NCBI GenBank assembly: GCA_027618515.1
Contig: JAQCEV010000019.1
Span: 1-38,035 of the forward strand
DNA length: 38,035 bases
Source: Chloroflexota bacterium
GTDB taxonomy: Bacteria; Chloroflexota; Dehalococcoidia; Lucifugimonadales; Australimonadaceae
Direction of reading: 5' to 3'
Positions 1 through 38,035 of the stretch are shown piece by piece. Made by a program: the position numbers and the translations under genes. Positions within the stretch are counted from its first letter, which is position 1. The number at the start of each line of letters is the position of its first letter. The notes below the pieces were generated by a model that saw only the letters and a program-made list of their open reading frames with translations, ran no database searches and had not been told where the DNA came from.

Positions 1-24
1 GCTCTCCTAGAGTCCACGCCGTCC

Positions 25-324
25 ATGGAACGGATATCCGAAATAATGAAGGCGATCGCCAAGATTCAGTTGCGGAACGCAGTCACAGTGTTGGCGGTCT
101 GGGCCGGAATATGGGGGTTGCTGAGTGGGCTCCTGCCGCAAGGTTGGTGGCACCTGCCCATTAACTTGATAGGGTTCCTCGTCTCATTGACAGGGGCAGT
201 GTCCATTCGCGGCTCACTGCAGACAATCGGCAACCCCGGGTGGTTGGCCTTCGGGATTGCTCTTGTTATCTGGTTCGTCCTGGTGGTGATTCTCAGGAGT
301 TTGATTCTGGAGTTGTTGAGCTAA
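25..324 (+). CDS. Small hypothetical membrane protein, 99 aa
   Basis: I do not recognise the family. The 99-residue product has about three hydrophobic stretches, roughly residues 17-38, 43-62 and 71-96, so it is probably an integral membrane protein with a short charged N-terminus (two Lys and two Arg within the first 17 residues). The ATG at 25 has no clear ribosome binding site, and the true start could lie left of the window. It is followed by 139 nt without a gene and then the minus-strand tRNA. Nothing in the neighbourhood suggests a function. The ORF is real-looking because of its consistent transmembrane pattern, but it could be a fragment. Confidence 0.5.
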   Translation: MERISEIMKAIAKIQLRNAVTVLAVWAGIWGLLSGLLPQGWWHLPINLIGFLVSLTGAVSIRGSLQTIGNPGWLAFGIALVIWFVLVVILRSLILELLS

Positions 325-463
325 ACCGTTTCATCAACAAAGGGTGAAGAGCCCGTGTGGTCATCCTCGATGACGTAAACGGAGTGGCTGTCAAATAATA
401 AAGAAGGGCACAGCGCAGTTGAGTGGGAATGCCTGTTTACGTGGTAACGACCAGGAAAATGAG

Positions 464-540
464 TGGTGGGCCGGACAGGACTCGAACCTGTGACCAGTCG
501 ATTATGAGTCGACGGCTCTAACCAACTGAGCTACCGGCCC
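464..540 (-). tRNA. tRNA with CAU anticodon, probably elongator Met
   Basis: The reverse complement folds as a full cloverleaf. The acceptor arm GGGCCGG pairs with CCGGCCC, the D arm is GCTC/GAGC, the anticodon arm is GTCGA/TCGAC around the loop CTCATAA, and the T arm is ACAGG/CCTGT around TTCGAGT. The anticodon is CAU. The discriminator base is A (467) and the CCA end is encoded at 464-466. The first base pair of the acceptor stem is a normal G-C, which argues against initiator tRNA. A lysidine-modified Ile tRNA, which also has a CAU anticodon, cannot be excluded without comparison. Confidence 0.95.
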
Positions 541-557
541 ACTCTAGCTACGTGCCT

Positions 558-563
558 ATTATC
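558..563 (-). promoter_or_regulatory. Candidate -10 element for the tRNA
   Basis: On the minus strand a GATAAT hexamer lies 17 nt upstream of the first base of the mature tRNA, a fitting distance for a transcript with a short 5' leader. The -35 region is poor (TCGTGT at 17-nt spacing), so this rests mainly on the -10 match. Another TATAGT hexamer lies a few bases further upstream. Confidence 0.3.
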
Positions 564-618
564 CACTATAGGGAACGGGCACACGAATCGTACCTAGGAA
601 TTGGCGGAGAGGTCCCGA

Positions 619-1566
619 CTAGTCGTTCTCGGGGCCCAGGTGTCGCAGTTCAGCGCCAACGCGATCTGCGGTCACTCCCAGGCCGTCCAGCAACTGACCC
701 GCCACGTCCTCGGGGGTCTCCACGAGTGCCTGTAGCAGGTGGCCGGTTCCCACTGTGCGCTGGCCGCTTGACCGAGCGATGCGCGCGGCACTTTCGATGA
801 CGCGCTGGCATCGACGGGTCATGCCTGTGCCGCCAGTGAACAACGAGCCACGGCGACCGATGACGCCTTCGAGTTGCGTTTTGATACTTGAGGGCTCGCC
901 GCCCAGGTTGATCAACACGCGGGTGGCCTGCGACCTCGAATCGCGTAGCAGGCCTAGAAGCAGGTGCTCCGTGCCCATGTAGGCGTGCTCGAAACGCTGC
1001 GCCTCTTCCTGCATGAACGACAGTGCCCGCCATGCGTTTGGCGTGAATCTCCCCGGCAAACCACGGACGGCGGTGGTCGAGACGCGCGGCGCAGGCCGTG
1101 CCGACTCCAACACCAAACTCGGAATCACGCGGCGAAGATCAAGCGATCCTAAGAAGAGCGCTCCGAGCGCTACGCCCATGATCGCCCTGCCTTCGATGGC
1201 CACCATCCAACCGGGGAAACTCAAGAAAGCGTCGTGCCCGCCACGCTGTAGCGGCGTAAGCAGTAACGCGATCAAAGGCACGGAAACGACCACGTAGACC
1301 AGCCAGGCGAACTGGCGGGTGAAGTACTTCGATTGCTTGATGCCAACCAGGGTAACGGCCCCTGACAACACGGCGGCGACGCCTGACAGCGCAGTTAGGA
1401 TGAACGAGTTCATGAAGCTCACGCCGCTGGGCAGCGGCGGACTCGAACCCAACAACACGTTATCAACGCGATGCGTGAACCATGCCGTGGTGCCTACCAC
1501 AGTCAAGACTATTAGGGATATGAGCAGGGCACCGACGCCTTGCCAGAAAAGGGACCGTTCTTGCAT
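619..1566 (-). CDS. Membrane protein with C-terminal Clp N-domain, no ATPase
   Basis: The 315-residue product starts with about four membrane segments (roughly residues 9-31, 52-76, 86-106 and 121-141). It ends in a double-repeat Clp N-domain. The first repeat contains FTPNAWRALSFMQEEAQR and GTEHLLLGLL, and the second contains TVGTGHLLQALVE. In ClpA/B/C this domain binds adaptors and substrates, but there is no AAA+ module here, so the protein may be a membrane-anchored adaptor or recruiter. The ORF is open back to 1680, but I prefer the ATG at 1566. The membrane domain begins just after it, the upstream extension looks like translated leader, and a TAAGAT -10-like hexamer sits at 1607-1612 on the minus strand. 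It is transcribed divergently from fumC. Confidence 0.75.
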   Translation of the reverse strand: MQERSLFWQGVGALLISLIVLTVVGTTAWFTHRVDNVLLGSSPPLPSGVSFMNSFILTALSGVAAVLSGAVTLVGIKQSKYFTRQFAWLVYVVVSVPLIALLLTPLQRGGHDAFLSFPGWMVAIEGRAIMGVALGALFLGSLDLRRVIPSLVLESARPAPRVSTTAVRGLPGRFTPNAWRALSFMQEEAQRFEHAYMGTEHLLLGLLRDSRSQATRVLINLGGEPSSIKTQLEGVIGRRGSLFTGGTGMTRRCQRVIESAARIARSSGQRTVGTGHLLQALVETPEDVAGQLLDGLGVTADRVGAELRHLGPEND

Positions 1567-1706
1567 GTAACACCGGCGGCTCAAAGCTACCGAAGGGAAT
1601 GACAGAATCTTAGCATCGGCGGTCGAGGCCAGGAATCGGCTTGCCTCGCACGTTTCCGGTATCTCAACTCCGTCTGGCAAGGTGCGGCCTTTGACACACC
1701 GGACAC

Positions 1707-1727
1707 GAGCCTAGAAGTTCTAGACTC
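1707..1727. promoter_or_regulatory. Inverted repeat between clpN-like gene and fumC
   Basis: A 21-nt near-perfect palindrome. The core CTAGAAGTTCTAG is perfect around a central G, and it is flanked by GAG and CTC that also pair, with one c/a mismatch between core and flank. A TTGACA hexamer lies just upstream at 1691-1696, though no -10 hexamer sits 16-18 nt from it. The size and symmetry fit a dimeric repressor operator controlling fumC, the divergent gene, or both. The regulator is unknown. Confidence 0.45.
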
Positions 1728-1800
1728 TCGGCGTTAACATGACGACCCCGCAACCACCCTTGAGTTGGGGGCCGAATCGCAGGCAATGGAGAGCAACAGG

Positions 1801-3195
1801 ATGACGCAGAAGGGCTATCGGACCGAAAAGGACACCATGGGGGAGATGCAGGTTCCCGAGGACGCCTACTGGGGCGCATCTAGTCAGCGGGCCGTCCTCA
1901 ACTTCCCGGTCAGTAACCTGCGTTACCCGCCGGACTTCATCCACATCTTGGGGCAGATCAAGCGAGCCGCGGCGCGTGCCAACACCGGCTTAGGGTTGCT
2001 CGACGCCAAGACATCCGACGCCATCGTTAGCGCCGCCACCGAAGTGGTCGATGGGAAGTGGGACGAGCACTTTGTGATCGATCTGTTCCAGACCGGTTCC
2101 GGGACATCCACCAACACCAACGCCAACGAGGTCATCGCCAAGCGCGCACGCGAGATCGCTGAGGGCGTGAACGTTCACCCCAACGACCACGTGAACATGG
2201 CGCAATCGTCAAACGATGTCATCCCAACCGCTAGCCACCTAACGGTTGCTCGCGTGATCAAGGACGATCTCCTCCCTGCCCTCGCGCAGGCGCAGGCCAC
2301 GCTTGAGGCGAAGTCCAAGGAGTTCTGGGACATCATCAAGACGGGCCGGACGCACTTGCAGGACGCGACGCCGATCAGATTGGGCCAGGAATTCGCGGGC
2401 TACGCCAGCCAGCTCCTGCTCGCCCAGGAGCGGCTGCGCCCTCACGTTGAGGCGCTCGCCGAGGTTGCGCTCGGTGGCACCGCAGTAGGTACGGGTATCA
2501 ACGCGCACGAGGATTTCTCGGCACGCGCTTGCGAGATTTTGGCCGAAGAGTTGGGCCTTCCCGTTCGAGAGACTCCGCACCACTTCCAGGCACAGAACAC
2601 CCAAGACACCATGCTGGCGGCGAGCGGGGCTCTTCGCAGCGTTGCGGTCTCCCTCCAGAAGATCGCGAATGACCTCCGCTGGCTCGCATCGGGCCCTCGC
2701 GCTGGCCTTGGCGAGATCGAGTTGCCCACGGTGCAGCCCGGCTCATCGATCATGCCAGGCAAGGTCAACCCAGTGATCGCCGAGTCTGTCGTGCAGGTCG
2801 TCTGCCAGGTCATCGGCAACGACGCCGCAGTCTCAGCCGCAGCCCAGGGCGGGTACTTGGAGCTGAACACCTACTGGCCAGTGGCTGCGTACAACATCCA
2901 CCAGTCAGCCTCGCTGTTGGCATCAGCTACCAAGAATTTCGATCTCCAGTGTCTCCGGGGCATCACGGCCACGACCCACGGCCCGGAGATGGTTGAGCAA
3001 GGCCTGATGATGGCGACAGGCCTAACGCCTGCTGTCGGTTACGACGAGGCGACGAGGATCGCCAAAGCCGCAGCCGCCAAAGGCGTAACGATCCGTGAGT
3101 TGGCCAAGGCAGAGACAGACCTGACCGATGAGCAGCTAGACATGCTTTTGGATCCGGCCCGGATGACTGCGCCCGGCATCGCCGACGGCGCATAA
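1801..3195 (+). CDS. fumC: Class II fumarate hydratase
   Basis: This enzyme interconverts fumarate and L-malate in the TCA cycle as a cytosolic homotetramer with no iron-sulfur cluster. The 464-residue length is typical of FumC. The superfamily signature GSSIMPGKVN is at about residues 314-323. The substrate-contact segments TGSGTSTNTNANEV, AQSSNDVIPTA and GRTHLQDATP are all present, with the His of the last one in place. The ORF is open from 1765. I chose the ATG at 1801 because the product then begins in the usual short FumC way (charged run, then EKDTMGEMQVP) and GGAGAG lies 8-9 nt upstream; ATG 1786 is an alternative. The close relative aspartase is less likely given the fumarase-type motifs. 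Confidence 0.95.
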   Translation: MTQKGYRTEKDTMGEMQVPEDAYWGASSQRAVLNFPVSNLRYPPDFIHILGQIKRAAARANTGLGLLDAKTSDAIVSAATEVVDGKWDEHFVIDLFQTGSGTSTNTNANEVIAKRAREIAEGVNVHPNDHVNMAQSSNDVIPTASHLTVARVIKDDLLPALAQAQATLEAKSKEFWDIIKTGRTHLQDATPIRLGQEFAGYASQLLLAQERLRPHVEALAEVALGGTAVGTGINAHEDFSARACEILAEELGLPVRETPHHFQAQNTQDTMLAASGALRSVAVSLQKIANDLRWLASGPRAGLGEIELPTVQPGSSIMPGKVNPVIAESVVQVVCQVIGNDAAVSAAAQGGYLELNTYWPVAAYNIHQSASLLASATKNFDLQCLRGITATTHGPEMVEQGLMMATGLTPAVGYDEATRIAKAAAAKGVTIRELAKAETDLTDEQLDMLLDPARMTAPGIADGA

Positions 3196-3250
3196 GGCGG
3201 TGGCGGCTAGTCGACTACTCCAGAGCCAGGTTCGGAGTAGCATTACCGCC
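3196..3250 (+). other. Stem-loop immediately after fumC
   Basis: The inverted repeat CTACTCC (3215-3221) and GGAGTAG (3234-3240) is a perfect 7-bp stem with a 12-nt loop. An outer pair, GGCGGT (3196-3201) and ACCGCC (3245-3250), could extend it across an asymmetric internal loop. It begins directly after the fumC stop codon. There is no U-tract, so it is not a classical intrinsic terminator. It could protect the fumC mRNA 3' end or act in Rho-type or weak termination. Confidence 0.4.
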
Positions 3251-3258
3251 AGTTCTAA

Positions 3259-3306
3259 AGCGAACGAAGAGAGTCTGCCAATTTTGTAGCGAACGAAGAG
3301 CGTCTG
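3259..3306 (+). repeat. Two 19-nt direct repeats upstream of the GyrI-like gene
   Basis: AGCGAACGAAGAGAGTCTG at 3259-3277 recurs as AGCGAACGAAGAGCGTCTG at 3288-3306, 18 of 19 identical, with a 29-nt period. The second copy ends just before the GGAGG ribosome binding site of the next gene (start at 3320). Possible roles are a tandem regulator site or an RNA element in the leader. A recent local duplication is the simplest alternative. Confidence 0.6.
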
Positions 3307-3319
3307 ACGGAGGACAACG

Positions 3320-3826
3320 ATGGCATACGACATCGAGATCAAAGCGATCAAAGCACAGCGTTTCGCTGGCATCAGGGCCAAGGCAACTATCAATAAGGTT
3401 ACCCAGAAGGTTACCCAGTTGCTCAGCGAGACAGCCGAATACTTGGAGGCCCAGGGGGTCAAGCCAACAGGCCCAGGGTTCGGCGTTTACTACGAAGTAG
3501 GCGCAGTGGTAGTCGACGTTGAGGTCGGCTACCCCATCGACGGTGAGATCGAGGGCAACGATCGCGTGCACGCCGGTGAACTACCTGGCGTGAATGCGGC
3601 AGTCGCCATCTACGAGGGCCCTCACGACAACATGCCTGACGCTCATCGGGCAGTCCACATGTGGATGCACGAGAACGACGTGAAGGCCAGTGAGGAACCA
3701 GCTCGCGAGGTGTACATCACCGACCTGCGTGAGCTGAAAGAGGGCGAGGACTGCAGGGCCGAATCGGTGTGGCCAGTGATGGTTCCTCCGACGCGCGCCG
3801 AACGTCGAAGAGCCGCTAGTAAGTAA
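3320..3826 (+). CDS. GyrI-like small-molecule-binding domain protein
   Basis: The 168-residue soluble protein resembles stand-alone GyrI/AraC-effector-binding domains (SBM fold). It shows the typical opening (an EIK...RFAGIRAKA strand), the central GPGFGVYYEV segment, and the VAIYEGPHDNMPDAHRAV stretch in which a conserved Gly-Pro is followed by an amphipathic helix. Such proteins bind hydrophobic ligands and some hydrolyse cyclopropanoid toxins. There is no DNA-binding domain. The start is well supported by GGAGG 7 nt upstream. The C-terminus is rich in Arg/Lys/Ala and looks disordered. A hemerythrin-like gene follows 36 nt later in the same direction, so the two may be co-transcribed. The ligand cannot be named. 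Confidence 0.7.
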   Translation: MAYDIEIKAIKAQRFAGIRAKATINKVTQKVTQLLSETAEYLEAQGVKPTGPGFGVYYEVGAVVVDVEVGYPIDGEIEGNDRVHAGELPGVNAAVAIYEGPHDNMPDAHRAVHMWMHENDVKASEEPAREVYITDLRELKEGEDCRAESVWPVMVPPTRAERRRAASK

Positions 3827-3862
3827 AGGCGTCCCATCGGCGTTCGCATCAAGGAGGCCCAA

Positions 3863-4507
3863 ATGCCAGGTCCATTGTCAGGTGTCATTTTCATCCATAA
3901 CGCGTTCCGCAACAATCTCCAGAGATCGCAGTCAGACATCAAGTTCTGGGCAACGCTAGGCGACGGTGACGCCGATCTGATGGCGAGCAATTTCGCTTTC
4001 TTGCATGAGTCGCTCGCGCTGCATGAGATGGCAGAAGAAGCGGTGCTGTTCCCCGCTGTTAATGCCATCGAGGCCGGCAATGCCGATGTGTACATCCAGG
4101 CCCACCGCCAGATCGATCCGCTGCGGGATGGATTGCTTGAGGCACTCCAGGCGAAGAACGCGGACAAGGCGTTTGACTTAATCATGGAATTAAAGCCACT
4201 GATGGACGCTCACCTCACGCAGGAAGAGAGCGAGTTGCTGACGTGGGCGGACGAGAATATCTCGTTCCCCGATCAGGGCCGCCTGGCCGGTGAGATGGCG
4301 GGGAAGATCCCGCCGGAGAAGATGGGCCCGATGGTCCCTTGGATGGCCCGCCTGCTGTCGCCCGCCGACCGCGAGGGCGTTATGCGGATGTGGGCGGTCG
4401 CCCTGCCCGAGCCAGCGTTCGCGGGGATCAAGAAACTGGTCCAGGGTGCATTGAGACCCGAAGAGTGGAGCGACCTGACAGGTCGGATGCCGGAGTTGGC
4501 CAGCTAG
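3863..4507 (+). CDS. Hemerythrin-like (HHE) domain protein
   Basis: The 214-residue protein has a hemerythrin-type four-helix bundle in its first 125 residues. Candidate di-iron ligands are His12, His48, His54, His81, His117 and Glu residues at 55-59 and 121-122, spaced as expected for HHE proteins. Residues 126-214 form a second helical part of unknown role. The family is linked to oxygen, nitric oxide or iron sensing and storage. AAGGAGG upstream gives a strong start. Its stop overlaps the stop of the convergent LOG-like gene: both use the same CTAG at 4504-4507. Confidence 0.8.
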   Translation: MPGPLSGVIFIHNAFRNNLQRSQSDIKFWATLGDGDADLMASNFAFLHESLALHEMAEEAVLFPAVNAIEAGNADVYIQAHRQIDPLRDGLLEALQAKNADKAFDLIMELKPLMDAHLTQEESELLTWADENISFPDQGRLAGEMAGKIPPEKMGPMVPWMARLLSPADREGVMRMWAVALPEPAFAGIKKLVQGALRPEEWSDLTGRMPELAS

Positions 4508-5136
4508 TTCGGGTCTAACACCCCATCGGGGTTGTGCCCTTCTGTGATATCAACGTGGAGCGGGAGTAGCCTTTCGAGGTACACCCGCTCCAGTTCGTTA
4601 AGCAGCGCCTCGGGATCCGACTCGAAGAGCAAAATCGCGTTGGTTTCCTTGTTGATCATCTTGAGGATGTCCTCGATGGAATCGGCAATGCCCACGGTTC
4701 CACACAACACTCCGATAACTTTGCCTTCGTCGTAAGCGATGGCGAACTCGCCGAGGGTGCCGGAACGCCCTCCGGCGAACATTACGACATCGCACGTGCG
4801 GATGTTCTCTATCTCTCGCCCCATGAGTCCGCTACCGGTGAAAACCAAGGTGTCGTAGCCTCGGGTCGGTGAGCGATATTTGTGGACATGCTCTTCGAGG
4901 TTCAGCGCGGGCGACACGCCAACGACGACACCGCCTGCGCGTTTGGCTCCTAGAACCGCGTGCTGAGGTAGGCCGGGCGCTGCGCCAGTAACGAGTACGT
5001 GGTTCTGCTCGCCAACCAATGCGCCGAAGCGCTCGACGCGGGCGCAAACCTCGGCTGAGAGTTCACCGCCAGCAGATCCCATAACGCCGACCGCCATGCG
5101 GGGGAAAAGGTCCATCCCGTCGCTTTTGTAATTCAT
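4504..5136 (-). CDS. SLOG/LOG-like nucleotide-binding protein
   Basis: The 210-residue protein has a Rossmann-like SLOG fold: an N-terminal VGVMGSAGG strand-loop, then LVTGAAPGLPQHAVLGAKRAGG, then VVMFAGGRSGTLGEFAIA. The last matches the PGGxGTxxE-type motif of LOG phosphoribohydrolases and TIGR00725-like proteins, with the Glu present. LOG enzymes release cytokinin bases from their nucleotides, and other SLOG members sense or process nucleotides. Which applies here is open. The start has GGAA 6 nt upstream. It faces the hemerythrin-like gene tail to tail and shares its stop-codon bases. Confidence 0.7.
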   Translation of the reverse strand: MNYKSDGMDLFPRMAVGVMGSAGGELSAEVCARVERFGALVGEQNHVLVTGAAPGLPQHAVLGAKRAGGVVVGVSPALNLEEHVHKYRSPTRGYDTLVFTGSGLMGREIENIRTCDVVMFAGGRSGTLGEFAIAYDEGKVIGVLCGTVGIADSIEDILKMINKETNAILLFESDPEALLNELERVYLERLLPLHVDITEGHNPDGVLDPN

Positions 5137-5183
5137 GCCGTTCCTGTCTTAAACCTTCCACTGAATGGGGAGTAAGCCCATGC

Positions 5184-5189
5184 TACACT
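5184..5189 (+). promoter_or_regulatory. Candidate -10 element for the M20 peptidase gene
   Basis: TACACT (4 of 6 consensus bases, including the key T-A-T positions) lies 61 nt before the peptidase start, in the gap between two divergent genes. No convincing -35 is seen at 16-18 nt upstream. It would give a leader of about 55 nt carrying the GGAG ribosome binding site. Confidence 0.3.
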
Positions 5190-5250
5190 CCGCCGACCCC
5201 GCCCTGAACGCCTATCGCATACCCCTGCCGCGTTCCCCAAGGAGCCCAAC

Positions 5251-6612
5251 ATGAACGCAGAAGTTCAGAAGTACATCGACGAGCATCTTGAGGAGACGAT
5301 CGACGACCTGAAGCGGTTGACCGCGCAACCGAGCATCAGCGCGCAGCGATTGGGCGTCAAGGAGTGCGCGGAGATGGTTGTCGCCGAGCTGAGGGCAGCG
5401 GGGTTCACTGCGGAGACCGTTCCGACCGCTGACCCCGACTACCCCGGCATCATCGCGGAGACCGACGGTGACGCCGATCACACGTTGCTCTTCTACAACC
5501 ACTACGACGTGCAGCCCGCTGATCCGCTGGATGAGTGGGAGACGCCGCCGTTTGAGCCGACGGAACGCGACGGTTACATCTACGGTCGCGGCATCTCCGA
5601 CGACAAGGGCCCGATCATCGCGAGGCTTGCGGCGATCAAGGCGTTGAGGGCGACGCGCGGTTCGTTGCCCATCAAGATCAAGTGGTTGCTCGAAGGCGCC
5701 GAGGAGATAGGTAGCCTGGGATTTCACGATTTCGTTCACGCCAACGCCGACCGGCTGAAGGCAGATTCCTGCATCTGGGAGGGGGGCGGTGTCAACTGGG
5801 ATGGTCGTCCGCTGGTGATGCTCGGGGTCAAGGGCCTGTTGTACGTAGAGCTTGAGTGTGTCGCGGCGTCCACGGACTCGCATTCCTCCTACGCGCCGGT
5901 GGTACCCAACCCTGCATGGCGGCTGGTGTGGGCGCTGAACTCATTGAAGGATCAAAGCGAGCACGTGGCATTGCGTGGGTTCTACGATCGCGTGCGCCCG
6001 GCGCTCGATCTGGAAGTCGAGGCGATCCAGGCCCTGCCAGACACGTCACGCGAGTTCCTGCACAATCTCGGAGTCGAGATCGCGTTGGGCGAGGCGTCGG
6101 GCTACGAGTTCAGGCGCCGCTTGGTGATGGAGCCAACCGCGAACATCGCGGGGTTCGGTTCCGGCTACACCGGAGTTGGCGCGAAGACGATCCTGCCTGC
6201 GAGCGCGACGGCGAAGATCGACTTTAGGCTAGTGCCCGACCAGAACCCCGATGAGGTTCTCGAGAGTCTCCGGAAACACCTCGATGAGCACGGGTTCAGC
6301 GATATCACGGTGAAGGTACACAGCGCCGAGAGCCCTGCGCGGACATCCATTGACGACCCGTTCGTGAAGCTGGTCGTGGACTCTGCTCGATCGGCCTACG
6401 GGACGGAACCGTACATCATGCCGTCGATGACTGGCACCGGCCCACAGCACCCGGTGCAAGAGATACTCGGGGTTCCGGTGGCGTCCTGCGGCATCGACTA
6501 CCCCGGCAACCGGATACATGCGCCCAACGAGAACATCCGGCGCGATTACTTCCGTCTGGGCATCATGCACACGGCGGAGTTGATCGAGGAGATTGGTCGC
6601 GCGACGAGCTAG
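5251..6612 (+). CDS. M20 family metallopeptidase (dipeptidase)
   Basis: The 453-residue zinc hydrolase is of the M20 dipeptidase/carboxypeptidase type (CNDP/DapE-like). Metal and catalytic motifs are intact: His84 and Asp86 in NHYDVQP, bridging Asp117 in GRGISDDKG, the Glu pair 151-152 in EGAEEIGS, and the C-terminal His in RIHAPNENI. An internal dimerisation domain lies between roughly residues 200 and 330. It should be cytosolic because no signal peptide is visible. The natural substrate is unknown, with small peptides most likely. AAGGAG upstream fixes the start. The stop shares the CTAG at 6609-6612 with the convergent DinB-like gene. Confidence 0.9.
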   Translation: MNAEVQKYIDEHLEETIDDLKRLTAQPSISAQRLGVKECAEMVVAELRAAGFTAETVPTADPDYPGIIAETDGDADHTLLFYNHYDVQPADPLDEWETPPFEPTERDGYIYGRGISDDKGPIIARLAAIKALRATRGSLPIKIKWLLEGAEEIGSLGFHDFVHANADRLKADSCIWEGGGVNWDGRPLVMLGVKGLLYVELECVAASTDSHSSYAPVVPNPAWRLVWALNSLKDQSEHVALRGFYDRVRPALDLEVEAIQALPDTSREFLHNLGVEIALGEASGYEFRRRLVMEPTANIAGFGSGYTGVGAKTILPASATAKIDFRLVPDQNPDEVLESLRKHLDEHGFSDITVKVHSAESPARTSIDDPFVKLVVDSARSAYGTEPYIMPSMTGTGPQHPVQEILGVPVASCGIDYPGNRIHAPNENIRRDYFRLGIMHTAELIEEIGRATS

Positions 6613-7106
6613 GTCATCCAAAGCCGGTAGCGGATCACGCCCGTGCTTTGAGCGAGTGAGACGCCAACGCTGACGAGGCGAATGGCGATGGTGACGGGGT
6701 TGACATAGCGACCCGCGTCGATCTCCGTATCGAGGTCCGCGTCACCGAGCGTGGCCAGGTATTCGCTGACTAGGCCAAGGGTGGCCCCGAGATACTCGAC
6801 CAGCAGCTCAGCGCTAGGCGCTCTGAACGATGAAACCATGTCGTTGGGCGGGGGGAAACCCGGCTGGAAGTCCTTGGGATCGGCCGCCATGCCGAACCGC
6901 TCGTGCCAACCGGCGTCCGTCCAAAGTTGATCGCGCCCCAACAGGGGTGAGATGTTGTAGTCAACAGAGCGGCCCATACGCCAGACCTGCCAAGCGATGC
7001 TCGGAGCGGGTGCTGCGTGGAGGGCATCGTCCGAGAGACCTTCGATCATCTTGATCGCTTCACCTCCCCGACTGAACAGATCTTCGATGACGGCGATGCT
7101 TTCCAT
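6609..7106 (-). CDS. DinB-like four-helix protein lacking metal ligands
   Basis: The 165-residue helical protein resembles the DinB/DUF664 superfamily: an AWQVWRMGRSVDYNI segment, a RDQLWTDAGWHERFGM segment, and a last helix of the type that usually carries the final His before a YLRG-like end. In this copy the position usually occupied by His in the first segment (WHxxR type) is Arg, and the last helix reads LAQSTGVIRYR with no His. The usual metal triad therefore seems absent and catalysis is doubtful. AAAGGA upstream supports the ATG at 7106. It converges on the peptidase gene and shares its stop bases. Confidence 0.6.
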   Translation of the reverse strand: MESIAVIEDLFSRGGEAIKMIEGLSDDALHAAPAPSIAWQVWRMGRSVDYNISPLLGRDQLWTDAGWHERFGMAADPKDFQPGFPPPNDMVSSFRAPSAELLVEYLGATLGLVSEYLATLGDADLDTEIDAGRYVNPVTIAIRLVSVGVSLAQSTGVIRYRLWMT

Positions 7107-7258
7107 ATGCTTGTCCTTTTCTCCATCGGGCTGAGTTGGAGTTGAGGTGGTCGATTTTGGGGCCCCAGGCCCCCCTGCGGGAAGCTATCATACGAGCCTC
7201 GCACACACGCGCTAGGCCCGGCCTCCAAGATTTCAATCAGGTACCGGCAGGAGACTAG

Positions 7259-8305
7259 GTGGTCGCCACCGCAGCTCAACATGTTTCAGCCCTTCAGCAC
7301 CGGTTCCGGGACGAAGTCCAGGCGGCGCTGCGTGGGGCGATAGTCGATTCCGACTCAGGGTTCTTCTCGCTGTTGCGGTACCACCTTGGTTGGGAAGAGG
7401 CTGATGGCAAGCCCGCACACGTGGTTACCGGGAAGGGATTGCGCCCCATCCTGTGCTTGACGGCGTGTGAAGTAGCGGGCGGCGACTGGCAAGACGCCCT
7501 TCCCGCTGCGGCAGCGCTGGAGTTGGTTCATAATTTCTCCCTCATCCATGACGACATCCAGGATCGCGATGATCGGCGATGGGGTAGGCCAACCCTGTGG
7601 ACGGTTCACGGTGAGGCCAAGGCCATCGCTGCCGGAAACGCCATGCGAGTGATCGCGGATCACACGCTTATGAGCCTCGTGAACTCAGGCATGCCCACCG
7701 CCCTGGTAAGCGATGTGGCTGTAGAGCTTACGGGCCGGTACCTGGAGATGATCGAAGGCCAGTACATGGACATGTCATTCGAAGGGTCAGATAACGTTAC
7801 GGTGGAGCAGTACCTGGACATGGTTGGTCGGAAGACCGGCGCCCTCATAGAGAGCGCGATGTACATGGGAGCGTTGGTGGCGACCTCCGATCGACAGCAA
7901 GCGCAAGGATTCGGTGCTTGCGGGCGTCGGCTTGGGCTAGCATTTCAGATCCGCGATGACTATTTGGGCATCTGGGGAGACCCGTCGGCGACCGGCAAGG
8001 CGGTCGGTGCCGACATCCGGCGTAAGAAGAAGTCGATGCCAGTGGTTCACCTATTCGAGCACGCGGCTCCGGCAGACCGAGCGTGGCTGAACGAGGCCTA
8101 CGCCAAAGAGGGTGAAGTTGGCGGAGAGGATGTCGAGCGGATACTTGAGTTGCTCGACCGCCTGGGGACGCCCACCCACGTTCAAGAAGCCGCGACCGCT
8201 GAGGCCAACGGTGCGATGGAAGTCGTGGACGGACTCGGCCTGACCGAGAGCGCGAGGGAGACAGTGCAAGCGATGGCCGAGTTTTTCGTCACGAGGGAAA
8301 AGTAA
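7259..8305 (+). CDS. Polyprenyl diphosphate synthase (farnesyl/geranylgeranyl type)
   Basis: The enzyme condenses isopentenyl diphosphate with allylic diphosphates to make C15-C20 prenyl diphosphates, here most likely farnesyl diphosphate for squalene. The 348-residue product has the first Asp-rich motif DDIQD at 98-102. The second motif region begins at Asp233-Asp234 but reads DDYLGIWGD rather than DDxxD, a variant common in actinobacterial and Chloroflexota synthases. GKGLRP near residue 60 binds the diphosphate. The GTG start is supported by GGAG 6 nt upstream. It opens the long plus-strand hopanoid block and lies 2 nt before hpnH. Chain length cannot be settled by eye. Confidence 0.88.
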   Translation: MVATAAQHVSALQHRFRDEVQAALRGAIVDSDSGFFSLLRYHLGWEEADGKPAHVVTGKGLRPILCLTACEVAGGDWQDALPAAAALELVHNFSLIHDDIQDRDDRRWGRPTLWTVHGEAKAIAAGNAMRVIADHTLMSLVNSGMPTALVSDVAVELTGRYLEMIEGQYMDMSFEGSDNVTVEQYLDMVGRKTGALIESAMYMGALVATSDRQQAQGFGACGRRLGLAFQIRDDYLGIWGDPSATGKAVGADIRRKKKSMPVVHLFEHAAPADRAWLNEAYAKEGEVGGEDVERILELLDRLGTPTHVQEAATAEANGAMEVVDGLGLTESARETVQAMAEFFVTREK

Positions 8306-8307
8306 CT

Positions 8308-9330
8308 ATGGGTGTGCCTGCCTCCCAAGCGTGGACCGTTGCCTCATATGTGCTGAAACAGCGACTGATGCGACGCGAGCGCTACCCGCTGGTGTTGATG
8401 TTGGAGCCGTTGCTGCGCTGCAATCTGGCGTGCGCAGGGTGCGGGAAGATCCAGTACCCGGCTCACATCCTGAAGCATCATCTCTCAGTCCAACAATGCC
8501 TCGATGCCGTTGAGGAGTGCGGTGCGCCAATCGTCAGCATCCCTGGTGGAGAGCCGCTGCTGCACCCGTACATCGGCGAGCTGGTGGAAAAGCTTGTTGA
8601 GCGCAAGAAGTACATCTACCTCTGCACCAACGCGTTGGTGCTAAAAGAGAAGCTTGAGCAAGGGGTGTTTACTCCGTCCAAGTACCTTAGTTTCAGCGTT
8701 CACGTAGATGGCCTGCGCCACGAGCACGACGAGTCGGTATGCCGCGACGGTGGCTACGATCTGGCGATCGAGGGCATCCGAGAAGCGGTTCGTCGAGGGT
8801 TCCGCGTAACGACTAATACAACGCTGTTCGACAACGCTGAGCCATTGCGCGTTCGTGAGTTCTTCGACGCCATGATGGATCTGGAAGTTGAGGGCATGAT
8901 GCTCTCGCCGGGATACAGCTATGACAAGGCGCCCGACCAAGAGCATTTCCTTGGCCGGGAGCGCACGGTGGCTCTGTTCAAGGAGATCCTTTCCAACAAG
9001 AAGCGGCGCTGGAAGTTCAATCAGTCTCCGCTGTTCTTGAAGTTCCTCATGGGAACGCAGGAACTGGAATGCACACCGTGGGGCAACCCGCTCTACAACA
9101 TGTTTGGCTGGCAACGCCCGTGCTACTTGCTGCAAGAGGGGTACGCGAGCACGTTCAAAGAGCTGATGGAGGAGACCCCCTGGGAAGAGTTTGGGCACGC
9201 ATCCGGCAACGTGAACTGCGCGAACTGCATGGTGCATTCGGGATACGAGCCGACCGCAGTTCATGCGACGTTCGCGTCGCTTAAGGGATTGAAGGACTCA
9301 GCCGTCGCTACTCTCACGGGGAAAGTCTAG
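8308..9330 (+). CDS. hpnH: Adenosyl-hopene transferase, radical SAM
   Basis: HpnH joins the 5'-deoxyadenosyl group of S-adenosylmethionine to hopene, the first step in making C35 bacteriohopanepolyols. The 340-residue product has the radical SAM cluster motif Cys38-x3-Cys42-x2-Cys45 in CNLACAGC, followed by the SAM-binding GGEP segment (SIPGGEPLLHP). Further Cys residues in the C-terminal part (a PCYLL segment and CANCM) match HpnH family proteins. It starts 2 nt after the polyprenyl synthase stop, with GAGGGA upstream, so the two are surely co-transcribed. Length and motifs match known HpnH proteins. Confidence 0.93.
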   Translation: MGVPASQAWTVASYVLKQRLMRRERYPLVLMLEPLLRCNLACAGCGKIQYPAHILKHHLSVQQCLDAVEECGAPIVSIPGGEPLLHPYIGELVEKLVERKKYIYLCTNALVLKEKLEQGVFTPSKYLSFSVHVDGLRHEHDESVCRDGGYDLAIEGIREAVRRGFRVTTNTTLFDNAEPLRVREFFDAMMDLEVEGMMLSPGYSYDKAPDQEHFLGRERTVALFKEILSNKKRRWKFNQSPLFLKFLMGTQELECTPWGNPLYNMFGWQRPCYLLQEGYASTFKELMEETPWEEFGHASGNVNCANCMVHSGYEPTAVHATFASLKGLKDSAVATLTGKV

Positions 9331-9332
9331 GC

Positions 9333-9683
9333 ATGCCAGAAGAAGCGTCGCTGCAAGGATGGGAGCCCGTCATCGGGCCAGACACGCCAATAGCCAAAGT
9401 GGTGGAATTGGCCTTTGCCTACAGAGGTGATGTCAGTCTTGATATGGTTGACGGCAACACGATTGTGGGATATCTGTTCAACTATCAAACTGGGCGCACC
9501 GCAGCGAACGATAGGCCCAGTGCTGAAGTGATCCGAACCGACACAGGAAAACGGCTGCAACTTCAGTACGATCAGATAGGAGCCATCCGGTTCACCGGGC
9601 GGGACACGGCCGCGGGGCAAAGCCTGGAAGCATGGCAGCGCCGCCGTAGCGCAAATGCCAAGGCAACCGAGGCCCATGGGTAG
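9333..9683 (+). CDS. Small conserved-looking hopanoid-locus protein, unknown function
   Basis: The 116-residue soluble protein has no signal peptide or membrane segment. It starts 2 nt after hpnH, so it belongs to the operon. The central part has a beta-rich pattern: YRGDVSLDMVDGNTIVGYLFN, then charged loops, then LQYDQIGAIRFTGRDTAAG and a Trp near residue 100. From memory, similar short proteins with a RGDV...G.VFN and FTGRDTAAG pattern occur next to hpnH in other phyla. The layout hints at a small beta-barrel, but I assign no function. Confidence 0.75.
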   Translation: MPEEASLQGWEPVIGPDTPIAKVVELAFAYRGDVSLDMVDGNTIVGYLFNYQTGRTAANDRPSAEVIRTDTGKRLQLQYDQIGAIRFTGRDTAAGQSLEAWQRRRSANAKATEAHG

Positions 9684-9728
9684 CGTCCGCTACCCGGGTT
9701 CGAGGCTGAACGTGGCCCAACCTGCCTT

Positions 9729-9748
9729 TAGATTCACCTAGATTCATC
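9729..9748 (+). promoter_or_regulatory. Tandem TAGATTCA(C/T)C repeat at the hpnG start
   Basis: Two 10-nt copies, TAGATTCACC at 9729-9738 and TAGATTCATC at 9739-9748, abut the ATG of hpnG. TAGATT resembles a -10 hexamer, so this could be an internal promoter for hpnG giving a leaderless or very short-leader mRNA. No ribosome binding site is visible here, which fits that idea. The -35 regions are weak. Confidence 0.35.
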
Positions 9749-10522
9749 ATGCGACAACTGACCGATAAATGGAGCGACGCCCACCTGCGCCGCACTTATG
9801 ACACGAGTGCCGCCCACCTACTGGTGGTGGCACCTACCGAACGCGAGCTGGCAGGCTTGCGGCCTAATAGGCTTGCCGGTTTCGGAGTGGCCGAACTTGG
9901 TATCGGGCACACCGCTGCGGACAATCTTCGAGAGATCCTCAAGACCCGGCGACCAAAGATACTGCTCTCCATCGGCTTCGGTGGCGCGCTGCTTGAGGGC
10001 ATGCGTACCGGTGACGTGGTCGTCAGCACTGAAGCGGCGGCGGTGCAACTGCCCACGCGGCGCGTCAGCATGCACCCCGAGCTTACTAACGACGCGATGA
10101 GCGCACTAATCGCGACCGGGATGCGCGTGACCAAAGGCAGCATCCTAACCGTCCCCGTGCCTCTGATGTCCGGCGAAGACAAGCAGCGCCATGGAGCCCT
10201 GACGGGAGCCTCTGTAGTGGACATGGAGACGTTCTGGATCGCTCAAGAAGCGGATCGAGCGGGCGTACCGCTGGTAAGCGTACGGACGGTGATAGACGAG
10301 ATGCACCACGACCTGCCAGACCTGGTCGCGCAAATCACGGCCGATGGCGGTCAGCGCGAGTGGTACCACACGTTACGAGCCATGAAGAACCCCGCCAACG
10401 TTGGCGCCCTCGTGCCTCTGGCAGTTCGCTCCCGGAAGGCAGTCGCTGCCCTGCTGGCTATCGTAGACACTCTCGTGCCGGTGCTCACCAAGCACCCGCC
10501 GATCCGGGCCGCGCACCGATGA
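9749..10522 (+). CDS. hpnG: Adenosylhopane nucleosidase/phosphorylase
   Basis: HpnG removes adenine from adenosylhopane, giving ribosylhopane or its phosphate. The 257-residue product has the purine nucleoside phosphorylase-type fold markers: LLVVAPTERELAGL at the N-terminus, LSIGFGGALLEGMRTGDVVVST in the middle, and VVDMETFWIAQEADRAGVP with the base-recognition Met-Glu. It lies between the hpnH module and hpnA, with the ATGA overlap at 10519-10522. A 65-nt gap with no visible ribosome binding site precedes it, the widest gap in this half of the operon. Family placement rests on motifs and context together. Confidence 0.87.
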   Translation: MRQLTDKWSDAHLRRTYDTSAAHLLVVAPTERELAGLRPNRLAGFGVAELGIGHTAADNLREILKTRRPKILLSIGFGGALLEGMRTGDVVVSTEAAAVQLPTRRVSMHPELTNDAMSALIATGMRVTKGSILTVPVPLMSGEDKQRHGALTGASVVDMETFWIAQEADRAGVPLVSVRTVIDEMHHDLPDLVAQITADGGQREWYHTLRAMKNPANVGALVPLAVRSRKAVAALLAIVDTLVPVLTKHPPIRAAHR

Positions 10523-11583
10523 ATCGAGTCCTGCTCACGGGCGCGACCGGCTTCATCGGCGGTCACGTGGCGTGGTCGCTCGTCCAGCGTGGATACGAAG
10601 TCGTTGCTTTGAACAGGCCAGGCCGAAAGATGACCTGGTGGCACGATTCGCTCACCGTTCGACCGGGCGACATCCTGGATCAGGCAAGCGTGCGCGCTGC
10701 GATCGACGGCTGCGACGCGGTTGTCCATTGCGCGGCCAACTACGCGCTGTGGTCCCGCGATCCTTCCACGATCTACGCTGCGAACGTTGAGGGCACCCGC
10801 AACGTGCTCAACGCCGCAATCGACGCCGGAGTTGAGCGCATCGTATATACGAGCACGGTGGGCACCACGCGATTCCGAAGAGATGCCCCCGCCACTGAGT
10901 CGGACCTCGCTGGCCCGCAGGGCATGGCTGGCCATTACAAGCGCTCCAAGTACGAAGCGGAGCGTATCGCGCTGCGCCTAGCCCGCAGTGGCGCGCCCAT
11001 CGTCGTCGTGAACCCGACCGCACCTGTGGGATCCGCCGACGTGAAGCCCACGCCCACAGGTCGAATCATCGTTGATTTCCTACGCGGTCGACTGCCCGCG
11101 TTCGTGGACACCGGCCTGAACATCGTTGGCGTCGACGACGTTGCCGACGGGCACGTGCTTGCGCTGGAGAAGGGCACGCCAGGCGAGCGCTATCTGCTGG
11201 GCAACGCCGATGGCAACCTGACATTGGCGGAGTTGTTGATCCGACTCTCCCAGATAACTGGACGGCCCGCCCCACGTTGGCGCATCCCGCACGCCGTCGC
11301 GCGGATGATGGCCAGCGTCGACGGACTCATCGAAGGTAATTTGCTCCACCGGGAGCCCCGCATCCCCATGGAAGGCGTACGGATGGCCCACCAAAAGATG
11401 TGGGCAGACCCATCCAAAGCCATACGCGACCTGGGCATGCCACAGCACTCGGTGAATGAAGCGCTGGCCCAATCCATTGCGTGGTTCGTTCAGCATGGCT
11501 ATGCACCGGCCCCTCCTGGCTACCCGAGCAGCGGTAGACGTGGTCGGCCCCGGCAGCGACAGCGGCAAGAGCGCGTGCGTTGA
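10519..11583 (+). CDS. hpnA: Hopanoid-associated sugar epimerase (extended SDR)
   Basis: HpnA is an NAD(P)-dependent extended short-chain dehydrogenase found in hopanoid loci; its reaction is not settled. The 354-residue product has the nucleotide-binding TGATGFIGG at 7-15 and the catalytic Tyr140-x3-Lys144 in YKRSK. The ORF is open much further upstream, but this ATG forms an ATGA overlap with the hpnG stop and starts directly at the Rossmann strand MNRVLLTGATG. The C-terminal 30 residues are rich in Pro, Arg and Gln and look disordered. Its stop overlaps the TTG start of shc. Confidence 0.88.
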   Translation: MNRVLLTGATGFIGGHVAWSLVQRGYEVVALNRPGRKMTWWHDSLTVRPGDILDQASVRAAIDGCDAVVHCAANYALWSRDPSTIYAANVEGTRNVLNAAIDAGVERIVYTSTVGTTRFRRDAPATESDLAGPQGMAGHYKRSKYEAERIALRLARSGAPIVVVNPTAPVGSADVKPTPTGRIIVDFLRGRLPAFVDTGLNIVGVDDVADGHVLALEKGTPGERYLLGNADGNLTLAELLIRLSQITGRPAPRWRIPHAVARMMASVDGLIEGNLLHREPRIPMEGVRMAHQKMWADPSKAIRDLGMPQHSVNEALAQSIAWFVQHGYAPAPPGYPSSGRRGRPRQRQRQERVR

Positions 11584-13619
11584 GCGAGGCGCCGCAGCCG
11601 GATCGCGACCCTGCCACGGAAGCCGAGTCGCTCGAAGATCAAGCCACCGAAGCGCTTTCGCGAGTCCGGGATTACTTCCTGCGGACACAGCATCCCGATG
11701 GCTATTGGTGGGGAGAGTTGGAGTCCAACCCTACGATGGAAGCGGAGTACGTGATGCTCACTCGCTTTCTTGGGTCTGACGAAGGCGAGCGAATCCTCCG
11801 AGTGGCAGAGGACATACGACGTCGGCAGTCGCCCGACGGCTCATGGCGCATGTACTACGGAGCACCCGGAGACCTCAGTACGACTATCGAGTGCTACTTC
11901 GCGCTGAAGCTCGCAGGGACGTCGCCAGATGAGCCCGCAATGATCAGGGCGCGTGATTTCATTCTGGCCAAGGGAGGAATTCCCAAAGCGCGCATCTTCA
12001 CGAAGATCTGGCTAGCGCTGTTCGGTCAGTGGGATTGGCGAGGCACGCCTGCGATGCCACCCGAGCTGATGCTGGTGCCTACGTGGGCGCCGTTCAACCT
12101 GTACAAGTTCGCAAGCTGGGCCCGAGCAACCATCGTGCCGACGCTGATACTTCTGACGCAGCACCCCACGCGCCCCGTCCCTGCTGAGTTGGCGCTGGAC
12201 GAACTCTACCTAGGCTCTCGCGCAGACGCTGATCTGAGCCTGCCGAGCCGTGGCGGCGGTCTGTTCAGCCTCGAACGCGCGTTCGTTACGGCGGATAGGT
12301 TGCTGCGATGGTACGAGAAGGTTCCGTGGAAGCCACTCCGGGGATTCGCGACGCGCCGGGCTGAACGATGGATCACGGAGCACCAAGAAGCCGACGGCTC
12401 CTGGGGCGGCATCCAGCCTCCTTGGGTGTACTCGCTGATGGCGCTAAGCCATCTGGGGCGTTCGCTAGATGAACCGGTGATGGCGAAGGGCCTGGAGGCA
12501 TTTCGGCAGCGGTGGAGCCTACCGAGTGAGGATGGTGAGGCGCTTCGGGTGCAAGCCTGCCTGTCCCCAGTGTGGGATACGGCGCTGGCCACGTTGGGTC
12601 TACTCGATTCGGGGTTGCCCCCAGATCACGAAGCGATCCAACGAGCGACACGCTGGTTCATCCGCGAGGAGATCCGCGTCAAGGGTGATTGGGCCGTGCT
12701 CAACCCTGGCGTCCAACCCAGCGGTTGGGCGTTCGAGTTCGAGAACGATATGTACCCAGACATCGACGATAGCTCGATCATCGTGATGGACGTGGCTGCG
12801 GCACGCATGACAGACGCTACTGAAGAGCGGGCGCGGCTGGAAGTGCTGGCGCGTTCCACCACATGGATGACGCGCATGCGGAGCAAGAACGGTGGCTGGG
12901 GTGCGTTCGACAAAGACAACGATGCGTCGTATCTGGCCAAGATTCCGTTCGCCGATTTCGGCGAACTGCTAGACCCGCCAAGTGTGGATGTCACCGCCCA
13001 TGTCATCGAGATGTTTGGGCGGCAGGGGTACGCGAAAGACCACCCTGCTGTTGCCCGCGGTCTCGGTTACATATGGCGGGAGCAAGAGGCCGACGGTGCG
13101 TGGTTCGGACGCTGGGGCGTGAATTACGTATACGGCATCGGCTCGGTACTACCAGCACTAGCCGCGGTTGGCGAGGACATGACGCAACCAAGGGTGCGTC
13201 GTGCCGTCGATTGGCTCGTGGCACATCAGAACGACGATGGTGGCTGGGGCGAGTCGCCCGCAAGCTACGTTGATCCGTCGCTGCGGGGCCAGGGCGACAG
13301 CACGGCATCGCAAACGGCGTGGGCGCTGGTGGCATTACTGGCCGCAGGCGACAGGTCCAGCGAGTCGACGCGGCACGGGATCGCGTACTTAGTGCGTACG
13401 CAGTTGCCAGATGGGACGTGGGATGAGCCGCAATTCACGGGGTGTGGATTCCCGGGCTATGGTTCGGGCGATCAGCCTGCGAACTACCGAAAAGTGGGTG
13501 ATCCGGGTTGGCAAGGCTTGGAATTAGGCTCCGGATTCATGATCAATTACCACCTGTACCGGAATTATTTCCCACTTTGGGCTCTAGGACGCTATGTAGG
13601 AAAGGGCTCGGCCAGTTAG
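11580..13619 (+). CDS. shc: Squalene-hopene cyclase
   Basis: Shc cyclises squalene to hop-22(29)-ene and hopanol at the membrane. The 679-residue product has the catalytic acid motif Asp394-Ile-Asp396-Asp397 and several QW repeats (for example QEADGSWGG, QNDDGGWGE and QLPDGTWDE). The start is a TTG overlapping the hpnA stop as TTGA; no ATG or GTG lies nearby in frame before the conserved DGYWWGELESNPTMEAEY region. The C-terminus ends in the family-typical FMINYHLYR and FPLWALGRY. About 25 extra residues lie between GFPG and that segment compared with the classic Alicyclobacillus-type enzyme. It sits mid-operon between hpnA and yjbQ. Confidence 0.95.
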   Translation: MSEAPQPDRDPATEAESLEDQATEALSRVRDYFLRTQHPDGYWWGELESNPTMEAEYVMLTRFLGSDEGERILRVAEDIRRRQSPDGSWRMYYGAPGDLSTTIECYFALKLAGTSPDEPAMIRARDFILAKGGIPKARIFTKIWLALFGQWDWRGTPAMPPELMLVPTWAPFNLYKFASWARATIVPTLILLTQHPTRPVPAELALDELYLGSRADADLSLPSRGGGLFSLERAFVTADRLLRWYEKVPWKPLRGFATRRAERWITEHQEADGSWGGIQPPWVYSLMALSHLGRSLDEPVMAKGLEAFRQRWSLPSEDGEALRVQACLSPVWDTALATLGLLDSGLPPDHEAIQRATRWFIREEIRVKGDWAVLNPGVQPSGWAFEFENDMYPDIDDSSIIVMDVAAARMTDATEERARLEVLARSTTWMTRMRSKNGGWGAFDKDNDASYLAKIPFADFGELLDPPSVDVTAHVIEMFGRQGYAKDHPAVARGLGYIWREQEADGAWFGRWGVNYVYGIGSVLPALAAVGEDMTQPRVRRAVDWLVAHQNDDGGWGESPASYVDPSLRGQGDSTASQTAWALVALLAAGDRSSESTRHGIAYLVRTQLPDGTWDEPQFTGCGFPGYGSGDQPANYRKVGDPGWQGLELGSGFMINYHLYRNYFPLWALGRYVGKGSAS

Positions 13620-13752
13620 AATCCCTGCATTCAAGTAATTTCTCTGGACGAGGGCCGCGCCCTTATCCGGTTTACCGCCGAAGGCAGATATACTAGCGTG
13701 CCGCCCAGTGACAGGGAATAGGGCGCGCCAAGCCGGGAGGACTCAGCGTCAC

Positions 13753-14196
13753 ATGAACGCACTCGTGACCCGCGTCAAATTAGAGACGACTAAAGCCCCA
13801 GAGTTCATCGACATCACCGAGCACGTTATTGCTCATGTCAAGGACTCGGGTATTCGCGATGGGCTGGTGTGCATCTACTCGAAGCACACCACAGCAGCAG
13901 TGAAGATCAACGAGAATGAGCCGCTGCTGCTGACTGACATGGAGGCGTTCCTCAAGAGGATCGCCCCTGTTGACCAGTACTACGCTCACAACGATTTTGA
14001 GATTCGTACCGTCAATATGACGGAGGACGAATGCCCCAACGGGCACTCACATTGCGCGAGCCTGACACTCGGCACCAGCGAAACGATTCCGATCATCGAT
14101 GGCGACCTGCAGCTCGGTCAGTACCAGAGCGTATTCGTCATCGAGTTGGATCGTGCTCGCGACCGAGAGATACTGATCTCTGTCCTGGGTGCCTAG
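13753..14196 (+). CDS. YjbQ/UPF0047 family protein
   Basis: The 147-residue protein belongs to the YjbQ family, for which a weak thiamine-phosphate synthase activity is reported but whose main role is unclear. Family motifs are intact: YSKHTTAAVKINENEP, then HNDFEIRT, NGHSHCASLTLG with its two His residues, and DLQLGQYQSVFVIELDRARDREI. The ORF is open from 13708. I chose ATG 13753 because family members begin close to it and GGGAGG lies 12-13 nt upstream, slightly far but the best site. It stands between shc and hpnC in the hopanoid operon, an unexplained position. A TATACT hexamer at 13689-13694 could be an internal promoter. Confidence 0.9.
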   Translation: MNALVTRVKLETTKAPEFIDITEHVIAHVKDSGIRDGLVCIYSKHTTAAVKINENEPLLLTDMEAFLKRIAPVDQYYAHNDFEIRTVNMTEDECPNGHSHCASLTLGTSETIPIIDGDLQLGQYQSVFVIELDRARDREILISVLGA

Positions 14197-14205
14197 GGTT
14201 GTTGC

Positions 14206-15093
14206 GTGGCCGTGACCTTCCGCGCCACGGGGCCAACTCCCTCCCTTGAAGAGGCCTACGCCACCTGCACGGCGATAGCCGAAGGCCACTACGAGAATTT
14301 CTCGATCGCATCGCGTTTGCTGCCGAATGACATCCGGCAGTATCTCTACGCGATCTACGCGTTCTGTCGCCACACCGACGACCTAGGTGACGAGGCAGCA
14401 GGCGATCGGCTCGCGCTGCTGGCGGACTGGGAGCGAGAGCTTGTCCACGTGTACGGTGGCGAGCCGAAGCACCCCATCATGATCGCGCTGCAGGATGTGG
14501 TGCGGCGATTCGGTATCCCAGATGAGCCTTTCCGCAAGCTGATCCAGGCGAATCGTATGGATCAAGGTCGCGTACGTTTCGAGACCTACGAAGACTTGAT
14601 CACCTACTGCGAGCACTCAGCGACTCCTGTGGGGCAGATGGTGCTCTACCTGTTGGGGGACCGTTCAGCAGAGAGCCGCGCTCTTTCAGACGCCACGTGC
14701 ACCGCGCTCCAACTCGCCAACTTCTGGCAGGACGTTGCCCGCGATTTCGCGATGGATCGTGTGTACATCCCCCAGGAGGACATGATCCGATTTGGTGTGG
14801 CGGAGTCCGAACTCTCCCATGGGTCAGCGAGCCCTGCGTTCAAGAATCTGCTTCGATTCGAGGTCGGACGCGCCCAGGAGTTGTTTGAGCAAGGGCTCCC
14901 GCTGGTCGACCGCATCGAAGGACGCATGAAGCTGGACATCGCACTGTTCAGCAAGGGCGGTCTTCGTGTACTGGAGGCGATCCGGGCCCGTGACTATGAC
15001 GTTCTCGCCAAGCGCCCGACCGTTCCGGCGTTGCGCAAGCTTTGGCTTGGGCTGAGCACAGCAGCCCGGCTGGCGATACTGAAACGTCCATGA
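14206..15093 (+). CDS. hpnC: Hydroxysqualene synthase (squalene synthase HpnC)
   Basis: HpnC converts presqualene diphosphate to hydroxysqualene in the HpnCDE route. The 295-residue product is a class I terpenoid synthase of the squalene/phytoene synthase family. Its two Mg-binding motifs are DDLGD at 58-62 and DVARD at 176-180, followed by RVYIPQED. The GTG at 14206 is a reasonable start, with a weak AGGG upstream; a second GTG at 14212 is possible. It begins 9 nt after yjbQ and overlaps hpnD by ATGA at 15090-15093. The call of HpnC over HpnD follows its order before hpnD and the ENFSIASRLLP segment typical of HpnC. Confidence 0.9.
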   Translation: MAVTFRATGPTPSLEEAYATCTAIAEGHYENFSIASRLLPNDIRQYLYAIYAFCRHTDDLGDEAAGDRLALLADWERELVHVYGGEPKHPIMIALQDVVRRFGIPDEPFRKLIQANRMDQGRVRFETYEDLITYCEHSATPVGQMVLYLLGDRSAESRALSDATCTALQLANFWQDVARDFAMDRVYIPQEDMIRFGVAESELSHGSASPAFKNLLRFEVGRAQELFEQGLPLVDRIEGRMKLDIALFSKGGLRVLEAIRARDYDVLAKRPTVPALRKLWLGLSTAARLAILKRP

Positions 15094-15971
15094 CCAGGAA
15101 CGTCGATCCGGTATCCCTACACGCGGCTTACGACGAGTGCCAAGCGATCACCCGCCGCGAGGCACGCAATTTCTACTATGCGTTCGTCACACTGCCGAAG
15201 GCACGGCGACGTTCGATCTACGCCGCATACGCGTTCAGCCGACTGGCGGACGATATCGCTGACGGGGATGGGCCCGTCGCAACCAAGGCGGCTTCGCTGG
15301 GCGACCTACGCAAAGCGCTGAACGCGGCACTCGCTGGAGCGCCGGAGGGTGCGATCATGACCGCGCTGGCTGACAGTGCGGCGACCTACGACATCCCCGA
15401 GTCGCTGTTCAACGACATCATCGACGGGGTGGAGATGGATCTGACCAAAAGCAGGTACGCGACCTTCGATGAGCTTCGCGAGTACTGCTACAGGGTTGCG
15501 TCCGCCGTGGGGTTGGTGTCCATCCAGATATTCGGCTACGACGACCCGCAGGCGAAGGTTCATGCAGTCGACCTCGGGTTGGCCATGCAATTGACGAACA
15601 TCATGCGAGACGTGGGCGAGGACGCGGCCAACGACCGCATCTACATCCCACAGAATGAACTAGCGCGATTCGGGTGTACCGAGGAGCAACTGCAAGCGGG
15701 CGTGGTTGACGCCAACTTCGTCGCCTTGATGCAGTTCCAAGCGGGCCGTGCGCGAGAGTACTTCTCGTCGAGCAAAGCGTTGTTCCCGCTTCTCCAGCCA
15801 CGCTCGCGTGGCTGTGCGGCGGGCCTGCATCAGCTCTACTCCAAGCTGCTCAATCGTATCGAGCTTCGTGGGTACGACGTGTTCAGCGAACGAGTGAGCC
15901 TCCCTGCCTGGGAGAAGTTGCGATTGACGTTCACTCTTTGGGCCACCAACCTCATGGCACGTCGGTCGTGA
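15090..15971 (+). CDS. hpnD: Presqualene diphosphate synthase
   Basis: HpnD condenses two farnesyl diphosphates to presqualene diphosphate. The 293-residue product has the family motifs DDIAD at 54-58 and RDVGED at 173-178, preceded by NIM and followed by RIYIP. NFYYAFVTLPKARRRSIYAAYAF is the classic HpnD-type N-terminal region. The ORF is open from 15042 but the ATG at 15090 gives an ATGA overlap with hpnC and the normal length. It overlaps hpnE by GTGA at 15968-15971. It is a paralogue of the upstream hpnC, and the two catalyse consecutive steps. Confidence 0.92.
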   Translation: MTRNVDPVSLHAAYDECQAITRREARNFYYAFVTLPKARRRSIYAAYAFSRLADDIADGDGPVATKAASLGDLRKALNAALAGAPEGAIMTALADSAATYDIPESLFNDIIDGVEMDLTKSRYATFDELREYCYRVASAVGLVSIQIFGYDDPQAKVHAVDLGLAMQLTNIMRDVGEDAANDRIYIPQNELARFGCTEEQLQAGVVDANFVALMQFQAGRAREYFSSSKALFPLLQPRSRGCAAGLHQLYSKLLNRIELRGYDVFSERVSLPAWEKLRLTFTLWATNLMARRS

Positions 15972-17317
15972 CGTCTGCTTCTGTCACGGTGCTCGGTGGT
16001 GGGCTCGCTGGCATGACCGCAGCCCTTCGGCTGGCTGAGGCCGGACACCTGGTGACGCTTATCGAACGTCGGCCCTACCTGGGTGGACGCGCGTACTCAT
16101 TCGTGGATAGCGAGACCGGCACGCAGGTGGATAACGGCCAGCACGTATTTCTCGGTTGCTGCACGGCATATGCCCAATTGCTGAACGACGTGGGTACGCT
16201 AGATCAGACGTTCCGCCAATCACGCCTGCGCATCGAAGTCCGAGCACCCAACGGCAAGCGTGGCGTGCTCACCGGCCTCTCCCTGCCCGCCCCCCTTCAC
16301 CTGCTGCCGTCGTTCTTGCGGTATCCCCATATCGGCTGGCGGGAGAAACTTCGGGTCGTCCCTGCCCTGCTCCGCATCCAGCGCGAGCGTAATCGTGACC
16401 GGCCCGGACTGAGGGCAATGAGTTTCGCGGATTGGCTGCGCCAGAATGGGCAGTCGCCACGCGCCATCGCCAACTTCTGGGATCTGATCGTTCTGCCGTC
16501 GTTGAACGATTCATCCGAGAATATTTCGGCGTCAATGGCGTTCATGCTGTTCCAGGTCGCCCTGCTGCAGAACGCCCACGGAGCGGACGTCGGCTACGCA
16601 AAGTCGGGCCTTTCCGATGTCATGGGCGAGCCGATCGCGGCCCAGCTGCGTGAGCTTGGCGCAACGTTGATGCTCGGCCGCACGATCGACCATCTCACGG
16701 TCGACGACAGCGGACGCACGACGGGCTTGACGCTCGCTGATGGCGAGGCAGTGAGCGCCGACTTCTACGTCAGCGCTCTGCCACCGGATGCGATGCTTGG
16801 CCTGCTACCGGAACGATGGCGCGATGATCCTGCGCTCGCGCTAGCCGCGAAGCACACGTGGTCACCCATCGTGAACCTGCACATCTGGTACGACCGGCCT
16901 GTGGGGGATTTCGATTTCGTGGCCTTCATCGACTCACCCGTGCAGTGGGTGTTCAACCGCACGCGCATCGCCGGGCTACCCGGCCCTGGCGACTACCTGA
17001 CGGTATCGCTGAGCGGAGCGTGGGAGCATTGGCCCAAGACGAAAGACGAACTTCGCGAGATCTTTCTGCCTGAGCTCGAACTCCTACTCCCGCAAGCTAA
17101 GGATGCGCAGGTAGAACGATTCGTCGTGGTGAAGGAGCAGCGAGCGACGTTCCGGTCGTTGCCTGGCGCACCAGATAATCGACTGCCAACTCGTACTCCA
17201 ATCGCAAACCTCGTGCTCGCAGGCGACTGGACGGACACAGGGTGGCCAGCGACGATGGAGAGCGCCGTCCGCAGCGGAAATGCCGCAGCCGCAGTCATCC
17301 AGGGGCACGCATCTTGA
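15968..17317 (+). CDS. hpnE: Hydroxysqualene dehydroxylase (FAD-dependent)
   Basis: HpnE reduces hydroxysqualene to squalene, completing the HpnCDE route. The 449-residue flavoprotein has the dinucleotide-binding motif GGGLAG at 10-15, the acidic Glu at about 33, and the PYLGGRAYSF signature of the phytoene-desaturase-like amine oxidase family. A C-terminal FAD segment, LVLAGDWTDTGWPATMESAVRSG, is also present. The GTG start overlaps the hpnD stop as GTGA. The frame is open to 15938, but the Rossmann strand begins directly after this GTG. It overlaps the next gene by TTGA. Confidence 0.92.
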   Translation: MTSASVTVLGGGLAGMTAALRLAEAGHLVTLIERRPYLGGRAYSFVDSETGTQVDNGQHVFLGCCTAYAQLLNDVGTLDQTFRQSRLRIEVRAPNGKRGVLTGLSLPAPLHLLPSFLRYPHIGWREKLRVVPALLRIQRERNRDRPGLRAMSFADWLRQNGQSPRAIANFWDLIVLPSLNDSSENISASMAFMLFQVALLQNAHGADVGYAKSGLSDVMGEPIAAQLRELGATLMLGRTIDHLTVDDSGRTTGLTLADGEAVSADFYVSALPPDAMLGLLPERWRDDPALALAAKHTWSPIVNLHIWYDRPVGDFDFVAFIDSPVQWVFNRTRIAGLPGPGDYLTVSLSGAWEHWPKTKDELREIFLPELELLLPQAKDAQVERFVVVKEQRATFRSLPGAPDNRLPTRTPIANLVLAGDWTDTGWPATMESAVRSGNAAAAVIQGHAS

Positions 17318-18315
17318 AAACCCTCATTTTCGCTCCGTTCTCGACCTCTGGCCTCGCCGCCCTGCGCGACCTGGGCGATATCGTGTACGAACCTTGGACG
17401 GACACGCAGGAGATCCAAGACCCCGAAGAATTGGGCCAGCGGATAGCAGCCGATGGCGTCGACGCACTCGTGGTCGAGATCGACTTCCTCTTCGAGGAGT
17501 TATTCGACGCAGCGCCAGGCCTGCGCTTCGCCGCGATCTGTCGATCGGCCCTTAATCAGGTGGACCTCGAAGCCGCGACGGACCGTGGCGTGGTCATCGC
17601 GCACACGCCCGGGCGCAACGCACAGGCAGTGGCCGAGTTGGTGCTTGGGCACCTGCTGAGTCTCGCACGGCACATCCCACAGGCAAGCGCGTTCGTTGCC
17701 AACGGCCAGTGGGAAGATCCGACCGAGCCTTACACACGGTTCCAAGGCCGTGAGGTCGCTGGTGCCACGCTGGGCCTTGTAGGCTTAGGCCAGATCGGCG
17801 GGCGGGTCGCCCGACTCGCGCGTGGCGTGGGCATGCGTGTGCAGGCCTACGATCCATACGTTTCGCCCGGAACGCGCGCGGCGGCAGGCGTGACGCTGGT
17901 TGACCTCAACACCCTGCTCGCGACGAGCGATTTCGTGTCGATCCACGTCCCGGAGACCATCGAGACAACCGGCATGCTGGACGGCGAAGCGCTCGCCAAG
18001 ATGCGGCCCAACGCCTACCTGGTGAACGTCACATCGCCAACGATCGTGGATCGTGACGCGCTAGTGAACGCGTTGCGCACGGGCAAGCTGGCAGGCGCGG
18101 CCATGGATGTCCATGACTCGCATCCGCTTGCGCCGGACTCGCCATTCATCGACATGCCCAATGTACTTTTGACTCCGCACATCGGGGGCGCGACCAGGGA
18201 AACGATCGAGCGGCACTCAGCCATGGTCGCCGAGGATCTTCGGCGTTTCGCCAGAGGCGCAAAGCCGAAGCACCTGGCGAACCCAGACGTGTGGGCGAGG
18301 CGGCGCAAGCCCTAG
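17314..18315 (+). CDS. D-2-hydroxyacid dehydrogenase-like protein lacking catalytic Arg and Glu
   Basis: The 333-residue protein has the full fold of NAD-dependent D-isomer 2-hydroxyacid dehydrogenases. The cofactor motif GLGQIG is at 157-162 with Asp180 after it, and the TPHIGGAT block carries the catalytic His289. The other two catalytic positions differ. Where the family has Arg in a N-V-S-R-G-like block, this protein has NVTSP with Ser241. Where the catalytic Glu follows DV(F/Y)ExE, it has DVHDSH with His270. Normal hydroxyacid oxidation is therefore doubtful; it may use another chemistry or only bind ligand. The TTG start forms TTGA with the hpnE stop, coupling it to the hopanoid genes. 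Confidence 0.85.
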   Translation: MKTLIFAPFSTSGLAALRDLGDIVYEPWTDTQEIQDPEELGQRIAADGVDALVVEIDFLFEELFDAAPGLRFAAICRSALNQVDLEAATDRGVVIAHTPGRNAQAVAELVLGHLLSLARHIPQASAFVANGQWEDPTEPYTRFQGREVAGATLGLVGLGQIGGRVARLARGVGMRVQAYDPYVSPGTRAAAGVTLVDLNTLLATSDFVSIHVPETIETTGMLDGEALAKMRPNAYLVNVTSPTIVDRDALVNALRTGKLAGAAMDVHDSHPLAPDSPFIDMPNVLLTPHIGGATRETIERHSAMVAEDLRRFARGAKPKHLANPDVWARRRKP

Positions 18316-18329
18316 CCCCGTGCCGGTGC

Positions 18330-18335
18330 TAATCT
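18330..18335 (+). promoter_or_regulatory. Candidate -10 element for leaderless EamA transporter mRNA
   Basis: TAATCT sits 6 nt upstream of the GTG start at 18342. Transcription from it would begin at or next to the start codon, which fits a leaderless mRNA and the lack of a clear ribosome binding site. No strong -35 is visible. Confidence 0.3.
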
Positions 18336-18341
18336 TGGGCG

Positions 18342-19277
18342 GTGCTCGGCATCGTCTTCACCCTTATTTCAGCCTTCTTCTTCGGCATCTCCACCGTGAG
18401 CATGCGTAGAGGCGTGGCGTCGGGGTCTGCGCTTAACGGGCTCTACCTGACCCTGCTACCAGGGGTACCGTTGTTCTGGCTGGCCGCGCTGGCCACCGGT
18501 CAGCTATTCGAGATCGACCGCCTCGATCGCACCGACGTGCTGCTGCTGATCGCGGCAGGGTTAGTGCACTTCATCGTGGGCCGCTACTGCACGCTACGTG
18601 CCATGGCAGCACTCGGAGCGAACCGGGCATCGACCGTCATAGTCACGTCGGTGCTCGTATCGGTAGGGCTGGCGGTGCTCTTCCTGGGTGAGGGCATCAC
18701 TCCGCTCATGGGAGTCGGCATCGCTCTCGTGATCGTGGGGCCAGCGGTCGCTGCGGGCAGTTCGAAACCCAAGCGAACGCCCGTCGCGGTAGCAGCGCCC
18801 GCAGCAGGCACCACTGCCGTTTCATACGACGATCTTCCACGTGCTCGCCTTGTGCGCGGATACAGTTGGGCTATCGTCAATGCAGTGGCATTCGGCACCA
18901 GCCCGTTGTTCATCCGCGAGGCGCTGGGCGACACGGGGTTAGGCGTGTTGGGCGGAGCCATCTCCTACACTGCCGCAGGAGTCTTGCTCGTGGCCGTGCT
19001 ACTCATGCCGGGACAGATACAGAGTGTCCGGTCTGTCGATCCGACAACACGCAACTGGTTCTTGGTCAGCGCTCTCACCATCATGGTCGCGCAGACGTTT
19101 CGGTTCTTGGGCATCGCCCACGCACCGGTGACAGTTGCGGTGCCGTTGCTGCGCGGTGGCGCCGTGTTCATCTACATCATGTCCTACTACGTGAATCGCG
19201 ATATCGAGAGCTTCAGCGGCAAGGTCATCCTTGGCACAGGCATCGCCCTGGTTGGCGCGATAGCGTTGGTGATCTAG
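18342..19277 (+). CDS. EamA/DMT superfamily transporter
   Basis: The 311-residue protein has about ten membrane segments arranged as two five-helix EamA-type halves, separated by a polar Ala/Pro-rich linker near residues 144-170. ANRASTVIVTSVLVSVGLAVLFLGEGITPLMGVGIALVIVG is the usual end of the first half (given here only as its family pattern). The substrate is unknown; the context of a sugar kinase, MFS transporter and aldolase suggests a small polar metabolite. It starts with GTG 26 nt after the dehydrogenase-like gene and ends 2 nt before the kinase. Confidence 0.82.
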   Translation: MLGIVFTLISAFFFGISTVSMRRGVASGSALNGLYLTLLPGVPLFWLAALATGQLFEIDRLDRTDVLLLIAAGLVHFIVGRYCTLRAMAALGANRASTVIVTSVLVSVGLAVLFLGEGITPLMGVGIALVIVGPAVAAGSSKPKRTPVAVAAPAAGTTAVSYDDLPRARLVRGYSWAIVNAVAFGTSPLFIREALGDTGLGVLGGAISYTAAGVLLVAVLLMPGQIQSVRSVDPTTRNWFLVSALTIMVAQTFRFLGIAHAPVTVAVPLLRGGAVFIYIMSYYVNRDIESFSGKVILGTGIALVGAIALVI

Positions 19278-19279
19278 CC

Positions 19280-20770
19280 ATGGCAGCCGAATACGTACTC
19301 GCACTAGACCTCGGCAGCAGTGGCATCCGCGCGGCGGTGGTGTCGAGCGATTGGCGCATCATCGGCGAGGCGGGACGTCCGTACCGCACGTATCCCAGCG
19401 AGGGGAACGCCGAGCGTTTCGCACCCGCAGAGCTACGCAGGCGTGTCATTGACTGCTTGGCTGGCGCCATTCAAGCGGCTGGAGTAGCGCCTGACGCGAT
19501 CTCGCGCATCGCGATAACCGCGCAACGCGGAGGTACGGCGTTCATCGATGCGCAGGGCGAAACGCTGTATGTCGGCCCGAACACGGACGTACGGGCGGTC
19601 TTCGAGGGGGCGTCAATAGACGACCTACTGGCACCGGAGGTATACGCGACGACAGGCCACCTGCCGTCGATGTTCCTGGCGCCCGCGAAACTGCACTGGT
19701 GGCGCGAGCATCACCCACGACAAGCACGCCGCATCGCGAAGGTCGCGTCACTGGGAGGCTGGGCAGCGCACCAACTCACGGGCGCTTTCGGCGAGACGGC
19801 ATCCACGTTAGTGGAAGCGGGATTGGCTGACGTGACCACAGGCCAGCCTGCCGTGGCGTTGCTCGCGCAGTTGGAGGTATCGCTAGATGCGCTACCGGAC
19901 CTCGTCAGCGAAGGGGCGGTCATCGGTACGCTGAACCGCGCAGCAGCCGAAGCGACAGGCGTCACCGTTGGCACGCCAGTCGCCCTGGCGGGCCCGGACG
20001 CGCAGGTCGCGGCGGTGGGCGCAGGCACCATTCGCTCCGGTGACACCGTCGTGGTCGCAGGCTGGAGCGCACCGGTGCAGCGAGTAACCGTCGCGCCAAG
20101 GTTCGACCCCGCGCGGCGCACGTGGGTGGCGCGCCACGCGCTCGAAGGACGCTGGGTCGCCGAGGCCAATCCTGGAGACACGGGTAGGACTCTCGACACG
20201 GTTCGTCGGATGCTTGGGCCAGGCATGACGCTTCAACGATTCGATCGCCTCGCAGCGACAGCACCGGAACGCGATCTGCCCATCGTCGCCACATGGGGGC
20301 CCCGCGCGTTAGATATGTCGAACCCTGGCATGTCAGTCGGAGGATTGATCGCTCCGGCGCCCATCACGTACCAGGGCATCGACGCAGGTGCGGTTGCTCG
20401 GGCGACCCTGGAGAATATCGCGTTCGCTATCCGAGAGTGTTTGATTCTGGTGGACGAGGTCGCGGGGGTCGCCGCCAAGGACCAACCGCTCACGTTGACT
20501 GGCGGCATGGCCAACAGCCAGGTGTTCGCGTCCATGCTGGCAGCCGTCGTAGGCAAGCCCGTACGGCGTCAGTCAGCACGTGCCACAGCCATAGGCGCTG
20601 CGCTGGTGTCCACGTTGGCCGCAAGTGACGTTGACATTGCAGCTACCGACATCGCGTCACAGGCGACTGACGTGACACCGTCATCAGCAGATGTACGCGA
20701 CGCCACCGAACGTTATGAGCGCTGGTTGTACGTGCGAAGCAAGCTCGACGCGCTCGCGGAGGAAATCTAG
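19280..20770 (+). CDS. FGGY family carbohydrate kinase
   Basis: The 496-residue ATP-dependent sugar or polyol kinase is of the xylulokinase/FGGY type. The N-terminal phosphate-binding loop is LALDLGSSGIR at about 8-18. NTDVRA holds the Asp-x-Arg substrate motif, and AGPDAQVAAVGAG carries the catalytic Asp expected before the second domain. The C-terminal adenosine-binding region is LTGGMANSQVFASMLA. In the usual Gly-Thr-Ser segment this protein reads VVAGWSAPVQ, a deviation. The frame is open from 18866, but the ATG at 19280 lies directly at the conserved N-terminus and 2 nt after the transporter stop. The substrate is not predictable by eye. Confidence 0.85.
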   Translation: MAAEYVLALDLGSSGIRAAVVSSDWRIIGEAGRPYRTYPSEGNAERFAPAELRRRVIDCLAGAIQAAGVAPDAISRIAITAQRGGTAFIDAQGETLYVGPNTDVRAVFEGASIDDLLAPEVYATTGHLPSMFLAPAKLHWWREHHPRQARRIAKVASLGGWAAHQLTGAFGETASTLVEAGLADVTTGQPAVALLAQLEVSLDALPDLVSEGAVIGTLNRAAAEATGVTVGTPVALAGPDAQVAAVGAGTIRSGDTVVVAGWSAPVQRVTVAPRFDPARRTWVARHALEGRWVAEANPGDTGRTLDTVRRMLGPGMTLQRFDRLAATAPERDLPIVATWGPRALDMSNPGMSVGGLIAPAPITYQGIDAGAVARATLENIAFAIRECLILVDEVAGVAAKDQPLTLTGGMANSQVFASMLAAVVGKPVRRQSARATAIGAALVSTLAASDVDIAATDIASQATDVTPSSADVRDATERYERWLYVRSKLDALAEEI

Positions 20771-22036
20771 GTGGCTCGGGAAGCCAAACAGATACCCAAG
20801 CGACGCGTCGTCTGGAGCCTCAATGCCGTCGCGTTTTCTTGGAGCGTTGGCCTGGGCGCTGCCGTCCCGGTGATCCCGCTGCTTGCCATGCAACTGCAAG
20901 ACCACATCGCGCTAGCAGGGCTCGTGATCACGATGGGGGGAGCAGGTCGGCTGACGGTGTCCTACGCAACCGGATTCATGCTCGACCGATTCGGTCGGCG
21001 CCGAGTAGCCCTAGTCGGCGTGACGATCAGGATGATTTTCTCGTTCGCTGAGGGGCTTTCGCCAACCTACCTGGCGCTGGTTGGTTCGCGGTTCATGTCA
21101 GGGGTGGGCACCGCCATCTGGGGCACGGGACTTGCCACGATCACTGCGGACATCTCCACCCGTGCGGACCGAGGTTCGATCACAGGGAGTCGCCAGGGGT
21201 TCATGCATCTGGGCATGGTGATCGGGCCAATCGTGGGGGCCGCCGCATGGGCAGCAACCGGCGATATCCGCGTGCCGTTCATGATCAACGGGGTCAGCAA
21301 GGCCATCTGCCTCTTGATCTTCCTGTTCATGATGGTCGAGACGCGGTCGCTATCTGATGACGACGACGCGCAAGTACCAGCGACTCCTGCCAAGTCAGCG
21401 GCTGAGTCAACCGTCCCCAAACAGGGGCTGCTCACTACCTGGCGAGCGGTTTTCGCATCGGGATTCATCCTCGTCCTAGTCGGGCTGTTCGCGGCAGGGC
21501 TGTTCCGAGCCGCCGTCGGCGACACCATGATCCCTGTCTACGTCCGCAATGAACTGGGCCTGCCACAGTCCGCATTGGGCTTCGTGCTGAGCACGATCGG
21601 TGTCGGCGGGCTTGGAGCGTCGTTCATCGGCGGTCGGATGGCGGATCGATTCGGCGTGGGTTCGGTGATGATTCCTGGCGCGCTGATCACAGCGGCGGGG
21701 ATGGGCCTACTGATCGCGGGGCCGGGAGCGTTGGGGCTGATCATCCTCGGTGCGGTGCTTGGCGCTGGCGTGACGCTCGTGCACGTGGGCACCAACGCCT
21801 TCGCCATCGACATCTCGCCGCGCGGTAGGCGTGGGCGATTCTTCGGGCAGACGCAGGCCGCGATGCACTCCGCCGCCCTGGTGGGCCCGATCGCAGTGGG
21901 GGCCATCGCCGACTGGGCCGGGTTCGGCCCAGCCTTCGGCGCCATCGCTGTGTTCTTCGTCATCATGGTGCCCATCGGCGTCATGATGGCCCGCCACAAG
22001 GTCACCAAGACCAACGCAGGGGCCGGAGTCAGCTAG
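20771..22036 (+). CDS. Major facilitator superfamily transporter
   Basis: The 421-residue integral membrane protein shows the twelve-helix MFS pattern. The loop 2-3 signature is GFMLDRFGRRRVALVG, and its second-half counterpart is GGRMADRFGVGS. A polar central loop near residues 195-220 separates the halves. It probably exports or imports a metabolite linked to the adjacent kinase and aldolase, though drug-efflux-type relatives share the same motifs. The GTG start follows the kinase stop with no gap, and GAGGA lies 7 nt upstream. Confidence 0.87.
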   Translation: MAREAKQIPKRRVVWSLNAVAFSWSVGLGAAVPVIPLLAMQLQDHIALAGLVITMGGAGRLTVSYATGFMLDRFGRRRVALVGVTIRMIFSFAEGLSPTYLALVGSRFMSGVGTAIWGTGLATITADISTRADRGSITGSRQGFMHLGMVIGPIVGAAAWAATGDIRVPFMINGVSKAICLLIFLFMMVETRSLSDDDDAQVPATPAKSAAESTVPKQGLLTTWRAVFASGFILVLVGLFAAGLFRAAVGDTMIPVYVRNELGLPQSALGFVLSTIGVGGLGASFIGGRMADRFGVGSVMIPGALITAAGMGLLIAGPGALGLIILGAVLGAGVTLVHVGTNAFAIDISPRGRRGRFFGQTQAAMHSAALVGPIAVGAIADWAGFGPAFGAIAVFFVIMVPIGVMMARHKVTKTNAGAGVS

Positions 22037-22064
22037 ATATCTGGATGCGAAGGCGTCCCCTTGC

Positions 22065-22070
22065 TATCCT
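22065..22070 (+). promoter_or_regulatory. Candidate -10 element for leaderless aldolase mRNA
   Basis: TATCCT ends 7 nt before the GTG at 22078, so transcription would start at about the start codon. There is no ribosome binding site before that GTG, which fits a leaderless transcript. The -35 region is not convincing. Confidence 0.35.
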
Positions 22071-22077
22071 GCGCCTC

Positions 22078-22746
22078 GTGAACAACTGGATCGAGATTCG
22101 CCAAGCCGCCCTCGACGCCGCGCAGGTGATGCTGCGCGACGGACTCGTCGTCGGCACCTCCGGCAACGTGAGCGCCCGCTGCACGGACGATTCCCTGGCC
22201 ATAACCGCGTCCGGCACTGACTACGCCGCTATGACGCTCGACGACATCGTCGTGGTGGATTTTGATGGGGAGCCCATCGTCGGAGACGCGATTCCCTCGA
22301 CCGAGATGCTGATGCACGCGGCGATCTACCGCGCTCGACCCGGCGTGGGCGCGGTGATGCACACGCATTCCGCCTACGCCAGTGGCTTGGCGGTCGCCGG
22401 GCAGCCGCTGCCACCGTTGATCGACGAGATCGTGGTTCACCTTGGCGGTGCGATCGAGGTTTCCGAGTACGCATTCCCCGGCACCGAGGAGCTCGGCGAT
22501 CGGGTGGTCGTGGCTCTTGGTGAGCGTAACGCGGCGCTGATCCGCAATCACGGGCTGGTGGGCGTAGGCAAGACACCCACCGAGGCGCTGCGGGCCTGCC
22601 AAATCACGGAACACTCAGCACGCATCTACTCCATCGCGAAGACGGTGGGGGTGCCCCAGGAGATCCCCGCAGATGCGGTGGAAACGGAGATCGAGTTATT
22701 CCGGATGCATCAGGCCGTTGAGGCCCAGCTCAAGGAAGACCGATGA
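22078..22746 (+). CDS. Class II aldolase/adducin family protein
   Basis: The 222-residue Zn-dependent aldolase or epimerase is of the fuculose-1-phosphate aldolase/AraD type. GTSGNVS at 26-32 is the phosphate-binding loop, Glu76 (STEMLMH) is the catalytic acid/base, and His95, His97 (MHTHS) and His158 (RNHGLVGVG) are the metal ligands, all intact. It would cleave or epimerise a sugar phosphate, plausibly the product of the nearby FGGY kinase. GTG 22078 starts directly at the domain; ATG 22045 in the same frame is an alternative that adds 11 basic residues. It overlaps the next gene by ATGA. Confidence 0.9.
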   Translation: MNNWIEIRQAALDAAQVMLRDGLVVGTSGNVSARCTDDSLAITASGTDYAAMTLDDIVVVDFDGEPIVGDAIPSTEMLMHAAIYRARPGVGAVMHTHSAYASGLAVAGQPLPPLIDEIVVHLGGAIEVSEYAFPGTEELGDRVVVALGERNAALIRNHGLVGVGKTPTEALRACQITEHSARIYSIAKTVGVPQEIPADAVETEIELFRMHQAVEAQLKEDR

Positions 22747-23114
22747 AGATTCCTGCATTCCTCCTTCGGCGGCTATACGTGAAGGGCAGCCTAGCGACCA
22801 CGCTGGACGGTTTCGAGTTCCAGATACGCAACAAGCTGGGCTCAGGCTATGCGCGTGGGCTGCTGCCCCTAACGCTGAACGGCGACGAACTAGACATGGC
22901 CCGCACGACGTTCGAGATCGACGGCAAAATAGTCACGTTCGACGCCGTATCCAACGACACTCCGTTCACCCTTGCGATGAACAAGACCACGACGATCGCC
23001 TATACCGGTGGCGCCATCGCGGAGGGCGACCACAAGGTCGGCATGCGCTTCGAGGTGGCGGGACTTGGCGAGCTGGGGTTCGACTTCACTGACGCGGCTT
23101 CGGCCAGGGGCTAG
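22743..23114 (+). CDS. Small conserved-looking protein, unknown function
   Basis: The 123-residue protein overlaps the aldolase by ATGA at 22743-22746, so it is translationally coupled to it. It begins MKIPAFLLRRLYVKGSL, which is amphipathic and basic, then has a beta-rich body: FEFQIRNKLGSGYARGLLPLTLNG, TFEIDGKIVTF, FTLAMNKTTTI, and GMRFEVAGLGELGFDFTD. I think I have seen this pattern in other bacteria as a short uncharacterised protein, but I cannot name it. No metal site or catalytic motif stands out. A membrane-surface beta-sandwich is one possible reading. Confidence 0.75.
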   Translation: MKIPAFLLRRLYVKGSLATTLDGFEFQIRNKLGSGYARGLLPLTLNGDELDMARTTFEIDGKIVTFDAVSNDTPFTLAMNKTTTIAYTGGAIAEGDHKVGMRFEVAGLGELGFDFTDAASARG

Positions 23115-23125
23115 GGGGAACAGGG

Positions 23126-24118
23126 ATGACCTCGTCCTTTCTACCGCCCCCGGCTGGCGTTGGCGCTCGCGTGGTCGCTGTAACTGGCGCATCGGGGTAC
23201 ATCGGCGAGCGAATCGTGGAGCGACTCGTGGCTGAGCCGTCCATCGAGCGAGTCATCGGAATCGATGTACGACCGTCGCCCATCGAACACGCCAAGCTGA
23301 CGTCGGTTGTGCGTGACGTTACGGCGCCGCTGGACACGTTGTTCAAGCGTGCTCGCGTGGACACCGTGTTGCATCTTGCCTTCGTGTTGCGCCAGCTTCG
23401 TGATCGCGATGAGAGTCGCCGCATGAACGTGGGTGGCGCCTCAAACGTGCTGTGGGCTTGCGAGGCTGCGGGCGTGATGCGCGTCGTACTGATGTCTAGC
23501 TCTACCGTGTATGGCCCTCACCCGGACAACGACCATCTGCTGATCGAGGACGCTCCATTGCGGCCCCCTCCAGATTTCAACTACGCCAACGATAAAGCGA
23601 TAGTGGAGTGGTTCTACCGCAGCTACGGCGAGCAGCGAAAGAACACACAGGTATCCATCCTGCGCGGATGCGTGGTGATGGGGCCGATGGTCGACAATTT
23701 CATAACTCAAGCACTGAACAAGCCTGTGCTCATAGCAGTCGGGCGTGACGACCCGGAGATGCAGTTCGTCCACGAGGAAGACCTCACAGAGATATTGTGG
23801 CGCTTCATCAAAGAGGCCCACCCTGGCACATTCAACGTCGCCGGGCCTGGGACGATCTCGTGGTCAGAGGTGGTCAAGATGGCCCACAAGCGGCTACTGC
23901 GCTTCTCCGCGCCGGTGGCGTATGGGCTCACCAACCTCACGTGGCGATTGCGATTGCAGAACGACGCGCCCGGCGTGGGGCTGGACTACATCCGCTGGCC
24001 CTGGACCGTGAGTACAGATCGCGTCGAGAAGGAACTGCGCTTCAAGTTCAAGCACTCGTCGCGTGACGCGGTCGAATCGTACCTTGGGGAGCCGCCCGAG
24101 CTACCCGTGAACCAGTAG
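23126..24118 (+). CDS. NAD-dependent epimerase/dehydratase (extended SDR)
   Basis: The 330-residue protein is an extended SDR with the cofactor loop TGASGYIG at 20-27, Asp48 after the second strand (GIDVRP), a Ser-rich active-site strand SSSTVYGP near 124-131, and Tyr153-x3-Lys157 in YANDK. It resembles UDP-sugar epimerases and bacterial steroid/sugar SDRs; the substrate is unknown. GGGGGAACAGGG upstream gives a good ribosome binding site. It is the last gene of the long plus-strand block, followed by a 266-nt gap and the suf promoter. No terminator is seen after it. Confidence 0.85.
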   Translation: MTSSFLPPPAGVGARVVAVTGASGYIGERIVERLVAEPSIERVIGIDVRPSPIEHAKLTSVVRDVTAPLDTLFKRARVDTVLHLAFVLRQLRDRDESRRMNVGGASNVLWACEAAGVMRVVLMSSSTVYGPHPDNDHLLIEDAPLRPPPDFNYANDKAIVEWFYRSYGEQRKNTQVSILRGCVVMGPMVDNFITQALNKPVLIAVGRDDPEMQFVHEEDLTEILWRFIKEAHPGTFNVAGPGTISWSEVVKMAHKRLLRFSAPVAYGLTNLTWRLRLQNDAPGVGLDYIRWPWTVSTDRVEKELRFKFKHSSRDAVESYLGEPPELPVNQ

Positions 24119-24197
24119 CTACTCCACTGTCAGTGCTCCCCGTTCGAGAGGACGCAGAGGACCCGCTCGCCCCTTAAATGCCGTGTGCGAGCACGCG

Positions 24198-24226
24198 TTG
24201 ACACTCGCCTAGCGGCCCCTTAGCAT
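24198..24226 (+). promoter_or_regulatory. Sigma-70-type promoter of the suf operon
   Basis: TTGACA at 24198-24203 and TAGCAT at 24221-24226 are separated by exactly 17 nt, the best promoter match in the window. The predicted transcript start, near 24233, falls in the 5' arm of the adjacent inverted repeat. The leader before sufB would be about 150 nt. Confidence 0.75.
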
Positions 24227-24231
24227 ATTGT

Positions 24232-24270
24232 CGATGCGTAGGGTCAACAATAGGTGTTGCCCTCGCATCG
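24232..24270 (+). promoter_or_regulatory. Long dyad at the suf transcription start, SufR-like core
   Basis: The 5' arm CGATGCG-t-AGGG-t-CAACA pairs with the 3' arm TGTTG-CCCT-CGCATCG around the loop ATAGG: 16 bp with two bulged T residues. The core CAACA-N5-TGTTG resembles the operator recalled for cyanobacterial SufR (CAAC-N6-GTTG), an iron-sulfur-containing repressor of suf genes. Its position on the start site would suit a repressor. It could equally act as a 5' hairpin in the mRNA. No U-tract follows, so it is not a terminator. Confidence 0.6.
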
Positions 24271-24384
24271 GTCACTCTGTGCACTCGCCGTCATCCGAGA
24301 CATCGAATCCAAGTTGATCGGCGCCTCCTCCCGGGGCGCACCCACCCGCAGACCCTACTCCCGCAGCGAAAGAACCTAAGCCGC

Positions 24385-25842
24385 ATGGCCACCAGCAACC
24401 AAGAGATCCAGAACGTCGCGGACGAACAATACCGCTATGGCTGGGTCACGGATGTGGAAGAGGAATCAGCACCTCCCGGCCTGAGCGAGGAGATCGTCCG
24501 GTGGATATCCGCCAAGAAGGGCGAGCCCGAATGGCTGACCGAATGGCGCCTGCGGGCCCTTCGGCACTTCTTTAAGCTGGTTGAAGAGGAACAATCCCCT
24601 GAGTGGGCCAACCTCAAGATCCCGCCCATCGACCTGCAAGCGATCTCGTACTACGCCGCGCCGAAGCCGAAGCTCGAACTTGAGAGCCTGGATCAGGTAG
24701 ACGCGGAGATCCTCAAGACCTATGAAAAGCTCGGCATTCCGCTGCTGGAGCAAAAGCGCCTCGCTGGAGTCGCGGTCGACGCCATCTTCGACAGCGTGTC
24801 GGTGGCGAACACAGCGAAAGAGTCGCTGGCCAAACACGGCATCATCTTCTCGTCGGTGTCCGAGGCGGTCAAAGAGCACCCGGAGTTGGTGAAGAAGTAC
24901 CTAGGCTCCGTGGTTCCCTATTCCGATAACTACTGGGCGGCCCTGAATTCCGCCGTCTTCTCTGACGGATCATTCGTCTACATCCCGCCGGGCGTCCGAT
25001 GCCCGCTGGAGCTTTCCACGTACTTCCGCATCAACGCGCAGGGCTCCGGCCAGTTCGAGCGCACGGTGATCATCGCGGACAAGGGCTCATACGTGAGCTA
25101 TCTAGAGGGCTGCTCAGCGCCCATGCGCGACGAGAATCAGCTCCACGCTGCGGTCGTGGAACTGGTCGCGCTGGACGACGCGGAGATCAAATACTCGACG
25201 ATCCAGAACTGGTACCCCGGCAATGACGAGGGCGTCGGTGGGATCTACAACTTCGTGACCAAGCGCGGCAAGTGCGCGGGTCGGTCGTCCAAGATCTCGT
25301 GGACCCAGGTGGAGACGGGCTCCGCCATCACCTGGAAGTACCCCAGCGTCATCCTCCAGGGCGACAACTCCATCGGTGAGTTCTACTCCGTAGCGTTGAC
25401 CAAGGGCCGCATGCAGGCCGACACCGGCACGAAGATGCACCACATCGGCAAGAACACATCGAGCACCATCATCTCCAAGGGCATCTCAGCAGGCCAAGGC
25501 CAGAACACCTACCGTGGGCTGGTTCAAGTCGGTTCCAAGGCGGAGAACGCCCGGAACTTCACGCGCTGCGATTCGCTGCTTATCGGTGATCAATGTGGAG
25601 CACACACCGTGCCCTACGTCGAGGTCAAGAACAGCTCATCTAGCGTCGAGCACGAAGCCTCGACGACCAAGGTTAGCGAAGACCAGATCTTCTACTGCCA
25701 GCAACGTGGCCTCTCCCCCGAGGACGCACAGTCCGTCATCATCAACGGCTTCGTCCGTGACGTCGTCCGGCGGTTGCCGCTGGAGTTCGCCGTTGAGGCC
25801 AATCGTCTGCTTGAGATCAATCTGGAAGGCGCGGTCGGGTAA
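24385..25842 (+). CDS. sufB: Fe-S cluster assembly scaffold SufB
   Basis: SufB is the core scaffold of the SufBC2D complex that builds iron-sulfur clusters in the cytosol. The 485-residue length fits the family. The beta-helix core ends with [21 protein letters not shown], which holds the conserved Cys, then [28 protein letters not shown] and the C-terminal helices. [26 protein letters not shown] is another signature (read here as its family pattern). The ATG at 24385 has only a weak AAGAA upstream. It is first in the suf operon, after a 150-nt leader with a strong promoter and dyad. Confidence 0.96.
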
Positions 25843-25859
25843 AGGTTAGAGATAGAGAA

Positions 25860-26612
25860 ATGTTAGAGATTACTGACCTACACGCCGAAGTCGCTGGCGT
25901 CGAGATACTCAAAGGCATAAACCTGCGCGTGGACGCGGGTGAGGTTCACGCCATCATGGGCCCTAACGGCTCAGGCAAGAGCACGCTCGCCAACGTCATC
26001 GCCGGCAATCCGTCCTACCGCGTAACGGCAGGCACGATGGAGTTCGAAGGCGAAGACCTCGCCACGATGGCTCCCGAGGAACGAGCGCGCCGAGGCGTGT
26101 TCCTGTCGTTCCAGCACCCGGTGGAGATCCCAGGTCTGCGTATGGATCACTTCATCCGTGCTGGCTACAACGCCGTTATGAAGAGCCGAGACGAAGATCA
26201 GCTTGACCCGCTGAAGTTCGATCGTCTGATCAGGGCCAAGGCCAAGGTTGTCGAGATGGACGCGACGCTCACCAAGCGGGCGGTCAACGAGGGCTTCTCC
26301 GGTGGTGAGAAGAAGCGCAACGAGATACTTCAGATGGCGGTGCTGGAGCCCAAGCTCCGCATCCTCGATGAGATCGACTCCGGCCTGGATGTAGACGCGC
26401 TCCGCAGCGTGTCCGCCAGCGTCAACGAGCTGATGGGGCCAGACAAGGCAACACTGCTGGTGACTCACTACGAGCGCCTGTTGACCTACATCGTGCCCAA
26501 CCAGATCCACATCCTCATGGATGGACGGATCGTCGCCTCCGGCGGCAAGGAGTTGGCCCGCGAGATCGAGGCCAAGGGCTACGACTGGCTGGCCGAGCAG
26601 CAGAGCGCGTAG
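25860..26612 (+). CDS. sufC: Fe-S cluster assembly ATPase SufC
   Basis: SufC is the ABC-type ATPase that drives conformational change in SufBCD. The 250-residue product has Walker A GPNGSGKST, the Q-loop FQHPVEIPG, the ABC signature FSGGEKKRNE, Walker B LRILDEIDSGLD and the H-loop VTHYERLL. These are the SufC-specific versions of the motifs (for example GEKKRNE). It starts 17 nt after sufB, with purine-rich sequence upstream, and is followed by sufD after 10 nt. Confidence 0.97.
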   Translation: MLEITDLHAEVAGVEILKGINLRVDAGEVHAIMGPNGSGKSTLANVIAGNPSYRVTAGTMEFEGEDLATMAPEERARRGVFLSFQHPVEIPGLRMDHFIRAGYNAVMKSRDEDQLDPLKFDRLIRAKAKVVEMDATLTKRAVNEGFSGGEKKRNEILQMAVLEPKLRILDEIDSGLDVDALRSVSASVNELMGPDKATLLVTHYERLLTYIVPNQIHILMDGRIVASGGKELAREIEAKGYDWLAEQQSA

Positions 26613-26622
26613 CAACAGCAAC

Positions 26623-27972
26623 ATGGCCCAGCGCGACTCTCAAGAATCTCACTATCTATCAACGTTCGCCGCATTTGAGCAGAACGGTCCTTCCGCAAGC
26701 CCCGACTGGTTAAAGGCGCTCCGCAAGCAGGCTATTGCCAACTTCGAGCGCGATGGCTTCCCCACAGCACGACGTGGCAACGAGTTGTGGAAGTACACCG
26801 ACGTCCGGTCGCTGGCCTCCCACGCTTTCACGCTATCAAAGGGCAATGGCCACGAGGCGATCGATTTCGCTCCGTACGACCTACCCTGCCCGCGTGTCCA
26901 CCAACTCGTGTTCGTCGACGGCCACTACGCCGCTGACCTCTCGACCGAGCCGCCGAGCCAAGCCGAGCACCAGGCAGAGACTATCGGCCACCGCAGCGAG
27001 GGGCTCATCGTAGGGCGACTGTCTGAGGCCATCCAGGAGCGTCTGCCGCTCGTCGAGCAATACCTGAGTCAGCAAGCGGGCGCCGGTGCGTTCGCAGCCC
27101 TCAACACGGCTTTCGTTGAAGATGGCGCGCTGGTGTACATCCCCGATGGCGTCGCCGTCCACGAGCCTATCTACCTTTTGTTCATCACCACCGGGCATGC
27201 CTCAGTCGTCACCCACCCGCGCGTCCTGATCATCGCGGGAGCTGACTCCAAGGCGACCGTCATCCAAGGCTACGAGTCCCTGACTGCGGACGCGGAACCT
27301 TACTTCACCAACGCCGTGACGGAGATCGTGACGCGCCCCGGTGCGGTGCTGCGTCACTACAAGCTCCAGCGAGAGGCGCGTAACGCCTACCACGTCGCCG
27401 CAACTCACGCGACGGTCGGGCGCGACAGCATGTTCGCGTCAGTCTCGCTCGATCTGGGTGGCGGGCTGGTACGCAACGACATCTCCATCACGCTGGCCGA
27501 AGTCGGCGCGTCGGTGAAGCTGGATGGCCTGTACCTTGGCGACGGCAAGCGCCACATCGATAATCACACGTTCGTTGACCATGCCGTCCCCGGCACCTCC
27601 AGCGACGAGGTCTACAAGGGCATCCTCACAGACGCGTCCCACGGCGTTTTCGTTGGCCGCGTGTTGGTGCGCCATGACGCCCAGCACACGGTCGCGCACC
27701 AGGTGAACAAGAACCTCGTCCTCTCCGACGACGCCGAAGTGGACAGCCAGCCGATGCTGGAGATCTTCGCCGACGACGTCCAGTGCACCCACGGTGCGGC
27801 CATCGGGCGGCTCGACCCCAACGCGGTCTTCTACCTCAATAGTCGAGGCTTGGACACGCGTGAGGCACAAGAGTTGTTGGTACACGGGTTCGTCAGTGAG
27901 ATCCTCTCCGCCATCGTCGATGATGCGGTTCGCCAGTACACCGATGATGCGGTGCTCACCAAGCTTGGTTAG
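26623..27972 (+). CDS. sufD: Fe-S cluster assembly protein SufD
   Basis: SufD is the partner of SufB in the SufBC2D scaffold and is needed for iron entry. The 449-residue product has the N-terminal helical part with RRGNELWKYTDVR, a typical SufD segment, then the beta-helix with VYIPDGV, and the conserved C-terminal block DVQCTHGAAIGRLDPNAVFYLNSRGL. The frame is open from 26521 inside sufC, but the ATG at 26623 gives the normal SufD N-terminus. No strong ribosome binding site is visible. It lies between sufC and sufS. Confidence 0.94.
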   Translation: MAQRDSQESHYLSTFAAFEQNGPSASPDWLKALRKQAIANFERDGFPTARRGNELWKYTDVRSLASHAFTLSKGNGHEAIDFAPYDLPCPRVHQLVFVDGHYAADLSTEPPSQAEHQAETIGHRSEGLIVGRLSEAIQERLPLVEQYLSQQAGAGAFAALNTAFVEDGALVYIPDGVAVHEPIYLLFITTGHASVVTHPRVLIIAGADSKATVIQGYESLTADAEPYFTNAVTEIVTRPGAVLRHYKLQREARNAYHVAATHATVGRDSMFASVSLDLGGGLVRNDISITLAEVGASVKLDGLYLGDGKRHIDNHTFVDHAVPGTSSDEVYKGILTDASHGVFVGRVLVRHDAQHTVAHQVNKNLVLSDDAEVDSQPMLEIFADDVQCTHGAAIGRLDPNAVFYLNSRGLDTREAQELLVHGFVSEILSAIVDDAVRQYTDDAVLTKLG

Positions 27973-27994
27973 ACGGGAGTAGGATCCAGCCGAT

Positions 27995-29242
27995 ATGTAC
28001 GACGTTTCCGCCGTCCGCAATGATTTCCCGATTCTGTCCAGGCAGGTCAACGGCAAGCCGCTGGTCTATCTCGACAATGCCGCCACGTCCCAGAAACCGC
28101 AGTCGATGATCGACGCGCTGGTGGACTACTACTCGCGCTACAACTCCAACGTCCACCGTGGCGTGCACACCCTGAGCATGGAGGCGACCGACGCCTACGA
28201 ACTGGCGCGCCAGAAGATCGCCACATTCATCAATGCACCCTCGCCAGACAACCTCATCTTCGTGCGAAACACGTCTGAGGCCATCAACTTGGTGGCCTAC
28301 TCATGGGCAGCGGCGAACCTCAAGAAGGGCGACAGAGTCGTCTCGACGGAGATGGAGCATCACTCCAACCTGGTGCCCTGGCAGCATGCCGTGGCCGAGG
28401 CTGGCGCTGAACTCAAGCTGATGAAGATGGCCGAGGACTACAGCCTCGATCTCTCAGAACTCGACGAACTGCTGACGCCGCAGACCAAGCTGGTGGCCTT
28501 CACGCAGATGTCCAACGTACTCGGCACGATCACGCCCGCTAAAGAGATCGTCGCTGCCGCGCACCGCGTCGGCGCGCTGGCACTCGTGGACGCCGCCCAG
28601 AGCGTGCCCCACATCGCAGTCGACGTGCAGGACCTCGACTGCGATTTCCTCGCGTTCTCCGGGCACAAGATGGCCGGGCCCATGGGCATCGGCGTCCTGT
28701 ACGTGAAGAGCGAAGTTTTGGAACAGATGGAGCCATTCCTCCGGGGCGGCGAGATGGTTCTCGAAGTGACTTATGAGAAAGCCACATGGGCAGACCTACC
28801 CATGAAGTTCGAGGCTGGCACGCCCAGCGTCGCTGACTCGATAGGGCTGGGAGCCGCCGTAGACTATCTGACAGCACTCGGCATGGACAACATCCGACAG
28901 CACGAGGTCGAACTCACGACCTACGCGCTGGAGCGCTTCAAGGAGCTGGAAGAGGTCACCACCTACGGGCCGACTGACATGTCCATCCGTGGCGGTGTCG
29001 TGTCCTTCACGATGGGCAACGTTCACCCCCATGACATCGGCCAGGTGCTCGACCAGGCAGGCGTCGCCATCCGCACAGGCCACCACTGCGCCATGCCGCT
29101 GGTACGCAGCAGGCTCCACCTGCCCGCGACCGCTCGTGCCAGTTTCTATCTGTACAATACTGAGGCAGAGGTCGACGCGCTCATCGACGGCCTCAAGACA
29201 ACCTCGAGGTTCTTTGGCGATGCAAGCTCCCGACGGTCTTGA
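27995..29242 (+). CDS. sufS: Cysteine desulfurase SufS
   Basis: SufS is a PLP-dependent enzyme that takes sulfur from cysteine as a persulfide. The 415-residue product has the PLP Lys225 in SGHKMAGP, the persulfide Cys365 in TGHHCAMP, and the N-terminal VYLDNAATSQKPQ and NVHRGVHTLS motifs of group II (SufS-type) desulfurases. AGGA 9-10 nt upstream supports the ATG. The 3' end overlaps sufU by 23 nt, which suggests coupled translation with its sulfur acceptor. Confidence 0.96.
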   Translation: MYDVSAVRNDFPILSRQVNGKPLVYLDNAATSQKPQSMIDALVDYYSRYNSNVHRGVHTLSMEATDAYELARQKIATFINAPSPDNLIFVRNTSEAINLVAYSWAAANLKKGDRVVSTEMEHHSNLVPWQHAVAEAGAELKLMKMAEDYSLDLSELDELLTPQTKLVAFTQMSNVLGTITPAKEIVAAAHRVGALALVDAAQSVPHIAVDVQDLDCDFLAFSGHKMAGPMGIGVLYVKSEVLEQMEPFLRGGEMVLEVTYEKATWADLPMKFEAGTPSVADSIGLGAAVDYLTALGMDNIRQHEVELTTYALERFKELEEVTTYGPTDMSIRGGVVSFTMGNVHPHDIGQVLDQAGVAIRTGHHCAMPLVRSRLHLPATARASFYLYNTEAEVDALIDGLKTTSRFFGDASSRRS

Positions 29243-29678
29243 CGACCTCTACCAAGACATCATCCTTGACCACTACCGGAGCCCCCGTAACCAGGGCGCT
29301 CTAGAACATCCTCACCTTCACGGCGAGGGGTTCAACCCGTTCTGCGGCGACCAGATTCACCTAACCATGACGTTAGGTGAAGACGGTCGCATCAACGGCG
29401 TGGGGTTCGTGGGCCAGGGCTGCTCGATCTCGCAGGCATCCGCGTCCATGCTCAGCGACCAGCTGAAGGGCAAGACGCTGGATGAAGCCGAAGCGTTCGT
29501 TCGCATGTTCAAGGGCATCATGCAGGGCGAAGAGGTCTCAGAAGAGCTGGAAGAGGAGATCGGAGAGATCGCCTCGCTTCAAGGCGTGAGACAATTCCCG
29601 GTGCGCATCAAGTGCGCGCTCCTCGGCTGGACGACGCTCCAAGACGCCATTCGCGAGTACCGCGAGACCGCCAGCTAG
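29220..29678 (+). CDS. sufU: Zn-dependent sulfurtransferase SufU
   Basis: SufU receives persulfide sulfur from SufS and hands it to SufB in Gram-positive-type systems. The 152-residue product keeps the Zn ligands Cys42 and Asp44 (NPFCGDQ), Cys68 (GQGCSISQAS) and Cys132 (IKCALLGW). The insertion before the last Cys that separates SufU from IscU appears present (the acidic stretch EEVSEELEEEIGE). The ATG lies inside the end of sufS, with a GAGG site about 14 nt before it. It is the last suf gene and converges with mutS2 after 13 nt. Confidence 0.93.
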   Translation: MQAPDGLDDLYQDIILDHYRSPRNQGALEHPHLHGEGFNPFCGDQIHLTMTLGEDGRINGVGFVGQGCSISQASASMLSDQLKGKTLDEAEAFVRMFKGIMQGEEVSEELEEEIGEIASLQGVRQFPVRIKCALLGWTTLQDAIREYRETAS

Positions 29679-29691
29679 GCGTCCGCGTCCC

Positions 29692-32079
29692 CTATGCCAG
29701 CGTGATCTCCGTCGCTCCATCGCCACCGCGATCGCGCGGGGCGAAGTCGAATTCGTCGATCGCCCCATGATTGGCAAGGTGACGCCAAACGCCCTGACGA
29801 AGCGCTCCTGTGCCCTTGCCGTGGATGATGCGCGCGGCCGTCATGCCCTGAGCCAGCGCCGCGTCCAGATAATCGTCGAGTCTCTCAAGCGCCTCGTGGA
29901 GTCGCAATCCCCGTAGGTCTAGCTCCGCGTTGGCGGGCGCACCTGACCTGCCTGGCGCGAGCTTGATGCTGGTCTCGATCTTCACTTCGCCGGGGCCTGC
30001 TGGCCCCGCCTTGCGTATCCGCGAGACCTCCATCTTGATGCGTGCCGAGCCTACCAAGACCTCGACCTTCTGGTCGTCGTCTGGCTCGCTCAGCACTTTG
30101 CCACTGAAGCCCATCGAACCGACCTCGACCATATCGCCGACTGCGATAGCGCTCTTGCGGCCGGCGGGCTTCGCCTCACGTCCCCAGACCTTGGAACGTA
30201 GCATGCGCTGAACGTCCGCAACTTCGGTACGTGATTCTTCCAGCACGCGTGGCGCGGGCGGCTCCTCGCGGAACGTGGTCCACTGCGCGGTGGATTCAGC
30301 CTGCTTCAGCTTGGCCTGGATACGGCGCGCCTCTTCCTGAAGCTCCCTGCGAACGTCCTCTACGACCTGAGTCTGCGCCAGCTCAAGTTCCTGGATTTGC
30401 GCCTCAAGTTCGCGAGTGAGTTCGGCCGCGCGACGTTCCGCGTCCTCCGCCTCCTGAAGTCGCAAGCGGGTGCGGTGGCGTTCCTCTTGGATGCTCGCCA
30501 GCAGTACCTCCGTCTCACGGTGCAGCGGGTCCTGAAACGCCTTGGCGGCATCTACGACGGACTGGTCGAGGCCTATGCGCTCCGCAACTTCCATCGCATA
30601 GCTGCGGCCAGGCAAGCCCATGGCGATGCGGTACGTGGGCTCCAATGTTTGGGGGTCAAGCTCAACGCTGGCGTTCTCCAGGCTCGCGTGCTCTTCAGCC
30701 AGCGCTGCCACGTTGCGGTGGTGAGTCGTCACCATCGTCGGCACTTCCCGGTCAGCGAGGTGGGCGATGATCGCGCGCGCCAGCGCCGAGCCCTCGTCGG
30801 GGTCGGTGCTGGTACCAAGTTCGTCGAGCAGCACCAACGAACGCCGAGTCGAGTGCTTCAGCACGGCTGAGATGTTCTGGATGTGAGAACTGAAGGTGGA
30901 CACTGCTGCCGCGATGCTCTGCTGGTCACCGATGTCGGCATACACGCCATCGAACAACGGCAACGTGGTCGAGGGATCGCAGGGCAGTTGCAGGCCCGTC
31001 TGGTGCATGAGCACCATCAGGCCAAGCGTCTTGAGCGCAACCGTCTTCCCCCCGGTGTTCGGGCCCGTCACGACCAGCCCGATAGACGGCGGCGCGATGG
31101 CCAACGATACGGGCACCGGTGAGCCCTTCAACAAAGGGTGTCGTGCCTCCACCAGGTGGACATACGGCGCCGACGTCTCGATGGTCACGCCATGATACGA
31201 ACGCGCGTAGCGTGCCTTCGCGAAAGCGACGTCGATGCGGGCGGTCAACTCCAGCGCGTGGAGGATGTCCCCAACACGACGGGACACCGTAGCCGAGAGC
31301 TCGCGCAAGATGCGCAGGCTCTCTTCTTCCTCAGCGACGTTGGCTTCACGCCAGGCGTTGGTCAACCCTACGTTGCTGAGTGGTTCGATGAACAGTGTCG
31401 CACCAGAGTCAGATACCCCATGAACGATGCCAGGCAATCGACCGCGGAAGTCTGATTTCACGGGTAGCACCAGCCGCTCTGAGCGAACGGTGAACTGGTG
31501 TTCCTGTAGCGTACCCGCATCGGCGGCGATGATCGCCTCCAGCGCACGGGTCGCCCGCTTGTATGCCGCCCGCCCCTCTTCACGCAGTTGTCGTAGGTAG
31601 GATGATGCGCCGTCAAGCAGTTCGCCTGAGGACGACAGCTTGCCCCGCAGGTCATGCTCCAAGGATCGAAGGTCGGTGATGTTCCGAGCGATGTTGCGGA
31701 GGAGCGGCGTCTTGCTGTCGGGGCCACCTGCCGCTTGCTTGGCGCGGCGCGTCAGGTCAAGAGCGTCCGCGATGATCATCAGTTCAGGCCCAGCGAGCCT
31801 GCCCTGCCTCGACGCGCGATCCAAGAGCGGCATAGGGTCGGCACCCAGAGATAGGTCAACGAACCCGGCGGATTCCAGCAGGACGCGTGCCTCTGCCGTC
31901 TCTTGCTGATGCTGGCGCACGACCTCCACGTCATACGACGGTTCAAGAGATAGCGCGCGTTCGCGCGATAACGCAGTTTGGGTGAAGTCAGCGAGTGCCT
32001 CCCGCACCTTGGGGAACTCCAGTAGCTCCAGGGAGTGCTGGCGTAGCTCGGGGGCGGTGGGTGATTGCTGATCGACCAT
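29692..32079 (-). CDS. mutS2: MutS2 family ATPase with Smr nuclease domain
   Basis: MutS2 proteins suppress recombination or act in ribosome rescue. They lack the mismatch-binding domain of MutS. The 795-residue product has Walker A GPNTGGKT in its middle, Walker B VLLDELGTSTDP, a long coiled-coil stretch (Glu/Gln/Arg-rich, after the ATPase), and a C-terminal Smr domain with LDLRG and IHGKGTGALR. The start ATG lacks a ribosome binding site. A TAGAAT hexamer ends 9 nt before it on the minus strand, consistent with a nearly leaderless mRNA. It is divergent from coaE and converges with sufU. Confidence 0.95.
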   Translation of the reverse strand: MVDQQSPTAPELRQHSLELLEFPKVREALADFTQTALSRERALSLEPSYDVEVVRQHQQETAEARVLLESAGFVDLSLGADPMPLLDRASRQGRLAGPELMIIADALDLTRRAKQAAGGPDSKTPLLRNIARNITDLRSLEHDLRGKLSSSGELLDGASSYLRQLREEGRAAYKRATRALEAIIAADAGTLQEHQFTVRSERLVLPVKSDFRGRLPGIVHGVSDSGATLFIEPLSNVGLTNAWREANVAEEEESLRILRELSATVSRRVGDILHALELTARIDVAFAKARYARSYHGVTIETSAPYVHLVEARHPLLKGSPVPVSLAIAPPSIGLVVTGPNTGGKTVALKTLGLMVLMHQTGLQLPCDPSTTLPLFDGVYADIGDQQSIAAAVSTFSSHIQNISAVLKHSTRRSLVLLDELGTSTDPDEGSALARAIIAHLADREVPTMVTTHHRNVAALAEEHASLENASVELDPQTLEPTYRIAMGLPGRSYAMEVAERIGLDQSVVDAAKAFQDPLHRETEVLLASIQEERHRTRLRLQEAEDAERRAAELTRELEAQIQELELAQTQVVEDVRRELQEEARRIQAKLKQAESTAQWTTFREEPPAPRVLEESRTEVADVQRMLRSKVWGREAKPAGRKSAIAVGDMVEVGSMGFSGKVLSEPDDDQKVEVLVGSARIKMEVSRIRKAGPAGPGEVKIETSIKLAPGRSGAPANAELDLRGLRLHEALERLDDYLDAALAQGMTAARIIHGKGTGALRQGVWRHLANHGAIDEFDFAPRDRGGDGATEITLA

Positions 32080-32112
32080 GGAATAGGAATTCTAGCAGGC
32101 AGCGCTCAACGC

Positions 32113-32141
32113 TTGGTGCGCTCCTCGTGCCGTGATAAACT
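32113..32141 (+). promoter_or_regulatory. Candidate promoter for coaE and the downstream genes
   Basis: TTGGTG at 32113-32118 and TAAACT at 32136-32141 are 17 nt apart. The match is moderate. It would start a leader of about 45 nt before the proposed TTG start of coaE. Confidence 0.35.
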
Positions 32142-32193
32142 TCCGCACTGCGCAGGCGTACACCGCCTACGCGTTCGCAGAAAACGGATAAGC

Positions 32194-32799
32194 TTGTACG
32201 TCATTGGACTAACTGGTGGAATCGGAGTCGGGAAGAGCGAGGTTTCGGCCACGCTTGAGCGGCTCGGGGCCAGCATCATCGATGCTGATCGTGAAGGTCA
32301 TGCGGCCTACGCGAAAGGAACCATCGGGTGGCGGAGGATCACCGCACTTTTCGGAGACGACATGCTCACCGAAGAGTTGGAGATCGATCGGCGGAAGCTC
32401 GGACAGTTGGTGTTCGGCAACGCTCAAGCGATGGGGTGGCTGAACTCGGCGATCCACCCGATCATCCGAGATCGCATCGAGGCGCAACTGGGACAGTTCA
32501 GGGCTCTCGGCTGCGAGGTAGCAGTGGTTGATGCCGCGGTGCTCATCCAGGCGGGCTGGGACGACCTGACCGATGAGGTCTGGGTCGTGAAGGCTCCTTC
32601 GGAGATCGTCGCGGAACGAGTAGCACAGGCTCGCGGGTTGAAAACCTGGGAGGTCTTGGGGCGCATCAATGCCCAACAAGAACTCGTGCAAGAGGCAGAG
32701 GCGAAAGCCGGTGTCGTCATCGACAACACTGGCTCCATGGAGGAGTTGCACGACACCATCGCGCAACTCTGGAAGGACCGAAATCTTCCCGTAAGGTAG
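32194..32799 (+). CDS. coaE: Dephospho-CoA kinase
   Basis: CoaE phosphorylates dephospho-CoA in the last step of coenzyme A synthesis. The 201-residue product has the Walker A motif GGIGVGKS at 8-15, IDADREGH soon after it, and the family segment GWLNSAIHPIIRDRIE. The frame is open from 32065, but no ATG or GTG occurs near the domain start. TTG at 32194 gives MYVIGLTGGIG, the usual CoaE beginning, and standard length. The AAA+ gene follows after 5 nt. Confidence 0.92.
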   Translation: MYVIGLTGGIGVGKSEVSATLERLGASIIDADREGHAAYAKGTIGWRRITALFGDDMLTEELEIDRRKLGQLVFGNAQAMGWLNSAIHPIIRDRIEAQLGQFRALGCEVAVVDAAVLIQAGWDDLTDEVWVVKAPSEIVAERVAQARGLKTWEVLGRINAQQELVQEAEAKAGVVIDNTGSMEELHDTIAQLWKDRNLPVR

Positions 32800-32804
32800 T
32801 AAGC

Positions 32805-33659
32805 ATGACAGAACAGACCTACCAGCGTCACAACATTGAAGAATACGTCGTTGACTCAGAGCCGTTTTACCTACCGGTAGCGGACGAAGTCGCGCTGTTT
32901 GAGGCGGCCTACGCTGAGCGGATTCCGATCCTGCTCAAAGGCCCCACGGGCACAGGAAAAACTCGCTTCGTCGAGTACATGTCTTGGCGCGTCAACCAAG
33001 ACCGAGTGAAGGCAGGTAACCCCCTGTCCTCCTTGGTTACCGTGGCTTGCCACGAAGACCTGACCGCTAGCGACTTGATCGGTCGCTACCTGCTGGAGCC
33101 ATCGGGCACCCGCTGGATCGACGGCCCGCTGACCCGCGCGGTCAAGCACGGTGGCATCTGCTACTTGGATGAGGTCATCGAAGCCAGGAAAGACACCACG
33201 GTGCTCATCCACCCGTTGGCTGACCACCGCCGCCTGCTGCACATCGAGAAGCTCGGCGAGGTCATCGAGGCCCACCCGAACTTCCTGATGGTCATCTCAT
33301 ACAACCCGGGCTACCAGAACGCGCTGAAGGATCTGAAGCACAGTACCCGCCAGCGTTTCGTGGCCATCGAGTTCGACTTCCCGCCCCGTGACCTGGAAGG
33401 CCCGATCATCGAGCACGAGAGTGGTTGCAACCGCGAGACGGCCCAGCAGCTCGCGCTGCTCGGAGAGAAGATCAGGAACCTGATCGGCCAGGGTCTCCAA
33501 GAAGGCGCAAGCACCCGCTTGCTGATCTACGCGGGCAAGCTCATCGAGCGCGGCGTCGCACCTCGGCGCGCATGCGAAGTTGCCATCGTTTGGGGCCTGA
33601 CGGACGACCACGAGATCCAGAAAAGCGTGATGGAAGTCGTGACTTCGATCTTCGCGTAG
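32805..33659 (+). CDS. MoxR/CbbQ/NorQ-type AAA+ ATPase
   Basis: The 284-residue ATPase has Walker A GPTGTGKT at 46-53, Walker B YLDEV with Asp122-Glu123, and the family-typical segments VACHEDLTASDLIGRYLLEP and NPGYQNALKDLKHSTRQRF that follow. The C-terminal CbbQ/NirQ/NorQ domain is present. Members remodel or load metals into client enzymes together with a VWA protein. Here the VWA partner is the 1066-residue gene two positions downstream. No Rubisco, nitric oxide reductase or gas vesicle gene is in the window, so the client is unknown. It starts 5 nt after coaE. Confidence 0.9.
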   Translation: MTEQTYQRHNIEEYVVDSEPFYLPVADEVALFEAAYAERIPILLKGPTGTGKTRFVEYMSWRVNQDRVKAGNPLSSLVTVACHEDLTASDLIGRYLLEPSGTRWIDGPLTRAVKHGGICYLDEVIEARKDTTVLIHPLADHRRLLHIEKLGEVIEAHPNFLMVISYNPGYQNALKDLKHSTRQRFVAIEFDFPPRDLEGPIIEHESGCNRETAQQLALLGEKIRNLIGQGLQEGASTRLLIYAGKLIERGVAPRRACEVAIVWGLTDDHEIQKSVMEVVTSIFA

Positions 33660-33678
33660 ACGGGGAGTAGCGAGCCGT

Positions 33679-34290
33679 TTGCAAGCAAATCAGGACACAA
33701 ACCCCGGAGCGCTGATCGAAGCGCTTCGGGTCACGTTGGCAGGTCGTGCGCCGGTGGTTGAAGCCACCGACGGCGCGAAGCCTGCTGGCGTCCTCGTGCC
33801 ATTGCACTATCACGACGGCGCGTGGCACGTGATCCTGAACCTCCGTTCCCAGTACGTGAGCAACCACCAGGGAGAGATATCGTTCCCCGGCGGCAAGCTT
33901 GAACCGGACGATGCGGACATGACTGCTTGTGCGCTACGCGAAAGCTGGGAGGAGATGGGGATCCGGCCGGAAGACGTGGATGTGCTCGGCTCCATGGATG
34001 CCATGCACACCCGCACCAATTTCCTAGTTTGGCCAACAGTCGGTGTTGTGCCACACCCCTACGACTTCCGGCCCGACCCTCGCGAGGTCGCGGAGGTTCT
34101 TGAGATACCACTGGACGCGATGCTTGACGGCACCGCCGTGAGGCACGAGGCTCGGCTCAACGCCGATGGCACGCTCATCCGCCGAAAGGCGTACGTGCGT
34201 GATGGACACCTGGTATTCGGGGCTACGGCCTGGATACTGAGCGACTTGATAGAGTTGATCAATACGACGGGAACGGCGACCGGGGAGTGA
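33679..34290 (+). CDS. Nudix hydrolase, CoA-pyrophosphatase type
   Basis: The 203-residue Nudix hydrolase has the box GGKLEPDDADMTACALRESWEEMGI, with the catalytic Arg-Glu 87-88 and Glu-Glu 91-92 (read in pieces: GGK..., ALRES, EEMGI). The segment before it, LNLRSQYVSNHQGEISFPGG, matches the UPF0035 motif that marks CoA pyrophosphatases (NudL/PCD1 type). These split CoA to 3',5'-ADP and phosphopantetheine. The start is a TTG with GGGGAG 11 nt upstream, the only plausible start. It lies between the AAA+ and VWA genes. Confidence 0.8.
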   Translation: MQANQDTNPGALIEALRVTLAGRAPVVEATDGAKPAGVLVPLHYHDGAWHVILNLRSQYVSNHQGEISFPGGKLEPDDADMTACALRESWEEMGIRPEDVDVLGSMDAMHTRTNFLVWPTVGVVPHPYDFRPDPREVAEVLEIPLDAMLDGTAVRHEARLNADGTLIRRKAYVRDGHLVFGATAWILSDLIELINTTGTATGE

Positions 34291-34328
34291 TCCCCAGCCA
34301 CCAGCCAACGGACTGAGGAGGTCACACC

Positions 34329-37300
34329 GTGACCAGCACACCAGACCACAGCCACGTAATCGCCGAGTTGGAAAAACACCCTGCGGCGCTCTTGGCTGCT
34401 TATGAAGAAGCCAAGGATCGAGTCACTGCTGCCATCGGCCCCGGTTCTGCCCTCAAGTGGGCGGAAGAGGGCGTGCAACTCGCGAATCTCGGCGCTCGCG
34501 CTTGGGAAGCTGCCACCGAGTACTACAAGGCCTCACCGCAGGTCGTGGAGATCATCGGATTCCCTCAGTTCGAACGCTGGTTGGAAAGCGGTACGGCACT
34601 CGTCGAGGAGTCTCCCGTAGTCGCCTCCTCCTTTTTCCGAGCCAGTCCTGATGTGCTCCCGACCCTCGCCCCTCGGCACATCGCGGGTTGGGCAACGTTG
34701 GGCCAGAGCCTCTCCAAGGGCACGTGGAAGTCGTCCAGCCTTGCCGCTCGTTTCTTCGACGTAAGCAACGACCTCGTTCAGAACGTGACATTCCACGAGC
34801 TCCAGCTTTTCGTAGCGCTGGTACAGACGCTATCCAATCGCTCCTACGACCTCGCCTCAGAGGCGTTGGTGCTCGGCCAGCGCGTGTTGCCGGCCGTCGG
34901 AGAACGTGAAGAGTTGATCTCGCTGGCAACGGTTCTCGCAGAAACAAGCTGGCGTGAGGTACGCGGTTCCTTCGAGGCCGCGTCCCGCGTGAGCCTCAGC
35001 GTCGACCGCAAGCTGCGCCGTCGCTACTTCTCGCTAACCGAGCGTCTCGCACGCACTGGAATGGCCAACGTATCCGCATTCATGTTGGAATCAGCCGCAT
35101 CGCTAGCCCGCCTCCCGCAGGAGCAGCAGATGGTCGTGTTGGAGCGCGCAGAAGACCTGGCGGACACGTCTGCTGAGGCAGTAGGCGCGTTCATCAAGAC
35201 CGCGCCTACTGTGCTGGAGCGCATAAGCACCGTCCAACTGGACGACTGGTACCACCGTGGGCTGGAGTTCCTCAAGGAGAACCCCGACGGAGGCGTCGCC
35301 TACTTCAAGCTAGAGTCCCAGCGCGCCGAGCAGTTGCTTGAGGCGCTGTCGTCGAGCATCGAGTTGGAACGCGTGCGTGGCCTCTTGGGCATGTACGCCA
35401 ACGCCCTTGCAGGTACCGGGGTGCAACTCCAGTCCGTCGGCGAATTGGCGCACAAGAACATCGGCTGGGTGTCCATGGAACTTGCCACGACCGACGGCAA
35501 GAATGTGTTCCTGCCTGAGATGGTTGACCAGCGCGAGACCAAGGCGGAGAACTTCTCTTGGCTGAAGGTCGTCACCACTCACCAAGTGGGCCACATTGAG
35601 TTCAACAGCTTCGATTTCAATTTCAACGGCGAGGCCTCACGTTTCGAAGACCTACGCCGCAAAGTCGCCGATGGGATCGGTGCCAAACCAAGCACAACGG
35701 ACGTGTCGTCCTTCTTCGACATGTTCCCCGCGCGTGCGCTCGCTGCCGACGTTTTCTCAGTCGTCGAGGACGCCCGCGTCGACGCAAATCTCCTCGACCG
35801 CTACAAGGGATTGCAGGAGCACTACTACAGCGTCCAAGAAGAGACGCTGAAGGGTCGCTCCCCCATCCACGAGATGCCCGCGCAACAAGCGATGGTTGAA
35901 CTACTGATCAGGCTCAGCCTGCACCAGTCCGAGAACGCTGAAGTACCTACTCAGTACGTGCAGCAAGCTCAGGAGATCGCGGCCCTGCTCAGGCAGGTGC
36001 AGGACCCCAACGCCACTGTAGAAGACACAGCGGAAGCAACCCTGCGCATCTACCACCTGATCTCCCAGATACCCAACGACGAAGTTCCGCCGGACGACTG
36101 GGAAGAGGCAGATCTGTCGGAAACGGAATTCTCAGAGCCCGACGTAGAGAACATCGTCCAGAACCTCCAAAAGCAGATGGAGGAAGGCGAAGAGGGCGAG
36201 GGCGGCGAGGACTACGAATCGCCGGAGGACGTTGAGTACCGAGGCGACTTCAAGCCAGAGATGGTGCAAATGCTCGCCAAGATGAAGGGCCAGCAGAGCG
36301 GCTCAGAAGACGAATCTCAGGAGATGGCCGAGGGACTGACTCAAGAAGAGATCGAGCAGATGCTGCGCGATTCGTCTGAGGTCGACTTCGGCGACGACGC
36401 TGAGGTCCAGCAGGTCGCCTCCAACATGATGAAGGAGGCAGGTTCTGACGCACCGGACAATCCCTCTGCCCAGGGCTACAACTCCATCCCCCACCAGGAC
36501 GAAGAGGGAGGCCCGCTGGAGCCGTCCGAGCCCCGCAGCTTCGTGTATGACGAGTGGGACTTCCGAGCCAATGACTACCGCCCGCGCTGGTGCGTGGTGC
36601 AAGAGCGCACCGCCGTCGCTGGTGAGACAACGTTCTTCCAGGAGACGCTGCAGCAGTACTCCGGCCTCATGGATCAGATCCGACGCCAGTTCGAGTCGAT
36701 CCGTCCTGAGACCTATCGCAAGCACAAGCGCCTGCCCGAGGGCGAAGACTTCGATTTCGACGCCGCCATCGAGGCGCTCATCGACCTTCGCAGTAACATC
36801 TCGCCCGACGACCGCATCTACTGGCGTCGCAACAAGGACGAACGTGATGTGGCAGTCGCATTCCTGTTGGACATGAGTGCCTCCACAGCGGAGGCCGTTG
36901 AGGAAGGCTCCCGTGACGGCGAGTGGAACGCACCCGGCGATCCGGTCGCCTACACCGCGTGGCTCCGCGCTCGCCGCGGCGAGACTTCACGTCGTCCCTA
37001 CAAGCGCATCATCGACGTTGAGAAGGAGTCGATGGTTCTGCTCATGACGGCGCTTGAAGCCATCGGAGACCGCTACGGCGTGTACGGCTTCTCCGGCTTC
37101 GGTCGCGAGAACGTCGAGTTCTACGTCATCAAAGAGATCGAAGAGCCATTTTCCGACAAGTCGAAGCGCCGCCTCGACAAGGTCGCTCCGCTTCACGCGA
37201 CACGGATGGGCCCCGCCATCCGCCACGCTGCCGCCAAGCTGGCGAAGACCGACGCCAAGACGAAGTTCTTGTTCGTCATCTCCGACGGTCGCCCGCAGGA

Positions 37301-37529
37301 CCGTGGTTACAGCCGCGAGGGAGTGGAGAAAGAGTACGCAGTACAGGACACGCGTATGGCACTCATGGAGGCCCGGCAGTCCAACATCACGCCGTTCTGC
37401 CTAACCGTCGACCGCAACGGGCACGATTACCTACGCACGATGGCTGGCGATCTTGGCTACGAAGTGCTCCCCGACATCATGGAGCTCCCTCGCCGACTGC
37501 CCCAGCTCTATAAGAAGATCACTCTTTAG
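34329..37529 (+). CDS. Very large VWA-domain protein (NorD/CbbO-like)
   Basis: The 1066-residue cytosolic protein has three parts. Residues about 1-450 look like helical repeats. Residues about 600-690 are strongly acidic (MEEGEEGEGGEDYES and many Glu/Asp). The C-terminal VWA domain starts near 840. Its MIDAS motif is Asp848-x-Ser850-x-Ser852 in LLDMSAST, and the later Asp986 in VISDGRPQD completes the site. NorD and CbbO, which pair with NorQ and CbbQ, share this acidic-linker plus VWA plan. GAGGAGG 7-8 nt upstream supports the GTG start. It ends before a strong terminator. Confidence 0.9.
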   Translation: MTSTPDHSHVIAELEKHPAALLAAYEEAKDRVTAAIGPGSALKWAEEGVQLANLGARAWEAATEYYKASPQVVEIIGFPQFERWLESGTALVEESPVVASSFFRASPDVLPTLAPRHIAGWATLGQSLSKGTWKSSSLAARFFDVSNDLVQNVTFHELQLFVALVQTLSNRSYDLASEALVLGQRVLPAVGEREELISLATVLAETSWREVRGSFEAASRVSLSVDRKLRRRYFSLTERLARTGMANVSAFMLESAASLARLPQEQQMVVLERAEDLADTSAEAVGAFIKTAPTVLERISTVQLDDWYHRGLEFLKENPDGGVAYFKLESQRAEQLLEALSSSIELERVRGLLGMYANALAGTGVQLQSVGELAHKNIGWVSMELATTDGKNVFLPEMVDQRETKAENFSWLKVVTTHQVGHIEFNSFDFNFNGEASRFEDLRRKVADGIGAKPSTTDVSSFFDMFPARALAADVFSVVEDARVDANLLDRYKGLQEHYYSVQEETLKGRSPIHEMPAQQAMVELLIRLSLHQSENAEVPTQYVQQAQEIAALLRQVQDPNATVEDTAEATLRIYHLISQIPNDEVPPDDWEEADLSETEFSEPDVENIVQNLQKQMEEGEEGEGGEDYESPEDVEYRGDFKPEMVQMLAKMKGQQSGSEDESQEMAEGLTQEEIEQMLRDSSEVDFGDDAEVQQVASNMMKEAGSDAPDNPSAQGYNSIPHQDEEGGPLEPSEPRSFVYDEWDFRANDYRPRWCVVQERTAVAGETTFFQETLQQYSGLMDQIRRQFESIRPETYRKHKRLPEGEDFDFDAAIEALIDLRSNISPDDRIYWRRNKDERDVAVAFLLDMSASTAEAVEEGSRDGEWNAPGDPVAYTAWLRARRGETSRRPYKRIIDVEKESMVLLMTALEAIGDRYGVYGFSGFGRENVEFYVIKEIEEPFSDKSKRRLDKVAPLHATRMGPAIRHAAAKLAKTDAKTKFLFVISDGRPQDRGYSREGVEKEYAVQDTRMALMEARQSNITPFCLTVDRNGHDYLRTMAGDLGYEVLPDIMELPRRLPQLYKKITL

Positions 37530-37569
37530 CGGGCCAAGTCCCCGCACGATCACACGATACCGGTCTAGA

Positions 37570-37610
37570 AGAGAGGGCCCACCGCAGATGCGGTGGGTCC
37601 CTCTCTTTTT
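37570..37610 (+). terminator. Intrinsic terminator after the VWA gene
   Basis: GAGAGGG (37571-37577) and CCCACCGC (37578-37585) pair with GCGGTGGG (37590-37597) and CCCTCTC (37599-37605), with one bulged T at 37598 and a four-nt loop. TTTTT at 37606-37610 follows at once. A 15-bp GC-rich stem plus a U-run is a strong Rho-independent terminator for the coaE-VWA transcription unit. Confidence 0.93.
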
Positions 37611-37795
37611 GTCTTCGACTACGGAATAACGGCAGGAACGCTGACTCAGCTTTGGGTAAAGGCACAGCAACCCGGCGTCACGTGCATAGCGGCTTCACAA
37701 CCGCAGGCCGACTCATCACACTGGACACACGCTAGTCAGCCATCCTATGGGAGACTGGTAGAGAGAAGCCGATAGACGAACGGTGAGGAGCAACG

Positions 37796-37972
37796 ATGGC
37801 AACGACACCCGATCGAGACCCCGTAACACTCTATGCCACGCTAGGTGAGCCTTTGTCGCGCTGGCTGTGGATCGTGAAGCCTCTGTTGCTGATCCCGCAC
37901 TACATCGTGCTGGCGATCCTAGGGTGGTCGTGTCCCGTCAAGTGGTGTAAGAGCGTCACCCTCGTACTGTGA
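37796..37972 (+). pseudogene. 5' fragment of a DUF4389-like membrane protein gene
   Basis: The 58-codon frame begins with a family-typical DUF4389 start: DPVTLYATLGEPLSRWLWIV, then KPLLLIPHYIVLAIL. The pattern LSRWLxxVKxLLxIPHYIVL is what I recall for that family. After Leu42 (37921) the similarity stops and 16 unrelated, Cys/Trp-containing residues run to a TGA. The break coincides with an IS256-like terminal repeat. GAGGAG 5 nt upstream gives a strong start. Full family members have more membrane segments and are at least twice as long, so the gene is most likely broken by insertion. Confidence 0.7.
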
Positions 37973-38035
37973 TCAGGCTGCTCCAACGGGGAGCATCGAA
38001 TCCTCCATACGGTCGGCGATCTCCACGTCCAGGAC
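37926..38035 (-). mobile_element. Probable end of an IS256-family insertion sequence (partial)
   Basis: Starting near 37926 the sequence GGTCGTGTCCCGTC-AAGTGGTGTAAGAG parallels the terminal repeat I recall for IS256, where a GTCC-GTA...TTGTGTAAAA pattern occurs. Read on the minus strand, TTACACCAC...GGGAC is the typical outer end. The element would extend past the right edge with its transposase gene on the minus strand. The exact tip and the target duplication cannot be seen. Confidence 0.55.
37973..38035 (-). CDS. Partial ORF, possible transposase C-terminus
   Basis: On the minus strand an open frame enters from the right edge and ends in TGA after 20 visible residues (EIADRMEDSMLPVGAA at its end). 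The stop lies about 20 nt from the inner side of the terminal repeat, the place where IS256-type transposase genes usually end. The piece is too short to confirm by motif. Confidence 0.3.
   Translation of the reverse strand, partial: VLDVEIADRMEDSMLPVGAA

Follow-up and report, generated by a model that had tools for sequence, protein, structure and literature searches.

Which regulator acts at the promoter of the suf operon for iron-sulfur (Fe-S) cluster assembly, and through which bases, is the question raised by the window analyzed here, a stretch of 38,035 nucleotides that is contig C63 (38 kb) of a 3.0-Mb genome. According to a recent review, the control of suf in most Gram-positive bacteria without SufR is unknown (PMC8593673). 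A literature search, which missed most subscription journals, returned no paper on Rrf2 regulation of suf in Chloroflexota. For a mostly uncultured order of Chloroflexota (SAR202-like Dehalococcoidia), we propose a regulator together with its operator and a limited regulon; the proposal is drawn from sequence alone, with natural loss events serving as controls.

An earlier sequence-only reading had described a TTGACA-N17-TAGCAT promoter (24198–24226) followed by a bulged 16-bp dyad, and all of the elements that it named are present (Table 1). From these elements it had argued for an Fe-S-sensing repressor of the SufR kind, with CAACA-N5-TGTTG as the regulatory core. Our analysis revealed a second dyad, ATTGTCGATG-N5-GGTCAACAAT (24227–24251), which overlaps the first, differs from it in its centre, and was not described in that reading. 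This dyad is an instance of a 25-bp operator of the order and spans about −7 to +18 relative to the inferred transcript start. Judged by sequence comparison, it is very likely the operator of an Fe-S-binding Rrf2 repressor, combining an IscR-like operator with NsrR-like predicted ligands. With a matrix built from 33 sites of other families only, it scored 21.5 bits, the highest value in the window, with the next best match at 11.9 bits and a maximum of 14.2 bits in 60 dinucleotide shuffles of the whole window.

Table 1. Promoter, predicted regulatory elements, and suf genes in the window
Feature	Position	Strand	Basis
−35 hexamer TTGACA	24198..24203	+	Sequence; TTGAC 23–25 nt before the operator in most relatives
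−10 hexamer TAGCAT, 17-nt spacer	24221..24226	+	Sequence
Predicted Rrf2-type operator ATTGTCGATGCGTAGGGTCAACAAT	24227..24251	+	Half-sites 24227–24236 and 24242–24251; matrix and pattern conservation
Bulged 16-bp dyad, potential 5' mRNA hairpin	24232..24270	+	Fold; unique to the source genome among those compared
sufB, first gene of the controlled operon	24385..25842	+	TIGR01980, 626 bits
sufC	25860..26612	+	TIGR01978, 350 bits
sufD, start chosen at MAQRDSQ	26623..27972	+	ORF; SufB-query paralogue match in frame
sufS	27995..29242	+	TIGR01979, 597 bits
sufU	29220..29678	+	TIGR01994, 156 bits

Of 59 genomes, 56 yielded a SufB match, and in each of these the sequence preceding sufB was read; the relatives that carry names are Chloroflexota MAGs labelled SAR202 or Dehalococcoidia. 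The 25-bp dyad ATTGTTGACY-N5-RGTCAACAAT stands directly 3' of the sufB −10 box in 46 of these 56 genomes of the order, operators being called from a score of 11.5 upward, where shuffles had a 99th percentile of 8.3. A separate pattern search allowing up to two mismatches returned 29 of the 59 genomes, compared with 2 for the reversed control pattern. Furthermore, 30 of 46 relatives have a TAnnnT motif ending 0–2 nt 5' of the operator, a placement seen at approximately 10% of random positions. The left half-site of the window copy is imperfect (ATTGTCGATG versus ATTGTTGACC), a form that recurs in G002, G008, and G011, while the congener G001 aligns across the −35 and −10 boxes and then shows an 8-bp deletion in the left half-site. 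A profile search for more sites in the source genome returned the suf site, C57:29803, and one match at C61; the C57 match lies in or beside a coding region without an Fe-S link. Scattered matches in G010, G017, and G026, none of which precedes rrf2 or an Fe-S gene, appear to be intragenic chance matches.

The dyad of the sequence-only reading pairs CGATGCG (24232–24238) with CGCATCG (24264–24270), AGGG (24240–24243) with CCCT (24260–24263), and CAACA (24245–24249) with TGTTG (24255–24259), leaving single bulged T's at 24239 and 24244. The suggestion that it could form a 5' mRNA hairpin holds as far as folding is concerned: it offers 16 bp from the inferred transcript start, at −25.1 kcal/mol (z = −6.3 versus local shuffles). 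That this hairpin acts in the mRNA, through 5' stability or attenuation, is nevertheless very unlikely, since about two dozen 48-nt stretches per strand of the 38-kb GC-rich window are at least as stable, no T run follows it, and this long hairpin was found in none of the relatives examined, whose upstream regions fold only the operator itself. As a conserved element, the long hairpin was rejected on the same grounds. A genome-wide search with the exact arm pattern returned no match, a result that carries no information because the pattern left out the bulges. Apart from two missing bases, the right arm of the hairpin repeats the operator region in reverse complement, as if local sequence had been copied in inverted orientation by template switching.

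The bases proposed as the regulatory core fared no better. The 3.0-Mb genome contains two copies of CAACA-N5-TGTTG and four of a reversed control, which is chance level, and the motif is not conserved in relatives. Ownership of the operator by a SufR repressor would suit its role at a suf promoter and the presence of a CAAC...GTTG-like dyad, but is extremely improbable: the SufR_cyano profile TIGR02702 had no match in the source genome, of which about 6% is missing, and the proposed core has the spacing CAAC-N7-GTTG, whereas the cyanobacterial SufR site is CAAC-N6-GTTG (PMC8593673). A SufR gene with a SufR-type site was rejected on the missing profile match, the wrong spacing, and the chance-level occurrence of the motif. 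Conservation in relatives, which the reading had named as the test of its dyad, is absent for that dyad and present for the overlapping operator.

A search of the genome for a SufR- or IscR-like gene, likewise suggested in that reading, yielded no SufR and one Rrf2 protein, encoded on another contig (C94, approximately 3048–3488, minus strand) with a moeB/thiF-like gene shortly downstream. This protein is the sole candidate regulator. It passes the superfamily cut-offs (PF02082, 124.7 bits versus 30; TIGR00738, 119.3 versus 73.3) and stays under the curated cut-offs of the IscR, CymR, RirA, NsrR, and SUF regulator profiles, with 77.7 bits for IscR (TIGR02010, cut-off 207.55), 94 bits for CymR (NF047409, cut-off 195), and 44 bits for NsrR (NF008240, cut-off 182). 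Its best solved relative is 4cic, which we take to be IscR of Thermincola potens. The C94 protein has three cysteines (C-X6-C-X5-C) together with Asp8 and Arg12. These features are kept in all 30 Rrf2 orthologues read, which also share the wing motif and, over positions 8–12, the sequence Asp-Tyr-Gly-(Val/Ile)-Arg. The IscR ligand set Cys92, Cys98, Cys104, and His107 is not found in these proteins: the cysteine spacing differs, and His107 has no counterpart (CAQR at the 107 position).

The cluster of Streptomyces NsrR has Asp8 as its fourth ligand, and this residue forms a pair with Arg12 (PMC5411485). The presence of both residues here would also fit an NsrR-type NO sensor that covers suf as well, but we regard such a sensor as highly improbable given the NsrR profile score, less than a quarter of the cut-off, and the finding that none of the sites found had an NO-detoxification gene.

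Comparison across genomes revealed that the operator accompanies Rrf2: it was present in 46 of 49 genomes with Rrf2 and in none of the 7 without (Fisher p = 5e-7, uncorrected for relatedness). The seven Rrf2-negative genomes represent seven families, with congener G001 among them. The Rrf2 match of G038, which has the operator, is sub-threshold, and counting this genome as lacking Rrf2 gives 45/48 versus 1/8; the matches in G012 and G053 are partial only. Three Rrf2-positive genomes were without the operator, namely G035 (divergent SufB), G042 (divergent Rrf2), and G023 (different dyad). The dyad in G023, ATTTATGAGTAAATCACTCATAAAT, occupies the operator position upstream of sufB (contig C20, L110), where a change of specificity is possible. 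Because the operator is kept across the order and missing where Rrf2 is missing, the sequence-only reading appears to have been right in placing suf under Fe-S control, with an Fe-S-type site on the transcript start, and wrong about the bases and the repressor.

Operator copies were also found at rrf2 itself. A weaker copy, ATTGTCGACTTTATCGGTCGATTTA, lies at C94:3580–3604, 91 bp upstream of the rrf2 start codon, and scores 13.6 bits, a level reached by approximately 0.0004 matches per kb in shuffles. G018 likewise has a site at rrf2, and so do eight genomes that belong to the class but not to the order, in which the site precedes the start of an Rrf2 match by approximately 17–57 bp. Two of these Rrf2 proteins, L223 and L227, have Asp8, with the middle cysteine of L227 not evident in the alignment; several of the others carry Arg in place of Asp8 and may represent other subfamilies. 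Within the order, rrf2 lies near suf on one contig in about 20 genomes and, where it lies away from suf, mostly precedes moeB/thiF. Further sites in relatives lie upstream of sufT-mrp (two families) and of genes for an iron-binding ABC protein and a sulfite reductase, these names being read from translations and not from profile matches. At the sequence level, comparison thus establishes that the operator exists, where it lies, that it occurs together with rrf2, and that copies of it stand at rrf2 and at other Fe-S or iron genes.

Related rrf2 genes adjoin cysteine synthase genes in class-level relatives, and the signal of Rrf2 might for this reason be cysteine. A CymR-like mode, in which the same Rrf2 occupies the operator but responds to the supply of cysteine or sulfur and not to Fe-S clusters, is unlikely in our assessment. 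CymR is the top-scoring specific subfamily for the C94 protein, and the genes linked to rrf2 (moeB/thiF within the order, cysteine synthase and sulfur-carrier genes among class relatives) favor such a sensor; however, CymR is without cofactor (PMC5411485), whereas the three cysteines, Asp8, and Arg12 are invariant among the orthologues read, and suf is the most regular target, with sufT-mrp and the iron transporter among the others. At the L223 and L227 loci (G110:C114 and G129:C4), an operator-like site and rrf2 are followed by genes for cysteine synthase, small ThiS/MoaD-like proteins, and a MoeB/ThiF-like protein, an arrangement that suggests that sulfur-carrier cysteine synthesis is tied to the regulator.

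Comparison with known systems placed the predicted Rrf2 repressor and its operator closest to IscR by site, with differences in the protein. The IscR type 1 site is ATASYYGACTRWWWYAGTCRRSTAT (PMC3899308), and the consensus of the order shares with the type 1 operators of E. coli and Pseudomonas aeruginosa the 25-bp dyad and the GAC-N7-GTC core (GACT-N5-AGTC) over promoter elements, the left half of the window copy being more divergent. A three-cysteine Rrf2 protein and autoregulation, the latter predicted here, are also common to both. In contrast, the flanks are ATASYY/RRSTAT in IscR type 1 sites and ATTGTT/AACAAT here; IscR has C-X5-C and His107, whereas C-X6-C and, as the likely fourth ligand, Asp8 occur here; and IscR targets isc, whereas the target here is suf and the profile score is far below the IscR cut-off (78 versus 208 bits). 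RisR of Myxococcus xanthus, which acts as a holo-repressor and whose spectrum suggested a [4Fe-4S] cluster, is an Rrf2 protein that represses suf through a site, TtGAC-N7-GTCCa, with the same core; its footprint covers the suf −10 box and start, and the operator here is in the matching position (PMC9973013). RisR differs in its flanks and its cysteines (C92, C102, and C108; C-X9-C-X5-C), the likeness being drawn from its published description. Streptomyces coelicolor NsrR shares the three cysteines, Asp8, and Arg12, and differs in operator, targets, and signal (NO). Cyanobacterial SufR also represses suf, but it is a DeoR-type protein with its own type of site and is absent from the source genome. 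The flanks and the predicted ligand set differ here, whereas the GAC-N7-GTC core is shared with RisR and IscR type 1 sites and the 25-bp length with the IscR site. We file the system as a variant of Rrf2 control of Fe-S assembly that is not IscR, NsrR, or SufR.

We infer that the C94 Rrf2 binds the operator, binds a cluster, and represses, with cluster supply as the signal sensed; repression by the loaded form and its relief on cluster loss are taken from the relatives RisR and IscR. A cluster-loaded dimer would cover the start site and the last bases of the −10 box and so block RNA polymerase at suf, and through the second site Rrf2 would also repress its own gene. Blocking of the polymerase has likewise been proposed for RisR at its isc and suf targets (PMC9973013) and for type 1 sites occupied by IscR (PMC3899308). 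When clusters become scarce through iron limitation or oxidation, loss of its own cluster would release the protein from the DNA and allow sufBCDSU to be expressed. It is plausible, at slightly less than an even chance in our estimate, that these proteins form a distinct Chloroflexota Rrf2 subfamily with an IscR type 1-like operator and an NsrR-like Cys3-Asp8 site, which couples cysK/moeB to SUF and has been lost repeatedly together with its operator. With this system one can test directly whether an Rrf2 protein of the Cys3-Asp8 type is able to control Fe-S homeostasis through an IscR type 1-like site.

Elsewhere in the window, positions 37561–37615 form a very strong hairpin, AAGAGAGGGCCCACCGCAGATGCGGTGGGTCCCTCTCTTTTT (approximately −35 kcal/mol), with T's at its end, which is likely an intrinsic terminator.
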